Shown: one piece after another, positions 1-64,000 of the stretch
Numbering within the stretch: the first letter of the stretch is position 1
Layout of the letters: each line of letters starts with the position of its first letter
DNA from: Aequorivita marisscotiae
GTDB taxonomy: Bacteria > Bacteroidota > Bacteroidia > Flavobacteriales > Flavobacteriaceae
Direction of reading: 5' to 3'
Length of the DNA stretch: 64,000 nt
Assembly: GCF_029814825.1 (NCBI RefSeq)
Contig: NZ_CP122379.1
Span: forward strand, 1,860,001 to 1,924,000
Program-made: the position numbers and the translations under genes
The notes under the pieces: model-generated
The model's input: the letters and a program-made list of their open reading frames with translations, nothing else
Databases searched by the model: none
What the model was told of the DNA's origin: nothing

Positions 1-1061
1 ATTTTACATTAGAACCGTGGGATTGGAACTATTATGCCGAAATGGTGCGAAAAGAAAAATACGACTTAGATGAAAACCAAATAAAGCCTTATTTTGAATT
101 ACAAAATGTACTAGAAAAAGGGGTGTTCTATGCTGCGGAAAAACTGTATGGAATAACCTATAAGTCCAGAACCGATATTCCTACCTATCACGAAGATGTA
201 CGGGTTTATGAGTTGTTTGAAGAAAATGGCGAACCACTGGGACTTTTTTATGCCGATTACTTTGCTAGACCGAGCAAACGTGGCGGCGCTTGGATGAGTA
301 ATTTTGTTACACAATCAAAATTGTACAATAAAAAACCGGTAATTTATAATGTTTGTAACTATCCAAAACCAGCTGATGGCGAACCTGCGTTACTTACTTA
401 TGATGAAGTTGAAACCATGTTTCACGAGTTTGGGCACGCCCTTCACGGGTTTTTTGCAGCGCAGCAATACCCATCATTATCTGGAACGGCCGTAGCGCGC
501 GATTTTGTAGAATTTCCTTCGCAGTTTAATGAAAACTGGGCCCTGTATCCGGAAATTCTAAAAAACTACGCCCTTCACTATAAAACAGGCGAAGAAATTC
601 CGGAACAATTGATTGACAAAATAAAAGATGCGGGCACATTTAATCAAGGGTATAGTCTAACCGAAAACCTGGCGGCATCTAACCTGGATATGCAATGGCA
701 CACCATTTCTGCTGATAAGCAAATTGATGATGTAAATGCTTTTGAAGATGCTGCTTTAAATAAAACTAAACTTGATGTTGTTCATGCCGTACCGCCAAGA
801 TACCGCTCAACTTATTTCTCACATATTTTTGCGGGTGGTTATGCCGCAGGCTATTATTCGTATTCGTGGACAGAAATGTTGCATCACGATGCCTATAACT
901 GGTTTACAACCCACGGAGGTTTAACACGCGAAAATGGCCAGCGTTTTAGAGACATGGTTCTTTCTAGAGGAAATACATTAAATCTTGAAAAAATGTATAA
1001 AGATTGGCGTGGTAGTGACCCAAAAATTGAGCCTATGTTACAGGCTCGCGGGTTGAAATAA
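1..1061 (+). CDS. dcp: M3 family metallopeptidase (peptidyl-dipeptidase Dcp-like), 5' truncated by window edge
   Basis: Zinc oligopeptidase of family M3 that trims dipeptides or short peptides from peptide C-termini. The open frame runs in from base 3 (FTLEPWDWNYYAEM...), so the first ATG at 42 is internal and the N-terminal part lies outside the window. The HEFGH zinc motif is encoded at about 423-437, and a downstream FVEFPSQF segment supplies the usual third (Glu) ligand. The C-terminal half is complete and has the family-typical YSYSWTEMLHHDAY segment. It converges on an S46 peptidase gene, with a strong hairpin between them. Family M3 is certain; the choice between Dcp and an OpdA/PrlC type is inferred from overall resemblance. 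Confidence 0.9.
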   Translation, partial: FTLEPWDWNYYAEMVRKEKYDLDENQIKPYFELQNVLEKGVFYAAEKLYGITYKSRTDIPTYHEDVRVYELFEENGEPLGLFYADYFARPSKRGGAWMSNFVTQSKLYNKKPVIYNVCNYPKPADGEPALLTYDEVETMFHEFGHALHGFFAAQQYPSLSGTAVARDFVEFPSQFNENWALYPEILKNYALHYKTGEEIPEQLIDKIKDAGTFNQGYSLTENLAASNLDMQWHTISADKQIDDVNAFEDAALNKTKLDVVHAVPPRYRSTYFSHIFAGGYAAGYYSYSWTEMLHHDAYNWFTTHGGLTRENGQRFRDMVLSRGNTLNLEKMYKDWRGSDPKIEPMLQARGLK

Positions 1062-1072
1062 CAAAAAAAGAA

Positions 1073-1121
1073 AACCACTAATCCACGAATAGTCTTTACA
1101 ATTATTCGTGGATTAGTGGTT
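1073..1121. terminator. 19-bp perfect hairpin between convergent genes (bidirectional terminator or repeat element)
   Basis: The left arm 1073-1091 (AACCACTAATCCACGAATA) pairs perfectly with 1103-1121 around an 11-nt loop. It is flanked by an A-run on the left, which is a T-run on the minus strand. It sits between the stop codons of the M3 and S46 peptidase genes, so it can terminate both. The arm sequence looks like a dispersed Bacteroidota palindrome rather than a GC-rich classical terminator. Confidence 0.7.
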
Positions 1122-1128
1122 AATACTG

Positions 1129-3297
1129 TTACTTCTTCTTTTTAGAATTTTTCTTATCCTTCTTTGGGTGTACCAATTTCATCTCTTCAATTAAATTGGT
1201 GGCGCCTGCGTATTTATCTACTATAAAAAGTACGTATCGAATATCTACCATAATGTTGCGCGATAGGGCAGGGTCATAATAAAAATCGCTCATTGTACCT
1301 TCCCAAACGCGGTCAAAATTTAGACCTATTAAATTTCCGTGTGCATCAATAGCTGGGCTACCGCTATTGCCACCCGTTGTATGATTGGTTCCAATAAAGT
1401 TAACGGCCATCTTGCCGTTTTCGCCATACTGGCCGTAGTCTTTCGCTTCAAAAAGATCGATAAGCTTTTGCGGCACATCAAATTCATAATCGCCAGGTAC
1501 GTATTTTTGAATTACTCCTTCCAAATGCGTTACAGGCTCGTAATACACGGCATCTGCGGGAGAGTAACCCGCCACTTTTCCATAGGTTACTCGCAAGGTA
1601 CTGTTGGCATTGGGAAAGATGCGTGCGTCCTTTGGACTTAGTTCAAGCAAGGCTTTCATATAATCACGCTGCAACCCTGAAATTTTTAAATCTAATTCTT
1701 CGTATTTCGGGGCAACTTTTTCAAAATAAGCATCTGCCATTTCTGCTACTATTTTAAAACCTGGGTCATTATTCAACTTTGCTAAAACTGTTTCAGCATC
1801 GCCTGCTAACAGCTCTTTAACCGAGGTGTAATCTACCAAAGCAGAGTTGGTATAAACGTTATTTGTTAGTTGTTGTGCGTTTAAATTTTTAAATGAAGCT
1901 GGTAAAAAGTGATCTGCAACCCCTTCAGCGTAGAGCGCAATTAATGCTTCAAACACTTCTTTGTCTACTTGCTGGTTGTAATCTTTGTAATGACTTTCAA
2001 GTCTTTCAACCATATTGTTTCTTCTATCTATAAAGGACTGTTCGCCTCGGTTTTCAAAAACTTGTTTTAGCTGATAGGCTTGATAGGCCGTACGCAGTAA
2101 TTCTACATTTCGTAATACAGTTTCAAGAAAATATTCACGTGCTAACGTATATGGTTCAATTTCGGTGTAGTAGGCCTCAAATTTTGGTAAAAGTTGACCG
2201 TATTCCTGTTGTTTCCCTTTTTTGTTAATCTGTTCTTTCAGTTCCCTTTCCTGTTGTTTTTTAATGCCAACTGCATCAGATTTTTTAAGTCCTAATGTTT
2301 CGCCTTTCCACTTTTTCCAGTAATTGGCAATTCGGGCGAATTTAGAAGCATATTGAATTTTTATCTGCGGATCGGCGCGCATGTATTTATCCTGAATGGC
2401 TAAAGCCGCATCGCGAATGGCAATTCGAGCTGGGTTTACAGTATTTATAACTTGTTCTATAGCGATTGAGGGTAAATACTCATCGGTAGTTCCTGGATAG
2501 CCAAAGACCAAAGTAAAATCGTTTTCCGCCACCCCATCTAACGAAATAGGAAGAAAGTGTTTTGGAGTGTAAGGCACGTTGTTTTCTGAATATTCTGCGG
2601 GACGGTTGTTTTGGTCGGCATAAATTCTAAAAAGTGAAAAATCGCCAGTGTGCCGAGGCCAGATCCAGTTATCGGTATCGCTCCCGAATTTTCCGATAGA
2701 AGAAGGTGGAGCCCCCACCAAACGAATATCCTTAAAAGTTTCAACTACAAAAAGCATGTATTGGTTGCCTTCGTAAAAGGTGCGTACCCGATTTTCTTGC
2801 CAAGCTTCTTTTGGATAATTTTGTACAGTTGCCGCAATATTTTCTTCAATTTTTTTCTGTTTGTCACCTTCGCTCATTGCGTCTAAAACGCCCGTCATTA
2901 TTTGAGGAGTAACATCTTCAATTTTTACAATGAATGTAGCCGTAACGCCCGGATTGGGTAATTCATCCTTCAAACTCATTGCCCAAAACCCATCTTCTAA
3001 ATAATCATTTTCTAACGATGAGTGACTTTGAATTTGCGAATATCCACAATGGTGATTGGTAAGTAAAAGCCCTTTGTTGCTAATAACTTCGGAAGTACAG
3101 CCTCCATTAAAATGAGGTACGGCGTCTTTTAAACTGGCATTATTTACATCGTAAATATCGGCTGCAGTCATTTTCATGCCGAGGTTGGTCATTTCAGTTT
3201 CATTCATTCCTTCCAAAAGTGAAGGAATCCACATGCCACCTTGTTGTGCGAAAAGTGGAACCGATAAAAAGATAAATAGTAGACGAAATAATTTCAT
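1129..3297 (-). CDS. S46 family dipeptidyl-peptidase, DPP11-like
   Basis: Exported serine exopeptidase of family S46 (DPP7/DPP11), which releases dipeptides from extracellular or periplasmic peptides. It is 722 aa, the usual family length, with a signal peptide ending near residues 17-18 (LFAQQ). The chymotrypsin-fold triad is readable: His83 in TNHHCGY, Asp219 in RHTGDFSLF and Ser645 in GGNSGSP. Eighteen residues after the serine is Arg663 (NFDRVWEG). In characterised DPP11 the S1 arginine sits 18 residues after the catalytic serine and confers Asp/Glu preference, so DPP11-type specificity is inferred. The C-terminus is an unusually lysine-rich tail. The gene is alone, facing the M3 peptidase. 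Confidence 0.93.
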   Translation of the reverse strand: MKLFRLLFIFLSVPLFAQQGGMWIPSLLEGMNETEMTNLGMKMTAADIYDVNNASLKDAVPHFNGGCTSEVISNKGLLLTNHHCGYSQIQSHSSLENDYLEDGFWAMSLKDELPNPGVTATFIVKIEDVTPQIMTGVLDAMSEGDKQKKIEENIAATVQNYPKEAWQENRVRTFYEGNQYMLFVVETFKDIRLVGAPPSSIGKFGSDTDNWIWPRHTGDFSLFRIYADQNNRPAEYSENNVPYTPKHFLPISLDGVAENDFTLVFGYPGTTDEYLPSIAIEQVINTVNPARIAIRDAALAIQDKYMRADPQIKIQYASKFARIANYWKKWKGETLGLKKSDAVGIKKQQERELKEQINKKGKQQEYGQLLPKFEAYYTEIEPYTLAREYFLETVLRNVELLRTAYQAYQLKQVFENRGEQSFIDRRNNMVERLESHYKDYNQQVDKEVFEALIALYAEGVADHFLPASFKNLNAQQLTNNVYTNSALVDYTSVKELLAGDAETVLAKLNNDPGFKIVAEMADAYFEKVAPKYEELDLKISGLQRDYMKALLELSPKDARIFPNANSTLRVTYGKVAGYSPADAVYYEPVTHLEGVIQKYVPGDYEFDVPQKLIDLFEAKDYGQYGENGKMAVNFIGTNHTTGGNSGSPAIDAHGNLIGLNFDRVWEGTMSDFYYDPALSRNIMVDIRYVLFIVDKYAGATNLIEEMKLVHPKKDKKNSKKKK

Positions 3298-3435
3298 AAT
3301 AATTGCTTTTTAAAATAATAGCGTGCAAGATAACAATACCCTATCAATTCTGGTAATTAAGCTATGTAAAGACTTCAAAAATTTGAAAATTTATTTAAAA
3401 TAGAAAACTTCACTTTTAAAATTCAGCTTCAGAAT

Positions 3436-3650
3436 CATTGTTGTCCGATAAAAGTAATGACTAACTCTGGAAAACCCCATATTATATGTAGTCCCTATGG
3501 GACTAGGAATTGACGGGGCTCTATTTTTTTACCCATATTTAATGCCTAACGGCATACTGCTCCAGCTGGGCAAAATATTGGTAATCAAGAGATCGCACCT
3601 AAACAAATGTCCCGTAGGGGAAAAACATGATTTTTAATCGGACAATACTG
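3436..3650 (+). mobile_element. MITE-like 215-bp element, copy A
   Basis: Non-coding element with imperfect terminal inverted repeats. The left end is CATTGTTGTCCGATAAAAG; the right end, read inward, is CAGTATTGTCCGATTAAAA. It is flanked by a 9-bp near-perfect direct repeat, CTTCAGAAT (3427-3435) and TTTCAGAAT (3651-3659), which looks like a target-site duplication. The interior has small palindromes (TAGTCCCTATGGGACTA, ATGCCTAACGGCAT). It is identical except for one base (T at 3498) to the inverted copy at 61567-61781. It carries no ORF, so it would need a transposase encoded elsewhere. It fills most of the gap between the S46 and GreA/B-like genes. Confidence 0.85.
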
Positions 3651-3697
3651 TTTCAGAATAGTTATAATCGTTTTTATAATGCGAATAGAACGTAAAT

Positions 3698-4201
3698 TTA
3701 TGTATATGAAATAGCTAAAATTTCGAGGGCTCTAGACTCGGTACCTAATTTAAAAGGCACAATTTCGCCAATTTTATGACCCGTTAAAGCCACCGCAATA
3801 GGTGCTACAAATGCAATTTTTCTATTTGCAATATTGGCTTCGTCTACGCCAACAATTTGAAAAGTTTGCGGCGAGGGAGATGTAGATATTTTATACGTTA
3901 CCGTGGCGCCAAATCGGACTTCGTCTTTTGGTTGGCTCGCAGGGTCTAGAATGCGGGCAGACGCAATCCGTTCGTTCAGTAAATCTAATTTTCCGTTTAT
4001 TACAGCTAATTCAATTCGGCGCTGTTGCTCGTTTACAGTTGTAAGTGTGGCGCGTTCGTCCTCTAAGTTTTTTCGTTCGCGCTGTAGCAATTCCATTCCG
4101 GTAGGTGTAACATAATTGGTAGCGCTTGTAGGTAAGGCCGCGCGTGGTGGAATAATAGGGGTCTCTTCCTGATCGCCCTCTTTTACAAAACCTCTGCTCA
4201 T
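3698..4201 (-). CDS. GreA/GreB-family transcription elongation factor
   Basis: 167-aa member of the Gre family, which enters the RNA polymerase secondary channel and stimulates cleavage of backtracked RNA. The N-terminus (MSRGFVKEGDQEE...PPRAALP) is the GreB-like form seen in Bacteroidota. Residues about 35-85 form the charged helical-hairpin (coiled-coil) region. Residues about 90-165 match the FKBP-like C-terminal domain, with the motif GHKIGEIVPFKL. Whether the acidic catalytic tip residues are conserved could not be established by eye, so anti-backtracking activity is inferred from family. It is monocistronic. Confidence 0.85.
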   Translation of the reverse strand: MSRGFVKEGDQEETPIIPPRAALPTSATNYVTPTGMELLQRERKNLEDERATLTTVNEQQRRIELAVINGKLDLLNERIASARILDPASQPKDEVRFGATVTYKISTSPSPQTFQIVGVDEANIANRKIAFVAPIAVALTGHKIGEIVPFKLGTESRALEILAISYT

Positions 4202-4359
4202 AGTTAACTAATTTTTGAGGTAAGATATAAATTCTGGCACGGCTTTACAATCAAGTTTTAATTGTACGGTAAATGTTGAAGAAATTTACCCTGAAATTTA
4301 AAAGCGAATTTTTAACTGCTATAGCTTACTATTCCTTCATTTTGTTTTGGTGTTTAAAA

Positions 4360-4860
4360 CTAAAAAAAAGGTTGAATCTCCTGTACGTGAAAAACGTATT
4401 TATCGTCTTCAAGAGCCCATGTTCCGTAGTAATTCATCAATAAGCCTTCGATGGGTTTTTTATAATAATTTTCTGGAGAAATATCGCCAAAATAGATATA
4501 GGCGCCATAACCATATTTTTCTGAAAAACAACCATTGGTAAGTCCGTCGTTTATGTTGTGAACAATTCCTGCATCAACCATTTCTAAATCTATAAATAAA
4601 CAGCCAGATTGGGTTTTTTCGTTATAATTATACACAAAGCCTCCTAAAGTAACCTTGCCTGTGTTTTGAAGGTTAGAAGGGTTATGGTGCTCAATTCCAG
4701 TAATTTTATGGTTTATTGCTAAAGTATCGCTTGCCTCAAATAAGGTAGAAGATATTTGGTTTTTCTGTGGCTGGTAAATAAGCGAAGTTCCTTTAACTGG
4801 ATTTGTAATGAAAACTATACTCAGAATAAGTGCGAGTTTTATTATTTTAAAGCGTTTCAT
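4360..4860 (-). CDS. Secreted hypothetical protein, 166 aa
   Basis: No family is recognised. The first 24 residues form a signal peptide (Lys/Arg start, hydrophobic LALILSIVFI, then GTS), so the product is probably exported. The mature part holds two cysteines (in SGCLF and NGCFS) that could form a disulfide, and is rich in Gly, Tyr and Asn. That suggests a small beta-rich domain. There is no lipobox and no T9SS tail. It is a single gene between the Gre-like gene and a 0.5-kb AT-rich spacer. An orphan or lineage-specific protein is the safest reading. Confidence 0.6.
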   Translation of the reverse strand: MKRFKIIKLALILSIVFITNPVKGTSLIYQPQKNQISSTLFEASDTLAINHKITGIEHHNPSNLQNTGKVTLGGFVYNYNEKTQSGCLFIDLEMVDAGIVHNINDGLTNGCFSEKYGYGAYIYFGDISPENYYKKPIEGLLMNYYGTWALEDDKYVFHVQEIQPFF

Positions 4861-5311
4861 AATTTAGATTTTTGCTTTGTATTTTATAGGAATAGAATAG
4901 GCTTCTGGCGTATTTAATTCGGTATGTGCGCGAGCAACAATGTTGTATTGTTGAAAACGTACAGTTAAAATGTATTTTAAGTTTTTTGCTTTTCTTGCAA
5001 TAAGTTTTTGCTTTTTTTAAAAACTTTACTATTTACTTATTAATTGAAAGCGTCTGCAGTTGGGGAGAAATACTGCAGGGTTTTGGAAAATTTTGAATGT
5101 ATTATAAAATGAATAATTTAATTTCCAATCTAACAAATATATAAAATGTGTAAATACGATAAATGCGATCGCTGTAAATAAATACTTACAAATTTCCTAG
5201 ATGTTGTTTAATTGAATTTAAATATTAATAACTATTTAATTTTTATTGAAGAATTAAAAATCTGACTAGATATAATTTGGATTGCTGCATTACTTATTTT
5301 TACAAATAAAA
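4861..5311. other. AT-rich intergenic spacer
   Basis: There is no convincing ORF or RNA gene here. It presumably holds the promoter of the minus-strand secreted protein that ends this spacer at 4860, but no clear TAnnTTTG element was found on the correct strand. A short palindrome-like CTGCAG pair (about 5053 and 5073) is the only other pattern noticed. Confidence 0.5.
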
Positions 5312-5341
5312 AAATCGCCCGAGAATTTTCTCGGGCGATTT
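5312..5341 (-). terminator. Rho-independent terminator of the M6 protease gene
   Basis: A GC-rich perfect stem (arms 5312-5324 and 5329-5341, AAATCGCCCGAGA) with a 4-nt loop. On the minus strand it is followed by a run of T residues. It lies 24 bp beyond the protease stop codon. Confidence 0.9.
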
Positions 5342-5365
5342 CCATTTCAATATTCAATTATAAAA

Positions 5366-8300
5366 CTACTCTTTTAAAAGGCGTTTGGTTATCTCGCCCT
5401 CTGTACCTCTTATTTTTACATAGTAGGAAGCAGCGGCAAGCTGGTCAACGTTTATTGTTTTTACATTGCCCATTGCACGAAGGTCTGCACTTTGTACCAA
5501 TCTACCTCTTAGATCGTAAATTTCCAGTTTCTCCAATTCCAATAACTTCGGATTGCCGATGTTCAGAATATTCTTGGCCGGTACCGGATACATCGTAATG
5601 CTTCCAAGGTCGTAGCTATTATCGCCAACCCCTAAGACACTTTCTACGATAAGTTCAAAATCACAAGTTGAAACATTTCCATATGCATCCTCTGCGGTAA
5701 ATGTAATGGTGTACGTACCATCAGAAAGCGGCGTTCCTGCTGCAGGAGATTGTGTTGTAATTGTAACTGGATCTGTACAGTTGTCAATTGCTGTAGCTTC
5801 ACCCGTTGCAAAATAATCTGGAAGGATATAGAATATATTTCCTGGTCCTGGATCTACTGTTTGGTCTGCAGGACACGTAATTACCGGTGCAAGGTTGTCT
5901 ACCACAGTAACCTCTGCTGTACAAGATGCAAGGTTGCCATTTACGTCAATTGTAAACACCTGAACCGTTACTGGCGCACCAATATCTGAACAATCAAAAT
6001 CGGTAATATCTACAGCTGAAGTAAAGATACCACAAGCATCGTCATTAGAAGCTATCACATCACTTGGGTCAAGAACGGCAGTACCATCCGCGCCCAGTTC
6101 TAGGGTAAAGTCCTGACACACTAATACCGGGCTTGTATTGTCTTCCACAGTTACCGTAGCGGTACAAGTTGACGTGTTTCCGTTTACATCGGTTACCGTT
6201 AATGTTACAATATTGTCACCAACATTTGAACAATCAAAAGTATCTATGTCGAGGTCGTAGCTCGCAATGCCACAGGCATCGGTGCTTCCGCCGTCAACAT
6301 CTATTCCTGCAATGGTTACAGTTCCTGTTGCATCGAGTACAACTGTAATATCTTGACATACTACCATTGGTGCAGTTACATCTTCAACAGTTACAATGGC
6401 AGTACAAGTTGAAGTATTTCCGTTTACATCAGTTACTGTTAAAATAACGTTGTTGTCGCCAACATCAGAACAGTCAAAAGTATCAACATCTATCGATAGG
6501 CTACCAATACCACACTGGTCTGTACTTCCTCCATCAACATCGGCTGCAGTAATAGTTGCATTACCAGCTGCATCAAGTTGGATAGTGATATTCTGACATA
6601 CTGCTACCGGAGCTTCATTATCCGTTACGGTAATAGTAAAACTGCAGGTGCTGGTGTTTCCATTTACATCGGTCGCGGTGAATTCAATGGTGTTTACGCC
6701 AACCGGGAAACTGCTTCCGCTTGGATCGCCCATTGTTTGGACGACGCTTGCAATGCCGCAATTATCGAAAGCCACCGGAGTAACAAAGGTTACCGTTGCA
6801 GCACAATCTCCCGCATCTGTGTTGGCGGTAATGTCTGCCGGGCAGATAATTGTTGGTGCAATGCTATCCTCAACGGTAACCGTTGTTGTACACGTTGATA
6901 TATTGCCGTTTACATCGGTTACGGTAAGTGTTACCGTATTCGGACCAACATCCGTGCAGGTAAACGTGGATTTGTCTATCGTGGTGCTCGCTATGCCACA
7001 GGCATCGGTGCTTCCGGCATCAATGTCGCCAACGGTAATACTTGCATTACCCGAAGCATCCAACTGAAGGGTGAACGGAGCAGCACAGTTTGCAACCGGC
7101 GCAACGTTATCTTCAACGGTGACCGTTGTTGTACAGGTTGAAACGTTGCCGTTTACATCGGTTACGGTGAGTGTTACCGTATTTGGTCCAACATCTGCGC
7201 AGGTAAATGCGTTCGGGGAAACTGACAGTGAAGCAATTCCACAGGCATCGGCAGACCCACCGTCAACGTCGGCGCCAGTAATTGTTACATTACCTGTGGC
7301 ATCCAATTGGGCGGTAAATGGTTGGCATACGGCAGTTGGTGCCACATTATCTTCAACAGTTACAACTGTTGTACAGGTTGAAATATTTCCGCTAGTATCG
7401 GTTACAGTGAGTGTTACTGTATTGACTCCCACGTCTGCACAACTAAAATTAGATTTATCTATAGTAGTTGTGGCAATACCGCAGTTATCGGTGCTTCCAT
7501 TTTCAATATCACCTACAACGATAGTTGCGTTTCCGGCTGCATCTAATTGTATAGTAAATGGCGCTGCACAGTTTGCTACAGGTAATTCGTTGTCTTCAAC
7601 TGTAATAGTAAAACTACAGCTTGAGGTATTACCAGCTGCATCCGTTGCCTCAAAAGTGTTTGTTGTTGTTCCTACCGGAAAAGTGCTACCGCTAGGTAAT
7701 CCTGCTGTTTGAGTAACTGCAATAGAAGAATTTGTATATAAGGTTACATTGTCTAAAGCAAACTTAGCAGGTCCTGTAAAGGTGTCGGGAGTATTTTGCC
7801 AAAAGCCAATACGAATTGTTTGACCGGCATAGGCAGAAAGGTCTGCAAATTCACTTACCCAAATATTATCAGAATCTATCGTTCCAGCGGGTAAAACTCT
7901 GGTTTTAAGTACTTGTAGTACTGTGTTTGTTGCATCTAGTATTTGAACTTGATAAGTTCTATCTGAACAACCACCACAGAAATTTAATAAGTCATAATCT
8001 ATATTTTCATCCCATCTTAAATCGGCAGTAGTTGCTCCAGCCGGGATAGAGATCTCTTGGTATAGCAATGATGTATCTGGTCCTGCTGAATCGAATCCAT
8101 TTCCGGCGAGCAGTCCTCCATCGGTTGGAGACGCTGGTGGGAAGAAGCCTCCTCCATTATTCGATGCACCAACAAAATAAGGAATAAAGGGATTTGTAAA
8201 ATCAATTACATTCCAGCCTGTAAAATTGCCTGTTTCAAAACTGCCATTTACAAGTATATCATTTAATGCACAGTTATCTGTAGCTGTTGGCATAACATAA

Positions 8301-11300
8301 GTAACAACCGAACTACAAAGACCCGGATCATTACTTACTGTAAAGTTTATGGGGCAGGTTAAAACCGGTCCTTCTGTATCGATTACGCTTACAGTAAAGC
8401 TACAGTTAGCTGTGTTTCCATTTGTATCTGTAACCATATAAGTTACCGTGGTTGTTCCTGTTGGGAAAAAATCTCCTGGATTATGCGAGGATGTTGTTAT
8501 GCTACCAGAGCAATTATCTACGCCTACTGGAGCAATCCACGTTACGGAAGCACCGCAAACACCAGGATCATTATTCACACTAATATTTCCAGGACATGTA
8601 ATGGTTGGAGGCGTGGTGTCATCAACTGTTACTGTATCTGTAGCACTGCCCGAGCATCCACCTGCATCCGTATAATTATAGGTGAGCGTGTGGATTCCAT
8701 TTCCTGCAGCCGCAGCATCAAATGTATAGGTTGTTCCATTTCCATCGTCTGTAACTCCGGGGCCGCTATATACACCGCCAACTGGAGTTCCGCCGCCTTG
8801 ACCAGTTAAGATTGCATTCGGACAAACTGGACTGGAGGGTGCTGTAAAGGTAACAATAGGGGAGGCATATATTGTAACGTTCTGTGTTGAACTATTTGCG
8901 CAGGCTCCAGTTGTTGTGTAGGTTACTGTATATGTCCCAAGAGTTGACGCAGAAACGTCAATCGTTCCTGTTGCTGCATTAATTGATAATCCAGCAGTAC
9001 TAGTAAAAGTTCCTCCAGCGACACCCGTAATTGTGGGAGTGGGATCTGCACCACTTACGCAATACGATCCGGCACTATAGTTAAACGACGCATCATCCAA
9101 CGTATTTATGGTAACGTTTTGAGTTGAACTATTTGCGCAGGCTCCAGTTGTTGTGTAGGTTACTGTATATGTTCCAGGCGTTGACGCAGAAACATCTATT
9201 GTTCCGGTTGCTGCATTAATCGATAATCCCGCAGTACTGGAAAATGCTCCTCCGGCTACACCTGTAATTGTGGGAGTGGGGTCTGCACCGTTTATGCAAT
9301 ATGAGCCAGCACTATAATTAAACGAAGCATCATCCAAGGTATTTATGGTAACTCCCACGTTAGAGCTATTGGGACAAGGTCCAACCGTTGTATAGGTAAC
9401 TGTGTATGCCCCAGGGGTTGATGTAGAAACATCAATAGTACCTGTAGCGGCATTAAGAGACAATCCGGCTCCAGCCGAGAAAGTTCCACCACCAAGTCCC
9501 GTAATTGTAGGTGTAGGATCAGGTTCACTTATACAATACGACCCTGCACTATAGTTAAACGAAGCATCGTCCAACGCATTTATGGTAACCCCCACACTAG
9601 AACTATTTGGGCAAGTTCCAGCCGTTGTATAGGTAACATTATAAGCCCCAGGTGTTGATGTAGAAACATCAATCGTTCCTGTTGCTGCATTAATCGATAA
9701 ACCGGCAGTACTAGTGAATGTTCCTCCGGCTAAACCCGTAATTGTTGGGGTGGGATCTGCAGCATTTACGCAATACGAGCCAGCACCATAGTTAAACGAA
9801 GCATCATCCAAAGCAAATACCTCTACATTGTCTGTTGCCGAAGAAGCACCTTGGGTATAAGTTAAAGTATGGGTTCCTACGCCTGCAGTGGTGGGATTAA
9901 AACTGTATGTAGAGCCATTTCCGTCATCGGAAACACCTGGGCCGCTATAAGTACCCCCGGCAGGAGCACCGCCACCGAGACCGGTTTGAACGCCTGCATT
10001 TATGCAAAGATCTGCGAGTGCCGTAAAAGTTACTCCCGCGGGTAATACTTCAACCGTATCGGAAGCACTATCGGCGCACGAACCAGCAAAGGAAAAAGTA
10101 TAAGTAAGGGTGTGAACTCCAACCCCGGCAGCGGCAGGATCAAAGCTGTACGTTGAACCATTTCCGTCATCGGTAACACCCGGCCCGCTATACGCACCAC
10201 CTACTGGTGTTCCTCCGCCAAGACCCGTTTGTACACCAGCATTAACACTAATATCTGGTAAGGCTGTAAAATCGGCAGCCGTAAAATAGTTAAACCCCAT
10301 TTTATTTGCAGCTTGTGCAACAATACCATAAACATTTGCAGAAGATTCATTACCGTTGTACGTTTTGGAATTTGGATTAGAAACGCAATTAAATATAGTG
10401 TTGTTTGAACTTCCAGGATATGGGTCGCCAGTATCGCCTCGATTAACATTATTATTTAGATTGTTCAATCCATCGGCTTGTTCAAGATTAACGCGATATC
10501 TAGCTGGGTTGGTGTTATCGCCTGTAGCTCTATCTATATGGTAAATACATATTCCTGACCCAGGTAAAAATGCATCCCAAATAAATTTTTGTCTGTTTTC
10601 AATTAAAAAATATTCAGTTCCAACCGCAGTATTTAACCGATAGGCTTCTGCCGAACTTTGCGAATAATCCATATTGTTAATAGTTCCGGATCCGGTGAGT
10701 AGGGTTGGGGTCATCCAGCCCATTTCGTCCTTACAATATACAGATGGATGTGCTGGCGTTCTGCCATTATTGTTCCAGGTTCCACCAGCCATTAAACACC
10801 AATTACCCAATCCTTCTGAACCTCCGTCGGCATCGTATAAATCGGGAAGACCTAATGCGTGCCCAAATTCATGGCACATTACACCAATATTTGTAATACT
10901 GGCAGGGCCGTATTTTTCTGCTTGGATTATATAATCATTAATTTGTTTACCATCGTAAGTAACCTGTAAACCGGCAGCAGCTAATACCCATCTATGCGAC
11001 CAAATATCGTCCGCATTGGCAGATTCTTCGGCTCCACGACCCGAATGAATTACCATTACTACATCAACATTATTATCATTATCTCCGTCATAATCTGCGA
11101 AATTAACGCCGGCAGCTTCAGCGGCATCTACGGCTTCACGAATAAGAGGTACCGCATTTAAAAAATTTCTTGCAACTAAACTACCAACACCGTAGGTTGC
11201 GCGATTATTTGCGGCAGTGTACCATCCTGAAACATCAGTATTAATGGTAAGATTTCCATAGGAAGCAGCTAAATAAAAGTCGCGAAAACTTCCTGTTTGG

Positions 11301-11962
11301 CCATTTACGCTATAACCAACTTGATTGCTTAGATTGTTAAACTCTGCATTTGTATAGGTTGCGAGTTGGTCTGGGTAATCAATTAATAGCAGAAGTGACT
11401 TTCTAATCCCTGAGGAAGGAAATACACTTTGAACCGATACCCCAGATGGAATTCGCGATTCGCTAGCACTTATTATGCGTTCTCTTAAAGGTTCCCCTGC
11501 ATAACGCGCATGGGTATTTAAAGAATTTAAAGTTCGTATTTCCTGTGCGGTTCTTCTATTGGTAGCAGAAACAATTACATTAGAAAGATATAATTCTCCA
11601 TCAACCCCTTGAGCGGCATATTTAAAATACTTATCCGCGGGATCTTGCATTACCGTATAACCATCAATGGTTTCTAAATATGTAATTTTATCGTCGGTTA
11701 AAATTCTTCCGCGAAAAATTTGGCCGTTGGGCTGCTCAATTTCCGTGATATACGGAAAGTGGGTAACGGCGCAAAATTCATTTCCTTCCGTTGGAGATAT
11801 AGGAATAATGCCCATTGGTCCAGCTGTTGGATTGGTGGGCAAAGCTCTTTGTAGATTCGAAGAAGCGGGATAGTATGCACTATTTTCAGCTCCCTGCGCA
11901 CTACCTTGCCATGTGCAGCATATTACTGCAATGACCATTGCAAATTGCGTAATTTTTTTCAT
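5366..11962 (-). CDS. Giant secreted M6 metalloprotease with repeat arrays and T9SS sorting domain
   Basis: About 2198 aa from the ATG at 11962; the upstream ATG at 11995 only adds a non-signal stretch before the clear signal peptide MKKITQFAMV...SAQG. Residues about 185-550 form the M6 (immune inhibitor A-like) catalytic domain with HEFGHALGLPD, giving zinc ligands His364 and His368 and catalytic Glu365. Next come two SGPGVTDDGNGSTYSF modules, four near-identical 78-81-aa DDASFNY modules, HYR-type domains, a jelly-roll-like insert beginning NGSFETGNFTGW, and about eight HYR-like repeats. The final 75 residues (TMYPVPAKNILNI...ITKRLLKE) are a type A T9SS sorting domain. It is predicted to be exported by the Sec and type IX systems as a cell-surface or released protease. 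The repeats probably serve as a stalk or in binding. Confidence 0.92.
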   Translation of the reverse strand: MKKITQFAMVIAVICCTWQGSAQGAENSAYYPASSNLQRALPTNPTAGPMGIIPISPTEGNEFCAVTHFPYITEIEQPNGQIFRGRILTDDKITYLETIDGYTVMQDPADKYFKYAAQGVDGELYLSNVIVSATNRRTAQEIRTLNSLNTHARYAGEPLRERIISASESRIPSGVSVQSVFPSSGIRKSLLLLIDYPDQLATYTNAEFNNLSNQVGYSVNGQTGSFRDFYLAASYGNLTINTDVSGWYTAANNRATYGVGSLVARNFLNAVPLIREAVDAAEAAGVNFADYDGDNDNNVDVVMVIHSGRGAEESANADDIWSHRWVLAAAGLQVTYDGKQINDYIIQAEKYGPASITNIGVMCHEFGHALGLPDLYDADGGSEGLGNWCLMAGGTWNNNGRTPAHPSVYCKDEMGWMTPTLLTGSGTINNMDYSQSSAEAYRLNTAVGTEYFLIENRQKFIWDAFLPGSGICIYHIDRATGDNTNPARYRVNLEQADGLNNLNNNVNRGDTGDPYPGSSNNTIFNCVSNPNSKTYNGNESSANVYGIVAQAANKMGFNYFTAADFTALPDISVNAGVQTGLGGGTPVGGAYSGPGVTDDGNGSTYSFDPAAAGVGVHTLTYTFSFAGSCADSASDTVEVLPAGVTFTALADLCINAGVQTGLGGGAPAGGTYSGPGVSDDGNGSTYSFNPTTAGVGTHTLTYTQGASSATDNVEVFALDDASFNYGAGSYCVNAADPTPTITGLAGGTFTSTAGLSINAATGTIDVSTSTPGAYNVTYTTAGTCPNSSSVGVTINALDDASFNYSAGSYCISEPDPTPTITGLGGGTFSAGAGLSLNAATGTIDVSTSTPGAYTVTYTTVGPCPNSSNVGVTINTLDDASFNYSAGSYCINGADPTPTITGVAGGAFSSTAGLSINAATGTIDVSASTPGTYTVTYTTTGACANSSTQNVTINTLDDASFNYSAGSYCVSGADPTPTITGVAGGTFTSTAGLSINAATGTIDVSASTLGTYTVTYTTTGACANSSTQNVTIYASPIVTFTAPSSPVCPNAILTGQGGGTPVGGVYSGPGVTDDGNGTTYTFDAAAAGNGIHTLTYNYTDAGGCSGSATDTVTVDDTTPPTITCPGNISVNNDPGVCGASVTWIAPVGVDNCSGSITTSSHNPGDFFPTGTTTVTYMVTDTNGNTANCSFTVSVIDTEGPVLTCPINFTVSNDPGLCSSVVTYVMPTATDNCALNDILVNGSFETGNFTGWNVIDFTNPFIPYFVGASNNGGGFFPPASPTDGGLLAGNGFDSAGPDTSLLYQEISIPAGATTADLRWDENIDYDLLNFCGGCSDRTYQVQILDATNTVLQVLKTRVLPAGTIDSDNIWVSEFADLSAYAGQTIRIGFWQNTPDTFTGPAKFALDNVTLYTNSSIAVTQTAGLPSGSTFPVGTTTNTFEATDAAGNTSSCSFTITVEDNELPVANCAAPFTIQLDAAGNATIVVGDIENGSTDNCGIATTTIDKSNFSCADVGVNTVTLTVTDTSGNISTCTTVVTVEDNVAPTAVCQPFTAQLDATGNVTITGADVDGGSADACGIASLSVSPNAFTCADVGPNTVTLTVTDVNGNVSTCTTTVTVEDNVAPVANCAAPFTLQLDASGNASITVGDIDAGSTDACGIASTTIDKSTFTCTDVGPNTVTLTVTDVNGNISTCTTTVTVEDSIAPTIICPADITANTDAGDCAATVTFVTPVAFDNCGIASVVQTMGDPSGSSFPVGVNTIEFTATDVNGNTSTCSFTITVTDNEAPVAVCQNITIQLDAAGNATITAADVDGGSTDQCGIGSLSIDVDTFDCSDVGDNNVILTVTDVNGNTSTCTAIVTVEDVTAPMVVCQDITVVLDATGTVTIAGIDVDGGSTDACGIASYDLDIDTFDCSNVGDNIVTLTVTDVNGNTSTCTATVTVEDNTSPVLVCQDFTLELGADGTAVLDPSDVIASNDDACGIFTSAVDITDFDCSDIGAPVTVQVFTIDVNGNLASCTAEVTVVDNLAPVITCPADQTVDPGPGNIFYILPDYFATGEATAIDNCTDPVTITTQSPAAGTPLSDGTYTITFTAEDAYGNVSTCDFELIVESVLGVGDNSYDLGSITMYPVPAKNILNIGNPKLLELEKLEIYDLRGRLVQSADLRAMGNVKTINVDQLAAASYYVKIRGTEGEITKRLLKE
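5650..7601 (-). repeat. HYR-like coding repeat array inside the M6 protease gene
   Basis: Eight consecutive modules of about 80-85 codons, most ending in VTDVNGN-STCT-TVTVEDN. Neighbouring modules share long near-identical DNA tracts (for example the GTTTACATCGGTTACGGT segments around 6900, 7150 and 7380). Such arrays can change length by recombination. Boundaries are approximate. Confidence 0.8.
8872..9808 (-). repeat. Four-copy DDASFNY coding repeat inside the M6 protease gene
   Basis: Four tandem modules of about 234-243 bp, each starting DDASFNYSAGSYC and containing PTPTITG, LSINAATGTIDVS and TYTVTYTT. They are far more alike in DNA and protein than the HYR array, suggesting recent duplication or gene conversion. 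Each module has paired cysteines. Confidence 0.85.
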
Positions 11963-12464
11963 AATATGGTTATGTTGGTGAATAAAAAGATTCAATATAA
12001 ACTTGCAACTGAAGATTGCTCGTTAATATAATGATAGGTGTAGGGAGAAATCCATTTCAAGTTACGAACTGTATACATAGTAAAAAATAAGTGGCACTAC
12101 GTATAATGTTAGTAGTCAGAATTTTGTATTGGCTATACCTGAAATACAACAATGAGAATTCTAAAAGTAATAAATATTAAAATAGAAAACTTTACAACAG
12201 CGAAGGATGAAACGGGCCGTGCGTAGTATTTTTTACAGGTTTACACAGTAAATTTTTAAATACTGCATAAAAATGCTTTTTCTTCAATAAGAAGTGGAAT
12301 GTAAATTTTGAATAACTAAACCAGTTGAAGTATTACAAACTACGCTAAATTAGAGCGAAATTAGTTGTTGGGATTCAGGAAATAATTCACTAAAAAATCC
12401 ACTGGCAATACTAGAAAAGATATTGAAAAGGCTAGGTGGTCTTAAAACGAAACATTGCGCTAAA
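11963..12464. other. AT-rich intergenic spacer upstream of the M6 protease gene
   Basis: About 500 bp with no supportable gene. It should contain the leader and promoter of the protease gene, but no good TAnnTTTG element was recognised. No repeat or RNA structure stands out. Confidence 0.5.
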
Positions 12465-12953
12465 TTAAAGCTTTCCAAAAAACGAGGCTACTTCTTCTTT
12501 AAATACATTTACGGGAATACGATGGCCGAGTTCTTGTCTTACATAAATGTGATAATTGGTATGTTCCTGTAAATTTTTGGAAAGAAAAGCAAAGGTACTT
12601 TTGGGATTAATTACATCGTCGTGACTGCCAAGTACAATTTGTTTAAAGCTTAGGTACGGATTTTTATATGTTGGTATTTTTTGATGTACCGAGCGCGTAT
12701 GTAGCGCAGGATTAAAAAGTAAGGAGGGAAGGTTGTACGCATCTGCAATATAATACCCTACAAACCCACCCATGCTACTGCCAATAACCACCTGTATATT
12801 TTCACCGCGGTACTGTTCTACCAAAAGTTCAATACTATTATATTCAGTTCTATAATCAATTGCGGGAGAAAAGACCTTGCCGTATTCTTCTAAAATATTT
12901 CTTTTCTCAGGAGCTAGATCTCCATCTAAACCGTGCAAATAAAGAATATTCAT
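12465..12953 (-). CDS. YqiA/UPF0227-family alpha/beta-hydrolase (esterase)
   Basis: 162-aa single-domain alpha/beta hydrolase. The strand-1 motif LYLHGLDG, the nucleophile elbow GSSMGG (Ser60), an acidic segment GSHDDVI and a late GHRIPV histidine make a full Ser-Asp-His set. Length and motifs fit UPF0227 (E. coli YqiA), short-chain acyl esterases with unclear physiological substrates. It is a cytosolic protein with no signal peptide. It is monocistronic, downstream of the tmRNA locus on the same strand. Confidence 0.8.
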   Translation of the reverse strand: MNILYLHGLDGDLAPEKRNILEEYGKVFSPAIDYRTEYNSIELLVEQYRGENIQVVIGSSMGGFVGYYIADAYNLPSLLFNPALHTRSVHQKIPTYKNPYLSFKQIVLGSHDDVINPKSTFAFLSKNLQEHTNYHIYVRQELGHRIPVNVFKEEVASFFGKL

Positions 12954-13207
12954 AATTTACCTATTTTAAAGTGAATAAATACAAATAGTAACTATAATTT
13001 TCGGTACAGTACATATGTATTTGCTTATGCTCTTCTAAGGTAACCCAATCTTTTTAAACTTCAAAAAATGAAGTTTCATTTAACCTTAAATTCAGATAAA
13101 ATGCATTGATTGGGGTTTAACAAAAGGGAATTACAAATTACTGGAGATACAATAAAATGAAAAGCTCGCCATAGCTGCATAAATCACAGCGTTATGGCGA
13201 GCAAAAG

Positions 13208-13603
13208 TGGAGCCGGGGAGATTCGAACTCCCGTCCAAACAAGCAATTATACTGCTTTCTACATGCTTAGTTTTCATTTCGGTTTTCGAGAGATTGCCGG
13301 TCGAAAACTACCAACGCACTCCTTATCTTTACTTGAGCTTCACGATGCCATCAAAGCACTAGCATCGCTAGGTTTACTTTTACGAAGCCACTAAATCAAC
13401 CGCCGTAAACCAAGGCCGTTGAGTGACTTCCTGCTTGCCCACCTTGTGGGCCGAGGCACATCCTACTATAATTCGGATTATGCAGCTAGGGCGTAGTTAT
13501 TCTCGCCGTTTAAAAAGTGTGAAATATGATATTTACGAGCTGTATCCCAGCGCTCGGCATGCTTACAATACAATTAGACCCGCTGTCAAAACCAGTCGGC
13601 CCC
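13208..13603 (-). ncRNA. ssrA: Transfer-messenger RNA (tmRNA)
   Basis: Rescues stalled ribosomes and tags the nascent peptide for proteolysis. Read on the minus strand, the 5' end GGGGCCGACTGGTTTTGACA pairs with the 3' CGGCTCC acceptor strand. The T-arm GGGAG-TTCGAAT-CTCCC ends at discriminator A (13208). CCA is not encoded; the next genomic bases are CTT. The tag frame at 13478-13507 reads GENNYALAA then TAA, a normal Bacteroidota-type tag with resume codon GGC. At 396 nt it has the usual one-piece length. Apparent ORFs across this interval are spurious. Confidence 0.97.
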
Positions 13604-13630
13604 TTTTTTAATAATCAGTGTTAGTGTTCA

Positions 13631-13704
13631 GTCTCACGTCTCACGTCTCACGTCTCACGTCTCACGTCTCACGTCTCACGTCTCACGTCTCACGTCTCAC
13701 GTCT
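13631..13704. repeat. 7-bp tandem repeat (GTCTCAC)10.6
   Basis: Ten perfect copies of GTCTCAC plus GTCT, 74 bp in all, between the tmRNA 5' end and its predicted promoter. If that promoter is right, the repeat is transcribed as GTGAGAC units in the pre-tmRNA leader. Its perfection implies slippage-prone, recently expanded DNA. Confidence 0.95.
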
Positions 13705-13713
13705 AAAGAAGTG

Positions 13714-13721
13714 CAAAGATA
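13714..13721 (-). promoter_or_regulatory. Predicted -7 element for tmRNA (TATCTTTG)
   Basis: A perfect match to the Bacteroidota -7 consensus TAnnTTTG on the minus strand, about 110 bp before the mature tmRNA 5' end. Transcription would start near 13707 and read through the heptamer repeat. No clear -33 TTG was seen. Confidence 0.55.
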
Positions 13722-13733
13722 CATGAAAAACCC

Positions 13734-13741
13734 TATCTTTG
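13734..13741 (+). promoter_or_regulatory. Predicted -7 element for the dehydrogenase gene (TATCTTTG)
   Basis: A perfect TAnnTTTG match on the plus strand, 33 bp before the ATG at 13775. It lies back-to-back with the tmRNA element 12 bp away, so the two promoters share their upstream DNA. Confidence 0.6.
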
Positions 13742-13774
13742 ACACCGCCTTAATTTATACAAAAAACATACCAT

Positions 13775-14992
13775 ATGTCAATAACCTTTGCTATCATCAA
13801 AGAACGCAAAAATCCGCCAGATCGTCGGGTTGTTTTTTCACCCGAAAAGTGCCAAGAAGTCATACGGAAATTTCCCCGTGCCAAAATAATCGTTGAAAGT
13901 TCCGATATACGTATTTTTTCTGATGAAGCCTATCGCGATGCTGGTTTTGAAGTAATGGATGATGTTTCGGAAGCCGATGTAATGCTGGGCGTAAAAGAAG
14001 TTCCCGTAGCTGCTTTAATTCCGAATAAAAAATATTTTTACTTTAGCCATACCATTAAAAAACAGCCCTACAACCGAAAATTGTTGAAGGCAATGCTCGA
14101 TAAAAATATTGAAATGTTCGATCACGAAACCATTGTAAACAAGGGGAACAGACGTTTAATCGGGTTTGGTTATTACGCCGGCCTGGTGGGCGCATATAAT
14201 GGTTTTAGAGGTTTGGGTTTACGCGACAAGCTTTTTGAGCTGCCTAAAGTTGAAAATCTTCGCGATTTAGAAGCTGTTAAAACCGAACTTGATAAGATTA
14301 CCATTCCCAACATAAAAATAATACTATCAGGAACTGGAAAGGTTACGCGCGGTGCAAAGGAAATATTAGATCATTTAAAAATACGCGAAGTAACCGATGC
14401 CAAATATCTCAATAAAAATTTTGACGAACCAGTTTACTGCCTGATAGATGTTTCAGAATACAACAAACGTAAAGATGGAGGCACTTTTAGCAAAAAGGAA
14501 TTTTATAAAGACCCTACCAACTACGAAAGCGATTTTATGAAATATGCCAAAGTGAGCGATATGTTTATAACGGGCCACTTTTTTGGTAATGGGGCGCCGT
14601 ATTTATTTACTCGGGAAGACGCAAAACATCCGGATTTTAAAATAAACTTGGTGGCCGATGTTTCATGCGATGTAGATGGTCCAATAGCCTGTACACTGCG
14701 CGCATCAACTATAGCAGATCCTTTTTATGGGTACAATCCAAATACCGAAAGCGAAACAGATTTTAATGATCCGGAGGCTATACTGGTGATGGCCGTAGAT
14801 AACCTGCCATGCGAATTGCCAAAAGACGCAAGCGAAGGATTTGGTGAAATGTTCTTGGACCACGTAATTCCTGCTTTTTTTAATAACGATAAAAATGGAA
14901 TTTTAGAGCGTGCCAAATTAACGACAGCAGATGGAAAGCTAACGCCAAGATTTGCCTATTTGCAAGAGTATGTTGACGAAGCAGCTTCTTAA
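13775..14992 (+). CDS. NAD(P)-dependent saccharopine/alanine-dehydrogenase-like oxidoreductase
   Basis: 405 aa. The N-terminal domain (TFAIIKERKNPPDRRVVFSPE...) is the alanine dehydrogenase/PNT N-terminal type. A nucleotide-binding segment follows, with IKIILSGTGKVTRGAKEIL at about residues 180-200. The whole resembles lysine-forming saccharopine dehydrogenases (LYS1-like), which share this fold. The glycine motif is degenerate (GTGKVTRG), so cofactor use is inferred. It is soluble and stands alone. Exact substrate is unknown; alanine dehydrogenase is the alternative. It runs divergently from ssrA. Confidence 0.75.
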   Translation: MSITFAIIKERKNPPDRRVVFSPEKCQEVIRKFPRAKIIVESSDIRIFSDEAYRDAGFEVMDDVSEADVMLGVKEVPVAALIPNKKYFYFSHTIKKQPYNRKLLKAMLDKNIEMFDHETIVNKGNRRLIGFGYYAGLVGAYNGFRGLGLRDKLFELPKVENLRDLEAVKTELDKITIPNIKIILSGTGKVTRGAKEILDHLKIREVTDAKYLNKNFDEPVYCLIDVSEYNKRKDGGTFSKKEFYKDPTNYESDFMKYAKVSDMFITGHFFGNGAPYLFTREDAKHPDFKINLVADVSCDVDGPIACTLRASTIADPFYGYNPNTESETDFNDPEAILVMAVDNLPCELPKDASEGFGEMFLDHVIPAFFNNDKNGILERAKLTTADGKLTPRFAYLQEYVDEAAS

Positions 14993-15038
14993 ATTTTCTA
15001 CGAACACTAAAATCAAAATACCTAAACAGTTTAGCTAT

Positions 15039-17009
15039 TTATAGCTTCTGAAGTTCAATGGGCTCTTCATTTTGAATTTTTACCAAATTGTCAAAAAACT
15101 GGCGCAATGCAGGGTATGCTTCCGTAGAATAGGCGGTTGTATTTAGTTTTACGCTTAACCTAATATTCACTTTATTGCCAGATACATCGTACACCACCGA
15201 AAATTCACCATCGTTATTGGGAAGCTTTAAAATTTTGTTTTCGGGGGTTTTGGTTATTTTGTATTGGTCTGCAACATCTATAGAAATTAAGTAATTATTA
15301 ATCACAGGAAAACCAAAATCTATCGGGTATGCACGGGTTTCTTTAGTAAACGGATTTTCGGTAAAATACGTTTGAAATAAAAATGGGTACACAAATAATT
15401 TATCGCCCACAGGTTGCTCGTAGATACTAAGATCGTAACTTTCCTTATAAGGTTGGTCTAAATCTGTTTCGTTTTCATTTTTTAGATTTGTAATATCTAA
15501 AGCCTCATTTTTGCTCTGTTTTCTTTTAATTACTTCATCCTTTGCCCAGTTATTGTTATCGCTTCTTTTGGAAAGAGCAATATAGCCGGTAGAAACTTCG
15601 GTTGCCTTCCCTGAAAATTCACCATTATCATTGGCAGTTAATTGCATATTAACGTAATGCATGTTTTTTTCAAAAGGTGCAATAGGTTCCCAAAAACTAT
15701 CATTTTTAAAATCGAATACGCGTCCTTCAATATTTAATAAACGAAGGGGCAGCACTCCAAATGGGGCGTGTTTGTCTGTGGCGTCCAATAAATACTTTTC
15801 TTTATTAATAGTTAAATAAACTACCGCATAATTAAAGTCTGTTAACACTGGGTATTGTTTGGTAGGTTGTGCTTTATCTCGAGTGGCCAGCAACATGATT
15901 TTTGGTTTGAGCCCTACTGCATCCAGCGCATTTACTAAGCTTAGATTTATTTCGGAACTATTTCCAGATTTTTTTTCGAAAGCATCCTTTACACGAATAT
16001 CGCTTAAAATTCGTCTTTCGTTATTCCAAGCCATGCTTTTTTGAATAAAATAATACACTGCTTTTGCACGCTCCAGATCGTCTTGCATATTCTTAATGGC
16101 TGCGGGCAGTTGTTCTTCAAAATAACTGGCGTATTTTAACTGGCGCCCTAAATTTTTATCGTATTTAAAAGTGCGATCTACATCGTCCCAGGTTTTTGAA
16201 TAATTGGCTTTGCTTTCGTCAACATGAACAGCGTTGCGCAGTTCAAATTTTATAGAGGCTCTATAATTATCGCCCGAAAGCATGTACTTTTCTTCTTTAA
16301 AAGCTGGTACTGCTTTCATTACATAGGTAGCAGATTCGCAGTCGCCAGGCACTTTAAAACCCTGCAATAAAAAACAATTCTTTTTTATTTCGGCGTGGTT
16401 TACATCGAGTTTTCTATTGCCGTACATGGTGCGGTTATAAGTGTAATTTCCGGGTATTTCGGTGTGAAATTCAGAATAAACCGTTGGTAGTTCATTCATA
16501 AAAGACCAACCTCCCAAATTGTGAAAATAAGGGGTTTCAATTCTATAGGAATATTCCAGAATACTACCATCCTGAACATTTGGAAAGGTAAATTTTTTAA
16601 GCGACCAATGATCGGTTTCATCTGTGTTAAAAATGGCGTTCTCGCTCACATAAACTTTAGCCTTACCGTTATGGGTAATGGCTTTTATATCTTTCACATT
16701 TTCGCGAACATTGTTTTCGCGATAATATGGAATTTCAATCGTGCTGTGCTCAAAATTTTTTGCATTAAAAACCTTAATCTTTCGGTGTACTTCTTTAAAA
16801 AGTCGAATATAACCATCGGCGGCATCAACGGTGTAATTTCCTCTTTCATAGAGTACCACTCCGTTTGCTTCAGGATCTAAAGGATAGCTCGTCATTGCGT
16901 ATTCGGAAGCCATGGGTTCGCCAAAAATATGTGGCGATTGGGTAATTTGTGCGTTTCCAATTGTAAAATGTAGGGTGAAACAAATAATGAGGAATGATTT
17001 TAAATTCAT
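15039..17009 (-). CDS. DUF3857/transglutaminase-like exported protein, paralogue 2
   Basis: 656 aa with a signal peptide (MNLKSFLIICFTLHFTIGNAQ). The first 300 residues match DUF3857 (VHRKIKVFNAKNFEHSTIEIPYY...). A transglutaminase-like core follows, then a beta-rich C-terminal part. At the position where active transglutaminases have Cys, the sequence reads KSGNSSEINLSLVNAL, with no Cys. The core is therefore probably non-catalytic, as in many Bacteroidota members. It starts 1 bp after the stop of a close paralogue upstream, so the two form an operon. The role is unknown, presumably in the cell envelope. Confidence 0.85.
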   Translation of the reverse strand: MNLKSFLIICFTLHFTIGNAQITQSPHIFGEPMASEYAMTSYPLDPEANGVVLYERGNYTVDAADGYIRLFKEVHRKIKVFNAKNFEHSTIEIPYYRENNVRENVKDIKAITHNGKAKVYVSENAIFNTDETDHWSLKKFTFPNVQDGSILEYSYRIETPYFHNLGGWSFMNELPTVYSEFHTEIPGNYTYNRTMYGNRKLDVNHAEIKKNCFLLQGFKVPGDCESATYVMKAVPAFKEEKYMLSGDNYRASIKFELRNAVHVDESKANYSKTWDDVDRTFKYDKNLGRQLKYASYFEEQLPAAIKNMQDDLERAKAVYYFIQKSMAWNNERRILSDIRVKDAFEKKSGNSSEINLSLVNALDAVGLKPKIMLLATRDKAQPTKQYPVLTDFNYAVVYLTINKEKYLLDATDKHAPFGVLPLRLLNIEGRVFDFKNDSFWEPIAPFEKNMHYVNMQLTANDNGEFSGKATEVSTGYIALSKRSDNNNWAKDEVIKRKQSKNEALDITNLKNENETDLDQPYKESYDLSIYEQPVGDKLFVYPFLFQTYFTENPFTKETRAYPIDFGFPVINNYLISIDVADQYKITKTPENKILKLPNNDGEFSVVYDVSGNKVNIRLSVKLNTTAYSTEAYPALRQFFDNLVKIQNEEPIELQKL

Positions 17010-17010
17010 T

Positions 17011-18978
17011 TTATATCTTTTTTAAAACGATGGATTCTTCTTTTAAGATGGTAATCATAGTGCCGAAATATTCTTTTAAAGATTGATATGCGGCAGGTGG
17101 AAAGCGGTATTCGTTTAACTTCATATTAAAGCGGATGTTTATTTTATTTCCTTCAGAAATGTAGGTTACCGAACACTCACCGTCATCACCAGGTAATTTT
17201 ATAGTTCTACTTTCTGGTAATTGGATAGTTTCGTAAACGTTGCCCAAATCTATGGAAAGTAAATAGGTGTTTGTAAATGGAAAACCAAAATCTATCGGGT
17301 AATTTCGTTCATTTAATTTAAAGGGATTTTCAGAAATATAGGTTTTGTTGAAAAATGGGTATAGAAATACTTTATCACCCACCATTTCTGGCTCTATGGT
17401 AACGTTGTAGTTTTCTTTGAGCGGTTTTTCAATACTATTTAAATCTTCTACTTGGTACTCCTGAATTTCTACGCCTGCCTTATCATTTCCTTCAGTTTTA
17501 ATATAAGCTTCCAAAGTTTTTTCTTCAATAGTGCTTCTTTTTTTTAAACCTATATAACCATAATTCGCTTGAGAAACTTTGCCTTTAAAATTACCGTCGT
17601 CGGTAGCAATAATCTGTGCATTTACGTAATGGATATTTTGTTTAAAAGGTTCAATAGGCATCCAATAGCTTCCTTTTTTGAAATCCATAACGCGACCTTG
17701 CACATTTAACGTGCGAAACGGAATTAAACCAAAAGGCGCTTGTTTATCTGTTGCGTCCAATAAATAAGTTTGGTCTGCAATTTTCAATGCCGCTACCGTA
17801 TAATTAAATTTTGTCATTACTGGATAAAGTGTGGTAGGCAGACCATTTTGTCTAGTAGATAGCAACATTAGTTTTGCATCTAATCCAGCTGCCTCTAACG
17901 CATTAATTAAGGAAAGATTAATTTCAGGAACGCTGCCTTTTTTATCGTCAAAAGCATCTTTTACCTCTGTTTCTGAGCTGTAAAATGTACCGTCCCAGGT
18001 GTAGTGATTCTGGATGTAAGTATAAATTGCCTTGGCTCTTTGTAGATCATCGGCTATTGCTAGGATTGAATCTGCTAGGTTTTCCTTGAAATATTTGGAG
18101 TTTTTAAGTTGACTCCCCATTTCACCTTTCTTAATAAATTTGTCAACATCCTTCCACTCTTTTGTAAATTTTCTGGATCTCCTCCATCCCGTAGAAGTAA
18201 AAAGTTCTCTGGGCTCGAATTCTACCCGCGAAATATAATTTTTAGAAGATAGCATATAATCCTCTTGCTGAAATGCCGGTATATCTTTCATAGCATATAG
18301 CGTGATCGGACATCCAACAATCATTGTATTTACTTTTGTTTGCAAACAATCATCCGTAACCTCAGATTTGTTTAAATATAAAGACTGATTGCCATAAAGA
18401 ATATTTTCAAACTGATATTCTAATGGTATTTTAAATAGAAATTCACTGTAAATTTTAGGTAATTCGTCTTGAAAATGCCATCCGTAAAAATTAAAAAGAA
18501 AAGGAGATTCTAATTTATATACGTATTCAATTACACTTCCATCGGTTACGTTTGGAAAAACTATTTTGCAAACCGATCCAATTTCTGGTTCCGACGTAAT
18601 AAATATAGCATCGGAAGATACTTTTCTTTTGGTATTTCCATTATAGGTCCAAGCACTAAAGCCTTTTACCTTTTCTCTGGTACCATCGGAGCTAAATAAT
18701 GGTATCTCTACAGTACCATAATCTCTAGTTTGGGAATCGAAAATTTTTATTTTCCGATGAACCTCCTTAATTAATTTAATATAATCGCCAACTGCCGCAT
18801 AGTAATAATATCCCTGCTCATACAAAACAACCGCATTGGCCGTGGTGTCTTTTTCATAAAACTTCATTGCCAGTTCACTTTCGGTTGGCTTTCCGAATAC
18901 CGCTTTTTGACGTTCCTGAGAGTTTGCGCTACTAAATAAAGAAAGAAGAACAAAAAGTAATTTAATTCGCAAAGGCAT
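17011..18978 (-). CDS. DUF3857/transglutaminase-like exported protein, paralogue 1
   Basis: 655 aa with a signal peptide (LLFVLLSLFSSANSQ). It has the same architecture and length as the gene immediately downstream and shares many segments (EVHRKIKIFDS, EINLSLINALEAAGL, YLLDATDKQAPFG, NPF...RNYPIDFGFP). The pair arose by tandem duplication. The transglutaminase Cys position reads DDKKGSVPEINLSLI, again without Cys. The AT-rich segment 18979-19035 upstream should contain the promoter. Function is unknown. Confidence 0.85.
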   Translation of the reverse strand: MPLRIKLLFVLLSLFSSANSQERQKAVFGKPTESELAMKFYEKDTTANAVVLYEQGYYYYAAVGDYIKLIKEVHRKIKIFDSQTRDYGTVEIPLFSSDGTREKVKGFSAWTYNGNTKRKVSSDAIFITSEPEIGSVCKIVFPNVTDGSVIEYVYKLESPFLFNFYGWHFQDELPKIYSEFLFKIPLEYQFENILYGNQSLYLNKSEVTDDCLQTKVNTMIVGCPITLYAMKDIPAFQQEDYMLSSKNYISRVEFEPRELFTSTGWRRSRKFTKEWKDVDKFIKKGEMGSQLKNSKYFKENLADSILAIADDLQRAKAIYTYIQNHYTWDGTFYSSETEVKDAFDDKKGSVPEINLSLINALEAAGLDAKLMLLSTRQNGLPTTLYPVMTKFNYTVAALKIADQTYLLDATDKQAPFGLIPFRTLNVQGRVMDFKKGSYWMPIEPFKQNIHYVNAQIIATDDGNFKGKVSQANYGYIGLKKRSTIEEKTLEAYIKTEGNDKAGVEIQEYQVEDLNSIEKPLKENYNVTIEPEMVGDKVFLYPFFNKTYISENPFKLNERNYPIDFGFPFTNTYLLSIDLGNVYETIQLPESRTIKLPGDDGECSVTYISEGNKINIRFNMKLNEYRFPPAAYQSLKEYFGTMITILKEESIVLKKI

Positions 18979-19035
18979 AAAGAAGGGCTATAATTTATTT
19001 CGCAAATTATAATTTTTATTCTAAATATAAAACCT

Positions 19036-19704
19036 TTAAAAACCAATAGTATTGAAAAGAAATTTATCGGAAGTCCAACGACAAAGTTTTAATAAAAATC
19101 CAATTAAAAAGGTAAACAACCACGCTTTAAAATGTAGAAGCGGATTGGTGAATATTTCAAAAATATCTGTAAAAAGATGGCTCGGCTTATGAAGAATATC
19201 CCACGAATTCCATCGAAGAACACGCCCTAAATAAATTCCAAAACCCACTAAAAAAGGAAGCACGACCAAAAACCCGGAAGTCATTTTCCTGTTGAAATTT
19301 TTAAAAAGAATTTCTTCAATATCCTTTACCGAGAACAAGTAAAACGCAATGCCCGTAACTGCAAAAATCGCAATCATTAAAGCATCGAAACCAAGCCATT
19401 TAATAGGGCTTAAACGCAAATGAATAAAATCTGTTATTATATATGGTGCATTTGGAAGAAAAAGTAACCAGAGCAGAAGCAGCGAATAGAGCTTGTATTT
19501 TTTTAAGCCTTCGCGGGTTTTTGCGTACATAGAAATAAAAAACGGCACCATGGCGAGAAATAAATTCCATGCTAAGAAAAGATAAAAGAAAGAATGTGTG
19601 CTTTTTGAGCGAATGGCAAGCAGAATAATACACAAAGCTGTTAGCGACAAAAGCGGAAACAGTATATTGAAACGATTAAAGAGAAATGTTTTTATTGTCT
19701 TCAT
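19036..19704 (-). CDS. DUF1361 membrane protein
   Basis: 222 aa, about six to seven hydrophobic helices. The family-typical LWLLFLPNAPYIITDFIHL motif lies near residues 79-97 and GFGIYLGRVLRWNSWD near 155-170, both conserved in DUF1361. It is an inner-membrane protein of unknown function. Its start overlaps the end of the preceding DUF2809 gene by 29 bp, which implies translational coupling. Confidence 0.85.
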   Translation of the reverse strand: MKTIKTFLFNRFNILFPLLSLTALCIILLAIRSKSTHSFFYLFLAWNLFLAMVPFFISMYAKTREGLKKYKLYSLLLLWLLFLPNAPYIITDFIHLRLSPIKWLGFDALMIAIFAVTGIAFYLFSVKDIEEILFKNFNRKMTSGFLVVLPFLVGFGIYLGRVLRWNSWDILHKPSHLFTDIFEIFTNPLLHFKAWLFTFLIGFLLKLCRWTSDKFLFNTIGF

Positions 19705-20068
19705 TTTTTAAAATAGTTTTTTCAATTAAAAGAATAAGTAGAAAGCCAAGAAAATAGGCCACGAGATCATAAGTGTCAAACACTGAACCCAAGATTGTCA
19801 ATAATATTTCTGAATGGATTTGAAGTTTTTCTGCAAGCTTGAATAGCTGAAGAAATTCTACAAAATAGGCGAATACCATAACGGACATCGCAATTTTAAA
19901 AACATTGTTTTTGATGAAAATTTTCAGAAACGAATACAGTAGTAAGATCACTAAAACATCGCCTAAAAATCCACGTACAAACGGATTAAAGTGAAACTTG
20001 GCAATGCCGATTTCTACAGTTAGTAAGAGTAGTGTGCTATAAAAATACTTGCTTCTGAAAATATGCAT
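19676..20068 (-). CDS. DUF2809 membrane protein
   Basis: 130 aa with four predicted membrane helices. The FVEFLQLFKL and LGSVFDTYDLVAYFLGF segments match the DUF2809 signature. The family is small and uncharacterised. It overlaps the DUF1361 gene downstream on the same strand, so the two are read as a two-gene unit. Confidence 0.85.
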   Translation of the reverse strand: MHIFRSKYFYSTLLLLTVEIGIAKFHFNPFVRGFLGDVLVILLLYSFLKIFIKNNVFKIAMSVMVFAYFVEFLQLFKLAEKLQIHSEILLTILGSVFDTYDLVAYFLGFLLILLIEKTILKNEDNKNISL

Positions 20069-20085
20069 AATATAAGTATTGATTA

Positions 20086-20116
20086 AAACCTCACAGATTA
20101 AAATCCCGTGAGGTTT
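20086..20116 (-). terminator. Hairpin after creD
   Basis: Arms AAACCTCAC (20086-20094) and GTGAGGTTT (20108-20116) with a 13-nt loop, 25 bp past the creD stop. The T-run on the minus strand is short, so termination strength is uncertain. Confidence 0.55.
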
Positions 20117-20140
20117 GATTGTTATTATGTGTTTACAATA

Positions 20141-21490
20141 TTAACTTGCATTGTTCCAATCAATATTTCGAGAGGCGAACATAATTGTTGACAAGATTAA
20201 GAAAAGGCCGATGCTGCCTACCAAAAGCGCATAATTTTCCAATTGTATAATTACATAAATAAAGCCGTACAACGAAGCCAAAGATGCGCAGATAAGCATC
20301 GGAAATTTAAAACCTTTTATTATGGCACGGGAGTAAACCGTAACTAAGCCGAGTACGGAAACGGCCGCAATGGAATATGCCTTAAAAAAAGTGCTGTGTT
20401 CCGAAATTGAAATAAGTAATGTATAAAACATCACCAAAGCCAAACCTATCATTACATATTGAAAAGGATGTATGTAAATTTTGCTAACCAATTGAATTAA
20501 CAAAAACACCAGTAATGTTAAGCCAATAACCATAAAACCATATTTTGCGGTTCGTTCACTTTTTTGGTATTCGTCCACGGGAATTATGAGTTTTGTGCCA
20601 AATGCCGAAGTAGTAAGATTTGGAAGTTGTCCAAAAAATGATTGCTCAAATTGTCGATTAATTTGCAAGATTCGCCACGAGGCCGAAAAGCCGTCTTTAC
20701 TTATTTCTTTATCGGTGTCTTCGGGCAAAAAGTTACCGTCAAAACTAGGGGAGTGCCAGTTAGATTTCATTGTGACGTCTGTCTCTTTTCCGATGGGCAA
20801 AAAATTCAGGCTTTCGCTGCCGTTAATTTTTAAATTGAAGGAAAAAGGATGCGATGTAGCCAATAATTCTTTTGCATTTGGAATGTAATTGCTCTGAATT
20901 GTATTTAGATTTTCGTTGGAATACTGTGGTGTCATCGTTAATGTTTCCGAAGCCAGATTAACAATAGGAGTCGTTTTTATTCCCTTTAAATTTGAAGTGT
21001 TTAAAAGCACAGTAGCTTTCTCCCAGAGTATATTTTCGTCGAGAATATCACCGACCGAAAAATCGATTTTAGGAAAGTTTCCTGTCACGTCAATGGCTGC
21101 AGAATATACCACAGATTCGTAAATACTTCTGTTTAGCGGCTTTGTATCAACCTGCGCAGAAATGGTTAATTTGTCTGGTAAAAAATAGGCATATTTTACA
21201 AGTTCTTTCCTTTTTGTGAAATAGGAATTGTTTTTTTGGTTATAAATTTTTTCTTCGGAAACTACTTTGTAGGGAATTTTTACGATGGGACCGGAGAGCA
21301 GCACTTCGTTCCCCCATTTTTCATTTATTTCCCTAATCACCGCTTCCTGCCTGCTGGCTCTCTCAATAATGAGTGATTTGACGAATTGTAAAGGTATTAG
21401 CAATACCAGTAATAAAAAGCCAACCACTAACATCCGTGCAGTGATGGAGTTTCGCATCCAACTGCCGAATTTTCCGTTTTTCTGTTTCAT
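20141..21490 (-). CDS. creD: CreD family inner-membrane protein
   Basis: 449 aa. One N-terminal membrane helix is followed by a large extracytoplasmic region beginning ERASRQEAVIREINEKWG, with LLSGPIVKIPY. Five or six C-terminal helices (about residues 320-445) follow. This is the CreD layout. In enterobacteria CreD belongs to the CreBC stress regulon; in Bacteroidota its role is unknown. Here a winged-helix regulator gene lies upstream, and an operator-like palindrome is 37 bp before the start. The same palindrome precedes the regulator operon, suggesting joint control. Confidence 0.9.
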   Translation of the reverse strand: MKQKNGKFGSWMRNSITARMLVVGFLLLVLLIPLQFVKSLIIERASRQEAVIREINEKWGNEVLLSGPIVKIPYKVVSEEKIYNQKNNSYFTKRKELVKYAYFLPDKLTISAQVDTKPLNRSIYESVVYSAAIDVTGNFPKIDFSVGDILDENILWEKATVLLNTSNLKGIKTTPIVNLASETLTMTPQYSNENLNTIQSNYIPNAKELLATSHPFSFNLKINGSESLNFLPIGKETDVTMKSNWHSPSFDGNFLPEDTDKEISKDGFSASWRILQINRQFEQSFFGQLPNLTTSAFGTKLIIPVDEYQKSERTAKYGFMVIGLTLLVFLLIQLVSKIYIHPFQYVMIGLALVMFYTLLISISEHSTFFKAYSIAAVSVLGLVTVYSRAIIKGFKFPMLICASLASLYGFIYVIIQLENYALLVGSIGLFLILSTIMFASRNIDWNNAS

Positions 21491-21526
21491 ATGTTTAGTT
21501 TTAAATGTAAATAATTAATTTTAAAG

Positions 21527-21545
21527 TACTTTGAAATACAAAGTA
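21527..21545. promoter_or_regulatory. Operator-like palindrome 1 (TACTTTG-N5-CAAAGTA), upstream of creD
   Basis: A perfect 7-bp inverted repeat with a 5-bp spacer. It and its flanks match the second site at 22874-22892 over about 25 bp (AAAG before, AAATG after). It is a probable dimer-binding site for the winged-helix regulator at 21960-22256. Confidence 0.7.
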
Positions 21546-21572
21546 AATGAATAAAAAAATAGATGCTGTTAT

Positions 21573-21881
21573 TTAACTTCCCGCAAATGGGGAGCCAAAG
21601 ATACCAACTGCAAGTTCTGCCCAAATCAGAAAAAATACAATGAGCAATGGTACTAAAATAAAAAGTCGGTGTGTATTTTTCTTAACCTTCCAAAAAACCT
21701 GTTCGCAAGTAAACCCAATACCAAAAAGCAGCATTGCCATGACTACAAAATCTAAAGAGCTCCAGTTAACCTGATCTGTAAATTGCATTGCCAATAGTGG
21801 AATAAGCAATAGTATTGCTACAATTATTACAAAAATTTGTCTGTTTTTTCTTCTGAAAAATTTCTTAGTTTTGGAGTTCAT
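21573..21881 (-). CDS. Small membrane protein, 102 aa
   Basis: Basic N-terminus (KTKKFFRRKNRQ) followed by three hydrophobic segments (about residues 16-32, 45-60 and 70-95). No family is recognised. It sits between the regulator gene and creD on the same strand, with gaps of about 80 bp on each side, so it may be transcribed with either. It is predicted to be an inner-membrane accessory of the CreD block. Confidence 0.6.
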   Translation of the reverse strand: MNSKTKKFFRRKNRQIFVIIVAILLLIPLLAMQFTDQVNWSSLDFVVMAMLLFGIGFTCEQVFWKVKKNTHRLFILVPLLIVFFLIWAELAVGIFGSPFAGS

Positions 21882-21959
21882 ATTCTGTGTTTTAAAAGTT
21901 TATAAAGTAGAAAGTGTTCATTGTTTTCTTGCGCAATTATTTTATAATTACAATTGGTT

Positions 21960-22256
21960 CTATTCCTTTTTTCCTATCAGTTTTTCTAAAGCTTCAATAT
22001 GTTTTTTAAATGCGGCCTTCCCAAGCGTGGTGGTGCTGTAGCTCGTATTTGGTTTTCTTCCCACAAAACTTTTTTCAACTAAAATATATTCGGCTTGCTC
22101 TAATGCTTTTATGTGGCTGGCAAGATTGCCGTCTGTAACATTGAGCAGTTCCTTTAATCGATTGAAATCGGCACTTTCATTCACCACAAGAATGCTCATT
22201 ATCCCCAAACGGATTCGATGATCAAAAAGCTTATTTATGTTGTCTATAATGCCCAC
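21960..22256 (-). CDS. Winged-helix transcriptional regulator (HTH_34/MarR-like)
   Basis: 98 aa, a lone winged-helix DNA-binding domain. Helices cover RIRLGIMSILVV, DFNRLKELLNV and the recognition helix DGNLASHIKALEQAEYI. The wing follows (VEKSFVGRKPNTSYSTTTLG) and then a C-terminal dimerisation helix. The start is GTG at 22256, one base after the stop of the upstream membrane-protein gene, so the two are translationally coupled. Such regulators bind as dimers. Two identical TACTTTG-N5-CAAAGTA palindromes nearby, one before its own operon, suggest autoregulation and control of creD. Confidence 0.85.
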   Translation of the reverse strand: MGIIDNINKLFDHRIRLGIMSILVVNESADFNRLKELLNVTDGNLASHIKALEQAEYILVEKSFVGRKPNTSYSTTTLGKAAFKKHIEALEKLIGKKE

Positions 22257-22257
22257 C

Positions 22258-22866
22258 CTAGCTTTTTCTTTCGTTTAGATACATAATACTTCCGTAGATA
22301 ATGTGAAAAATGCCAAAGCCCAATATCCAAAACCAAAGGCCGTAGCCTGGAAGTGCTGCGCAGATTAGCCCAATAATTATTTGTGCATAGCCTAGATATT
22401 TTACATTTCCGATGGTGTATTTGGAAGCATTTACTAATGCGAGTCCGTAAAAAATTAACATTAATGAAGCAGTTAGTCCATAATGTTGATTGTTGATATT
22501 TATAATTATATAAATTCCGCCAGTGACCATTGGTATTAGAAAATTTAGTAAGAGGCGGCGAGTGGTTGTGTCCCAAATTTTTTCGTTATTTTTTTTTGCT
22601 TGTCGCGTAGTTAATAAAACTGCTGTTATTACACTTAATAACGCTACAACCGCTAGTAGCGACACAAGAAGTAGGAAATTATAACTATTAATTGCCATAT
22701 ATTCGCCAGCAGCAGGAAAGAGATAAAAATATGCAATGGCTGCACCAATAATGGCATATAGACCGGCAAAAATCCCGGAGAGTCCACTAAGTGAAATAAA
22801 CCGTGTGGAGCGGTTCATTAAATTTTTGATTTCACTAATATCTTTTAAATAATCTTGCTCAGCCAT
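22258..22866 (-). CDS. Multi-helix membrane protein, 202 aa
   Basis: The start is taken at the ATG at 22866 (MAEQDYLKDISEIKNLMNRST...) rather than the upstream ATG at 22899, which would run through the operator. It has about six hydrophobic helices after a short charged N-terminus. It has no recognised enzymatic motif. It is the first gene of an operon with the winged-helix regulator, a pairing in which the membrane protein may sense or respond to the same signal. Function unknown. Confidence 0.75.
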   Translation of the reverse strand: MAEQDYLKDISEIKNLMNRSTRFISLSGLSGIFAGLYAIIGAAIAYFYLFPAAGEYMAINSYNFLLLVSLLAVVALLSVITAVLLTTRQAKKNNEKIWDTTTRRLLLNFLIPMVTGGIYIIININNQHYGLTASLMLIFYGLALVNASKYTIGNVKYLGYAQIIIGLICAALPGYGLWFWILGFGIFHIIYGSIMYLNERKS

Positions 22867-22873
22867 AATAAAG

Positions 22874-22892
22874 TACTTTGAAAAACAAAGTA
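22874..22892. promoter_or_regulatory. Operator-like palindrome 2 (TACTTTG-N5-CAAAGTA)
   Basis: The same palindrome as at 21527-21545, differing only in one spacer base (AAAAA versus AAATA). It lies 7 bp before the start codon of the membrane-protein/regulator operon. A bound repressor would cover the ribosome-binding or promoter region. Confidence 0.7.
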
Positions 22893-23062
22893 AATGCAAA
22901 TATGTTTTATCACCAAATTTATTTTAAAAAAATGTGGTTAATATTTTCAGCATCTTTAAAATGCAAGTAATTTCTTACAAAAAAAACAGGGAAAACCCTG
23001 AGTAATTTCAGGTATTTTCCTCTTGACAGATGCCGAACTTCTTCGCATCTTTATACTCTAGG

Positions 23063-23156
23063 TTAATTGGGGAGTTAGCTTAGCCAAATAGGATAAAGCT
23101 GTTTCTTTAAAAGAAACGGCTTTCTCTATTTGGCGGATATCTCCACTTAAAATTAA
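23063..23156. other. Large imperfect hairpin in a divergent intergenic region; possible small RNA
   Basis: Nested arms: TTAATT/AATTAA at the base, GGAG/CTCC, GCCAAATAG (23083-23091)/CTATTTGGC (23126-23134), and a 13-bp top stem 23095-23107/23111-23123 with one G-T pair and a 3-nt loop. It lies between divergently transcribed genes, so it is not their terminator. A TTG (23023) and CATCTTTA (23046-23053) upstream could be a weak promoter. The rest of 22893-23320 has no supported gene. Confidence 0.5.
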
Positions 23157-23320
23157 TGACGGTTTTTAACCCATCGAGCCCAATCTTTTCACATTTCACA
23201 ATCTTTAAAGTTTCAGTTAAACCAGATTTAGCTAGCTAAAATACTTTTTGAAAGTATTATCTGGCTTAGCGCGCAGCAATTTTAATGGAAGCGCATTCTA
23301 TTTATTAGTAACTTCACTTT

Positions 23321-23680
23321 ATGAAACCAGCCGATGACTATATTTTAAATAAACCGGAGCCCTTCCGCGCTATCTTGTTGCATTTACAAGCTACAATAGA
23401 AACATTACTGCCTGAAACTAAACTATTGTATAAATGGAAAATGCCTTTCTTCTATATTGAAAACAAGCCATTTTGCTATCTGAATTTTTCAAAAAAATAT
23501 GTCGATTTGGTTTTTTGGCATGGCACACATTTAACCAAGCATAAAGAAATATTAATTTCTGATGGCCGAAAACATATGAAATCCCTTCGGTTTAAATCAC
23601 TTGAAGAAATTGATCAACAGGTATTAAACGATGTTCTTTTGGAAGCATACGCTTTGCGCGATAAAAAATATTACAAATGA
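23321..23680 (+). CDS. DUF1801 domain protein
   Basis: 119 aa. The core LLPETKLLYKWKMPFFYIENKPFCYLNFSKKYVDLVFWHG resembles the DUF1801/YdhG-like fold, a small uncharacterised cytosolic domain. RSLRFKSLEEIDQQ-like segments near the C-terminus are also typical. Its 3' end overlaps the kdsA stop by 10 bp in convergent orientation. There are no catalytic motifs to name. Confidence 0.75.
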   Translation: MKPADDYILNKPEPFRAILLHLQATIETLLPETKLLYKWKMPFFYIENKPFCYLNFSKKYVDLVFWHGTHLTKHKEILISDGRKHMKSLRFKSLEEIDQQVLNDVLLEAYALRDKKYYK

Positions 23681-24489
23681 TTAATAGTCTTTCGGATAGC
23701 TACAAGATCTGTCAATAGTTTTTCCAGTAAATTTAAATTGAGCATATTGGCGCCATCGCTTTTTGCATTTGCGGGGTCAAAGTGGGTTTCAATAAAAATA
23801 CCATCGGCACCGGTTGCAATACCAGCGCGGGCAATGGTGGAAATCATTTCGGGTCTGCCGCCAGTAACGCCAGCACTCTGATTGGGCTGTTGTAGGCTGT
23901 GGGTTACATCCAAAACTACGGGTGCGTATTGTTTCATCGTTGGAATTCCCCGAAAATCTACAATCATATCTTGATAGCCAAACATCGTTCCGCGGTCTGT
24001 AATTAACACTTGCTCATTATTGCAATCGGTTACTTTTGTAACGGCGTGTTTCATGCTTTCGGGACTCATAAATTGCCCTTTCTTCAAGTTTACTACTTTT
24101 CCGGTTTTAGCTGCGGCCACAACCAAATCGGTTTGCCGTACCAGGAAAGCTGGTATTTGCAAAACATCTACATACTCTGCTGCCATTGCGGCATCGCTTA
24201 CTTCGTGAATGTCTGTTACGGTAGGAACATCAAAAGTTTCGGAAACCTTTCGTAATATTTTTAAGGCTTTTTCATCGCCAATTCCGGTAAAACTATCAAT
24301 CCGACTTCGGTTGGCTTTTTTGAAACTTCCTTTAAAGATGAATGGGATTTCCAGTTTGTCGGTAATTCGTACAATCTTTTCGGCAATTTGCACTGCCATT
24401 TCTTCACTTTCTATAGCGCAGGGGCCAGCGAGAAGGAAAAAATTGTTAGCGTTTGTGTGCTTTATTTTTGGGATTAATTCAAGTTTCAT
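23671..24489 (-). CDS. kdsA: 3-deoxy-8-phosphooctulonate synthase (KDO8P synthase)
   Basis: Condenses phosphoenolpyruvate and arabinose 5-phosphate to Kdo-8-phosphate, an early step of LPS inner-core synthesis. It is 272 aa, normal length. Signature segments are LLAGPCAIES, FKGSFKKANRSR, LKKGQFMSPESM and FIETHFDPANAKSDG. Cys24 in AGPCAIES is the position that binds metal in the metal-dependent class (as in Aquifex); E. coli-type enzymes have Asn there. KANRSR separates it from DAHP synthases. It fits with the surface-glycan genes downstream of typA. Confidence 0.95.
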   Translation of the reverse strand: MKLELIPKIKHTNANNFFLLAGPCAIESEEMAVQIAEKIVRITDKLEIPFIFKGSFKKANRSRIDSFTGIGDEKALKILRKVSETFDVPTVTDIHEVSDAAMAAEYVDVLQIPAFLVRQTDLVVAAAKTGKVVNLKKGQFMSPESMKHAVTKVTDCNNEQVLITDRGTMFGYQDMIVDFRGIPTMKQYAPVVLDVTHSLQQPNQSAGVTGGRPEMISTIARAGIATGADGIFIETHFDPANAKSDGANMLNLNLLEKLLTDLVAIRKTINHL

Positions 24490-24507
24490 ACAATGTTTTT
24501 AGCACTG

Positions 24508-24515
24508 TAAAGATA
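24508..24515 (-). promoter_or_regulatory. Possible -7 element for kdsA (TATCTTTA)
   Basis: One mismatch to TAnnTTTG on the minus strand, 18 bp before the kdsA start codon. No clear -33 element. Confidence 0.35.
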
Positions 24516-24634
24516 CGTATTTTAGTATTCTGATGCGCCGAAGATTGGTTTCAATGTATTTATTACAATCATTTCAAGAAATTATTCTGAAAAATAAAAC
24601 AGCAACTTTTCACTTCTAATCCACTTAGAAACAC

Positions 24635-24642
24635 TACTTTTG
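24635..24642 (+). promoter_or_regulatory. Predicted -7 element for typA (TACTTTTG)
   Basis: A perfect TAnnTTTG match, 27 bp before the ATG at 24670. It overlaps the upstream in-frame ATG at 24640, which rules out the longer start. Confidence 0.6.
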
Positions 24643-24669
24643 CACCCTCTTAAAAAAAGGAGTAACTAT

Positions 24670-26463
24670 ATGAAAGTCAAAAACATTGCCATTATTGCCC
24701 ACGTTGACCACGGTAAAACAACCTTGGTAGATAAAATTATGCACTACTGTAGTATTTTTCGTGAAAACGAAAATACGGGTGAACTTATTCTGGATAACAA
24801 CGATTTAGAGCGCGAACGCGGAATTACCATTACCTCAAAAAACGTTTCAGTAATATATAAAGACACAAAAATTAATATTATTGATACCCCTGGTCACGCC
24901 GATTTTGGTGGTGAGGTTGAACGTGTACTAAATATGGCCGATGGAGTGTTACTTTTGGTAGATGCTTTTGAAGGCCCTATGCCACAAACCCGTTTTGTGT
25001 TGCAAAAGGCAATAGATCTTGGTTTAAAACCATGTGTGGTTGTAAATAAGGTAGATAAGGAAAACTGTACTCCGGAAGAAGTACACGAAGCCGTTTTTGA
25101 TTTAATGTTTGAATTGGGCGCCGAAGAATGGCAACTTGATTTTCCAACCGTTTACGGTTCGGCAAAACAAAACTGGATGAGCGACGATTGGAAAAAACCA
25201 ACCGACACGCTTGAACCTTTGTTAGATATGGTTTTAGAACACGTGCCTTCTCCAAAAATTGAAGACGGTTCTCTGCAAATGTTAATTACCTCATTAGACT
25301 TTTCTTCTTTTACAGGACGTATCGCAATTGGTCGTTTACAGAGAGGCGTTTTAAAAGAAGGAATGCAAATTGCGTTGGTTAAGCGTGATGGCACAATAGT
25401 AAAATCAAAAATTAAAGAACTTCATACTTTCGAAGGTATGGGCCGTAAAAAAGTAACCGAAGTGCAACCAGGCGATATATGTGCCTTAGTAGGTTTAGAA
25501 GGTTTTGAGATTGGCGATACCGTTGCCGATGTAGAAAACCCCGAAGCGCTAAAAACAATTTCTATAGACGAGCCTACAATGAGTATGCTTTTTACCATTA
25601 ACGATTCGCCGTTTTTTGGTAAAGACGGAAAGTTTGTTACCTCTCGCCATATCAGGGAGCGCCTTGAAAAGGAATTGGAAAAAAACTTGGCGTTGCGCAT
25701 GCAGCCTACAGATAGTGCCGATAAATTTATGGTTTTTGGTCGTGGCGTTTTGCACCTTTCTGTTTTAATTGAAACCATGCGTCGCGAAGGATACGAACTT
25801 CAAATTGGACAACCGCAGGTTATCATCAAAGAAATTGATGGTGTAAAATGCGAGCCAGTTGAAGAAATGACAATCGATTTGCCCGAAACCGTGAGTGGCA
25901 CCGCCATTAATATGGTGACCATCCGTAAAGGCGAAATGCTGAGCATGGAAGGAAAAGGAGACAGAATGGTTTGTAAATTTATCATTCCATCACGCGGCAT
26001 CATTGGTCTTAGAAACCAATTGCTTACCGCAACCGCTGGGGAAGCAATTATGACGCACCGTTTTCTTGAATACCAACCCCTAAAAGGTGGTATTCCCGAA
26101 AGACAAAACGGAAGTTTGGTTTCTATGGAAACTGGCCAAGCTATTCCGTATTCTATCGATAAATTACAGGATAGAGGTCGTTTCTTCGTAAATCCGAATG
26201 AAGATATTTATGAAGGCCAGGTTATTGGCGAAAACTCGCGTCAAGACGATATGACGGTAAATATTACCAAAACCAAAAAACTTTCAAACGTACGTTCTTC
26301 TGGAGCCGACGATAAGGCCCGTATTATTCCAGCTATTAAATTTTCTTTGGAAGAAGCGCTAGAATACATTCAAAAAGACGAATACGTTGAGGTTACGCCA
26401 AACCATTTAAGACTTCGAAAAATACATTTGAAGGAAGTAGATCGCAAACGAAACAAACTGTAG
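24670..26463 (+). CDS. typA: Ribosome-binding GTPase TypA/BipA
   Basis: 597 aa translational GTPase of the EF-G/LepA superfamily, involved in ribosome assembly and stress adaptation. It has the P-loop AHVDHGKTTL, switch II DTPGHADFGGEV, NKVDK and a TypA-specific C-terminal domain (residues about 480-597). The start is ATG 24670, preceded by AAAAGGAG, one of the few Shine-Dalgarno-like sites in the window. An in-frame ATG at 24640 lies inside the predicted promoter. Length and motifs are complete. Confidence 0.97.
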   Translation: MKVKNIAIIAHVDHGKTTLVDKIMHYCSIFRENENTGELILDNNDLERERGITITSKNVSVIYKDTKINIIDTPGHADFGGEVERVLNMADGVLLLVDAFEGPMPQTRFVLQKAIDLGLKPCVVVNKVDKENCTPEEVHEAVFDLMFELGAEEWQLDFPTVYGSAKQNWMSDDWKKPTDTLEPLLDMVLEHVPSPKIEDGSLQMLITSLDFSSFTGRIAIGRLQRGVLKEGMQIALVKRDGTIVKSKIKELHTFEGMGRKKVTEVQPGDICALVGLEGFEIGDTVADVENPEALKTISIDEPTMSMLFTINDSPFFGKDGKFVTSRHIRERLEKELEKNLALRMQPTDSADKFMVFGRGVLHLSVLIETMRREGYELQIGQPQVIIKEIDGVKCEPVEEMTIDLPETVSGTAINMVTIRKGEMLSMEGKGDRMVCKFIIPSRGIIGLRNQLLTATAGEAIMTHRFLEYQPLKGGIPERQNGSLVSMETGQAIPYSIDKLQDRGRFFVNPNEDIYEGQVIGENSRQDDMTVNITKTKKLSNVRSSGADDKARIIPAIKFSLEEALEYIQKDEYVEVTPNHLRLRKIHLKEVDRKRNKL

Positions 26464-26485
26464 CAAAAATAGTTGCATTGCTGAT

Positions 26486-26550
26486 ATAAGACGAAGGACG
26501 AAAACATTATTAACAAAACTGTTTTTACTAATTCGAAGTCTTCGTCTTAT
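26486..26550. repeat. Inverted repeat after typA
   Basis: ATAAGACGAAG (26486-26496) and its exact complement at 26540-26550, with further inner pairing (GAC..GAA). It may act as the typA terminator. The arm contains a degenerate 7-bp period (AGACGAA GGACGAA). The rest of 26464-26698 holds no gene. Confidence 0.5.
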
Positions 26551-26698
26551 GTTATCAGGCTCTAAGCTACTTGTAAAATAATCAGGCTTACCTTCTTTAA
26601 ATTCAACGATTTTTAGTTTATTTGCGGTAGCCGAAAAAATTAGACTGAGCTCAAGCGAAGTTATAGAACATTAAGGCAATTAGTATAAAATTTTAGGT

Positions 26699-26902
26699 AT
26701 GAATTTTCTTTATTTCGATCCAGGGCTGGGAGCAATGATAGTACAGGCAGTTGTAGCTGCAGCAGCTGGTATTTTGCTTTTCTCAAAAAGTGTTATGTAC
26801 AAGGTGAAATCTTTTTTCGGATTGGTAAAAGAAGAGGAAGATACTTACGATTCAATTGACGTTGAAGAGCAAGACACCGATAAATATGACAGAGAAAACT
26901 AA
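26699..26902 (+). CDS. Small membrane protein with FDPGLG motif
   Basis: 67 aa. It has an N-terminal YFDPGLGAMIVQ motif, one membrane helix (about residues 11-30), a basic stretch (KSVMYKVKSFFG) and an acidic C-terminal tail. Small proteins with a xDPGxGxxxxQ start and a single helix recur beside membrane sulfatase-like genes in diverse bacteria; this is from memory and not checked. The next gene starts inside its last codons (17-bp overlap), implying coupled translation. Its function is unknown; it may anchor or scaffold the neighbouring enzymes. Confidence 0.7.
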   Translation: MNFLYFDPGLGAMIVQAVVAAAAGILLFSKSVMYKVKSFFGLVKEEEDTYDSIDVEEQDTDKYDREN

Positions 26903-28280
26903 CGCACACCAAGCTTCTTTTCGAGATCCTTCGGGGTATATCTTTCACGATGGAAACACCCTTCGCAGAGCTATAAAACCCATCTATTTTCCGCAATACA
27001 ATTCGTTGAAAGACAGTGGGTTTTTCAAAAGCCTTATTGCGAATGAACTACTAATTCCACATACAGAAACGGCCGCTTCTTCCGACGAAATAATTATTAC
27101 ACCGGAAAACATTCCATTTATTACAAACCCGTACGAATGGAGTTTTGAGCAGTACAAACACGCGGCACTTCACACCTTAAAAATTCAAAAATATGCTCTT
27201 TCAAAAGGGTTTATTTTAAAGGATGCTTCTGCGTATAATATTACTTTTCACAAAGGAAAACCAATTTTTATAGATACGCTTTCGTTTGATTTTTACGAAG
27301 AAGGTACGCCGTGGCGCGCGTACAAACAATTTATTATGCATTTCTTGGGACCGTTGGCATTGGCAAAGTACCACGGCACCGAAGTCTTTAAAATGATGCA
27401 AACGCACATTGATGGTATTCCGGTAAAATTGATTTCTTCCTTACTTCCTACAAGAACCAAAATAAGTTCGGTGCTTTATCCCAACGTTCATCTGCTTGCA
27501 AAAATGGAAAGCAAACACAGCGAAGATTATAAAGCCGAAACAAAAATAGCAGCGCTTTCAAAAAAATCGCAAGAAAATATTATTGAAAGCCTTTACGATT
27601 ATATAAAAGGTTTGTCATTAAAAGAAGCTAGCGAATGGGGCGATTATTACAACAAAACCAATTACGACGAAACCGCTTTTGAAGCCAAAAAAACACTCAT
27701 AAAAGAGTGGATAAAGCCAATGGCACCACAAAAATTAATTGATGTAGGCGGCAATGACGGTACTTTTGCACGCACTGTTATTGACAGTGTACCGCATATA
27801 ATAGTTACCGATATTGATAGCAATGCTGTAGATTATAATTACAAACAGGTGCATCAAAATAAGGAATCTAATATGCTGCCTTTTGTGTGCGATGTATTAC
27901 AACCCGCACCTGGCATTGGTTTTAATAATACAGAACGCAATTCGTTAATAGAACGCTTGGCAGAATACGCGCCAGATGTTACAATGGCGTTGGCTTTAAT
28001 ACATCATATTACGCTTTCCGGAAATGTGCCTTTTGAAAAATCGGCCGAATTTTTTGCGTTTTTCTCAAAACATTTAATCATTGAATTTCCAACACGCGAA
28101 GACTCTTGGGCGCAATCGCTTTTGGTACGTAAACGCGAGTTTATAAACCATTTCGATTTTTATAACGAAACTGAGTTTGAAAAAGGCTATTTGCAATACT
28201 TCACAATTGAAAAAAAGGAAACGGTAAAAGGCACAAAACGTTTGCTATATTTGTTGAAAAACAAGAATCTTGAAGCCTAA
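26886..28280 (+). CDS. SAM-dependent methyltransferase with kinase-like N-terminal region
   Basis: 464 aa. The start is ATG 26886, overlapping the small membrane-protein gene. The C-terminal half has a class I methyltransferase motif I, LIDVGGNDG (about residues 284-292), with acidic IVTDIDS after it. The N-terminal half contains LKDASAYNITFHKGKPIFID, where Asp113, Asn118 and Asp130 mimic the D-x4-N...D catalytic loop of protein or small-molecule kinases. That could be a real or degenerate kinase fold. No membrane segment. Its place in a coupled cassette with sulfatase-fold enzymes suggests glycan or lipid head-group modification. The substrate is unknown. Confidence 0.75.
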   Translation: MTEKTNAHQASFRDPSGYIFHDGNTLRRAIKPIYFPQYNSLKDSGFFKSLIANELLIPHTETAASSDEIIITPENIPFITNPYEWSFEQYKHAALHTLKIQKYALSKGFILKDASAYNITFHKGKPIFIDTLSFDFYEEGTPWRAYKQFIMHFLGPLALAKYHGTEVFKMMQTHIDGIPVKLISSLLPTRTKISSVLYPNVHLLAKMESKHSEDYKAETKIAALSKKSQENIIESLYDYIKGLSLKEASEWGDYYNKTNYDETAFEAKKTLIKEWIKPMAPQKLIDVGGNDGTFARTVIDSVPHIIVTDIDSNAVDYNYKQVHQNKESNMLPFVCDVLQPAPGIGFNNTERNSLIERLAEYAPDVTMALALIHHITLSGNVPFEKSAEFFAFFSKHLIIEFPTREDSWAQSLLVRKREFINHFDFYNETEFEKGYLQYFTIEKKETVKGTKRLLYLLKNKNLEA

Positions 28281-29751
28281 AAATAGTTTTCCAGGAAAAC
28301 ATTTTCAAAATATTTCGCAAAACCCTGTTTTAATTGCACTTGGGGTTGGTCTTTATCCCTTGGTTTTTTACTATTCTCGCAACTTTGGAATGATCAATTC
28401 ATGGGAGCAGTTTGGGTATTTTCTATTGCTTTTTATTGCGCTGCCAATTGTTTTCTTTTCATTTTTAAAATGGATTTCAAATTCTTCTTTTGCTTCAAAA
28501 TGGAGAAAGTATCTCTTGCCGTTTTTTAGTGTTTTTCTATTTCTATTCTACATTAAAATCATTTTGTACGCAGATATTCAGCGTAAAATTATTTTAGGGA
28601 TTTTTATTATAGCTGCCCTATTAGCCTATTTTTTACACAGGCATTTTAAAAAGTGGATATTGCTGCAGCTTATTTTGGCTGTAATTGGCTTTATTGGTTT
28701 AGTGCCTACGCTGATGAAATATGTAAATTACGATTCAGAATGGACGCAGCAACCCGATAATATTGAGGAAGTAATCTTCAAAAAAAAACCTAACATATAT
28801 TATATACAGCCAGATGGTTACGCGAGTTTTTCTGAAATGGAAAGCGATTTCTATAAAGTAGATAACACGGATTTCAATACTTTTTTAGCTGAAAACAACT
28901 TTAAAAATTACCCAGATTTCCGAAGTAATTATATCACCACAATTTCATCAAACAGCGCCACCTTTATGATGAAACACCATTATTACAATCATGGTAAGGA
29001 TTACTCCGAAATGCTCCACGCACGAAAAAACATTATTACCGAAAACCCTGTACTTTCTATTTTCAAAAACAATGGCTATAAAACACATTTTATTTCCGAA
29101 CACCCGTATTTATTGGTTAATCGCCCAAAAGTAGGATTTGATTTTACCAATTTTGATTATAGTGAAATACCTTATATTTCAACAGGTTTCAACGTGAAAA
29201 AAGAAGTGCTTCCCGATTTAAAAAAAGCTATCGACTCTAAAAATGATGGTGGCAATTTCTTTTTTATCGAAATTTTTGAACCCAGCCATGTTTCCACCAC
29301 CAAAGATGCTTCAAAAGGAAAGGAAGTTGAGCGCGATGAATGGATTAAAAGGTTGCGAATTGCAAATGCGAAGATTGAAAAAATGGTTAATCTAATTACC
29401 GAAAAGGATCCCGAAGCCCTAATAATGATTATGGCAGATCACGGTGGTTTTGTGGGCTTGGATTATACACGGCAAGTTTACACAAAAACCTCAAATCCCG
29501 AGATTATTTATACTACTTTTGGAGCTATGTTGGCTATAAAATGGCCAAATGGCGAAGCTCCTGATAGTGATTCATTTCTTAAAAGCTGTGTGAATTCATT
29601 TAGAGTTTTATTCGCGTATTTGGGCGAAGAAGAAAAATATTTATATCATTTGCAAGAAGACGCGAGCTATCTTATTCTAAAAGAAGGAGCCCAAAGTGGC
29701 GTGTATAAATACATAGATAGCAACGGAAATATTGTGTTTAAAAAAGTATAG
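28270..29751 (+). CDS. Membrane-bound sulfatase/alkaline-phosphatase-superfamily protein, copy 1
   Basis: 493 aa. About five membrane helices in the first 155 residues are followed by an extracytoplasmic sulfatase-fold domain. Metal-site motifs are NIYYIQPDGYAS and MIMADHGGF. The likely nucleophile region is NYITTISSNSATFMM. Such enzymes include phosphoethanolamine and phosphoglycerol transferases and sulfatases. There is no C/S-x-P-x-R sulfatase signature, so transferase or phosphatase activity is as likely. The start appears to be TTG at 28270, overlapping the methyltransferase gene by 11 bp. It is a paralogue of the next gene. Confidence 0.75.
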   Translation: MKPKNSFPGKHFQNISQNPVLIALGVGLYPLVFYYSRNFGMINSWEQFGYFLLLFIALPIVFFSFLKWISNSSFASKWRKYLLPFFSVFLFLFYIKIILYADIQRKIILGIFIIAALLAYFLHRHFKKWILLQLILAVIGFIGLVPTLMKYVNYDSEWTQQPDNIEEVIFKKKPNIYYIQPDGYASFSEMESDFYKVDNTDFNTFLAENNFKNYPDFRSNYITTISSNSATFMMKHHYYNHGKDYSEMLHARKNIITENPVLSIFKNNGYKTHFISEHPYLLVNRPKVGFDFTNFDYSEIPYISTGFNVKKEVLPDLKKAIDSKNDGGNFFFIEIFEPSHVSTTKDASKGKEVERDEWIKRLRIANAKIEKMVNLITEKDPEALIMIMADHGGFVGLDYTRQVYTKTSNPEIIYTTFGAMLAIKWPNGEAPDSDSFLKSCVNSFRVLFAYLGEEEKYLYHLQEDASYLILKEGAQSGVYKYIDSNGNIVFKKV

Positions 29752-29754
29752 TAA

Positions 29755-31206
29755 ATGGGTGATTTTTTAGCAAAACACGTTAAGGGAGATTTCAATCCTT
29801 TACTCACAGGATTAATTTGCGGATTCTACCCAATTGTTTTCTATTTTTCAAATAATTATTCTGCAATCAATTCTTGGGAGCATTTCGGATTTTTCGTCTT
29901 GTTTTTTATAGGGATTCCTATTGTTATTTTTTCCATTGCTTTTTTGGTATTTAAATATTCCGAAACCTTTTCAAAATACAAAGCACAGATTCTTTTTGTA
30001 TTAATAATTATGACCGTGGCAACACTAATGTCGCAAGCAATGTATCTTACGTTAAAGAAGAAAATGCTGCTTGGGTTGCTGATTGTTTCGGCATTGGCTG
30101 CTTATAAATTTTACGCACATTTTAAAAAATTGCTCGTAATAATTTTATTAATGAGTATTCTGCCTACAATCAATGTTATTATAAAAATTGTTGAACACGA
30201 GCAAAAAATGGCGTGGACGCAACTGCCAGATTCCATTGAAAACGCAACCTTTAAATCTACTCCAAACATATACCTAATTCAGCCAGACGGCTATGTTTCA
30301 CGCCAGATTATGGAAAGCAGTCTGTATAATTTCAATAACCCGTTTTACGGTTGGTTGGAAAATAATGGGTTTAAAATTTACAACAATTTCCGAAGCAATT
30401 ACCCGGCGAGTTTAACATCAAACTCTTCTATGTTTGCTATGAAGCAGCACCGTTTTGGGAAAGTGCTTTTTCCATCGATAGATATGCCAAATTCACGAGA
30501 TATTATTGCGGGAGATAACGCGGCAATTTCAATTTTAAGGAATAATGGGTATAAAAATTTCTTTATTGTTCAAGATGAATATTTTCAGCAAAACCGACCA
30601 ATTCAAGCGTATGATTACTACAATTTAAATCCTGATGAGATACCTTATTTCAGTAACGATAACAATGTAAAAAAAGTAGTTTTCAACGATTTAAAAGCTG
30701 CGATGGATACTTCAAATATAGAAGGTCCGCGCTTTTATTTTGTGGAAAAATTATTGCCACATCACATACATTTTGCTGCATCAAAAGAGGAGGAGCGCGA
30801 TATGTATATTGAAAAAATACAGGAAGTAAATGGCTGGTTAAAAACTACCGTAAATTATATTTCTGAAAACGATCCAAATGCTATTGTCATTATCTTAGCA
30901 GACCACGGTGGGTGGGTGGGTTTGGGAAGTTACCCCGAAATGTTTTCTACTGAAAATGCTAGCCAAATACACTCTATTTATGCTACCTTGGCAGCTATAA
31001 AATGGAACGGACATTTAGTGGAGGGAATGGACGCAGAACTGCAAAGTAATGTAAATCTATTCCGTGTTTTATTTGCTGTATTAAGTGAAAATCCTGAATA
31101 TTTGAAATATTTGGAAGACGATTCAAGTTATAACTTACAGCAAGGCACATTCTGGAAATCTGTACGCGCTGTAATTGACGACAACGGGAACGTTTTTTCA
31201 AACTAA
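29755..31206 (+). CDS. Membrane-bound sulfatase/alkaline-phosphatase-superfamily protein, copy 2
   Basis: 483 aa, ATG start three bases after the stop of copy 1. Same layout: about five helices, then NIYLIQPDGYVS, NYPASLTSNSSMFAMKQH and VIILADHGGW. The two copies share many blocks (NSWEHFGF, SNS, WTQ-PD-IE, VKK-V--DLK-A-D) but are well diverged, so this is an old duplication. They may act on different glycan or lipid substrates. It is the last member of the tightly packed cassette 26699-31206. Confidence 0.75.
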   Translation: MGDFLAKHVKGDFNPLLTGLICGFYPIVFYFSNNYSAINSWEHFGFFVLFFIGIPIVIFSIAFLVFKYSETFSKYKAQILFVLIIMTVATLMSQAMYLTLKKKMLLGLLIVSALAAYKFYAHFKKLLVIILLMSILPTINVIIKIVEHEQKMAWTQLPDSIENATFKSTPNIYLIQPDGYVSRQIMESSLYNFNNPFYGWLENNGFKIYNNFRSNYPASLTSNSSMFAMKQHRFGKVLFPSIDMPNSRDIIAGDNAAISILRNNGYKNFFIVQDEYFQQNRPIQAYDYYNLNPDEIPYFSNDNNVKKVVFNDLKAAMDTSNIEGPRFYFVEKLLPHHIHFAASKEEERDMYIEKIQEVNGWLKTTVNYISENDPNAIVIILADHGGWVGLGSYPEMFSTENASQIHSIYATLAAIKWNGHLVEGMDAELQSNVNLFRVLFAVLSENPEYLKYLEDDSSYNLQQGTFWKSVRAVIDDNGNVFSN

Positions 31207-31224
31207 AAATTAAAACCGGACAAT

Positions 31225-32202
31225 TTGGAAAATTTCAACATAAAAAAATACAATCCGTCGCACAAAAAACTGTGGGATAGCTTTGTAAAAGAAGCAAAGA
31301 ACGCTACGTTTTTGTTTCAGCGCGATTTTATGGATTATCATTCCGATCGTTTTACAGACCATTCATTACTGGTTTTTAAAGGTGAAAAGTTAGTTGCTGT
31401 GCTCCCTGCAAATATTTCCGGTTCCGAGTTACATTCGCATCAAGGGTTATCGTACGGTGGCTTAGTTTTAAGTAAGAAATGTACTTTTCCTGAAACTTTA
31501 GCAATATTTAAAAATGTACTCGCTTTTTTAAATAGGGAAGGAGTAGCTGTTTTAAAACTGAAATTGATTCCCAAAATATACCATCAATTGCCGAGTGACG
31601 AAATTGATTATTTATTGTTTTTAACCCAAGCATCGCTAACTCGTAGAGATATTACAAGTTGTGTTAACAATGAAAATAGTTTAAAAATTAAATCTTCAAA
31701 TCGCTTACGCGGAATAAAAAAAGGAGTTAAAAACGAGTTAGAAGTTAAAGAAGAAGCAAAATTTAAAGCGTATTGGAACGAGGTCTTGGAACCAAATTTA
31801 ATGCAAGTGCACAACCAAAAACCCGTTCATTCTTCTGCGGAAATTGAACTGCTTCAATCCCGATTTCCTGAAAACATAAAACAATTCAACGTTTATAAAG
31901 ATGACGAAATCGTCGCTGGGGCAACTATTTTTGAAACATCAAACGTTGCGCATGCGCAATATATTTCGGCAAATGAAATGGGGCGGCAAACGGGTGGTTT
32001 GGATTTTCTTTTCAACCATCTGTTGGAGCATTTTTCGCATAAAAAATATTTCGATTTTGGAATTGTAAATGAAGCGCAGGGACTGAAGGTAAACAAAGGG
32101 CTTTTGCACTGGAAAGAAACCTTTGGCGGTCGAAGTATTACCCACGATTTTTACGAGGTAAAAACCGAAAACCATAAACTTTTAAACGATATTTTTATAT
32201 GA
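31225..32202 (+). CDS. FemAB/GNAT-like acyl- or aminoacyl-transferase
   Basis: 325 aa with the double GNAT-type fold seen in FemAB and Acetyltransf_6 proteins. The N-terminal module is followed by a second with [17 protein letters not shown] and ends [28 protein letters not shown]. Such proteins transfer aminoacyl or acyl groups to peptidoglycan precursors or sugars. It precedes an FdtB-like aminotransferase with a 4-bp overlap (ATGA), so it may N-acylate the amino sugar made there; this is inference. The start is TTG at 31225. Confidence 0.65.
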
Positions 32203-33299
32203 TTCCTTTTTTGGATTTAAAAGCAATTAACCAACGTTTTGAAGCGGAATTTCAAGGCGGTTTTCAGCAATTTATAGATTCGGGTTATTATATTTTGGGA
32301 AACCAAGTGAAGATTTTCGAAGCCAATTTTGCCAGATTTTGCGGCGCAAAACACTGCATTGGCGTTGGCAATGGCTTAGATGCATTACGATTGATTTTGG
32401 AAGGGTATAAAATTCTCGGGAAATTAAATGAGAACGATGAGGTTTTGGTTGCTTCAAATACATATATCGCCACTATATTGGCGATAAAGCAAGCCGGCTT
32501 AAAACCGGTTTTGGTGGAAGCCGATTTAGATACGTATAATTTTGATTTAACTTCACTTAAAAATTCAATTTCAGAAAAAACCAAGGCGATAATGCCCGTT
32601 CATCTTTACGGACAAATTTCGTTGATGGAGGAACTTTTAAAAATTTCTGAAGAACATAATTTACTTGTAATTGAAGATGCGGCACAGGCACACGGCGCAA
32701 AAAATGCAAGTGGCAAACGTGCAGGAAATATTGGCAATGCCGCAGGATTTAGTTTTTATCCGTCAAAAAATCTAGGGGCATTAGGCGATGGTGGCGCCGT
32801 AACCACAAATGATGATGCCTTGGCAGAAATAGTTCAAAAGCTTAGAAATTACGGTACTTCCACCAAATATGTAAACGAATTAATGGGATTTAATTCTAGG
32901 CTCGACGAGTTGCAAGCTGCATTTTTAAATGTGAAATTACCAACGCTCGATGCCGATAATGAACGGAGACGAGCAATTGCGAAACGATATATTTCCGAAA
33001 TAAAAAACAAGAAAATAACACTTCCAAAATACGATGGTAGTGAAAATCATGTATTCCATCTTTTTGTAATTCGAGTGGAAAACAGAAATGTTTTTATAGA
33101 TTATTTAGATCGAAATGGCATTGGTTATTTAATTCATTATCCAATCGCGCCGCATAAACAAAAGGCGCTTACAGAGTTTGCGCATTTAAGTTTTTTAAAT
33201 ACTGAAAAAATTCACGAAAAGGTAATCAGTATTCCTATGAGTCCGATTATGACTAATGAAGAAGTAGAAAGAGTTAATTCTGTCTTAAATCGCTATTAA
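32199..33299 (+). CDS. DegT/DnrJ/EryC1-family PLP aminotransferase (FdtB-like)
   Basis: 366 aa sugar aminotransferase converting a nucleotide-linked keto-sugar to an amino sugar. Motifs are [30 protein letters not shown] and [17 protein letters not shown], with PLP lysine Lys190. With an FdtA-type 3,4-ketoisomerase at 38040-38459, the likely product is dTDP-3-amino-3,6-dideoxyhexose. The start ATG overlaps the previous gene. It is cytosolic. Confidence 0.88.
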
Positions 33300-34589
33300 T
33301 TGAAAATTCCAGAATCCATAAAGGGAAATATACTTTTAAAGATGACTTCTTTAAACGCAGGAGTTATTGGTGTACGATTGGTTATTTCTCTTTTTATTCA
33401 GCGATTATTGGCTGAAATTGTTGGAGAGGCAGGGATTGCAAAAATAGGCTCGTTGCGCAATCTATTAGAGATGCTCAGTTCGTTTGCATCTGTAGGAATA
33501 TTTAGTGGGGTTGTAAAATACGTTGCGGAATATCAAAATAATAAAGAACAACTTCAGAAGCTTTTTTCTACAACATTTGTATTTACCGTTCTTGGAACTA
33601 TTGTAGTTTCTGCCGTTCTTTTTATAGGTTCGGATTATTTAAGTACAACTATTTTTGAGTCGTCAGATTACATTTATCTTATAAAGTTGTTGGCCGTAAT
33701 GGTGCCTTTTATAAGTATGTATCGCATTTTTAACGGTATTGTCAATGGGCTTTCACGCTATAAAAAATTAGCCGGAATAGACCTTTTTAGTTATATAATA
33801 AGTGCAATTCTTACTGTTGTTTTATTACTTACAAACAATATAGACGGCGCCCTTATTGCAATTGCAATTACCCCCGCGCTACAATTTTTTGTCTTGCTTT
33901 TTATTTTTATAAAAGTTCTTCGAGAATATGTGCAGTTTTCACAACTCACCTTTAAAATGCCTATGGCCAAAGGATTATTGGCTTTTTCGCTAATGTCGTT
34001 TTTTTCAACGGTATTGTTAAATTACGTTGAAATAGATATTCGTGTAATGATCCAAAACCGCATTAATATTAACGATGCAGGTATTTGGACTGCAATGACC
34101 AATATTTCTAAAAACTACATGGTTTTTTCAAGTGCAATTTTTACGCTTTATGTGCTTCCAAAGTTTGCAAGCATTCACAATAAAAATGATTTTAAGGCAG
34201 AGCTCTTCAATATTTACAAAACATTATTGCCGCTTTTTGGAGTAGGAATGTTGCTTATTTATTTCCTTCGCGATTACGTAATTATGATAATCTACCCAGA
34301 TTTTCACGGTATGGAATCGCTGTTTAAATGGCAACTTTTGGGCGATTTTATACGTTTGGCCGCATTGGTTTTAGGATATCAATTTCTGGCTAAAAAAATG
34401 GTGCGTAACTTTATTTTTTCCGAAGTGTTATCGTTGGCTCTTTTCTATGGCTTTGCCTATTATTTTGTTGATATTTATGGTGTTGAAGGTGTGGTGATTG
34501 CACACTTTTTACGATATTTTATATACTTTTTTGTCGTACTGTATTTGGTTTTCCGATACTTTAAAAAGCAGCGAAAGAAGGAAAGTTAA
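33300..34589 (+). CDS. O-antigen/polysaccharide flippase (Wzx-like)
   Basis: 429 aa with about twelve hydrophobic helices, of the MATE/MVF superfamily. The opening LLKMTSLNAGVIGVRLVISLFIQRLLAEIVGEAGIA is typical of WzxE-like O-antigen translocases. It would flip undecaprenyl-linked glycan across the inner membrane. The start is TTG immediately after the aminotransferase stop (TAATTG), the last gene of the run 26699-34589. Confidence 0.85.
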   Translation: MKIPESIKGNILLKMTSLNAGVIGVRLVISLFIQRLLAEIVGEAGIAKIGSLRNLLEMLSSFASVGIFSGVVKYVAEYQNNKEQLQKLFSTTFVFTVLGTIVVSAVLFIGSDYLSTTIFESSDYIYLIKLLAVMVPFISMYRIFNGIVNGLSRYKKLAGIDLFSYIISAILTVVLLLTNNIDGALIAIAITPALQFFVLLFIFIKVLREYVQFSQLTFKMPMAKGLLAFSLMSFFSTVLLNYVEIDIRVMIQNRININDAGIWTAMTNISKNYMVFSSAIFTLYVLPKFASIHNKNDFKAELFNIYKTLLPLFGVGMLLIYFLRDYVIMIIYPDFHGMESLFKWQLLGDFIRLAALVLGYQFLAKKMVRNFIFSEVLSLALFYGFAYYFVDIYGVEGVVIAHFLRYFIYFFVVLYLVFRYFKKQRKKES

Positions 34590-34649
34590 TTACCTTTTTT
34601 GGATATTAATCTCTTTAATAAATCAACAACCCAAACAACAGATAATACG

Positions 34650-34657
34650 TACCTTTG
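34650..34657 (+). promoter_or_regulatory. Predicted -7 element (TACCTTTG)
   Basis: A perfect TAnnTTTG match 26 bp before the ATG at 34684, giving that gene its own promoter after the flippase gene. Confidence 0.6.
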
Positions 34658-34683
34658 CAGAAATTTTTTAAGTAGTATTTTTT

Positions 34684-35667
34684 ATGTCCGCTCCGCTTTA
34701 CAATCCCTTTGAAGATTTAGTTTTCGACCCTCATTTTTGCTTTCTCTCCGGCGCATTGACCACCGAACGGATTTCTGTTTTTCCAGAATGGCTTATGGAT
34801 CATTTTAAGTTTGGTGATGAACGCATTGAGATGATGGATAAAACCAAGGCTTATAAATACTCCGATCTTGAATTGCCCTGCGCTCCCGAAGTAAAAGAAG
34901 CTTTTGCCCAATTAGATCTAAAAATTCAAGCTGCCTATAAAAAAGGTTTTGAAGGAATGGCGGCACTCGAAGAAAAATTACTTTTTCAGTGGACCGGTAG
35001 AATAGTGTACGGTTTACTGTATTACGAAATGGTTTACGAACGAAATAGACTTCAAAAATTAGGGGAAGATTTTAACCTTTCTCCAATGCTTCGCGAACGT
35101 TTTGGGCATTTTCATTTAATGCTTCAATCTTTGGTTGAACCAATTTCATTTGTAGGTCAAAAACCTTGGAGCATCATTGTATTTCCGCTGAAATATTCGG
35201 CAGATATATTTAGCTATCGCGATGACACCGTAAATTTATTGTTTTCCATGGGCGTAAATGGTTTTGGTATAATTGCGTGTTTGCAGGACAATGGTGCCAT
35301 AGGGGAGCGACAAAACGATATTGTTGAAAAAATGAAAGGCCACGTGTTGCACCCTATTCAATTTGAAGAATTATACGCGCGTTTTCACTATTCAGATTAT
35401 ATATTTCAGTACAAGCCCGAATATATAATTAACGCGACCGATACTGATATAAGTATTGAAGCCCTGCCCATAAAAAAAGTAGGTAGTAAACCTGTTTTTG
35501 GAATTTGGAACGACGATATGTTTGCCCAATTACTCGCTAACTACTGGCAAGTGTACGGTATTGAACGAGAAGATATTTTAAAATTTCAAAAACCGCCGCT
35601 TAGCTTTCTCGAAAACCCGTATTCTAAAGAATTTATTGTTCCGGAGACTATCGATCTGCCTTTTTAA
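34684..35667 (+). CDS. Conserved-looking cytosolic protein of unknown function, 327 aa
   Basis: I do not recognise a family. There is no signal peptide or membrane helix. It has mixed alpha/beta composition with many aromatic residues, and notable segments RFGHFHLMLQSLVEPISFVGQKPWSIIVFPLKYS and GVNGFGIIACLQDNG. It has its own predicted promoter and converges on a glycosyltransferase gene with 3 bp between stop codons. Its position in the glycan region may be incidental. Confidence 0.65.
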   Translation: MSAPLYNPFEDLVFDPHFCFLSGALTTERISVFPEWLMDHFKFGDERIEMMDKTKAYKYSDLELPCAPEVKEAFAQLDLKIQAAYKKGFEGMAALEEKLLFQWTGRIVYGLLYYEMVYERNRLQKLGEDFNLSPMLRERFGHFHLMLQSLVEPISFVGQKPWSIIVFPLKYSADIFSYRDDTVNLLFSMGVNGFGIIACLQDNGAIGERQNDIVEKMKGHVLHPIQFEELYARFHYSDYIFQYKPEYIINATDTDISIEALPIKKVGSKPVFGIWNDDMFAQLLANYWQVYGIEREDILKFQKPPLSFLENPYSKEFIVPETIDLPF

Positions 35668-35670
35668 AAT

Positions 35671-36810
35671 TTAAGCTTCTTTCCAAAATTCTAAATATTT
35701 TTTGGCGATGGAAATATAGTCGTGTTCGCGCTCAATAAACTGCCGGGCATTTTCTGAGATACGCGTTAGTTTTTCTGGATTTAAAATTAAGTTTTCAAGC
35801 TTTTTAACCAAATAATCTACGTCCGGAAGCGTATTTATACACACTTCGTCTTCCTTTAAATTAAACCATTCCAAAAACTCGGTTTCGGCACCGGTAAAAA
35901 CCACTTTTCCTTTTGCCATTGCTTCCAACGCATTATAACCTTGGTCGTACGCAAACACTTGGTCTAAGAGAATATGTGCCGAATTATATTTTTCAATATA
36001 CTCCAAATACGGCACGTTTTCAACTGTAATTACTTCAACTTTTGAAGGGTGTTTTTGCAGTATTTTTTTAAGTGCCGCTTCAAAATAATCATTTCCTTTT
36101 TTATAATAATTTTCCCGATTTATGCCGTGAAAAATAATGATTTTGCCTTTGGAAGAAATAGGCTGAAACTGTAATTTCTTCGTATTTATAGGATTCGGAA
36201 TTAGCCCGTAATACTTTTCGGTTCCCTGTAGCGGAATTGCGTAATCAAAATCTGAAGCTGCTACGCCTTTTACATTTTGAAGAGTGAATTTGTGCAAATC
36301 TTCAAATTCGGGGTTTAAATATTTTAATGCGGGATAAAAATCTTTTTCTGAAACTTTCCCTTCAAAAAGTGGATCTAAAATAGAATATCGAAACTTTTTT
36401 TCGAAGGCGTATTTCACACTGGTATAATCGGTGCCGCAGGAAAGAAGAAAGAGTTTTTTGTTGTTGTTTTTTAAAAATGAAATGATTTCCTTTTCATATT
36501 TTGGTAAAATCCCAAACGAACTTTCATTTATAAACTGCACCGCATCAAAACCTTTAAATTGTTCTTTCTGCTGAAAAAATTGATTTTTTAATGAAAGAGA
36601 AGTAATGTCCAAGCCAAAAAGTCTGTACAATCCAACCTTTATTTTTTTTAAAATACCAGAATCGAATTTGCGCTTTAACAGAATGTCCGACGGATAATTT
36701 TTAAAAGCATCGCCAGTTGAAACTAGCGTTACTTCGTGGCTTAGCGCCAATAATCCTTCTTTTAAGGAATTGTGCAATCGGCTGTATTCGCCCACCAAAA
36801 GTATTTTCAT
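35671..36810 (-). CDS. Glycosyltransferase, GT-B fold (family 4-like)
   Basis: 379 aa. The N-terminus KILLVGEYSRLHNSLKEGLL is a GT-B Rossmann start. The C-terminal half has HGINRENYYKKGNDYFEAAL and the sugar-nucleotide region AYDQGYNALEAMAKGKVVFTG, with a Glu that matches the E-x7-E type motif. It is predicted to add a sugar to the surface glycan on the cytosolic face. It lies opposite the gene at 36944, sharing a 133-bp divergent spacer. Confidence 0.8.
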   Translation of the reverse strand: MKILLVGEYSRLHNSLKEGLLALSHEVTLVSTGDAFKNYPSDILLKRKFDSGILKKIKVGLYRLFGLDITSLSLKNQFFQQKEQFKGFDAVQFINESSFGILPKYEKEIISFLKNNNKKLFLLSCGTDYTSVKYAFEKKFRYSILDPLFEGKVSEKDFYPALKYLNPEFEDLHKFTLQNVKGVAASDFDYAIPLQGTEKYYGLIPNPINTKKLQFQPISSKGKIIIFHGINRENYYKKGNDYFEAALKKILQKHPSKVEVITVENVPYLEYIEKYNSAHILLDQVFAYDQGYNALEAMAKGKVVFTGAETEFLEWFNLKEDEVCINTLPDVDYLVKKLENLILNPEKLTRISENARQFIEREHDYISIAKKYLEFWKEA

Positions 36811-36902
36811 GTGCAGATTGTATTATTTTTATCGGTTAAATATACATTTCAATTTATACTTTATGCCTTGCAGAAAGATAGCTTTGGATGCTTCATAAAA
36901 CT

Positions 36903-36910
36903 TATATTTG
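36903..36910 (+). promoter_or_regulatory. Predicted promoter (TTG -33 at 36884, TATATTTG -7)
   Basis: A perfect TAnnTTTG with TTTGG about 17 bp upstream and an ATG 33 bp downstream. It is one of the best-formed promoters in the window and would drive the glycosyltransferase/fdtA pair. Confidence 0.6.
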
Positions 36911-36943
36911 CGCTGTACAACCAAAAATACACAATAATTAGCG

Positions 36944-38053
36944 ATGCCCGCTGAAAAGAAATTTAAAGTATGCCTTGTATCCATTTCGCTCGCCAGAGGT
37001 GGGTTGGAGCGGTCTTGCGCCATGCTTTCACAAATGTTGGAGGCTCGGGGCCACGAGGTGCATTTGGTAATTTTGAACGATGAAATAGACTATCCTTTTA
37101 GCGGTAAAATGCTGAATTTAGGAAAAATAAAAACCGAAAATGACGCCTTAGTAAAACGATTTCTTCGATTTCGAAAATTTCGAAATTATTTAAAAACAGA
37201 AAAATTTGATGTAGTAATAGACCATCGCCCTAAAAATAACTTTAATCGCGAATTGTTTTACGCTAACTTTATCTACCGCGAAATAAATAAAATTTACGTG
37301 GTGCACAGTTCAAAAAAGACAGAATATTTAACTGAAAACCCGAGTGCATTTTCAAAAATTTATAGAAAAAACAGTATAAATATAGCTGTATCAAAATACA
37401 TTGAAACCGAAGTTTTAAAAAAGGAGGGCATACATAATTCGGTAACGATCCACAACGGGTTTGATCCAAATTGGGAGAGTATGAGTAGCAAATTGCCCGA
37501 AATACTTCAAAATAAAAAATACATTCTCTCCTACGGTAGATTGGACGATTCGGTTAAAGATTTTTTATTTTTAATTGAAGCTTTTATGCAATCCAGCGTT
37601 TGGGAAAAAGATGTTCATCTCGTTATTTTGGGCGATGGAAAGGATAGGGAAATGCTTCAGAAATTTGCAAACTCAAAAGCGTGTTTTGATAAAATAATCT
37701 TTTTGCCTTTCACAAATAGTCCATTTGCCATTATCAAAAATGCCCGCTGTGTTAGCCTTACCAGCAAATACGAAGGTTTCCCGATGGTGCTTGTAGAGTC
37801 CCTTTCGTTGGGAACACCGGTGGTTTCGCTGGATATTGTTTCGGGTCCTTCCGAAATTATACAACACCATAAAAACGGTTTGTTGATTCCCGAAAGAAGT
37901 TTACCTTTATTCGCTGAAGCGCTGCAAAGCGTATGTTTTGATGAGACGCTTTTTCAAAATTTAAAGAAGAATACAAAATCTTCCGTCGAAAAATTTTCAA
38001 TGCAAAATATTTCTGAAAAATGGAACCAAACTTTACTTCATGCACTACGTTGA
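36944..38053 (+). CDS. Glycosyltransferase family 4
   Basis: 369 aa GT-B enzyme. The N-terminal SISLARGGLERSCAMLSQMLEARGHEVHLVIL is typical of GT4, and the C-terminal SLTSKYEGFPMVLVESLSLGTPVVSLDIVSGPSEII carries the E-x7-E nucleotide-sugar motif. It transfers a hexose or similar to a lipid-linked glycan. Its end overlaps the FdtA-like gene by 14 bp, so the two are cotranslated. Confidence 0.9.
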   Translation: MPAEKKFKVCLVSISLARGGLERSCAMLSQMLEARGHEVHLVILNDEIDYPFSGKMLNLGKIKTENDALVKRFLRFRKFRNYLKTEKFDVVIDHRPKNNFNRELFYANFIYREINKIYVVHSSKKTEYLTENPSAFSKIYRKNSINIAVSKYIETEVLKKEGIHNSVTIHNGFDPNWESMSSKLPEILQNKKYILSYGRLDDSVKDFLFLIEAFMQSSVWEKDVHLVILGDGKDREMLQKFANSKACFDKIIFLPFTNSPFAIIKNARCVSLTSKYEGFPMVLVESLSLGTPVVSLDIVSGPSEIIQHHKNGLLIPERSLPLFAEALQSVCFDETLFQNLKKNTKSSVEKFSMQNISEKWNQTLLHALR

Positions 38054-38459
38054 TTTGGATAAAATAGCCCTAAAGGAAATTCCTAAAATTAGCGACCCCG
38101 ACGGTCGCGGTAATCTTTCTGTAGTAGAAAAAGACTTTTTGCCATTTACAATAAAACGGGTGTATTATTTGTACGATGTGCCAAGTTCTTCAACTCGCGG
38201 CGGCCATGCGCATAAACAATTACAGCAGTTTTTAATTGCTCTAAGCGGTAGTTTTGACGTGGTTTTAGACAATGGCAAAACACGGCGCACAATTACTTTA
38301 AACAGACCAGATAGGGGGTTGTTAATTCCAAATGGTGTTTGGCGCGAACTAGAAACATTTTCATCGGGAGCTGTTTGTTTATCTTTAGTGAGCGAAGTGT
38401 ATAACGAAGCAGACTACATTCGCGATTACGATGAATTTAAATTATTTAAAGGTGCCTAA
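38040..38459 (+). CDS. FdtA/QdtA-type sugar 3,4-ketoisomerase (WxcM-like cupin)
   Basis: 139 aa cupin that moves the keto group of dTDP-4-keto-6-deoxyglucose from C4 to C3. Motif SSSTRGGHAHKQLQQFLIALSGSFDVVLDNG with His56 and His58 is the family active-site signature, followed by PNGVWRELETFS. Together with the FdtB-like aminotransferase it gives dTDP-3-amino-3,6-dideoxyhexose. Which stereoisomer (Fuc3N or Qui3N) cannot be told by eye. It overlaps the next convergent gene by 18 bp. Confidence 0.9.
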   Translation: MHYVDLDKIALKEIPKISDPDGRGNLSVVEKDFLPFTIKRVYYLYDVPSSSTRGGHAHKQLQQFLIALSGSFDVVLDNGKTRRTITLNRPDRGLLIPNGVWRELETFSSGAVCLSLVSEVYNEADYIRDYDEFKLFKGA

Positions 38460-39368
38460 ACGCAAGCCTAATTTTTCTAGATTATTTTTCGTTTTTGAAA
38501 GATATTTAAGAATTGTTTTGTTTTGACGCAGCAGAAAGCGTTGTTTTTTACTGAGATTGGTCTGATTTATTTTACCTAAGTTTTTTTTAAAAGCCGGTTT
38601 ATCACCTTCCATTTTTGCCAAAATACAAAGCGAATATCTGTTTAAATCTAAAAATTTTTTTAACGCAGGATTATTTTCTTCAAAAGGTTCGTAGGCTTCA
38701 AAATTGGCTTTTTCAGCAACGTTTTTTACACTGTTAAACAAGCCACTTGTGCGTACTACATACGTTGCGCAAACTTTTGGACTGAAAACTACTTTGTATT
38801 TCAGGCCAATGCGAACGTATAAATCTGTGTCTTCTCCACTCTTTATTTCAGGATTATAATTTCCTACTTCATCAAAAACACTTTTTTTTACTACAAAAGA
38901 CGAACTGTGCAAAACCGAGTCTAATTGGCTCGCCTCAAAATAATCTACCAGTACCGCATCATTATCAATTCTCTTTATGGAATAACTATTTTGAAATTTT
39001 TTTCCGTTGCGAATAATCTCGGCTGCCGTGGCAAATACATATTGGTTTGAAAATTTTTTCAGCAGTCTATTTTGTTCTTCCAAATAAAATGGATACCAAT
39101 AATCGTCTGCATCTAAAAGTGCAATATTTTCGCTTTGTGCTTTTGCTATCGCTGCATTTCGAGCTGCTGCGGCACCTTTATTTTGTTGCAAAAAATAACG
39201 AATACGCGAATCGTTGAACTTTAAAATTTCGGCTTCACTAGTATCGGTACTACCATCGTTTACAATAATAATTTCAAAATCGGAAAATGTTTGCGCCAAA
39301 ACACTTTTCAGGGTGTCGCCAATGTACTTTTCTTTGTTATAAACTGCTATTACTACTGAAAATTTCAT
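38442..39368 (-). CDS. Glycosyltransferase family 2
   Basis: 308 aa from the ATG at 39368 (MKFSVVIAVYNKEKYIGDTL); an earlier in-frame ATG at 39416 would overlap the upstream gene and lacks GT2 homology. GT-A motifs are IIIVNDGSTD and NIALLDADDYWYP (DxD-type), plus an SGEDTDLYVRIG acidic motif. It adds a sugar to the surface glycan. It is third in a minus-strand run with 39382 and 40257. Confidence 0.9.
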   Translation of the reverse strand: MKFSVVIAVYNKEKYIGDTLKSVLAQTFSDFEIIIVNDGSTDTSEAEILKFNDSRIRYFLQQNKGAAAARNAAIAKAQSENIALLDADDYWYPFYLEEQNRLLKKFSNQYVFATAAEIIRNGKKFQNSYSIKRIDNDAVLVDYFEASQLDSVLHSSSFVVKKSVFDEVGNYNPEIKSGEDTDLYVRIGLKYKVVFSPKVCATYVVRTSGLFNSVKNVAEKANFEAYEPFEENNPALKKFLDLNRYSLCILAKMEGDKPAFKKNLGKINQTNLSKKQRFLLRQNKTILKYLSKTKNNLEKLGLRLGTFK

Positions 39369-39381
39369 CGTGTCATATTTT

Positions 39382-40260
39382 TTATAAACTGAGGTAATAC
39401 CCCAATCTATATACATCGAAGATAACCAACGAAGGTCTAGACGACAAGAGGTTTTTTTCCATAGCGGCTTTAAAAGTTTTATAAAATACAGAAGCCACCT
39501 CCCTCAATTTGTACTTTTTTAGTACTTCTGCTTTTTTAGAAAGCGCGGTTTCGTTGTGTTTTATTAAGCCTTGCGCCACAAAACTATGCAGACTTTCTAC
39601 AGATTCTCTTGATTTGCGAAGAAATATTTCGCTACTCTCCAAACCAAGATGAATTACAGGATTATCTATATGTGCCACGTGTATGTTTTTTGCCTTGGCA
39701 TCTAAAGCAAAAAGCGTGTCTTCGTGCCTTAAATTTGGAATTTCCTCATTAAAAGCTAATTTGGAAAAAACCGATTTTTTTATCAGAAAGTTAAGTGTTA
39801 AAAAACGTAGATGCGGTTGTTTTTCCCTTTCTGGAACTGGGAGGGCCTCTCTTTCTTTCCCGTACTGCCAGCGCAAGATTTCCGATTTTGGGGGTGGATC
39901 GGATTGATAGAGGATGCCGCCGTAAATAATTTCAGTGTGTTTATTTATTGCGGCTAAGTATTTTTTTAGAAAATCGGCTCTAATTATTTGGGTATCGGCA
40001 TCTAAAAAAAGCAGGTTTTCGTATTTGGCATTATTAGCCAAAAGGTTGCGAATAGCACTCCTGCCAATATTTTTTTTCAATTTATGGTATGTTGCATTTT
40101 CCAAACTGTTTATGGCTTCGTTTTCAGCAACGGGGTTTGGCGAACAATCATCGTAAACGTTTATTTCAAATATAATAGCCAATTTTTTAGCCTGTACATG
40201 CAGCGATGCTACCAACTTAAATACATTGTAATTATATGTGGGAATTAAGATTGAAATCAT
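39382..40260 (-). CDS. Glycosyltransferase family 2
   Basis: 292 aa GT-A enzyme. SILIPTYNYNVFKLVASL opens the domain, VYDDCSPNP is the nucleotide-binding loop, LLFLDADTQII holds the DxD motif and LRHEDTLFALDA is the acidic acceptor-side motif. Its start overlaps the stop of the preceding methyltransferase gene (ATGA, 4 bp), so they are translationally coupled. Sugar specificity unknown. Confidence 0.9.
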   Translation of the reverse strand: MISILIPTYNYNVFKLVASLHVQAKKLAIIFEINVYDDCSPNPVAENEAINSLENATYHKLKKNIGRSAIRNLLANNAKYENLLFLDADTQIIRADFLKKYLAAINKHTEIIYGGILYQSDPPPKSEILRWQYGKEREALPVPEREKQPHLRFLTLNFLIKKSVFSKLAFNEEIPNLRHEDTLFALDAKAKNIHVAHIDNPVIHLGLESSEIFLRKSRESVESLHSFVAQGLIKHNETALSKKAEVLKKYKLREVASVFYKTFKAAMEKNLLSSRPSLVIFDVYRLGYYLSL

Positions 40261-40982
40261 TTTTTCGATATTAATATGGTTTCTTCCACAAACCCATAAC
40301 GCTCGTTTTCCGGAAATGTGTTTATTTCTACATTTTTAAAGCCGCTTTCTTTTAATCTTTCTTGCAATCCAGCTACCGAATAAACGCGCACATGATCCTC
40401 TTGTCCAAAAGCTTTTAAGCGGGCTTTTGGGGTTTTTATTGAAGCATCTTCGAATGTTTTTCCCGTCTTAAAAGGAGTTTGGATAATGCAGGTTCCATTG
40501 CTTTTTAGAACGCGATGTAATTCGGTCATGGCTTTTCTATCGTCTTCAATATGTTCTAAAATATGATAGCAAATTATTAGATCGAAAATATTTGCGTCCA
40601 ACGGAATTTGGGTAATATCGTACTTGTATTCGGCAATAAATTCGGCCTCGTAATCTGTGCTAAAGTAAGTAATGGATGGGTTTTTCTTTAGCAATCTATA
40701 AACGCTTCGCGATGGGGAAAAATGAAGCACTTTCCCCTGGAGCAAATTGTTTGAATGTAATAGCGAATATAATCTTCGAGTTCGCGAACGGCTTCCACAA
40801 AATGGACAGAGCAGATCTGCCGGTATTTTTATAAAACGTTTAATACCTTTCCCACATACAGTACACTCGTGATTTTTTCCTCGTAAGTGAAATGCAAAAA
40901 TAGATCGAAAAAAAACTTCGTGTTCAAAAAGTAATTTTTTTGGCACGAGGGTATATGCTGCCTTTTTAAGTAATTGGTACAT
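40257..40982 (-). CDS. SAM-dependent methyltransferase with N-terminal zinc ribbon
   Basis: 241 aa from the ATG at 40982; the longer form would need a TTG at 41000. Two CxxC pairs (Cys40/43 and Cys59/62) form a likely zinc ribbon. A class I methyltransferase follows, with KVLHFSPSRSVYRLL and FDLIICYHILEHIEDDRKAM, matching the Methyltransf_11 pattern. It is probably a sugar or glycan O-methyltransferase, judging by its coupling to two GT2 genes. Confidence 0.82.
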   Translation of the reverse strand: MYQLLKKAAYTLVPKKLLFEHEVFFRSIFAFHLRGKNHECTVCGKGIKRFIKIPADLLCPFCGSRSRTRRLYSLLHSNNLLQGKVLHFSPSRSVYRLLKKNPSITYFSTDYEAEFIAEYKYDITQIPLDANIFDLIICYHILEHIEDDRKAMTELHRVLKSNGTCIIQTPFKTGKTFEDASIKTPKARLKAFGQEDHVRVYSVAGLQERLKESGFKNVEINTFPENERYGFVEETILISKK

Positions 40983-41103
40983 GCCGCTAAAATACAGCAA
41001 TCTTTTTTGGAAGGCGTATATTTTTAATTAGAAAATGCTTTAAATTATTTCCTTATTTCTTCAATTTTGAAAAAAGAAGTACCTTGTGTAAAAAGATTGA
41101 TAC

Positions 41104-42738
41104 GTGCGAATTCTATTTTTATTTTTATTGAGTTTTTTCTTCATGTTTTCGGCCTTTGGGCAGGAAGAAGCTTGGTTTTTTCTTCGTGCTCGCGACACTT
41201 CATTCGTACCTTCATTTGAAAAAAAAGATGCTTATTTAATTTACACAGGAAACGATGCCCGATTGAAAGCTGCATTGCGGAATTATAAAATTAAAACCTT
41301 CAAAAAAACGTGGAAACACGCCCGAAAGGAAAACCTGCAGAAAACATTCTTCGTAATTGCAGATAAGCAAGCCCTCATGACAGATTTGCTGCAGAATGCA
41401 TCGCATCTTTTTGAATTTGGAGAACAAATAGCACAAGAAGATAAAAAAATTTTTGAACCCAACGATTACGGGTTAACCAGTACTATTGGCGAAAATCTTG
41501 GCGCACAGGTAAATCTAGATTATTTAGATGTAATGGAAGTGCCCAAGGCGTGGTATTACACCACAGGATCGCGCGATGTTATTGTTGGAATCTCTGACGG
41601 TTCCGTTCCGACAGACGATATTGAATTTGCTGGAAAGAGTAAGGTGATTCGAGAATCCTTTTTGGCAAAAGGCCACGGTATTTCAGTAGCCGAAACGGCT
41701 GCAGGTCAAGGTGATAATGGTTATGGTATTGCTGGCGTGTGTTATGATTGCAGTATTTACGCTACAAATTATCGTCATTTTGATACGTTGGAACAACTTG
41801 TTGAACTTTCTAAATTAGGTGTAAAAGTAATTAACTGCAGTTGGGGGCTTACCCATTATTACGAAACTGCACAACAAGCTATATACGAAATGTTAAACAA
41901 TGGCACGGTGGTAGTAGCCATTGGCCACAATCAATCTTATTATCACACCAAAGGACAAAAGTATTATTATCCGGCTTCATATGATGGTGTAATTTCGGTT
42001 TCGTCGGCGTCGCATCGTTACGAGCATTATTGGGAAAATATTCGTGTGGAAGAAGACAAAGGTTTGTATTATGTAAAAAACATTCGCAATTATGTAGGGC
42101 TCACAGGTGGTTTTAAAAACAATGATACTACTCAAGTTCCACATTTGTACCCAATTAGTATTAGAAACCTGAACAGTGCAATTGATATTGTGGCGCCTTC
42201 AAGTGGTTTGTTTAGGTACAGCGAACTGGCACTGAGAGATAAAATAGACGTGAGTGAATTTAATCAAACTTCGGGGGTTGCTCCTTTAGTTACGGGTACT
42301 GTCGGACTTATGTTTTCGCTCTATCCTTGCTTGCCAGCTGACCAAGTGGAGAGCATTATTAAACTTACATCATCCAATATTGACGATGTAGAACCCAATA
42401 AACCGTATGCAGGAATGTATGGCGCCGGAATGCTAAACACCGGTCGCGCCGTAAAGATGGTTTTTGATATGTTTGCTGGAAAAGGTGCTGTAACAATGGA
42501 AAATCAGCGTTTTAGCCGTTGGAATTTTAAACTTACCGCCCTTGCCGAAGTGGTAATTAAAAATCAGGAATTTACTGAAGATGCTCGTTTAGATTTAACT
42601 TCAAAAAGAGGTATTGTTATTTCAGAAAATACAGTTTTAAAGCCGGGTGCACTCGGAAAAATTCATCTCAAAATTGATCCATCACTCGAGAAAGAGTGTG
42701 AGTTGCAACTTCGCGATCCGAGTATATTGGATGATTAA
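41104..42738 (+). CDS. Secreted subtilisin-like serine protease (family S8)
   Basis: 544 aa, GTG start at 41104, signal peptide ending at SAFGQ (residue 20). The S8 triad is in divergent motifs: Asp165 (VGISDGSVP), His191 (KGHGISVAETAAG), oxyanion Asn276 (AIGHNQS) and Ser390 (QTSGVAPLVTG). The prodomain is about residues 21-140. The C-terminal 90 residues are beta-rich, and no type A T9SS tail is evident. The gene is isolated between minus-strand genes. Confidence 0.85.
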   Translation: MRILFLFLLSFFFMFSAFGQEEAWFFLRARDTSFVPSFEKKDAYLIYTGNDARLKAALRNYKIKTFKKTWKHARKENLQKTFFVIADKQALMTDLLQNASHLFEFGEQIAQEDKKIFEPNDYGLTSTIGENLGAQVNLDYLDVMEVPKAWYYTTGSRDVIVGISDGSVPTDDIEFAGKSKVIRESFLAKGHGISVAETAAGQGDNGYGIAGVCYDCSIYATNYRHFDTLEQLVELSKLGVKVINCSWGLTHYYETAQQAIYEMLNNGTVVVAIGHNQSYYHTKGQKYYYPASYDGVISVSSASHRYEHYWENIRVEEDKGLYYVKNIRNYVGLTGGFKNNDTTQVPHLYPISIRNLNSAIDIVAPSSGLFRYSELALRDKIDVSEFNQTSGVAPLVTGTVGLMFSLYPCLPADQVESIIKLTSSNIDDVEPNKPYAGMYGAGMLNTGRAVKMVFDMFAGKGAVTMENQRFSRWNFKLTALAEVVIKNQEFTEDARLDLTSKRGIVISENTVLKPGALGKIHLKIDPSLEKECELQLRDPSILDD

Positions 42739-42770
42739 TCTTTAACCGAAAACTGACAACCGATAACGGT

Positions 42771-43454
42771 TTACACCGTCTTCTGCACAACTTCAAAAAT
42801 TTGGTTTTCGTCGCACTTTAGTGTTTTGGAAGGATATTTCAACAGTAAGGCATAGTCGTGGGTTGCCATTAAAATAGTATTTCCGTTTTTATTTATTTCG
42901 CGTAAAACCTCCATTACTTCTACACTCGTTTGCGGATCGAGATTTCCGGTTGGCTCATCTGCTAAAATAAGTTCGGGGTCGTTTAAAAGTGCACGGGCAA
43001 TTGCCACACGTTGCTGTTCGCCCCCCGAAAGTTGGTACGGGTATTTAAAAGCCTTGGTTTTCATATCTACTTTGGCCAGCACATCGTTAATTTTGCTTTC
43101 CATGGCAGCTTTGTCTTTCCATCCAGTTGCCGTTAGTACAAAAAGTAAGTTGTTCTGAACCGTACGATCGTTCAGTAATTTAAAATCTTGAAAAACTACA
43201 CCTAATTTTCGACGTAAAAAAGGAATATCTTTTTCTTTTAAAGTGGCAAGATCGTACCCCACAATATTGCCTTCACCTTCTTTTAGCGGAAGATCGCCGT
43301 AGAGGGTTTTCATAAAGCTACTTTTCCCGGTCCCAGTTTTTCCGATAAGGTAAACAAATTCGCCTTTATCAACTCTTACACTTACATCGGAAAGCACCAA
43401 ATTATCGGTTTGATATATAGCGGCGTTTTTTAATTCTAAAACTGGCTGGGACAT
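42771..43454 (-). CDS. ftsE: Cell-division ATP-binding protein FtsE
   Basis: 227 aa ABC ATPase that with FtsX controls peptidoglycan hydrolases at the septum. It has Walker A GKTGTGKSS, signature LSGGEQQRVAIARAL, Walker B ELILADEPTGNLDPQ and H-loop ATHDY. No ftsX is next to it; the FtsX-like permease at 54773 is of the lipoprotein-release type. Its first 53 bp overlap the end of the upstream GT39-like gene, an unusually long overlap. Confidence 0.9.
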   Translation of the reverse strand: MSQPVLELKNAAIYQTDNLVLSDVSVRVDKGEFVYLIGKTGTGKSSFMKTLYGDLPLKEGEGNIVGYDLATLKEKDIPFLRRKLGVVFQDFKLLNDRTVQNNLLFVLTATGWKDKAAMESKINDVLAKVDMKTKAFKYPYQLSGGEQQRVAIARALLNDPELILADEPTGNLDPQTSVEVMEVLREINKNGNTILMATHDYALLLKYPSKTLKCDENQIFEVVQKTV

Positions 43455-44772
43455 ATTTTTTATTATTTAGATAAAATTGAATGACAACAATAAGAATCAA
43501 TGGAAAAAAAGGCATTGAAAAGCGCGCGTTGGAACCAAAGGTTACTATTGCTTGTCCAACAGATGCGCCCAAAATTAGTAAAACACAGAAGAATTCAAAA
43601 GTAAATAACAATTTTCTATTTCGAATTCTTTTATAAAAATGAAACGCACAAATTATTAAAAAAAGTATTTTTAGAAATAGCACGATAGGGGTCATAATAA
43701 ACAGCCAAAATCCAGCTAACACCCACTTAATTTCTTTGATCGGAAACGATTCGTAATTCCACATTACACCTGTGCCCCAAAAATCTATCCACGATAATGT
43801 AACTCTTTTTAAATAAGCGAGTTTGTTGTTTTTTATCAAATCGATATTCATGGGTATTAGCAACTGCGAAAATTCGGCGACTGTAATTGAGTCTTTTCTC
43901 TCCAAATCTGCAAAAACATGCCAAATGGCCATGGCGGGATCTGAGCCATTCGCAATTACTGAATCTCGTTTCCGAATATGCAAATCGCGAATCTTGGCGT
44001 ATTTGTTATCTGCATTTTGAACAAAGAAAACCGTTGTTTGGGCAGTATTTATGCCGGAATAGCTAGTAATGGCCTTATAGCCCGTATGTGTTTCGTTAAA
44101 CGAACTCCACAACGAATAAAAGGTAAACGCAGGAAAACAAATAAGTAAAACACTAATTATATTGTGAAATATACCGTTTTTAAAATTTAAGACTACATAA
44201 TAAAAAGCAATAAACGGGGGGAGAATTATAAACATTGGTCGCACAACGAGAACCATGGTTGCGGCTATTCCAATTAAAAACACAGTAAAAAAACTGAGAC
44301 GCTGTGTAAAAAAACCGGTTTTAAACAAAACCCATACGCAAAACACTAAACAACTTAGCGTAAGGCTCTCTGTAAGAATTGCACGCTCGTAAAATAAGAG
44401 GTGCATAAAAATGGAAGGAATTAACCCCACCACAAGTGCATAATTTAAATTTTTGCTTTGTTTAAAAAAGATATAAAAAAGCATAAATGATGTGAGTATG
44501 CCGAGAATGCTTTGATAAATTGTGGTCAGGGGGCCGGAAAGATCTGCTAAATAAATTAAAAATGGATAGCCCGGAGTTCGCGTACCATTATAACCATTAA
44601 AATTCCAGCTTTTAATCATTTCGGCAATGGTAAAATACCCGCCGGAATCATTAAACATACTCACATGGCCATTGTAGAGAATATAGACTAAAACTCGCAC
44701 CACTACACCAAAAGCAAAAAGGAAAAAATAAGGATGCCTTTTAGCTAATTGCCAGATTTTTTTAAGAATCAT
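43402..44772 (-). CDS. GT39/ArnT-like membrane glycosyltransferase or related polytopic protein
   Basis: 456 aa with about eleven hydrophobic helices. After the first helix, SMFNDSGGYFTIAEMIKSWNFNGYNGTRTPGYPFLIYLADLSG contains the acidic residue and RTPGYP motif common in GT39/PMT_2-type enzymes that use lipid-linked sugars. It may glycosylate a surface glycan or protein on the periplasmic side. It is coupled to the preceding gene (ATGA overlap) and overlaps ftsE by 53 bp. Confidence 0.7.
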   Translation of the reverse strand: MILKKIWQLAKRHPYFFLFAFGVVVRVLVYILYNGHVSMFNDSGGYFTIAEMIKSWNFNGYNGTRTPGYPFLIYLADLSGPLTTIYQSILGILTSFMLFYIFFKQSKNLNYALVVGLIPSIFMHLLFYERAILTESLTLSCLVFCVWVLFKTGFFTQRLSFFTVFLIGIAATMVLVVRPMFIILPPFIAFYYVVLNFKNGIFHNIISVLLICFPAFTFYSLWSSFNETHTGYKAITSYSGINTAQTTVFFVQNADNKYAKIRDLHIRKRDSVIANGSDPAMAIWHVFADLERKDSITVAEFSQLLIPMNIDLIKNNKLAYLKRVTLSWIDFWGTGVMWNYESFPIKEIKWVLAGFWLFIMTPIVLFLKILFLIICAFHFYKRIRNRKLLFTFEFFCVLLILGASVGQAIVTFGSNARFSMPFFPLILIVVIQFYLNNKKYVPASFRIKKRRYISNR

Positions 44773-45245
44773 TTATTAAGAGTTTGAACGATTTTCTTTA
44801 AGGCATCAATTTCTTTTTGTTGCTGCAGCGTATAAAGGGTTAATTCCTCAATTTTTTGAAGTAAAAGCAGGTTCATTTCCTTTAGTGAAATTCCTTCCAT
44901 TTCCATCTTTTCGGCGGAAGGTATATTGGGCAAATGGTGATTTTCTTTTAAAAAGACTTCAAGATCTTCCAGGGAAATTAAATTGTATTCTGGCATTATT
45001 TCAGAAAAACCGGTGTAATAGCTTTCAAATACATAATCGGGCGCTACGGCACCGTATAAATCTACCATTACTTCCTGTGTGTGAATTTTTCCTTTTACAG
45101 TTAACAGTTCATCGGGCGTTGTGGTGCCAATGCCAATTTTACCATTTTTTTCAACAAGATTTTTAAAAGGATTGCGTTGGGCTGTTGCAGAAAAACAAAA
45201 CAGCAGAACAATAACAATTACGATTTTAGGAAACAATATTTTCAT
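44769..45245 (-). CDS. Exported protein with GIGTTTP/coiled-coil C-terminal module
   Basis: 158 aa. It has a signal peptide (VIVIVLLFCFSATAQ), then GKIGIGTTTPDELLTVKGKIHTQEVMVDL and ENHHLPNIPSAEKMEMEGISLKEMN, then a leucine-rich coiled coil. This module ends many Bacteroidota surface proteins, often after fibre-like repeats. Here it stands alone, so it may be a shortened relative. The stop overlaps the following GT39-like gene by 4 bp. Function unknown; trimerising or chaperone-like ends are a guess. Confidence 0.7.
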   Translation of the reverse strand: MKILFPKIVIVIVLLFCFSATAQRNPFKNLVEKNGKIGIGTTTPDELLTVKGKIHTQEVMVDLYGAVAPDYVFESYYTGFSEIMPEYNLISLEDLEVFLKENHHLPNIPSAEKMEMEGISLKEMNLLLLQKIEELTLYTLQQQKEIDALKKIVQTLNK

Positions 45246-45312
45246 AACAAATAATTTTTATAAAAATAGGGGTTATTTCTGGAATCAAACATTGTTATTT
45301 TTTAGATGGACA

Positions 45313-45984
45313 TTAATTATGGAATTTATCCTCTTTCCAATTTTGTGGATTTTTAATAATATAATTTTCAATACGGTTATATTCCGCGTGGTTCCTAATA
45401 ATGTGGTCGTGAAATCCTGCCTGCCAACCATTTTGTATTTGCAAACGATTTGCATGTCGTGTGATCGCCGATTTATAGGAACCCACGATGGACGATATGG
45501 TATTTTTCCCCTGATTTTGAAATCGGATTTTTCCTATCGATTTTGCGGTCGTTTCCCCCGTTTCCCCTGTTTCCCCCCGTAGAGACAAGGCATGCCTTGT
45601 CTCTACTACCACGCCACCATTGCCGTCACCATTGCCGCCACCATTGCCACCATTGCCGCCACCATCGCCACCATCACCACCACCATCGCCACCACCATCA
45701 CCATCGCCGCCCGGTTTGTCAATCAATAATATTCCGTGAATATGGTTAGGCATAACCACAAATGCACCCAACGAAACGTGTTTTGAATGATTTGGAATTT
45801 CGTGCCATAAAATATTCACGATAATGCCTAACGATGAAAACACCATTTTCCCATTCTGTATTTCTCCAAAAAAATGTTTTCTATTTTTGGTGCAAATTGT
45901 AATAAAATAGGCCCCATTCCAGCCGTAATCCCACCATTGCGCTCGAATAGATTCAATTCTATATTTTCCTTTAAATTTTGCCAC
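45313..45984 (-). CDS. REP-associated tyrosine transposase (RAYT, Y1_Tnp family)
   Basis: 223 aa single-strand-specific HUH endonuclease, the kind that moves or maintains palindromic REP elements. The metal-binding HUH motif is PNHIHGILLI (His81, His83). The catalytic tyrosine is Tyr170 in IVGSYKSAITRHAN. Start GTG at 45984. Between the two motifs, residues about 91-146 are a low-complexity Gly/Asp/Asn tract plus VVVETRHALSLRGETGETGETT. The latter is encoded by a perfect 28-bp palindrome. The frame stays open, so activity may be kept. Confidence 0.88.
   Translation of the reverse strand: MAKFKGKYRIESIRAQWWDYGWNGAYFITICTKNRKHFFGEIQNGKMVFSSLGIIVNILWHEIPNHSKHVSLGAFVVMPNHIHGILLIDKPGGDGDGGGDGGGDGGDGGGNGGNGGGNGDGNGGVVVETRHALSLRGETGETGETTAKSIGKIRFQNQGKNTISSIVGSYKSAITRHANRLQIQNGWQAGFHDHIIRNHAEYNRIENYIIKNPQNWKEDKFHN
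45579..45606. repeat. 28-bp perfect palindrome inside the RAYT gene
   Basis: GTAGAGACAAGGCA followed by its exact reverse complement. It encodes VETRHALSLR in frame on the minus strand. Palindromes of this GAGAC...GTCTC type are scattered repeats in Bacteroidota and cyanobacteria (from memory). It may be a REP element targeted by this or a related transposase. Confidence 0.9.
45607..45714 (-). repeat. Low-complexity Gly-rich coding tract in the RAYT gene
   Basis: Imperfect CCACCATTGCC / CCACCATCGCC repeats encode GDGGGDGGG...GNGG. It is adjacent to the palindrome and lies between the HUH and Tyr motifs. Confidence 0.9.
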
Positions 45985-46172
45985 CTTAAATTGACATTCA
46001 AACCTTTATAATGAAATTTTAATTCTTAAAAATAAAGAATATTCCCGTAAAAATTTGAAATGTAATTTATTGCAATATGTGGCGTTATAATAGGGGTAAA
46101 TTCATCAAAAAACCAATCGTTAATAAAACCTTAAAAATTACAGTATCGCCGAAAGCTACATTTAAAGTTAAA

Positions 46173-46180
46173 TATCTTTA
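46173..46180 (+). promoter_or_regulatory. Possible -7 element for the TPR gene (TATCTTTA)
   Basis: One mismatch to TAnnTTTG, 21 bp before the ATG at 46202. Confidence 0.4.
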
Positions 46181-46201
46181 CGCCACAAAAAACTGTAACA
46201 A

Positions 46202-49200
46202 ATGGTTAAGAATTTTCTTGTCTTTTCGCTTTTTCTATTCCTTTCGTTTTCATCGCAATCACAACAATCGGCTGTTTTTACAAACGATTTTGCTGAGTTC
46301 AATAAAGCCTTGGAATTATACAAAAACGAACAATATCTAGCAGCCCAAAGCCTTTTCGACAAAATAAAATCCAATAGCAATGACGAAACCGTGCAAAGCG
46401 ATTGCGCGTACTATATTGCAAATGCTGCCGTGCGTTTAAACCAACAGAACGCCGATCAATTAATGGAGGAATTTGTGAAGAAATATCCTACGAGTTTAAA
46501 GCGCAATTCTGCATATATAGACGTGGCGAATTTTTACTTTGAAAACGGAAAATATTCGCACGCCCAAAAATGGTACGATAAGGTTGATGCTTCAAGTTTA
46601 AGCCGAAGCGAAAAGGAGCAATTCAATTTCAACAATGGTTACGTTTATTTTAAGGCGAAGCGGTACGACGATGCCAAAAACTATTTTAACAGAGTTTCTA
46701 CTTCGCAAAAATACGGTTCGCAGGCTAAGTATTACTTGGGTTTTATTGCCTACGAAGGCGATGATTATGAGGAAGCAAATGAAATGTTTGAAGAGGTAAA
46801 AGGCGAGGAACGCTATTCTGAAGATCTCAGTTATTACCAAGCCGATATGAATTTTAAACTCGGCAATTTTGAAAAGGCCATCGCGATGGGGAAGGAGCAG
46901 TTTGATAAATCCAACCCGCAGGAAAAAAGTCAGCTTTCAAAAATTATCGGCGAGAGCTATTTCAATCTTGGCCAGTATGCCGAAGCGATTCCGTATTTAA
47001 AGGAATACAAAGGAATGCGCGGTAAATGGAACAATACAGATTACTACCAATTGGGTTACGCTTATTACAAACAGGGCGAGTACGAAAATGCTATTGGCGA
47101 ATTCAACAAAATTGTGGATGGAAAAAACGCCGTTGCACAAAATGCCTATTACCATTTGGCGGAAAGTTATCTAAAGCTCGATAAAAAACAGGAAGCGTTG
47201 AACGCTTTTAAAAATGCTTCGGAAATGGATTTCAGTGAAAAAATTCAAGAAGATGCGTATTTAAATTATGCAAAGTTGAGCTATGAAATAGGGAATAGCT
47301 ATAAAAGCACACCGCAAGTTTTGCTTTCGTTTATTGAAAAATATCCCGACAATGAAAACAATGAAGAGCTGAAAACATTACTTATAGACAGTTACATAAC
47401 TTCAAAAAATTATAAGGAAGCGTTAGATTTATTGGAAAACAACAAAAATTTCGCAGATAAAGCCGCGTATCAAAAAGTAGCTTTTTACAGAGGTATTGAA
47501 TTGTACAACGAAGCAGATTACAACGAAGCCATTTCATTTTTCGATAAAAGCCTAAAATATCCCGAAGATGCTAATTTTGCCGCCCGCGCAACCTATTGGA
47601 AAGCCGAAAGCGAATATCAACTTTCAAATTTTGAAAAGTCGCTGGCGGGTTATAATAAATTTCAACAAATGACCGGATCCCGGCAAACGGGAGAATTTAA
47701 AAACTTGAAATACAATCTGGCGTACAACCATTTCAAATTAAAAAATTATCCTGAAGCTATTTCAAATTTTAAAACTTATGTGGGTTCATCTTCGGCAGAA
47801 AGCGTTCGGAAAAAGGATGCGTTCTTGCGTTTGGGCGATAGCTATTTTGTTACTAGCCAATATTGGCCGGCGATGGAAAATTACAATGCCGCAATTGAAT
47901 TGGGTGGAGAAAACGATTATGCACAATTTCAAAAGGCCGTTAGCTACGGTTTTGTAGACCGTAGCGAAAAGAAAATTGAGGAACTTATCACTTTTATCAA
48001 AAAATACCCAAAATCGGTTTACCGCGATGATGCGCTATACGAATTGGGCAATACGTACGTGGCTCAAAATAGAAACGAGGAAGCTATTTCGGCTTACGAC
48101 CAATTGGTCCGCGAAATTCCCAATAGTAGTTTTGTTTCAAAAGCTTTGCTAAAAAAAGCACTCATTTTTGAAAACTCTGGAAAAAGTAACGAAGCACTGG
48201 CAATTTTTAAAAGTGTAACAAAAAATTTCCCTTCCACACCCGAAGCTTTACAAGCCGTTTCGTCCGCAAAACTTATTTATATAGAACAAGGCAATGTTGA
48301 CGAATATGCTCGCTGGGTAAAAACTTTGGATTACGTGCAGGTGGGCGACACAGAGCTCGATGATGCAGCCTATCAAGCGGCAGAGCAGCCTTATTTGGAA
48401 AACAATCAAAACCAGGCCAAAACCCGTTTTGAGGATTATTTAAAGCAATTTCCAAATGGGCAGCACGTGTTGAACGCACATTTTTACGTGGGCCAAATTT
48501 ATTTTGCCGATGGAAAGAATGAAGCGGCCATTCCGCATTTTGAATACGTTGTAAACCGTGAACGAAGCGAATTTACCGAACAGGCCCTTGCCCGGATTTC
48601 CGAATTGTATTTGGGTAAAAAGGATTACAAAAACGCTTCAAAATATTTAACGCGTCTGGAAGCCGAAGCAGATTTTCCGCAGAACATAATTTTTGCACAG
48701 ACCAATAGTATGAAAGCTGCATATGAATTAAAACAATATGCCGAAGCGGTAAGTTATGCCGAAAAAGTGCTTCAGAATTCAAAGATTGACAATTCAATTA
48801 AAAGCGATGCGCAGATAATTATTGCCCGTTCGGCGATAAAAACGAATAATGAGTCAAAAGCCAAAACCGCCTATGCCGAAGTACAAAAAATAGCAACCGG
48901 CGCCCTCGCCGCCGAAGCGCTTTATTACGATGCATATTTCAAAAATAAAGAAGGAAATTTTGAAGGTTCAAACGCATCAATCCAGAAATTAGCGAAGGAC
49001 TATTCCGGATATAAATTATACGGTGCCAAAGGTTTGGTGCTGATGGCGAAGAATTTTTACGCGCTAAAGGATGCCTATCAAGCCACCTATATTTTGGAAA
49101 GTGTGACAAAAAACTTCACCGATTTTCCGGAAGTGGTTGATGAAGCAAAAGCCGAACTTGTCGTAATCAAAAACGCCGAAGCCAAAACCAATTCTTCGGT

Positions 49201-49219
49201 AGAAACTGGCGGAAATTAA
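46202..49219 (+). CDS. Exported tetratricopeptide-repeat protein, 1005 aa
   Basis: Signal peptide (FLVFSLFLFLSFSSQSQQ), then about twenty or more TPR units across the whole mature protein, with typical YYQLGYAYYKQGEYENAI and ALYELGNTYVAQNRNEEAISAYDQL repeats. It is a periplasmic or outer-membrane scaffold by inference. The next gene, 85 bp downstream, encodes an outer-membrane barrel, and the pair look cotranscribed. It may assemble or recruit partners at the envelope. The first repeat region resembles YbgF/BamD-type TPRs. Confidence 0.88.
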   Translation: MVKNFLVFSLFLFLSFSSQSQQSAVFTNDFAEFNKALELYKNEQYLAAQSLFDKIKSNSNDETVQSDCAYYIANAAVRLNQQNADQLMEEFVKKYPTSLKRNSAYIDVANFYFENGKYSHAQKWYDKVDASSLSRSEKEQFNFNNGYVYFKAKRYDDAKNYFNRVSTSQKYGSQAKYYLGFIAYEGDDYEEANEMFEEVKGEERYSEDLSYYQADMNFKLGNFEKAIAMGKEQFDKSNPQEKSQLSKIIGESYFNLGQYAEAIPYLKEYKGMRGKWNNTDYYQLGYAYYKQGEYENAIGEFNKIVDGKNAVAQNAYYHLAESYLKLDKKQEALNAFKNASEMDFSEKIQEDAYLNYAKLSYEIGNSYKSTPQVLLSFIEKYPDNENNEELKTLLIDSYITSKNYKEALDLLENNKNFADKAAYQKVAFYRGIELYNEADYNEAISFFDKSLKYPEDANFAARATYWKAESEYQLSNFEKSLAGYNKFQQMTGSRQTGEFKNLKYNLAYNHFKLKNYPEAISNFKTYVGSSSAESVRKKDAFLRLGDSYFVTSQYWPAMENYNAAIELGGENDYAQFQKAVSYGFVDRSEKKIEELITFIKKYPKSVYRDDALYELGNTYVAQNRNEEAISAYDQLVREIPNSSFVSKALLKKALIFENSGKSNEALAIFKSVTKNFPSTPEALQAVSSAKLIYIEQGNVDEYARWVKTLDYVQVGDTELDDAAYQAAEQPYLENNQNQAKTRFEDYLKQFPNGQHVLNAHFYVGQIYFADGKNEAAIPHFEYVVNRERSEFTEQALARISELYLGKKDYKNASKYLTRLEAEADFPQNIIFAQTNSMKAAYELKQYAEAVSYAEKVLQNSKIDNSIKSDAQIIIARSAIKTNNESKAKTAYAEVQKIATGALAAEALYYDAYFKNKEGNFEGSNASIQKLAKDYSGYKLYGAKGLVLMAKNFYALKDAYQATYILESVTKNFTDFPEVVDEAKAELVVIKNAEAKTNSSVETGGN

Positions 49220-49304
49220 GCATTTGGACCAATTCTTCCTGCAAGGTTTTCAAAACTTTGTAGGCTTAAAAACTAATTAAAGAAGAAAAAAATTAATTGA
49301 TAAT

Positions 49305-51041
49305 ATGTTAAAGAAACGCATCGTATTATTTTCATTCGCAACAATTGTATTGTTCAACTTTTCTATGTTTTCACAGGAAAAAGAACTGGATCCCGAAGTG
49401 GTAAATATTGTAAAACCCTATACGCCCACAATTTCGGATGCCTTTAAAGTGAAGGAAACACCATCCTTGAACGACTCCATTTCAACTTCCAAAAAAGAAG
49501 TGAAATACAGTATTTTCTCGGTTCCGGTAGCTTCAACTTTTACGCCTGCAAAAGGAAAGGCCACCAATGTTGAAAAGGCGAAACCTATAAAGTTATACGA
49601 TAATTACGCCACGCTTGGCTTCGGAAATTACACCTCTATTTTGGGCGAACTCTACAGCAATTTTGAAATAAGCCGTACCGATAACGCTGGGTTTTTCTTT
49701 CGGCATAATTCATCACAGGGCGATATTAAAGATGTAAAATTGGACAATAAATATTACGACACCAGCCTGGATGCAAATTATACGAGTCGCCAACGAGACG
49801 CAACCTATAGGCTCGATGCGGGCGTGGAACATCAAATTTATAACTGGTATGGTTTGCCCGAAAATTACGTAACATATCCCGACAACGTGATTGCGAATAT
49901 TGATCCGCTGCAAACGTATTTCAGTGGTTATGTAGGAGGAAGTATTGCGCTGGACGATTCGTTTTTTGAAAAAGCGGCATTAAATATTCGGTATTTGGGC
50001 GACGCGTTTTCCTCTTCGGAATTTAATGCTACGGTAAAACCTGAGTTTTCATTTCCGTTGGAAGATATATTGCTAAAAGTAGATGGCGATATTGATTATT
50101 TAAGCGGAAGTTTTGATAGAAACTACCTAAATACTTCCGATATAAAATACAGTAATTTACAAGTAGGTTTGGCACCGTCAATCACCTATATAAATAACGA
50201 GCTAAGCGTTTCGTTGGGCGTTGCGGGGTATGTGAGTTTGGATGCTGAAAACAGCAACACAGATTTTTCACTCTACCCAAGATTAAATGCCTCGTACCGA
50301 TTGTTGGACGAGACCGTAATTGTTTACGGTGGGGCAGAAGGTGGACTTCAGCAAAATACATATTATGGTTTTAAGGAAGAAAATCCATTTGTTTCTCCAA
50401 CCTTAAACATTGTACCAACAAAAAAGTTATACGAAGGTTTTGGAGGAGTTAAGGGGAAAATTTCAAATTCCGTTGCTTACAATGTTCGGGCTTCCTATGG
50501 AAAGGATGAAAACCGCGCACTTTTTCAAATGAATCCTTTTAAGATTTACAACGCAAATTTTGAAGGGTATGAATACGGAAATACCTTTAATGTGGTTTAT
50601 GACGATATAAATACACTTGCTTTTTTCGCAGAGTTAAAAGTGGAAGTTTCCAATACATTCTCCTTGGGAATTAACGGAACGTACAATAATTACAGCACAG
50701 ATTTGCAAAATGAAGCTTGGAACTTGCCTGATTTAAAAGCCTCGGTGTTTTCAAATTTCAACATTACCGAAAAATTATACGGTGGTGCATCGCTGTTTTT
50801 CGTGGGTGAACGGAAGGATTTGGCGTATAATTATAACCCTCCAGGCACTTTCTTTGCGCAGAAAGTTTCGTTGGATGGATATGTGGATGCTAATGTGAAT
50901 TTCGGGTACAGATTTACCGATAGACTTTCCGTTTTTGTAAAGGGAAGCAATTTGTTTGGCGAGAATTACGAAAAGTGGATGAACTATCCGGTGCAGGGAA
51001 TACAAGGTTTGGCGGGTGTTACCTATAAATTTGATTGGTAA
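49305..51041 (+). CDS. Outer-membrane beta-barrel protein (TonB-dependent-receptor-like)
   Basis: 578 aa. It has a signal peptide (IVLFSFATIVLFNFSMFSQ), then KELDPEVVNIVKPYTPTISDAFKVKETP. This opening resembles proteins annotated as TonB-dependent receptors in Bacteroidota, but no plug domain is apparent. The rest is alternating beta strands with aromatic girdles, ending GVTYKFDW with a terminal aromatic residue as usual for barrels. It follows the TPR gene and ends at a clear terminator. Confidence 0.8.
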   Translation: MLKKRIVLFSFATIVLFNFSMFSQEKELDPEVVNIVKPYTPTISDAFKVKETPSLNDSISTSKKEVKYSIFSVPVASTFTPAKGKATNVEKAKPIKLYDNYATLGFGNYTSILGELYSNFEISRTDNAGFFFRHNSSQGDIKDVKLDNKYYDTSLDANYTSRQRDATYRLDAGVEHQIYNWYGLPENYVTYPDNVIANIDPLQTYFSGYVGGSIALDDSFFEKAALNIRYLGDAFSSSEFNATVKPEFSFPLEDILLKVDGDIDYLSGSFDRNYLNTSDIKYSNLQVGLAPSITYINNELSVSLGVAGYVSLDAENSNTDFSLYPRLNASYRLLDETVIVYGGAEGGLQQNTYYGFKEENPFVSPTLNIVPTKKLYEGFGGVKGKISNSVAYNVRASYGKDENRALFQMNPFKIYNANFEGYEYGNTFNVVYDDINTLAFFAELKVEVSNTFSLGINGTYNNYSTDLQNEAWNLPDLKASVFSNFNITEKLYGGASLFFVGERKDLAYNYNPPGTFFAQKVSLDGYVDANVNFGYRFTDRLSVFVKGSNLFGENYEKWMNYPVQGIQGLAGVTYKFDW

Positions 51042-51063
51042 ATTCCAAAAATTATAAATTAGT

Positions 51064-51093
51064 AAAACATCCGTCTTTGGCGGATGTTTTTTT
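51064..51093 (+). terminator. Rho-independent terminator after the outer-membrane barrel gene
   Basis: A 10-bp stem AAAACATCCG (51064-51073) / CGGATGTTTT (51081-51090) with a 7-nt loop, followed by T7ATTTTTA. An in-frame ATG at 51084 for the next gene lies in this T-run and is not a real start. Confidence 0.9.
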
Positions 51094-51119
51094 ATTTTTA
51101 CAGACTAATTATTTCTATT

Positions 51120-52757
51120 ATGAAAAAACTATTCTCCATTTTATTCGCAGTTACCCTTTTATCCTGCGCCCCCGATAAACTTCCCGCAGACTTATTGATT
51201 AAAAACGCAACAATTTATACGGTCGATAATAACTTTAGCACCGCGAGTGCTTTGGTGGTAAAAGACGGTAAAATTATTGAAATAGGCCTAAAACCTGAAC
51301 TTGAATTAAAATATAAAATTAAGGAAACGTACGACGCCAAAGGCAATACGGTAGTTCCCGGACTTATTGATGCACACGCGCACTTATACGGCCTTGGCCT
51401 TGGGTTGCAAAATGTAAACTTAATCGGAACCAAGAGTTTTGAAGAAATTCTGGGTCGGGTGGTCGCTTTTCAGGAAACTAGAAATGTGCCCTACGTTATC
51501 GGACGCGGTTGGGACCAAAACGATTGGGACGATAAAAATTTCCCCACAAAAAAGGAACTGGACTCATTATTTCCCGAAACGCCCGTTGCCTTGCAAAGGG
51601 TAGATGGCCATGCGTATTTGGTGAATTCAAAGGCGTTGGAACTTGCGGGAATTAATTCCAAAACAAAGGTGGCCGGTGGCGAAGTGGTTTTGGAAAACGG
51701 CGAACCTACCGGAATAATCATAGACGCGCCAATGCGTTTAATACGAAAAACCTTCCCTCCAATTACTTCTGAAGTTTCAACCGAAGCCCTGTTGGAAGCC
51801 GAAAAAATCTGCCTGCAATATGGCTTGACCACGGTTGATGATGCGGGCTTGGGAAGAAATATTATCGAGTTGATCGACACCCTTCAAAAAGAGGGAAAAT
51901 TTAAGCTCAGAATGTATGCTATGGTTAGCAACACTCCCAAAAATCGCGACTATTATTTAAACAAAGGCATTTATAAAACCGACAGATTGAATGTGCGTTC
52001 CTTTAAAGTGTATGCAGATGGCGCGCTGGGTTCCCGCGGTGCCGCAATGCGCAAACCGTACAGCGATATGCCGCACCATTTTGGAGCGATGATTGCCACT
52101 GCCGATAGCTTGAAGTATTTAGCCGAAAAACTTGCTGCTTCAGAATTTCAGATGAACACCCACGCCATTGGCGATTCGGCAAACATTGCGGTGCTCCGGG
52201 CGTATAAAAAGGCGTTGGAAGGACAGACCGATAGACGTTGGCGTGTGGAACATGCACAGATAATTTCGGCAGCAGATTTTGATTATTTCAATGACAATAA
52301 TAATATTCTTCCGTCGGTGCAGCCTACGCACGCCACCAGCGATATGTATTGGGCCGAGGATAGAGTGGGAGCGGAGCGCATAAAAGGCGCCTATGCCTAT
52401 AAAGAATTACTGAACAAAGCCGGAAGCATCGCTTTGGGCACCGATTTTCCCGTAGAACAAGTAAACCCGATGTACACTTTTTACGCCGCCGTTGCAAGAA
52501 AGGATTTAGAAAATTACCCTGCAGAAGGTTTTCAGATGAAGGATGCCTTAACGCGTGAAGAAGCTTTACGCGGAATGACTATTTGGGCTGCTTTTGCAAA
52601 TTTTGAGGAAGATGAAAAAGGAAGTATTGAGGTGGGAAAATTTGCCGATTTCACCATTCTCGATAAAGATATTATGAAGATTGAGGAAAGTGAAATTCCA
52701 AATACGAAGGTTGTTGCAACATTTATAAATGGTGAATTAGTTTACGAAGCCGAATAA
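51120..52757 (+). CDS. Amidohydrolase-family lipoprotein (YtcJ-like)
   Basis: 545 aa from the ATG at 51120; the earlier ATG at 51084 falls inside the preceding terminator. A lipobox LLSC puts the acylated Cys at residue 16. The amidohydrolase_3 fold shows the metal-binding DAHAHLYG, then VIGRGWDQNDW, NTHAIGD and LGTDFPVEQVNP. The family hydrolyses C-N bonds in amides or cyclic compounds; the substrate here is unknown. It is probably tethered to the periplasmic face of a membrane. It ends 3 bp before a CTTTGCG repeat. Confidence 0.9.
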   Translation: MKKLFSILFAVTLLSCAPDKLPADLLIKNATIYTVDNNFSTASALVVKDGKIIEIGLKPELELKYKIKETYDAKGNTVVPGLIDAHAHLYGLGLGLQNVNLIGTKSFEEILGRVVAFQETRNVPYVIGRGWDQNDWDDKNFPTKKELDSLFPETPVALQRVDGHAYLVNSKALELAGINSKTKVAGGEVVLENGEPTGIIIDAPMRLIRKTFPPITSEVSTEALLEAEKICLQYGLTTVDDAGLGRNIIELIDTLQKEGKFKLRMYAMVSNTPKNRDYYLNKGIYKTDRLNVRSFKVYADGALGSRGAAMRKPYSDMPHHFGAMIATADSLKYLAEKLAASEFQMNTHAIGDSANIAVLRAYKKALEGQTDRRWRVEHAQIISAADFDYFNDNNNILPSVQPTHATSDMYWAEDRVGAERIKGAYAYKELLNKAGSIALGTDFPVEQVNPMYTFYAAVARKDLENYPAEGFQMKDALTREEALRGMTIWAAFANFEEDEKGSIEVGKFADFTILDKDIMKIEESEIPNTKVVATFINGELVYEAE

Positions 52758-52760
52758 AAA

Positions 52761-52819
52761 CTTTCCGTCTTTGCGACTTTGCGAGAAATTTTTGCACGCA
52801 AAGCCGCAAAGACGCAAAG
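52761..52819. repeat. CTTTGCG-type palindromic repeat, copy 1
   Basis: Arms CGTCTTTGCGACTTTGCG (52766-52783) and CGCAAAGCCGCAAAGACG (52797-52814) pair at 17 of 18 positions. It is the fullest of three related copies (others at 57801-57859 and 58319-58368). It can act as a terminator for the amidohydrolase gene and overlaps the false N-terminal extension of the next ORF. Confidence 0.85.
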
Positions 52820-52829
52820 AATAGTTATA

Positions 52830-53327
52830 ATGGAAAACATCATAAAACAACTTCCTCAAAAAGCAAAAGAAGCCGAAGCCGAAAACAAAAAGTTTTTCGC
52901 AAAGCTGAAGAAAAAGCCGCCTAAGCATCTTGATAGTTTGATGCAGGAATTGCACGAGGAAGAATTCCAAAGAACAGATTGTTTAACGTGTGCCAATTGC
53001 TGTAAGACTACCGGGCCACTTTTTACCGATAAAGACATTGGGCGGATTTCAAAACATTTCCGGATGAAACCGCAACAATTTATTGAAACCTATTTGCAGA
53101 TAGACGAAGACAAAGATTACGTTTTGCAAAGCGTGCCCTGCAGTTTTTTGGGTGCGGATAATTATTGCGGTATTTACGATGTGCGCCCAAAAGCCTGCCG
53201 CGAATTTCCGCATACGGACCGAAAGAAATTCCAACAGATTTCAAACTTAACACTAAAGAATGTAACTATTTGTCCCGCTGCTTTTAATATAGTGGAAGAG
53301 ATGAAACGAAGGATAAATTCCAAATAA
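52830..53327 (+). CDS. YkgJ-family cysteine-cluster protein
   Basis: 165 aa from the ATG at 52830; a longer in-frame start at 52779 would translate the palindromic repeat and is rejected. A lysine-rich N-terminus is followed by conserved cysteines: CLTCANCCKTTGPLFT (three Cys), SVPCSFLGADNYCGIYDVRPKACREFPH and CPAAF. This matches the CxBxCxxC zinc- or iron-binding YkgJ family (PF03692-type), proposed to chelate Zn/Fe or assist modification. Role unknown. Confidence 0.88.
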   Translation: MENIIKQLPQKAKEAEAENKKFFAKLKKKPPKHLDSLMQELHEEEFQRTDCLTCANCCKTTGPLFTDKDIGRISKHFRMKPQQFIETYLQIDEDKDYVLQSVPCSFLGADNYCGIYDVRPKACREFPHTDRKKFQQISNLTLKNVTICPAAFNIVEEMKRRINSK

Positions 53328-53360
53328 AAAATCTCAAAAAAATAAATTCTAAACAATAAA

Positions 53361-53425
53361 GTCCCACCCCTAGCCCTCCCAGAGGGAGGGAAAGATTCCT
53401 CCTTTTGAATGGGGTTAGGTGGATG
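53361..53425. repeat. CCCACCCCTAGCCC-type intergenic palindromic repeat
   Basis: CCCACCCCTAGCCCTCCC ... GGGAGGG ... GGGGTTAGGTGG gives nested inverted repeats, with a tight CCCTCC/GGAGGG hairpin. A related shorter copy is at 56041-56067. It lies between convergent genes. Confidence 0.7.
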
Positions 53426-53443
53426 TTTTGGAATTTGTCAATT

Positions 53444-54763
53444 TTATGGATAAAGCAAATACTTCGCTCGAATTTTCTGAAAATCAGAAAGCCCTTCTTT
53501 CCACGAATCCCGGATTTCTTCCGCAGATAATCCTTGTTCAATCTGCTTTTGTAATTTATCGGTTCCTGCAAGTTTCACAAAAAACGAATTAAAGAAATCC
53601 TTCTTTTTTCCATTGGCGTTGTAAGCATCAATCAACCATTCCAGCTTTATTTTACTTAAACGCGGTTCGTTTCTTAGATCTTTTCCGTGGCAAAGTTGCC
53701 CTTTGAACTTAGGGTTTTTTGCACCTTCATTGGACTGTGGCGTATATGAAAAAGTATAATTTGAAGCAGGCAAGCTCGGCGCCCCAAAAACCTGAAATTG
53801 CATATCGGTACCGCGGCCAGCGTTAATAAATGTTCCTTCAAAAAAACACAGACTTGGATATAAATTTATGGATTGCGCATTTGGTAAATTAGGCGATGGT
53901 TTTATGGGTAGTGCGTACGGAGTTTGGTGGGTGTAGTTTTTCATCTTTATAATGGTAAGATCGCAATAGGTTCTTTTTTTAGACCAATCGCTGCCTAAAT
54001 TATCTATCCATCCTTCGCCGTTAATCATTGCCGCATATTCTCCAATGGTCATCCCGTGCACAATAGGAACAGGATGCATTCCAACAAAGCTTTGATGCTC
54101 TTTTTCTAAAATAGGTCCATCAATATAATGCCCGTTGGGATTGGGACGGTCCAGGACAATTACTGGAATTCCTAGCTCTGCGCAGGCTTCCATTACGTAA
54201 TGCAACGTAGAAATGTACGTGTAAAACCGTGCCCCCACATCTTGAATATCGAACACCATTACATCAATTCCCTTTAACTGTTCTGGGGAGGGCTTTTTGT
54301 TGCTACCGTAAAGTGAAATTAGCGGTACACCGGTTTCTTTATCAATACCATCTTTCACGTGTTCTCCGGCATCGGCCGTACCACGGAAACCGTGTTCGGG
54401 TGCAAAAACTTTTTTAACTGAAATTTTATTTAGAATAAGATAATCAACTAAATGCATCTGCATTTTGAATTTTTTTACTTCTTCAATTGCAGGATCATTA
54501 GCCTTTTTAATTGTTACTTCAGAAGTTTGGTTTGCAACTACACCCACATTTTTACCTTTCAAAAGATCGGCATAAAGGTGATATTGTTCTGCCCCTACAA
54601 TAATCTGTGGTTCGCTAAGAGAATCAAGGATAGTTTTGACGGTTATCTTTTCTCTTTGTTCTCTGTTCTTTTTTCTTTCTTCTTTATTCTGAAGAGAATT
54701 TCCACAAGACAAAACCGTTAAAACAACCAATAAAACTGTATTTTTGAAAAAAGTTAAGCCCAT
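53444..54763 (-). CDS. DUF1343 lipoprotein, NamZ-like exo-beta-N-acetylmuramidase
   Basis: 439 aa from the ATG at 54763 (GLTFFKNTVLLVVLTVLSC, lipobox Cys20); the open frame further upstream is antisense to the permease gene. The core has GKNVGVVANQTSEVTIK, FAPEHGFRGTADAGEHVKDG, VMVFDIQDVGARFYTYISTLHYVMEA and NPNGHYIDGPILEKEHQSFVGMHPVPIVHGMTIGEYA, matching DUF1343. Members (NamZ) remove N-acetylmuramic acid from muropeptide ends in peptidoglycan recycling. Start codons of this gene and the divergent permease gene are 9 bp apart. Confidence 0.92.
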   Translation of the reverse strand: MGLTFFKNTVLLVVLTVLSCGNSLQNKEERKKNREQREKITVKTILDSLSEPQIIVGAEQYHLYADLLKGKNVGVVANQTSEVTIKKANDPAIEEVKKFKMQMHLVDYLILNKISVKKVFAPEHGFRGTADAGEHVKDGIDKETGVPLISLYGSNKKPSPEQLKGIDVMVFDIQDVGARFYTYISTLHYVMEACAELGIPVIVLDRPNPNGHYIDGPILEKEHQSFVGMHPVPIVHGMTIGEYAAMINGEGWIDNLGSDWSKKRTYCDLTIIKMKNYTHQTPYALPIKPSPNLPNAQSINLYPSLCFFEGTFINAGRGTDMQFQVFGAPSLPASNYTFSYTPQSNEGAKNPKFKGQLCHGKDLRNEPRLSKIKLEWLIDAYNANGKKKDFFNSFFVKLAGTDKLQKQIEQGLSAEEIRDSWKEGLSDFQKIRAKYLLYP

Positions 54764-54772
54764 AAAATCATA

Positions 54773-56008
54773 GTGAATTTCGAATTTTTCATCGCTCGGC
54801 GCATCATTGCTTCCAAGGACTATAAAAGTAGTATTTCGGCACCGATAATAAAAATTGCAATTACGGCAATTGCATTGGGCATAATTATGATGCTCGTCTC
54901 GATTGCTACGGGCGTGGGACTTCAAAAAAAGATTCGCGAAAAGGTTTCTGCTTTTAATGGCGATATTGTAATCACAAATTTCGACACCAACTTTTCCAAC
55001 GATTCCCAAAATCCAATTTCAAAAAATCAGGACTTTTATCCAACTTTTAAAAATATTGAAGGCATTAAGCATGTGCAAATAACTGCTTCCAAAGGTGGCG
55101 TGATCCGAACCGAAACCGACTTTGAGGGCGTAGTGGTAAAAGGCGTTGGCGGCGATTACGATTGGGAATATTTTAAAGATTATTTAATTGAAGGAAACCT
55201 GCCCGATTTTAAAGGCGATTTAAATGAAGATATTCTCATTTCCGAATATTTGGCGAACCGACTCCAATTGAAATTAGGCGATAAAGTGACCACTTTTTTT
55301 CTGAACGATGAAGTTTCCAAAACTCCGCGAAGCCGCGGTTTCGATATTGTCGGTATTTACAACAGCGGTTTTCAGCAGTTTGATGAACAGTTTATAATTA
55401 CGGATATTCGTCACATTCAACGGCTGAACAAATGGGAGGAAGACCAGATTGGCGCTTTTGAAGTATTTGTAAACGATTTTGATGAAATAATTCCCATTGG
55501 GAATCAGGTTTATAGTGAAACAGAAAGTACGCTCGATACCCAAACCATTCGCCAAAAATACGCCTCCATCTTTGAATGGCTCGATCTTTTCGACTTCAAT
55601 ATAATTATGATAATCGGCATTATGATTTTGGTGGCGGGTATCAATATGATTACGGCTTTACTGGTTTTAATTTTGGAGCGAACCCAAATGATAGGAATTC
55701 TGAAAGCGCTGGGAAGCAGCGATTGGAGCGTGCGGAAAGTATTTCTTTACAACGCAATGTACCTAATTGGCGTCGGTCTTTTTTGGGGAAATGTTATAGG
55801 GATTGGGCTGCTTTTAATCCAGAAATACGGTAAGATTTTTAAACTAAACCCAGATACGTATTACGTAAACGAAGCGCCAGTTTATTTAAACTGGGATTAT
55901 ATTCTACTATTAAACGCAGGTACGTTTTTACTTTGTCTTTTGATGCTTTTGATACCTTCCTTTATTATTTCGAAAATTTCTCCGGTAAAGGCCATTCGGT
56001 TTGAGTAA
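54773..56008 (+). CDS. FtsX/LolC-E-type ABC transporter permease
   Basis: 411 aa, GTG start at 54773 (NFEFFIARRIIASKDYKSSISAPIIKIAI..., the usual opening of the Bacteroidota family). One N-terminal helix (about residues 25-45), a periplasmic MacB/PCD-like domain (about 50-260), then three C-terminal helices ending ISPVKAIRFE. Such permeases act with a LolD-like ATPase to release lipoproteins or extrude substrates. No ATPase gene is adjacent. The last about 65 bp recur downstream at 56073. Confidence 0.88.
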   Translation: MNFEFFIARRIIASKDYKSSISAPIIKIAITAIALGIIMMLVSIATGVGLQKKIREKVSAFNGDIVITNFDTNFSNDSQNPISKNQDFYPTFKNIEGIKHVQITASKGGVIRTETDFEGVVVKGVGGDYDWEYFKDYLIEGNLPDFKGDLNEDILISEYLANRLQLKLGDKVTTFFLNDEVSKTPRSRGFDIVGIYNSGFQQFDEQFIITDIRHIQRLNKWEEDQIGAFEVFVNDFDEIIPIGNQVYSETESTLDTQTIRQKYASIFEWLDLFDFNIIMIIGIMILVAGINMITALLVLILERTQMIGILKALGSSDWSVRKVFLYNAMYLIGVGLFWGNVIGIGLLLIQKYGKIFKLNPDTYYVNEAPVYLNWDYILLLNAGTFLLCLLMLLIPSFIISKISPVKAIRFE

Positions 56009-56040
56009 AGCCATTTTCAAAATATATTCCGGTTTTAATC

Positions 56041-56067
56041 CCCCACCTTTGGAGGGGTTAGGGGAGG
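56041..56067. repeat. Short CCCCACCTTTGGAGGGG repeat element
   Basis: CCCCACCTTTGGAGGGG then TTAGGGGAGG. It resembles the element at 53361-53425. It is sandwiched between the real 3' end of the permease gene and its partial duplicate. Confidence 0.6.
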
Positions 56068-56072
56068 CTTAT

Positions 56073-56140
56073 TAATGCTTTTGATTCCTTTTATTTATTA
56101 TTTCGAAAATTTCTCTGGTAAAGGCAATTCGGTTTGAGTG
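56073..56140 (+). pseudogene. Partial duplicate of the permease gene 3' end
   Basis: This stretch aligns with 55940-56007 (end of the permease ORF) with one single-base indel and a few substitutions. The shared core TTATTATTTCGAAAATTTCT, then GGTAAAGG and TTCGGTTTGAGTG, is unmistakable. It has no start and cannot be translated as part of a gene. Confidence 0.85.
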
Positions 56141-56185
56141 ATATAAATGAATGGCACTCAATCATTCAAAATTTCTTATCAGTTA

Positions 56186-56262
56186 TATATAATATATATA
56201 TAGTAAATTTATAGTATGTTTATAGCGTATTTATAGTATATATATAGCGTGTTTTTAGTAGT
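56186..56262. repeat. 11-bp AT-rich tandem repeat
   Basis: Units TTTATAGTATG, TTTATAGCGTA, TTTATAGTATA, TATATAGCGTG and TTTTTAGTAGT follow in exact 11-bp register from 56208, with two weaker units before. It lies about 140 bp upstream of the cystathionine beta-synthase promoter. The rest of 56141-56403 is plain AT-rich DNA. Confidence 0.8.
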
Positions 56263-56403
56263 AATTAATTTACATATATTCTAAAGCTATTATTATACTT
56301 CTTTGCATCTTCTACTTATTTAATATTTGAATTAAATCATTTAAACGTTTCTATATTATTAGGTCTTAGTTAAGCAATGCATTTTGTTTTCATCTATTAA
56401 TTG

Positions 56404-56411
56404 TACCTTTG
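56404..56411 (+). promoter_or_regulatory. Predicted promoter of cystathionine beta-synthase (TTG -33 at 56384, TACCTTTG -7)
   Basis: A perfect TAnnTTTG with TTG 17 bp upstream and the ATG 18 bp downstream. The short leader suggests little upstream translational control. Confidence 0.65.
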
Positions 56412-56428
56412 CCGCTTCAAAATAGACT

Positions 56429-57787
56429 ATGGAATACGCAGAAAATATATTGGGAACCATCGGTAACACGCCCATGGTAAAAATCAACAAAATAATTGGG
56501 GACATTCCCGCTTTGGTGCTCGCCAAATACGAAACTTTTAATCCCGGCAACTCGGTAAAGGATCGAATGGCGGTAAAGATGATTGAAGACGCCGAAGCAG
56601 ACGGAAGATTAAAACCCGGCGGCACAATCATTGAAGGAACTTCCGGCAACACGGGAATGGGCCTCGCACTGGCCGCAATCGTAAAAGGCTATAAAATGGT
56701 CTGTGTAATCAGTGACAAACAGAGCAAGGAAAAGATTGATATTCTAAAAGCCGTGGGAAGTAAGGTCATTGTTTGCCCCACAAACGTTGCCCCCGAAGAT
56801 CCGCGCAGTTATTATTCTACTTCCAAACGCTTGGCGGAGGAAACGCCCAATAGTTGGTATGTAAACCAATACGACAATCTTAGCAACACAAAGGCACACT
56901 ACGAAAGCACCGGCCCAGAAATCTGGAAGCAGACCGATGGAAAGGTAACTCATTTTGTGGTAGGTGTTGGTACTGGGGGAACAATTAGCGGTGTAGGGAA
57001 ATATTTAAAAGAGAAAAATCCAAATGTAAAAATCTGGGGAATCGATACCTACGGAAGTGTTTTCAAGAAATACCACGAAACGGGAATTTTTGACGAAAAC
57101 GAAATCTATCCCTACATCACCGAAGGGATTGGCGAGGATATCCTTCCAAAGAATGTTGATTTCAGTGTTATCGATGGTTTTGTAAAAGTAACCGATAAAG
57201 ATGCAGCAATCTATACACAAAAGCTTGCTAAAATGGAAGGTTTCTTTTTGGGGAATTCTGCCGGAGCGGCTATTAAAGGTTTACTTCAACTAAAAGACAA
57301 ATTCAAAAAAGATGATGTTGTCGTTGTGCTTTTCCACGATCACGGCAGCCGTTATGTGGGCAAAATGTACAATGACGAGTGGATGCGCGAGCGCGGTTTT
57401 GTGGAAGATGAGGTGAAAAATGCTTCCGATTTAATTCAAGGGCACGCAGATAAACCTTTAATTACCGTAAAAACCGAAGAGCTTGTTAGTCACGCTATTG
57501 AACGTATGAAGAAATTCAAAATCAGTCAAATCCCTGTGGAAGATAGCACTGGGTTTGTAGGCGCTTTGGATGAAACCGATTTGCTTCGGAAATATCTTGA
57601 AAACAAAAACGTAGCCGACCTGTTTATAAAAGATGTAATGCACAAACCTTTCCCAATTGTAAAGAAAAGCACAACTGTTGAAGAAATTTCGAAGTTAATT
57701 CACAAAGAAAACAATGCGGTTTTGGTAGATATGGGAGATGGAAATTATAACATAATTACAAAGCACGATATAATTAGTGCGCTTTGA
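56429..57787 (+). CDS. cbs: Cystathionine beta-synthase (PLP fold plus CBS pair)
   Basis: 452 aa. PLP domain of the cysteine synthase superfamily: GNSVKDRMA with PLP Lys44, EGTSGNTGMG phosphate/substrate loop, GVGTGGTISG phosphate-binding loop and GNSAGAA. Residues about 335-452 hold two CBS motifs (ISQIPVEDSTGFVGALDETDLL and VADLFIKDVM...), which bind adenosyl ligands in relatives. It catalyses serine plus homocysteine to cystathionine, or an O-acetylserine sulfhydrylase-like reaction; the CBS tail favours the former. Monocistronic. Confidence 0.88.
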   Translation: MEYAENILGTIGNTPMVKINKIIGDIPALVLAKYETFNPGNSVKDRMAVKMIEDAEADGRLKPGGTIIEGTSGNTGMGLALAAIVKGYKMVCVISDKQSKEKIDILKAVGSKVIVCPTNVAPEDPRSYYSTSKRLAEETPNSWYVNQYDNLSNTKAHYESTGPEIWKQTDGKVTHFVVGVGTGGTISGVGKYLKEKNPNVKIWGIDTYGSVFKKYHETGIFDENEIYPYITEGIGEDILPKNVDFSVIDGFVKVTDKDAAIYTQKLAKMEGFFLGNSAGAAIKGLLQLKDKFKKDDVVVVLFHDHGSRYVGKMYNDEWMRERGFVEDEVKNASDLIQGHADKPLITVKTEELVSHAIERMKKFKISQIPVEDSTGFVGALDETDLLRKYLENKNVADLFIKDVMHKPFPIVKKSTTVEEISKLIHKENNAVLVDMGDGNYNIITKHDIISAL

Positions 57788-57800
57788 TAGATTGCTAAAC

Positions 57801-57859
57801 CTTTTGCGACATAGTGATTTTGCGAGAAATATGGCACGCAAAGCCGCCAAGTCGCAAAG
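57801..57859. repeat. CTTTGCG-type palindromic repeat, copy 2
   Basis: CTTTTGCGAC ... TTTTGCGAG ... GGCACGCAAAGCCGCCAAGTCGCAAAG. It shares the TGCGAGAAAT loop and GCACGCAAAGCCGC arm with copy 1. It lies between the cystathionine beta-synthase stop and the GxxExxY start. Confidence 0.8.
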
Positions 57860-57871
57860 CAAAAAAAATAT

Positions 57872-58255
57872 ATGAATTTATCTGAAAACCAAATAGCCGC
57901 TATAGTGGTTGATTGTTGTTATCATATTCATATTGATTTAGGACCTGGGTTATTGGAATCTGTTTATGAAGAAGTTTTGTTTCATGAGTTAAAGTCTAAA
58001 GGGCTGAATATTGAAAAGCAAAAACCTTTGCCAGTGGTTTGGAAAGACTTGAAATTGAATCTTGGATTTCGGACGGATTTGATAATAGAAAATAAAGTGA
58101 TTATTGAAATAAAATCCGTAGAAGAGATACATCCCGTTCATCCGAAACAATTATTGACTTATTTGAAATTGACGGGATTGAAATTAGGATTGCTTATTAA
58201 TTTTAACAGCCCGTTGATTAAATCTGGAATAATAAGAATAGTAAACAACTTGTAA
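57872..58255 (+). CDS. GxxExxY protein (PD-(D/E)XK nuclease superfamily)
   Basis: 127 aa. The eponymous motif is GLLESVY (Gly26, Glu29, Tyr32). The putative nuclease core continues with Asp69 (FRTDLII), Glu79-x-Lys81 (IIEIKS) and Gln93 (KQLLTYLKL). That is the full set of a PD-(D/E)XK fold. The family is common, multi-copy and uncharacterised in Bacteroidota and cyanobacteria. Here it is bracketed by CTTTGCG repeats, 12 bp before and about 63 bp after, which suggests the gene and repeats may travel together. Confidence 0.9.
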   Translation: MNLSENQIAAIVVDCCYHIHIDLGPGLLESVYEEVLFHELKSKGLNIEKQKPLPVVWKDLKLNLGFRTDLIIENKVIIEIKSVEEIHPVHPKQLLTYLKLTGLKLGLLINFNSPLIKSGIIRIVNNL

Positions 58256-58318
58256 ACCTTTGCAACTTTAACTAGATAAATGGTGCGCATAGTTCATATT
58301 ACTTATTGAATGTTTTTC

Positions 58319-58368
58319 TCTTTGCGTCTTCGCGACTTTGCGAGGAAATCGTACCGCCTTTGCGAGAA
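58319..58368. repeat. CTTTGCG-type palindromic repeat, copy 3 (degenerate)
   Basis: CTCTTTGCGTCTTCGCGACTTTGCGAGGAAAT...GCCTTTGCGAGAAAAT. It has the left-arm motif repeated but lacks a good right arm. It overlaps a false N-terminal extension of the DUF202 ORF. Confidence 0.75.
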
Positions 58369-58420
58369 AATGTTCAAATGTGCTGGTAAATATGGAATTT
58401 CGAAGTATTTTTATATTGTA

Positions 58421-58780
58421 ATGAAAAACGAAGCCAAAAAATTATTTCGCTTTTTGCGCACCAAACCGGTGCCTGCAAATACCAATGAAATATTGGCACT
58501 GGAACGTACAAAGCTTGCCAATGAGCGTACCTTGCTTTCCTACATTCGCTCTTCCTTATATCTTCTTTTGGGCGGAATAGGTATTTTACAATTAAAAGAC
58601 TTTGAAAGCATACAATGGATCGGGTATGTGGCTCTGGCAGTTTGTGTAATTTTTCTGGCGATTGGTATTTTTAGGTACGTATTGCTATCCCGAAGACTTT
58701 ACAAATGGAACCGTATTCTTTTTGTAGATACTATTTCGGAAAAGGTTGAAAAACAGGCTGATTCTGAAAAAAATTCATAA
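58421..58780 (+). CDS. DUF202 membrane protein
   Basis: 119 aa from the ATG at 58421; the longer frame from 58310 reads through a repeat element. NTNEILALERTKLANERTLLSYIRSSLYLL is the DUF202 signature, followed by two membrane helices (about residues 50-65 and 70-92). The family resembles the transmembrane part of VTC/YidH proteins. Function is unknown. Confidence 0.85.
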   Translation: MKNEAKKLFRFLRTKPVPANTNEILALERTKLANERTLLSYIRSSLYLLLGGIGILQLKDFESIQWIGYVALAVCVIFLAIGIFRYVLLSRRLYKWNRILFVDTISEKVEKQADSEKNS

Positions 58781-58811
58781 AAAGTAGCAGTTTAGGGCAA
58801 TCAATTTTTCT

Positions 58812-58819
58812 TATCTTTA
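58812..58819 (+). promoter_or_regulatory. Possible -7 element for the DUF2851 gene (TATCTTTA)
   Basis: One mismatch to TAnnTTTG, 38 bp before the ATG at 58858. Confidence 0.4.
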
Positions 58820-58857
58820 TAGCTCAGTTTAAAACTCCCCGTTAATTTATATTTCAG

Positions 58858-60147
58858 ATGAAAGAAGATTTTCTGCACTACGTGTGGAAATTTCAGAAGT
58901 TTGAAGTGGGTAGTTTTTACACTTCTGATAATGAAAGTCTCCACATAAAAAATCCAGGGAGCCACAATTTAAATTCGGGGCCTGATTTTTTTAATGCCCA
59001 AATTGAATTAAACGGGCAGCTCTGGGCAGGCAATGTAGAAATACATTTAAAATCTTCAGATTGGTACGCACATGGCCACGAAACCGATGCAGCTTATGAC
59101 AATGTAATCCTTCACGTAGTGTGGGAGCACGACGCTGAAATTTATAGAAAAGACGGCTCTATAATTCCCACATTTCCTGTAAAAAACCATATTCCCAAAT
59201 CTACTGTGGAGCAATATCAAAAATTATTTTCGAAAGGAAAAAAGTGGATTAATTGTGAAAATGAATTAGCCGCCGTAGATACTTTCACTTTTCAAAATTG
59301 GCTGGAACGCCTTTATTTTGAAAGGCTTCAGAAGAAAGAAAAAATACTTCTCAAAGAACTGAAAGCTACTCAAAACCACTGGGAAAGTCTGCTTTTCAGA
59401 ATGCTCTGCAAAAATTTTGGATTGAAGGTGAACGGCGATTCCTTTTTCAGTATTGCAAAATCAATTGATTTTTCCGTAGTAAAAAAATGCAGCCAAGAGC
59501 GGCAGGATTTGGAAGCACTGTTAATTGGGCAGGCGGGTTTATTGGAAGGAGAGACGGAAGATTGGTATTATAAAACTTTAAAATCACGCTATACTTATTT
59601 GGCACGCAAATTTAAACTGAACAATGAGAATGTAATAGCGCCCAAGTTTTTTAGGTTGCGGCCGCCAAATTTTCCGACGGTGCGGTTAGCGCAATTGGCG
59701 ATGCTATATTCCGAGCGTCAAAACTTATTTTCGCACGTGATGGAAACACACGATTTAAACGGATTTTATAAACTATTTGATGTTTCATGTGGCGAATATT
59801 GGGATTCGCATTATAATTTTGGAATTGGTTCGTTGGGGCGTAAAAAACGAATTACCAAGAAATTTATTGATCTTCTTCTTATAAATACCGTCCTTCCATT
59901 AAAATTTTGCTATGCCATACAAAATGGCAAGGATGCTACAGAAGAGATATTGCAGTTGGCTTCCGAAATTCCTTCCGAAGAAAATTCAATTGTAAAGAAA
60001 TTCAATTCAATCAATACCATTTCAAAAAAGGCTTGGCATAGCCAGGCGTTGCTTCAACTAAAAAATGAATATTGCGATAAAAATAACTGTTTGCAATGTG
60101 CGGTTGGGAATGTTATTCTAAATTCGAGCCTCAATTTGAAAACGTAG
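58858..60147 (+). CDS. DUF2851 protein
   Basis: 429 aa, matching the Bacteroidota family DUF2851 in length and in its opening (LHYVWKFQKF...NSGPDFFNAQIELNGQLWAGNVEIHLKSSDWY.HGH). It resembles a PD-(D/E)XK-like or restriction-endonuclease-like core by the NPGPDF..WAGNVEIH pattern, but that is speculative. It ends with a four-cysteine cluster (YCDKNNCLQCAVGN). It is cytosolic and of unknown function. Confidence 0.85.
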   Translation: MKEDFLHYVWKFQKFEVGSFYTSDNESLHIKNPGSHNLNSGPDFFNAQIELNGQLWAGNVEIHLKSSDWYAHGHETDAAYDNVILHVVWEHDAEIYRKDGSIIPTFPVKNHIPKSTVEQYQKLFSKGKKWINCENELAAVDTFTFQNWLERLYFERLQKKEKILLKELKATQNHWESLLFRMLCKNFGLKVNGDSFFSIAKSIDFSVVKKCSQERQDLEALLIGQAGLLEGETEDWYYKTLKSRYTYLARKFKLNNENVIAPKFFRLRPPNFPTVRLAQLAMLYSERQNLFSHVMETHDLNGFYKLFDVSCGEYWDSHYNFGIGSLGRKKRITKKFIDLLLINTVLPLKFCYAIQNGKDATEEILQLASEIPSEENSIVKKFNSINTISKKAWHSQALLQLKNEYCDKNNCLQCAVGNVILNSSLNLKT

Positions 60148-60218
60148 AACTAATTTGGCCCATAATTTTTTCTATGTGAAGATTTTACATATTTCGTTAA
60201 AAGATGTATTTTGCGAGT

Positions 60219-60449
60219 ATGTTGCAGGCTATTTATTCCATTCGATATTTCTTCGAGAAACGAGGTTTTTACGTATCGTCGCGTTTAGCCGAAAGGTTGG
60301 GAATGCGCGCTAAAAGCGTTCGGTTATTTTTTATTTATGTTTCTTTTGCCACCTTAGGTGCCGGCTTTGCAATCTATCTTACTCTAGCCTTTATTTTAAG
60401 GTTAAAGGATTTGGTAAACACCAAACGAACCTCTGTTTTTGATTTATGA
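60219..60449 (+). CDS. PspC-domain membrane protein
   Basis: 76 aa from the ATG at 60219 (an ATG at 60204 would add five residues and cannot be excluded). The PspC core is FFEKRGFYVSSRLAERLGMRAKSVRLFFIYVSF, then a membrane helix (FATLGAGFAIYLTLAFIL). PspC proteins sense membrane stress; in Bacteroidota the role is unproven. The stop overlaps the next gene start by 4 bp (ATGA). Confidence 0.85.
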   Translation: MLQAIYSIRYFFEKRGFYVSSRLAERLGMRAKSVRLFFIYVSFATLGAGFAIYLTLAFILRLKDLVNTKRTSVFDL

Positions 60450-61453
60450 AACAATTTTTCAGCTCTAAAATTACCGTTGCAATATTACTTTTAATAGTGG
60501 TGTTTATGACGGGGGTTGTAGGCTTTCACTTTTTTTCGGATTACAGTTGGATAGATGCTTTTTACATGACCGTAATTACGGTAACTACGGTAGGTTATGG
60601 CGAAGTAATGCCGCTGAGCCCGAGTGAAAAAGTTTTTGTTTCGCTTCTTATCATTTCCAGTATCTTTATAGTTGGTTATGCCATTTCAGTAATAACGGAA
60701 TATATTTTAAGCAAGAACATAGGAATTTTAAGACAGAAAAAAGTGCAGAAAAAATTGAAGTCAATGCATAATCATATAATTGTTTGCGGCTATGGCCGAA
60801 ACGGAAAGCAAGCAGCCCAAAAGCTATCGGCCTACAATCGCCCTTTTGTTATAATTGAAAAAGACGAAGAGGTTATTTCGCGATTTTCTGAAGACGGTTT
60901 GCTATTTGTGTTGGGAAATGCAATAGAAGATGAAACCTTGTTAAAGGCCGGAATAGAAAGGGCTTCTACCTTAATTTGTGCCACACCTAACGATGCAGAT
61001 AATTTGTTTATTGTGCTCTCTGCACGGCAGATGAATAAGAAATTGCAAATAATTAGTAGGGCTAGCGAAGAAACAAGTTATAAAAAACTAAAACTAGGGG
61101 GCGCAGATAATGTAATTATGCCCGATAAGATAGGTGGCGACCATATGGCTTCTTTAGTTGTAGTGCCAGATTTGGTTGAGTTTTTAGATAATTTAACGGT
61201 GGCCGGTGAACAGGATAGTATTAATGTAGAGCAGATTCCTTTTGAGAAAATGTGCCCTCACGGCAAAGAGCAGGCTATTCGTGATTTGGATGTGCGAAAA
61301 AAAACGGGCTGTTCCATTATTGGGTATCGCTCTCCAACGGGCGAATACATAGTTAATCCTGAACCTTCGTTAATCTTGAAGAAAAGTTCCAAATTAATAT
61401 TGATTGGGCGCCCCGATCAGATAGAAAGTCTTAAAAGGGAATACGGTGTTTAA
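60446..61453 (+). CDS. Potassium channel with RCK/TrkA-N and TrkA-C domains
   Basis: 335 aa. Two membrane helices flank the pore loop with selectivity filter TVGYG (Thr48-Gly52). A Rossmann RCK domain follows (HIIVCGYGRNGKQAA...), then a TrkA-C region (residues about 240-335). This is the MthK/Kch-like ligand-gated layout. It is probably tetrameric in the inner membrane and may respond to nucleotide or Ca2+. It is translationally coupled to the PspC gene. Confidence 0.92.
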   Translation: MKQFFSSKITVAILLLIVVFMTGVVGFHFFSDYSWIDAFYMTVITVTTVGYGEVMPLSPSEKVFVSLLIISSIFIVGYAISVITEYILSKNIGILRQKKVQKKLKSMHNHIIVCGYGRNGKQAAQKLSAYNRPFVIIEKDEEVISRFSEDGLLFVLGNAIEDETLLKAGIERASTLICATPNDADNLFIVLSARQMNKKLQIISRASEETSYKKLKLGGADNVIMPDKIGGDHMASLVVVPDLVEFLDNLTVAGEQDSINVEQIPFEKMCPHGKEQAIRDLDVRKKTGCSIIGYRSPTGEYIVNPEPSLILKKSSKLILIGRPDQIESLKREYGV

Positions 61454-61566
61454 CCATTTCATGGAGTTAATTTTTTGGTGTGACCTTTAAAAATTACACA
61501 TGAAAATAATCTCCCGACTGCATAATATTTCTGAAATCATCGTGATAGAAAATATAGATTTTTAAT

Positions 61567-61781
61567 CAGTATTGTCCGATTAAAAATCATGTTTTTCCCC
61601 TACGGGACATTTGTTTAGGTGCGATCTCTTGATTACCAATATTTTGCCCAGCTGGAGCAGTATGCCGTTAGGCATTAAATATGGGTAAAAAAATAGAGCC
61701 CCGTCAATTCCTAGTCCCGTAGGGACTACATATAATATGGGGTTTTCCAGAGTTAGTCATTACTTTTATCGGACAACAATG
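61567..61781 (-). mobile_element. MITE-like 215-bp element, copy B
   Basis: Reverse-complement copy of 3436-3650 with 214 of 215 bases identical. On the plus strand it starts CAGTATTGTCCGATTAAAA and ends TTTTATCGGACAACAATG. A perfect 9-bp direct repeat ATTTTTAAT flanks it (61558-61566 and 61782-61790), which is strong evidence of insertion. It occupies the spacer between the K+ channel and AGCS symporter genes; the rest of 61454-61980 shows no gene. Confidence 0.92.
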
Positions 61782-61980
61782 ATTTTTAATGTGTGATTTA
61801 AAGAAAGTATATTTATCATTAAATCCTTGGAAATAGAGTTTTAAACTGATTGGAGAGTTAATAATTATATAAATATTAATAATACGTTAACAAATTTATG
61901 TGTATTTTTTTGAAATTGTAATATTTTTTAATCATCTTGCTTCGCTTTACTACAAAAGCGTTTCATCCTAAAAATATACT

Positions 61981-63606
61981 ATGAGGAAACTTCTTCTTTC
62001 GCTAATTGTTTTTTTAATTCCATTACTCACATTCGCACAGCAAACAACCACTTCCCAAAAGGTTGATGAAATCTTTAAAGATTATACGGGATGGTTTGTA
62101 GATCTTATTTTTTACGAAATTCCATTCTCTGATACTTTTCAGATTCCCTGGGTTTTAATAGTACTTGTTGGTGGAGCTACATATTTCACCATTTATTTTA
62201 AACTTATAAACTTCACTGGTTTTGCTACGGCTGTTAGGGTAGTGCGTGGAAAATACGAAGACATTGAAAAACACGGGGCCGACACGCTCTATGGAGACGT
62301 TACCCCGAACGAACAGGAAAACCTTATTGAAACTATTCGCGACGACAGTGCCGATGGTGAAGTTAGTCACTTTCAGGCTTTAACCGCAGCCCTCTCGGCT
62401 ACCGTTGGCTTAGGAAATATTGCAGGAGTTGCCGTGGCATTATCTATTGGTGGCCCCGGAGCTACTTTTTGGATGGTCTTGGCAGGTTTATTAGGGATGG
62501 CTTCTAAGTTTGCCGAATGTACCCTTGGGGTAAAATTTCGCGACGTAGGACCAGATGGCACGGTATACGGAGGCCCGATGTACTACCTTAAAAAAGGTTT
62601 ATCGCAAAAAGGAATGGGCGGTCTAGGTAAAGTATTGGCTGTTCTTTTTGCCATATTTGTTATTGGTGGTTCTTTTGGTGGCGGAAATATGTTTCAGGCA
62701 AACCAAGCCGCAGCACAATTCGTGCAACTTTTTGATCTGCAGGACACCAGTGCAGCAATATGGTTTGGTATTGTAATGGCAATTATAGTTGCCGTAGTTA
62801 TTATTGGAGGTATAAAGCGTATTGCCAAAGTAACCGAAAAAATAGTGCCGTTTATGGCTGGAATATATGTGTTGGGAGCTTTGGTAATTTTGGTGGCAAA
62901 TTACCACCACATTGGCGACGCCTTCGCCTTGATTTTTGAAGGTGCATTTTCTGGTTTGGGTATTGCTGGAGGTTTGGTTGGTGTTATGATTCAGGGAATA
63001 CGCCGTGGCGCATTTTCCAATGAAGCCGGAGTAGGGTCGGCTGCAATCGCCCACTCGGCGGTGCGTACTAAGTATCCAGCTTCCGAAGGAATTGTGGCTC
63101 TATTAGAACCTTTTATAGATACGGTGGTAATATGTACAATGACTGCCTTGGTAATTGTAATAACCAATTTTGATAATAATATTCTTCAATATGGCGTTGA
63201 GGTAAAAGAAGGGGTAGAATTAACAGCAACTGCTTTTGATAGCGTTATTCCGCACTTTTCGGTAGTACTTACCGTAGCGGTTATTTTGTTTGCTTTTTCA
63301 ACCATGATTTCGTGGTCGTATTACGGTATGCAAGGTTGGGTGTATCTCTTTGGAAGAGGTAAGGTTACCGAACTTGTGTATAAATTGTTATTTTGTATCT
63401 TTATCTGGGTTGGGTCGGTAATTAGTCTTGGCTCCGTAATTAATTTCTCTGACGCCATGATATTTGCAATGGTGGTGCCAAACATTATTGGAGTGGTACT
63501 ATTAACGCCAGTAGTTAGAAAGGAACTAAACCGCTATATGAAAGCAATAAAAATTAAACACGATGCCCTTGACGACGGTTTAGAAGATTTGCAGAAGCAT
63601 ATGTAA
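61981..63606 (+). CDS. Sodium:alanine symporter family protein (AGCS)
   Basis: 541 aa, about eleven membrane helices. After an unusual N-terminal hydrophobic leader resembling a signal peptide (LLLSLIVFLIPLLTFAQQ), the AGCS core shows LSATVGLGNIAGVAVALSIGGPGATFWM, GGPMYYLKKGL and RRGAFSNEAGVGSAAIAHSAVRTKYPASEG. It imports alanine or glycine with Na+. The leader and a 25-residue acidic insert (GDVTPNEQENLIETIRDDSADGE) are additions relative to compact members. Confidence 0.92.
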   Translation: MRKLLLSLIVFLIPLLTFAQQTTTSQKVDEIFKDYTGWFVDLIFYEIPFSDTFQIPWVLIVLVGGATYFTIYFKLINFTGFATAVRVVRGKYEDIEKHGADTLYGDVTPNEQENLIETIRDDSADGEVSHFQALTAALSATVGLGNIAGVAVALSIGGPGATFWMVLAGLLGMASKFAECTLGVKFRDVGPDGTVYGGPMYYLKKGLSQKGMGGLGKVLAVLFAIFVIGGSFGGGNMFQANQAAAQFVQLFDLQDTSAAIWFGIVMAIIVAVVIIGGIKRIAKVTEKIVPFMAGIYVLGALVILVANYHHIGDAFALIFEGAFSGLGIAGGLVGVMIQGIRRGAFSNEAGVGSAAIAHSAVRTKYPASEGIVALLEPFIDTVVICTMTALVIVITNFDNNILQYGVEVKEGVELTATAFDSVIPHFSVVLTVAVILFAFSTMISWSYYGMQGWVYLFGRGKVTELVYKLLFCIFIWVGSVISLGSVINFSDAMIFAMVVPNIIGVVLLTPVVRKELNRYMKAIKIKHDALDDGLEDLQKHM

Positions 63607-63618
63607 ATTGTAAAATAT

Positions 63619-64000
63619 ATGGAATTAAAATCCCACTTCACGTTTAGCAAACAGCAACGAAGTGGGATTTTGCTTTTGTTGCTATTTATCGTTGCCTTGC
63701 TATGTGTATTTTGGTTTGTAGATTTTTCGGAAGAAGACGTTCTGGATACAACTTCAACTGAAATCATTTTGCTACAAAACGAATTGGATTCGCTTAGATT
63801 GGTTGCAATAGAAAATAGAAAACCTAAGATATATCCTTTTAATCCAAACTTTATAACCGATTATAAAGGCTATGCCTTAGGAATGTCTAACCAGGAAATT
63901 GATAAATTGCTGCAATATCGAAATGCTGGAAATTGGATTAATTCTACGGCAGATTTTAAAAAAGTAACCGGCGTTTCAGATTCTTTGTTGGACGAATTGA
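63619..64000 (+). CDS. ComEA-like helix-hairpin-helix protein, 3' truncated by window edge
   Basis: The frame is open from ATG 63619 to the window end (127 codons). The product starts MELKSHFTFSKQQRSGI, then one membrane helix (LLLLLFIVALLCVFWFV). A helix-hairpin-helix region follows (ITDYKGYALGMSNQEIDKLLQYRNAGNWINSTADFKKVTGVSD), as in ComEA-type DNA-binding proteins. It is inner-membrane anchored and may take part in DNA uptake. The first codons form a strong terminator-like hairpin. Confidence 0.8.
   Translation, partial: MELKSHFTFSKQQRSGILLLLLFIVALLCVFWFVDFSEEDVLDTTSTEIILLQNELDSLRLVAIENRKPKIYPFNPNFITDYKGYALGMSNQEIDKLLQYRNAGNWINSTADFKKVTGVSDSLLDEL
63627..63671 (+). terminator. Terminator-like hairpin inside the ComEA-like start
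   Basis: A perfect 13-bp stem AAAATCCCACTTC (63627-63639) / GAAGTGGGATTTT (63659-63671), followed by GCTTTTGTTG. It lies 20 bp after the symporter stop and within codons 3-18 of the next gene. Confidence 0.7.

Follow-up and report, generated by a model that had tools for sequence, protein, structure and literature searches.

A MITE of Aequorivita marisscotiae that joins IS4-type ends to a structurally conserved four-hairpin core

What kind of element is the 215-bp sequence that occurs twice in one stretch of the Aequorivita marisscotiae chromosome, how did it come to be there, and what does it carry between its ends? The stretch, here called the window, spans 64,000 nucleotides (positions 1,860,001-1,924,000 of genome G000, a single contig of 3.45 Mb). 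An earlier note, made from the letters of the window, had described two copies differing by one base, with related inverted repeats at their ends and a different 9-bp direct repeat around each. The coordinates and the single difference have been verified; the ends are indeed an imperfect inverted pair (CATTGTTGTCCGATAAAA versus CAGTATTGTCCGATTAAA, the latter being the other end read inward), and the first copy lies between CTTCAGAAT and TTTCAGAAT, the second between perfect repeats. The copies, their terminal inverted repeats (TIRs) and their target-site duplications (TSDs) are as follows.

3436..3650, plus strand: MITE copy 1, 215 bp, placed from the sequence and the genome copies
61567..61781, minus strand: MITE copy 2, 215 bp, one base different from copy 1
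3427..3435, no strand: left TSD of copy 1, CTTCAGAAT
3651..3659, no strand: right TSD of copy 1, TTTCAGAAT, one mismatch
61558..61566, no strand: left TSD of copy 2, ATTTTTAAT, as on the plus strand of the window
61782..61790, no strand: right TSD of copy 2, ATTTTTAAT, as on the plus strand of the window
3436..3453, plus strand: left TIR, CATTGTTGTCCGATAAAA, identical to one end of the DUF4372 insertion sequence (IS) of G005
3633..3650, plus strand: right TIR, TTTAATCGGACAATACTG

The element is MITE-like, as had been held, in being 215 bp long, in possessing imperfect 18-bp TIRs, in lacking coding capacity (no ORF of at least 80 aa overlaps either window copy), and in occurring as multiple copies with common ends. 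Comparison with the complete genome recovers eight full-length copies at 95-100% identity, all with the same boundaries and with differing flanks, and a paired-end pattern at the length of the MITE finds eight genomic sites versus none for the reversed control pattern. Perfect 9-bp TSDs accompany four of the eight copies (ATTAAAAAT, AATAAGAAT, ATTAAATTT and ATTTTATTT, with the ends fixed by the pattern), three more agree at eight of nine positions, and the most divergent copy has none (5/9); that is, 8 or 9 of the 9 positions are identical in seven of the eight copies. In addition, the relative G025 possesses both flanks of copy 1 with the element absent, around one uninterrupted GATTTAGAAT-like target. 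Judged from these boundaries, flanks and mostly retained duplications, exactly the 215-bp unit has evidently transposed, which was the central claim made from the two window copies. All eight copies occupy intervals between long ORFs or border on one; in one of them (L004) a long ORF has its first ATG 24 bases within the element, and in another (L006) an ORF terminates directly before it.

The source of the ends was traced through a scan for the pattern TATTGTCCGATTAAA, in which the matches listed led to an IS in L100 with an ORF that resembles a DUF4372 transposase by eye, ends like those of the MITE, and a perfect 9-bp TSD (1/1). Among 28 genomes of the genus, PF14294 (DUF4372) is present in three, G004, G005 and G024. 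The G005 IS is 1,386 bp long and encodes DUF4372 together with DDE_Tnp_1; its transposase fits the NCBIfam IS4 family model at 213.9 bits (cut-off 115) and contains YKNRWQIETMFKRLK, the Y-R-E-K signature. One end of this IS, CATTGTTGTCCGATAAAA, and the left end of the MITE are identical over all 18 bases; its other end, CAGTAGTGTCCGATAAA, agrees with the right end at 15 of 17 positions, with two differences by manual count. Perfect 9-bp TSDs flank all eight of the G005 copies checked, and outside the ends no resemblance between the MITE and the G005 IS was seen by eye. With one end matched in full and the 9-bp duplications perfect in both G005 and L100, descent of the MITE ends from a DUF4372-type IS is well supported, and we hold with high confidence that the element is a MITE with a DUF4372-type, IS4-family shell. 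The earlier guess of an IS4-type relationship, drawn from the length of the duplications, has thus found its counterpart in a congener IS that combines an IS4-family transposase with ends of the same kind and with TSDs of 9 bp.

The TSDs of the two elements also differ in one minor respect. Three of the MITE copies (L001, L003 and L005), or three of the seven recognisable pairs, carry one TSD mismatch each despite being 98-100% identical, versus none of eight in the G005 IS. A recombination swap between copies was entertained as the source of these mismatches and dropped, the two sides still agreeing at eight of nine positions.

The window had been reported to hold no matching transposase, and this extends to the entire genome: neither the window nor the remainder of G000 has a PF14294 match, DUF4372 being the only IS4-related domain searched. 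The element in G000 is therefore an orphan MITE. Near-full-length copies occur in five genomes of the genus (G000, G001, G008, G018 and G025), and there is no overlap between these and the three DUF4372 genomes among the 28, a comparison in which draft genomes can lose repeats and G000 is one contig; G004 has only partial matches to the element, at 70-88%. Present mobility in G000 is accordingly not supported, given the lack of a DUF4372 match and the separation of the two sets of genomes; the missing parent copy lowers the case for present mobility, not that for descent. Such a history recalls other IS-derived MITEs, such as MITECca01 of Cardinium, which is described in PMC9769881 as about 240 bp long with an IS982 parent. 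Like it, the present element is short, non-coding, found in several copies, and retains little beyond the ends of its parent; unlike it, the element has a parent type of the IS4 family with DUF4372, of which its genome has no match, and a conserved core of four hairpins.

That core, which the earlier note missed, is the unusual part of the element. It measures about 145 bp and comprises four REP-like hairpins, two of which are enclosed by a closing stem.

3489..3505, plus strand: hairpin 1, TAGTCCC TAT GGGACTA
3529..3540, plus strand: 5' arm of the closing stem, TTACCCATATTT
3542..3555, plus strand: hairpin 2, ATGCC TAAC GGCAT
3559..3571, plus strand: hairpin 3, imperfect, GCTCCAGCTGGGC
3573..3584, plus strand: 3' arm of the closing stem, AAATATTGGTAA
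3608..3622, plus strand: hairpin 4, imperfect in this species, TGTCCCGTAGGGGAA

Folded as single-stranded DNA, the element of this genome gives z = -4.2. Its closing stem, TTACCCATATTT...AAATATTGGTAA, is of a type common across elements, CTACCnATAT...ATATnGGTAG. Hairpin 1 reads ATGTAGTCCC, and the motif common across genera is the CTAC..GTAG closing stem, so a GTAG (GT[AG]G) tag at the 5' foot is ambiguous.

Congeners carry the element at 77-90% identity, with perfect TSDs in G001, G018 and one G025 copy and an 8/9 TSD in a second G025 copy; a third G025 copy has none, and by eye none is clear in G008. Beyond the genus, ends of this kind bound elements of 239-248 bp in Lutibacter (L105, L111), in Marinifilum (L106), in a Bacteroidetes (L125) and in G527 (L269). 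Their TSDs, likewise judged by eye, are perfect in L106, 8/9 in L111 and 8/9 in L125 once the end is shifted by one base; none was seen in L105 or L269. The hairpins start at 36/84/105/157 in L111, 39/91/111/161 in L105 and 41/93/114/165 in L269, and at about 29/80/96/146 on the other strand of the A. marisscotiae element (manual conversion). The same hairpin rule gives L106 a score of 1 and L125 a score of 2, the first spacer of L125 being longer. In all five of these elements and in that of A. marisscotiae, the orientation of the hairpins tracks the unequal ends (GATTAAA, GATAAAA).

Conservation of the pairing was assessed in alignment A2, built from ten elements with MAFFT (which is unaware of structure) and with the structure taken from L111 alone. 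The ten rows, which also make up A3, comprise the A. marisscotiae element, a single copy per congener for four congeners, and five elements whose ends are of the DUF4372 type; L037, L047, L049, the remaining copies from the genome itself and hairpin-free elements were left out of both. In A2, 85.3% of 326 cells pair versus 74.3% after shuffling, and 19 of 35 pairs show double changes. Double-change cells number 46 versus 15.4 +- 3.3 in shuffles, none of 500 of which reaches 46, with the proviso that the shuffles take no account of relatedness and that five of the ten rows come from the one genus. When partners are slid by one to three columns, at most seven such cells are left, and further pair types are no more numerous than in shuffles (370/500). 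Within the genus, covariation is not above shuffles (two pairs, 92/500) and counts neither for nor against. Across genera the core retains its base pairing and not its sequence, and it is very probably a conserved, folded DNA module.

Pairing in RNA commonly passes through G-U steps. Here, cells changed on one side only number 5 versus 46 changed on both, and since nearly all changes are two-sided Watson-Crick replacements, pairing as DNA fits better than pairing as RNA. This bears on an alternative in which the core acts as an RNA or a transcription signal (terminator, mRNA stabiliser or insulator) that makes intergenic insertions harmless, its pairing being kept for that purpose. The location of the eight genome copies at or between the limits of long ORFs would suit such a role, as would the conserved pairing itself, and transcription of bacterial MITEs is said to be frequent, with an influence on the stability of mRNA (PMC3733652). 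However, no terminator-like site is found in 3300-3800, Rfam 15 gives no match, and the excess of two-sided changes speaks for DNA; we regard a role of this kind as unlikely.

How far the core extends was gauged with R1, a covariance model of it. At E <= 0.001, R1 has matches in 72 of the 395 genomes that represent this class, the present one included, in 45 of 197 genera, and it matches six of 28 TIR-scan loci unused in building the model (L064, L085, L118, L151, L165 and L173), the 28 having been chosen by eye from at least 120 TIR-pattern loci, with the contig ending soon past the TIR in several of those that do not match. An ordinary orphan MITE of an IS4-family IS, with hairpins captured at birth as unimportant filler, would account for the ends, the TSDs and the copy number without invoking the core, and hairpin-free MITEs with the same kind of ends do exist; yet filler would hardly be expected to keep its pairing across genera despite changed sequence or to return with the same layout in those 72 genomes, and we consider this explanation improbable. 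Thirty-six loci from outside the Bacteroidetes (between L060 and L136) also match TATTGTCCGATTAAA; none of the 36 has an R1 match at E <= 0.01, and these pattern matches are probably due to chance.

The loci with the best R1 match of other genomes, 29 in number, include none with DUF4372-type ends and none that contains a signature-bearing Y1 gene; two of them (L320 and L334) have two-mismatch end words on both sides and no TSD. Most of the R1 loci tested show no detectable TIR in an inverted-repeat search of their 110-bp flanks. From these two results it follows that the core often lies outside any visible shell. The same search flagged inverted repeats at five of the 29 (L316, L319, L322, L330 and L340) and at 13 of 38 further or repeated copies (40 were fetched, two had too little flank, and ten of the 38 duplicate one of the 29), or at 16 of 57 distinct copies under a lenient rule that makes some flags marginal. 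Exact end duplications are present in six of the flagged copies. Three of these, L322, L359 and L374, are bounded by 20-bp repeats that differ at one position at most, with ends of the form GGGTGTATGTCAAAATGCAC and with 8-bp TSDs (CTTAAAAC, GATTTGTT and CTCGCAAA); 8-bp TSDs and GGG ends are, we assume, reminiscent of IS1595-type elements. In the other three, L351, L369 and L371, the ends are of the GAGCCTGTTTAAATTT type and the TSDs span 3 bp (TAA or TTA) and are individually weak, a TNA duplication being presumably reminiscent of IS5-type elements. A further shell type, ACCCCTGTCAGGGTT, is present in G822, and yet another, whose TSD is not clear, in L360. Viral contigs, searched for autonomous parents of the GGGTGTA and GAGCCTG shells, yielded none. 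Conversely, DUF4372-type ends surround hairpin-free cores in L121, L090, L058, L193 and L194. Because other DDE-like shells also enclose the core, and shells of the present kind also enclose a hairpin-free one, we infer that shell and core are exchangeable modules, and the occurrence of same-layout cores within other transposon ends suggests that such mobile elements are assembled from interchangeable parts. As an observation apart, the hairpin-free elements in L121, L090, L193 and L194 (Aquimarina and others) have in common a second core type, AAGACCGCTTTGCT..., and are 56-60% alike mutually.

If the shell points to a DDE transposase, the hairpins point elsewhere. In the genome of A. marisscotiae, IS200-like Y1 genes form a tandem of three at 116-118 kb, with a fourth at 2,477 kb; a longer protein is encoded at 1,206 kb. 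The tandem genes (L204-L206, G000:C1:116037-118199) have equal Y1_Tnp scores and hairpins between and around them. They encode DHIH and YIANQEEHH, and the fourth encodes DHIH and YIQNQKEHH; the four carry the signature of Y1 subclass 1.2, assigned by motif alone, which is given as Y---Q--HH with DH[IV]H in the available portion of PMC6006769, where this subclass is listed without REPs. Against the IS200 model, a hand-typed Y1 sequence from this genome scores 73.1 bits (cut-off 55), and against REP_Tyr_transpos it scores 34.2 bits (cut-off 80), so the protein does not qualify as a REP-associated tyrosine transposase by this model.

REP-like hairpins also flank IS200-like Y1 genes, both in this genome and in its relatives. 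The Y1 loci counted were 14, from this genome and from others selected because a MITE of this sort or the parent IS is present in them. Each has one hairpin or more within 350 bp; together they hold 72 in the nearest 350 bp versus 15 in the outer flanks and 4.5 in shuffles. Left out of the count were L205 and L206 (in tandem beside L204), L242, L254 and L260 (exact signature not at the centre), and Y1 loci without the Y...Q..HH motif. Two of the 14 show no higher hairpin density close to the gene (L245, 5 versus 6; L248, 1 versus 1). R1 matches lie inside eight of 35 Y1 loci at E <= 0.01; in L249, L254 (which lacks the exact Y...Q..HH motif) and L255 the distance from the end of the match to the Y1 stop codon is 4-14 bp, and on the opposite side of the gene L255 bears a second match. 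At the three tandem Y1 genes of A. marisscotiae, R1 gives no full module.

The sequences of core and Y1 flanks can also be compared directly. In Marinifilum, the MITE core and the Y1 flanks of the same genome have 20 identical bases in common, and the longest match of the L111 core is 21 bases in the Y1 flanks of G327 versus 9 at the one Y1 locus compared from the genome of L111 itself. In a test of k-mer sharing between core and pooled Y1 flanks, with controls without the MITEs' own loci and 1000 shuffles, sharing exceeds that in shuffles for L106 (0/1000), L111 (4/1000) and L269 (1/1000), and weakly for L105 (29/1000); it is not above shuffles for the A. marisscotiae core (seven 11-mers versus 3.7, 148/1000) or for L125 (467/1000). 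G001 carries the MITE and has no Y1_Tnp match; the other eight of the nine genomes searched have some. On balance it is rather likely that the core is related to the hairpins of subclass-1.2 Y1 genes, and the enzymes of this subclass perhaps process it, a step on which we would place somewhat less than half of our belief.

The reading that we consider best, and hold to be probable, is that the element is a MITE with a shell moved by a DUF4372 IS4-family transposase and, as its core, a hairpin module with a link to Y1 (HUH) enzymes. The shell, with inverted repeats of about 18 bp, would be recognised in trans by the DDE transposase of a DUF4372-type IS, which would cut at the ends and bring about insertion at AT-rich sites with a 9-bp duplication; the core would serve as a single-stranded-DNA substrate of Y1 (HUH) enzymes, with the consequence that two unrelated transposases could act on the element. 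A different origin for this combination would be that the hairpins form an independent REP/BIME family which inserted several times into ready-made MITEs, the parts having merely met. It would agree with the REP-like arrays that lack MITE ends, known from this genome and G025, and with the absence of a detectable TIR at the majority of the R1 loci tested. Against it stands the likeness in hairpin spacing, and in orientation to the unequal ends, among the elements of the genus, L111, L105 and L269 (L125 being an exception in the length of its first spacer), because repeated random insertion would not yield such likeness; we think this origin doubtful. Beyond the best reading, one may tentatively imagine a four-hairpin module spread across the Bacteroidia, whose single-stranded DNA is handled by Y1 enzymes of subclass 1.2 and which is clothed in interchangeable coats from several unrelated DDE families. 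If this were true, these MITEs would be two-transposase composites, and REP-like sequences would spread by DDE transposition besides, or in place of, their own Y1 enzyme.

Several known systems resemble parts of this arrangement. The MITEs of Porphyromonas gingivalis (BrickBuilt, MITE239, MITE464 and MITE700) have IS5-family-like ends; BrickBuilt and MITE464 have tandem-repeat interiors, and a MITE within a MITE has been reported (PMC4596501). Common to them and the present element are a Bacteroidetes host and IS-type ends, with unusual interiors in BrickBuilt and MITE464; they differ in the family of the ends and, by description, in the tandem repeats of those two. REP, BIME and REPIN sequences with their RAYT (TnpA-REP) genes are similar in having short, opposed, mostly intergenic hairpins beside Y1 genes (PMC3733652, PMC6006769). 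In contrast to them, no GTAG tag is established 5' of the hairpin foot in A. marisscotiae, the Y1 protein agrees with the IS200 model and with the signature of subclass 1.2 rather than with RAYT, and the hairpins lie within DDE-type inverted repeats. TIRYT genes likewise tie Y1 enzymes to terminal inverted repeats, but there the repeats flank the Y1 gene itself and here only hairpins (PMC3733652). The shell is known in kind, and the exchangeable, structurally conserved core is the new part. No such element is described in the titles and abstract openings of the open-licence PMC papers listed for this subject, which is not proof of its being unpublished. A conserved core in exchangeable DDE-type ends offers a concrete, testable route by which REP-like hairpins may spread; flanking hairpins are now tied to a Y1 subclass for which the available text of PMC6006769 lists no REPs, and R1 defines a family to annotate, being without a match in Rfam 15.

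Hairpins of this kind are also found apart from both shells and Y1 genes. The pattern TACCNATATN6CCN4GG has 41 matches in the genome versus 2 for its reversed control, a partly circular count since the pattern was derived from the MITE and a Y1 locus already seen, such that the locations, not the totals, are informative: nine lie beside the tandem Y1 genes, MITE copies account for seven, and the other 25 fall within two hairpin arrays. In G025, contigs C111 and C114 (L053 and L054) carry pieces of the core in tandem, partly without MITE ends. The two TACC-tagged arrays of A. marisscotiae (L012 and L234) occupy G000:C1:2913.0-2915.8 kb and 3055.3-3056.4 kb with no Y1_Tnp match near, and the first of them adjoins a small helix-turn-helix gene that is HigA-like by eye.
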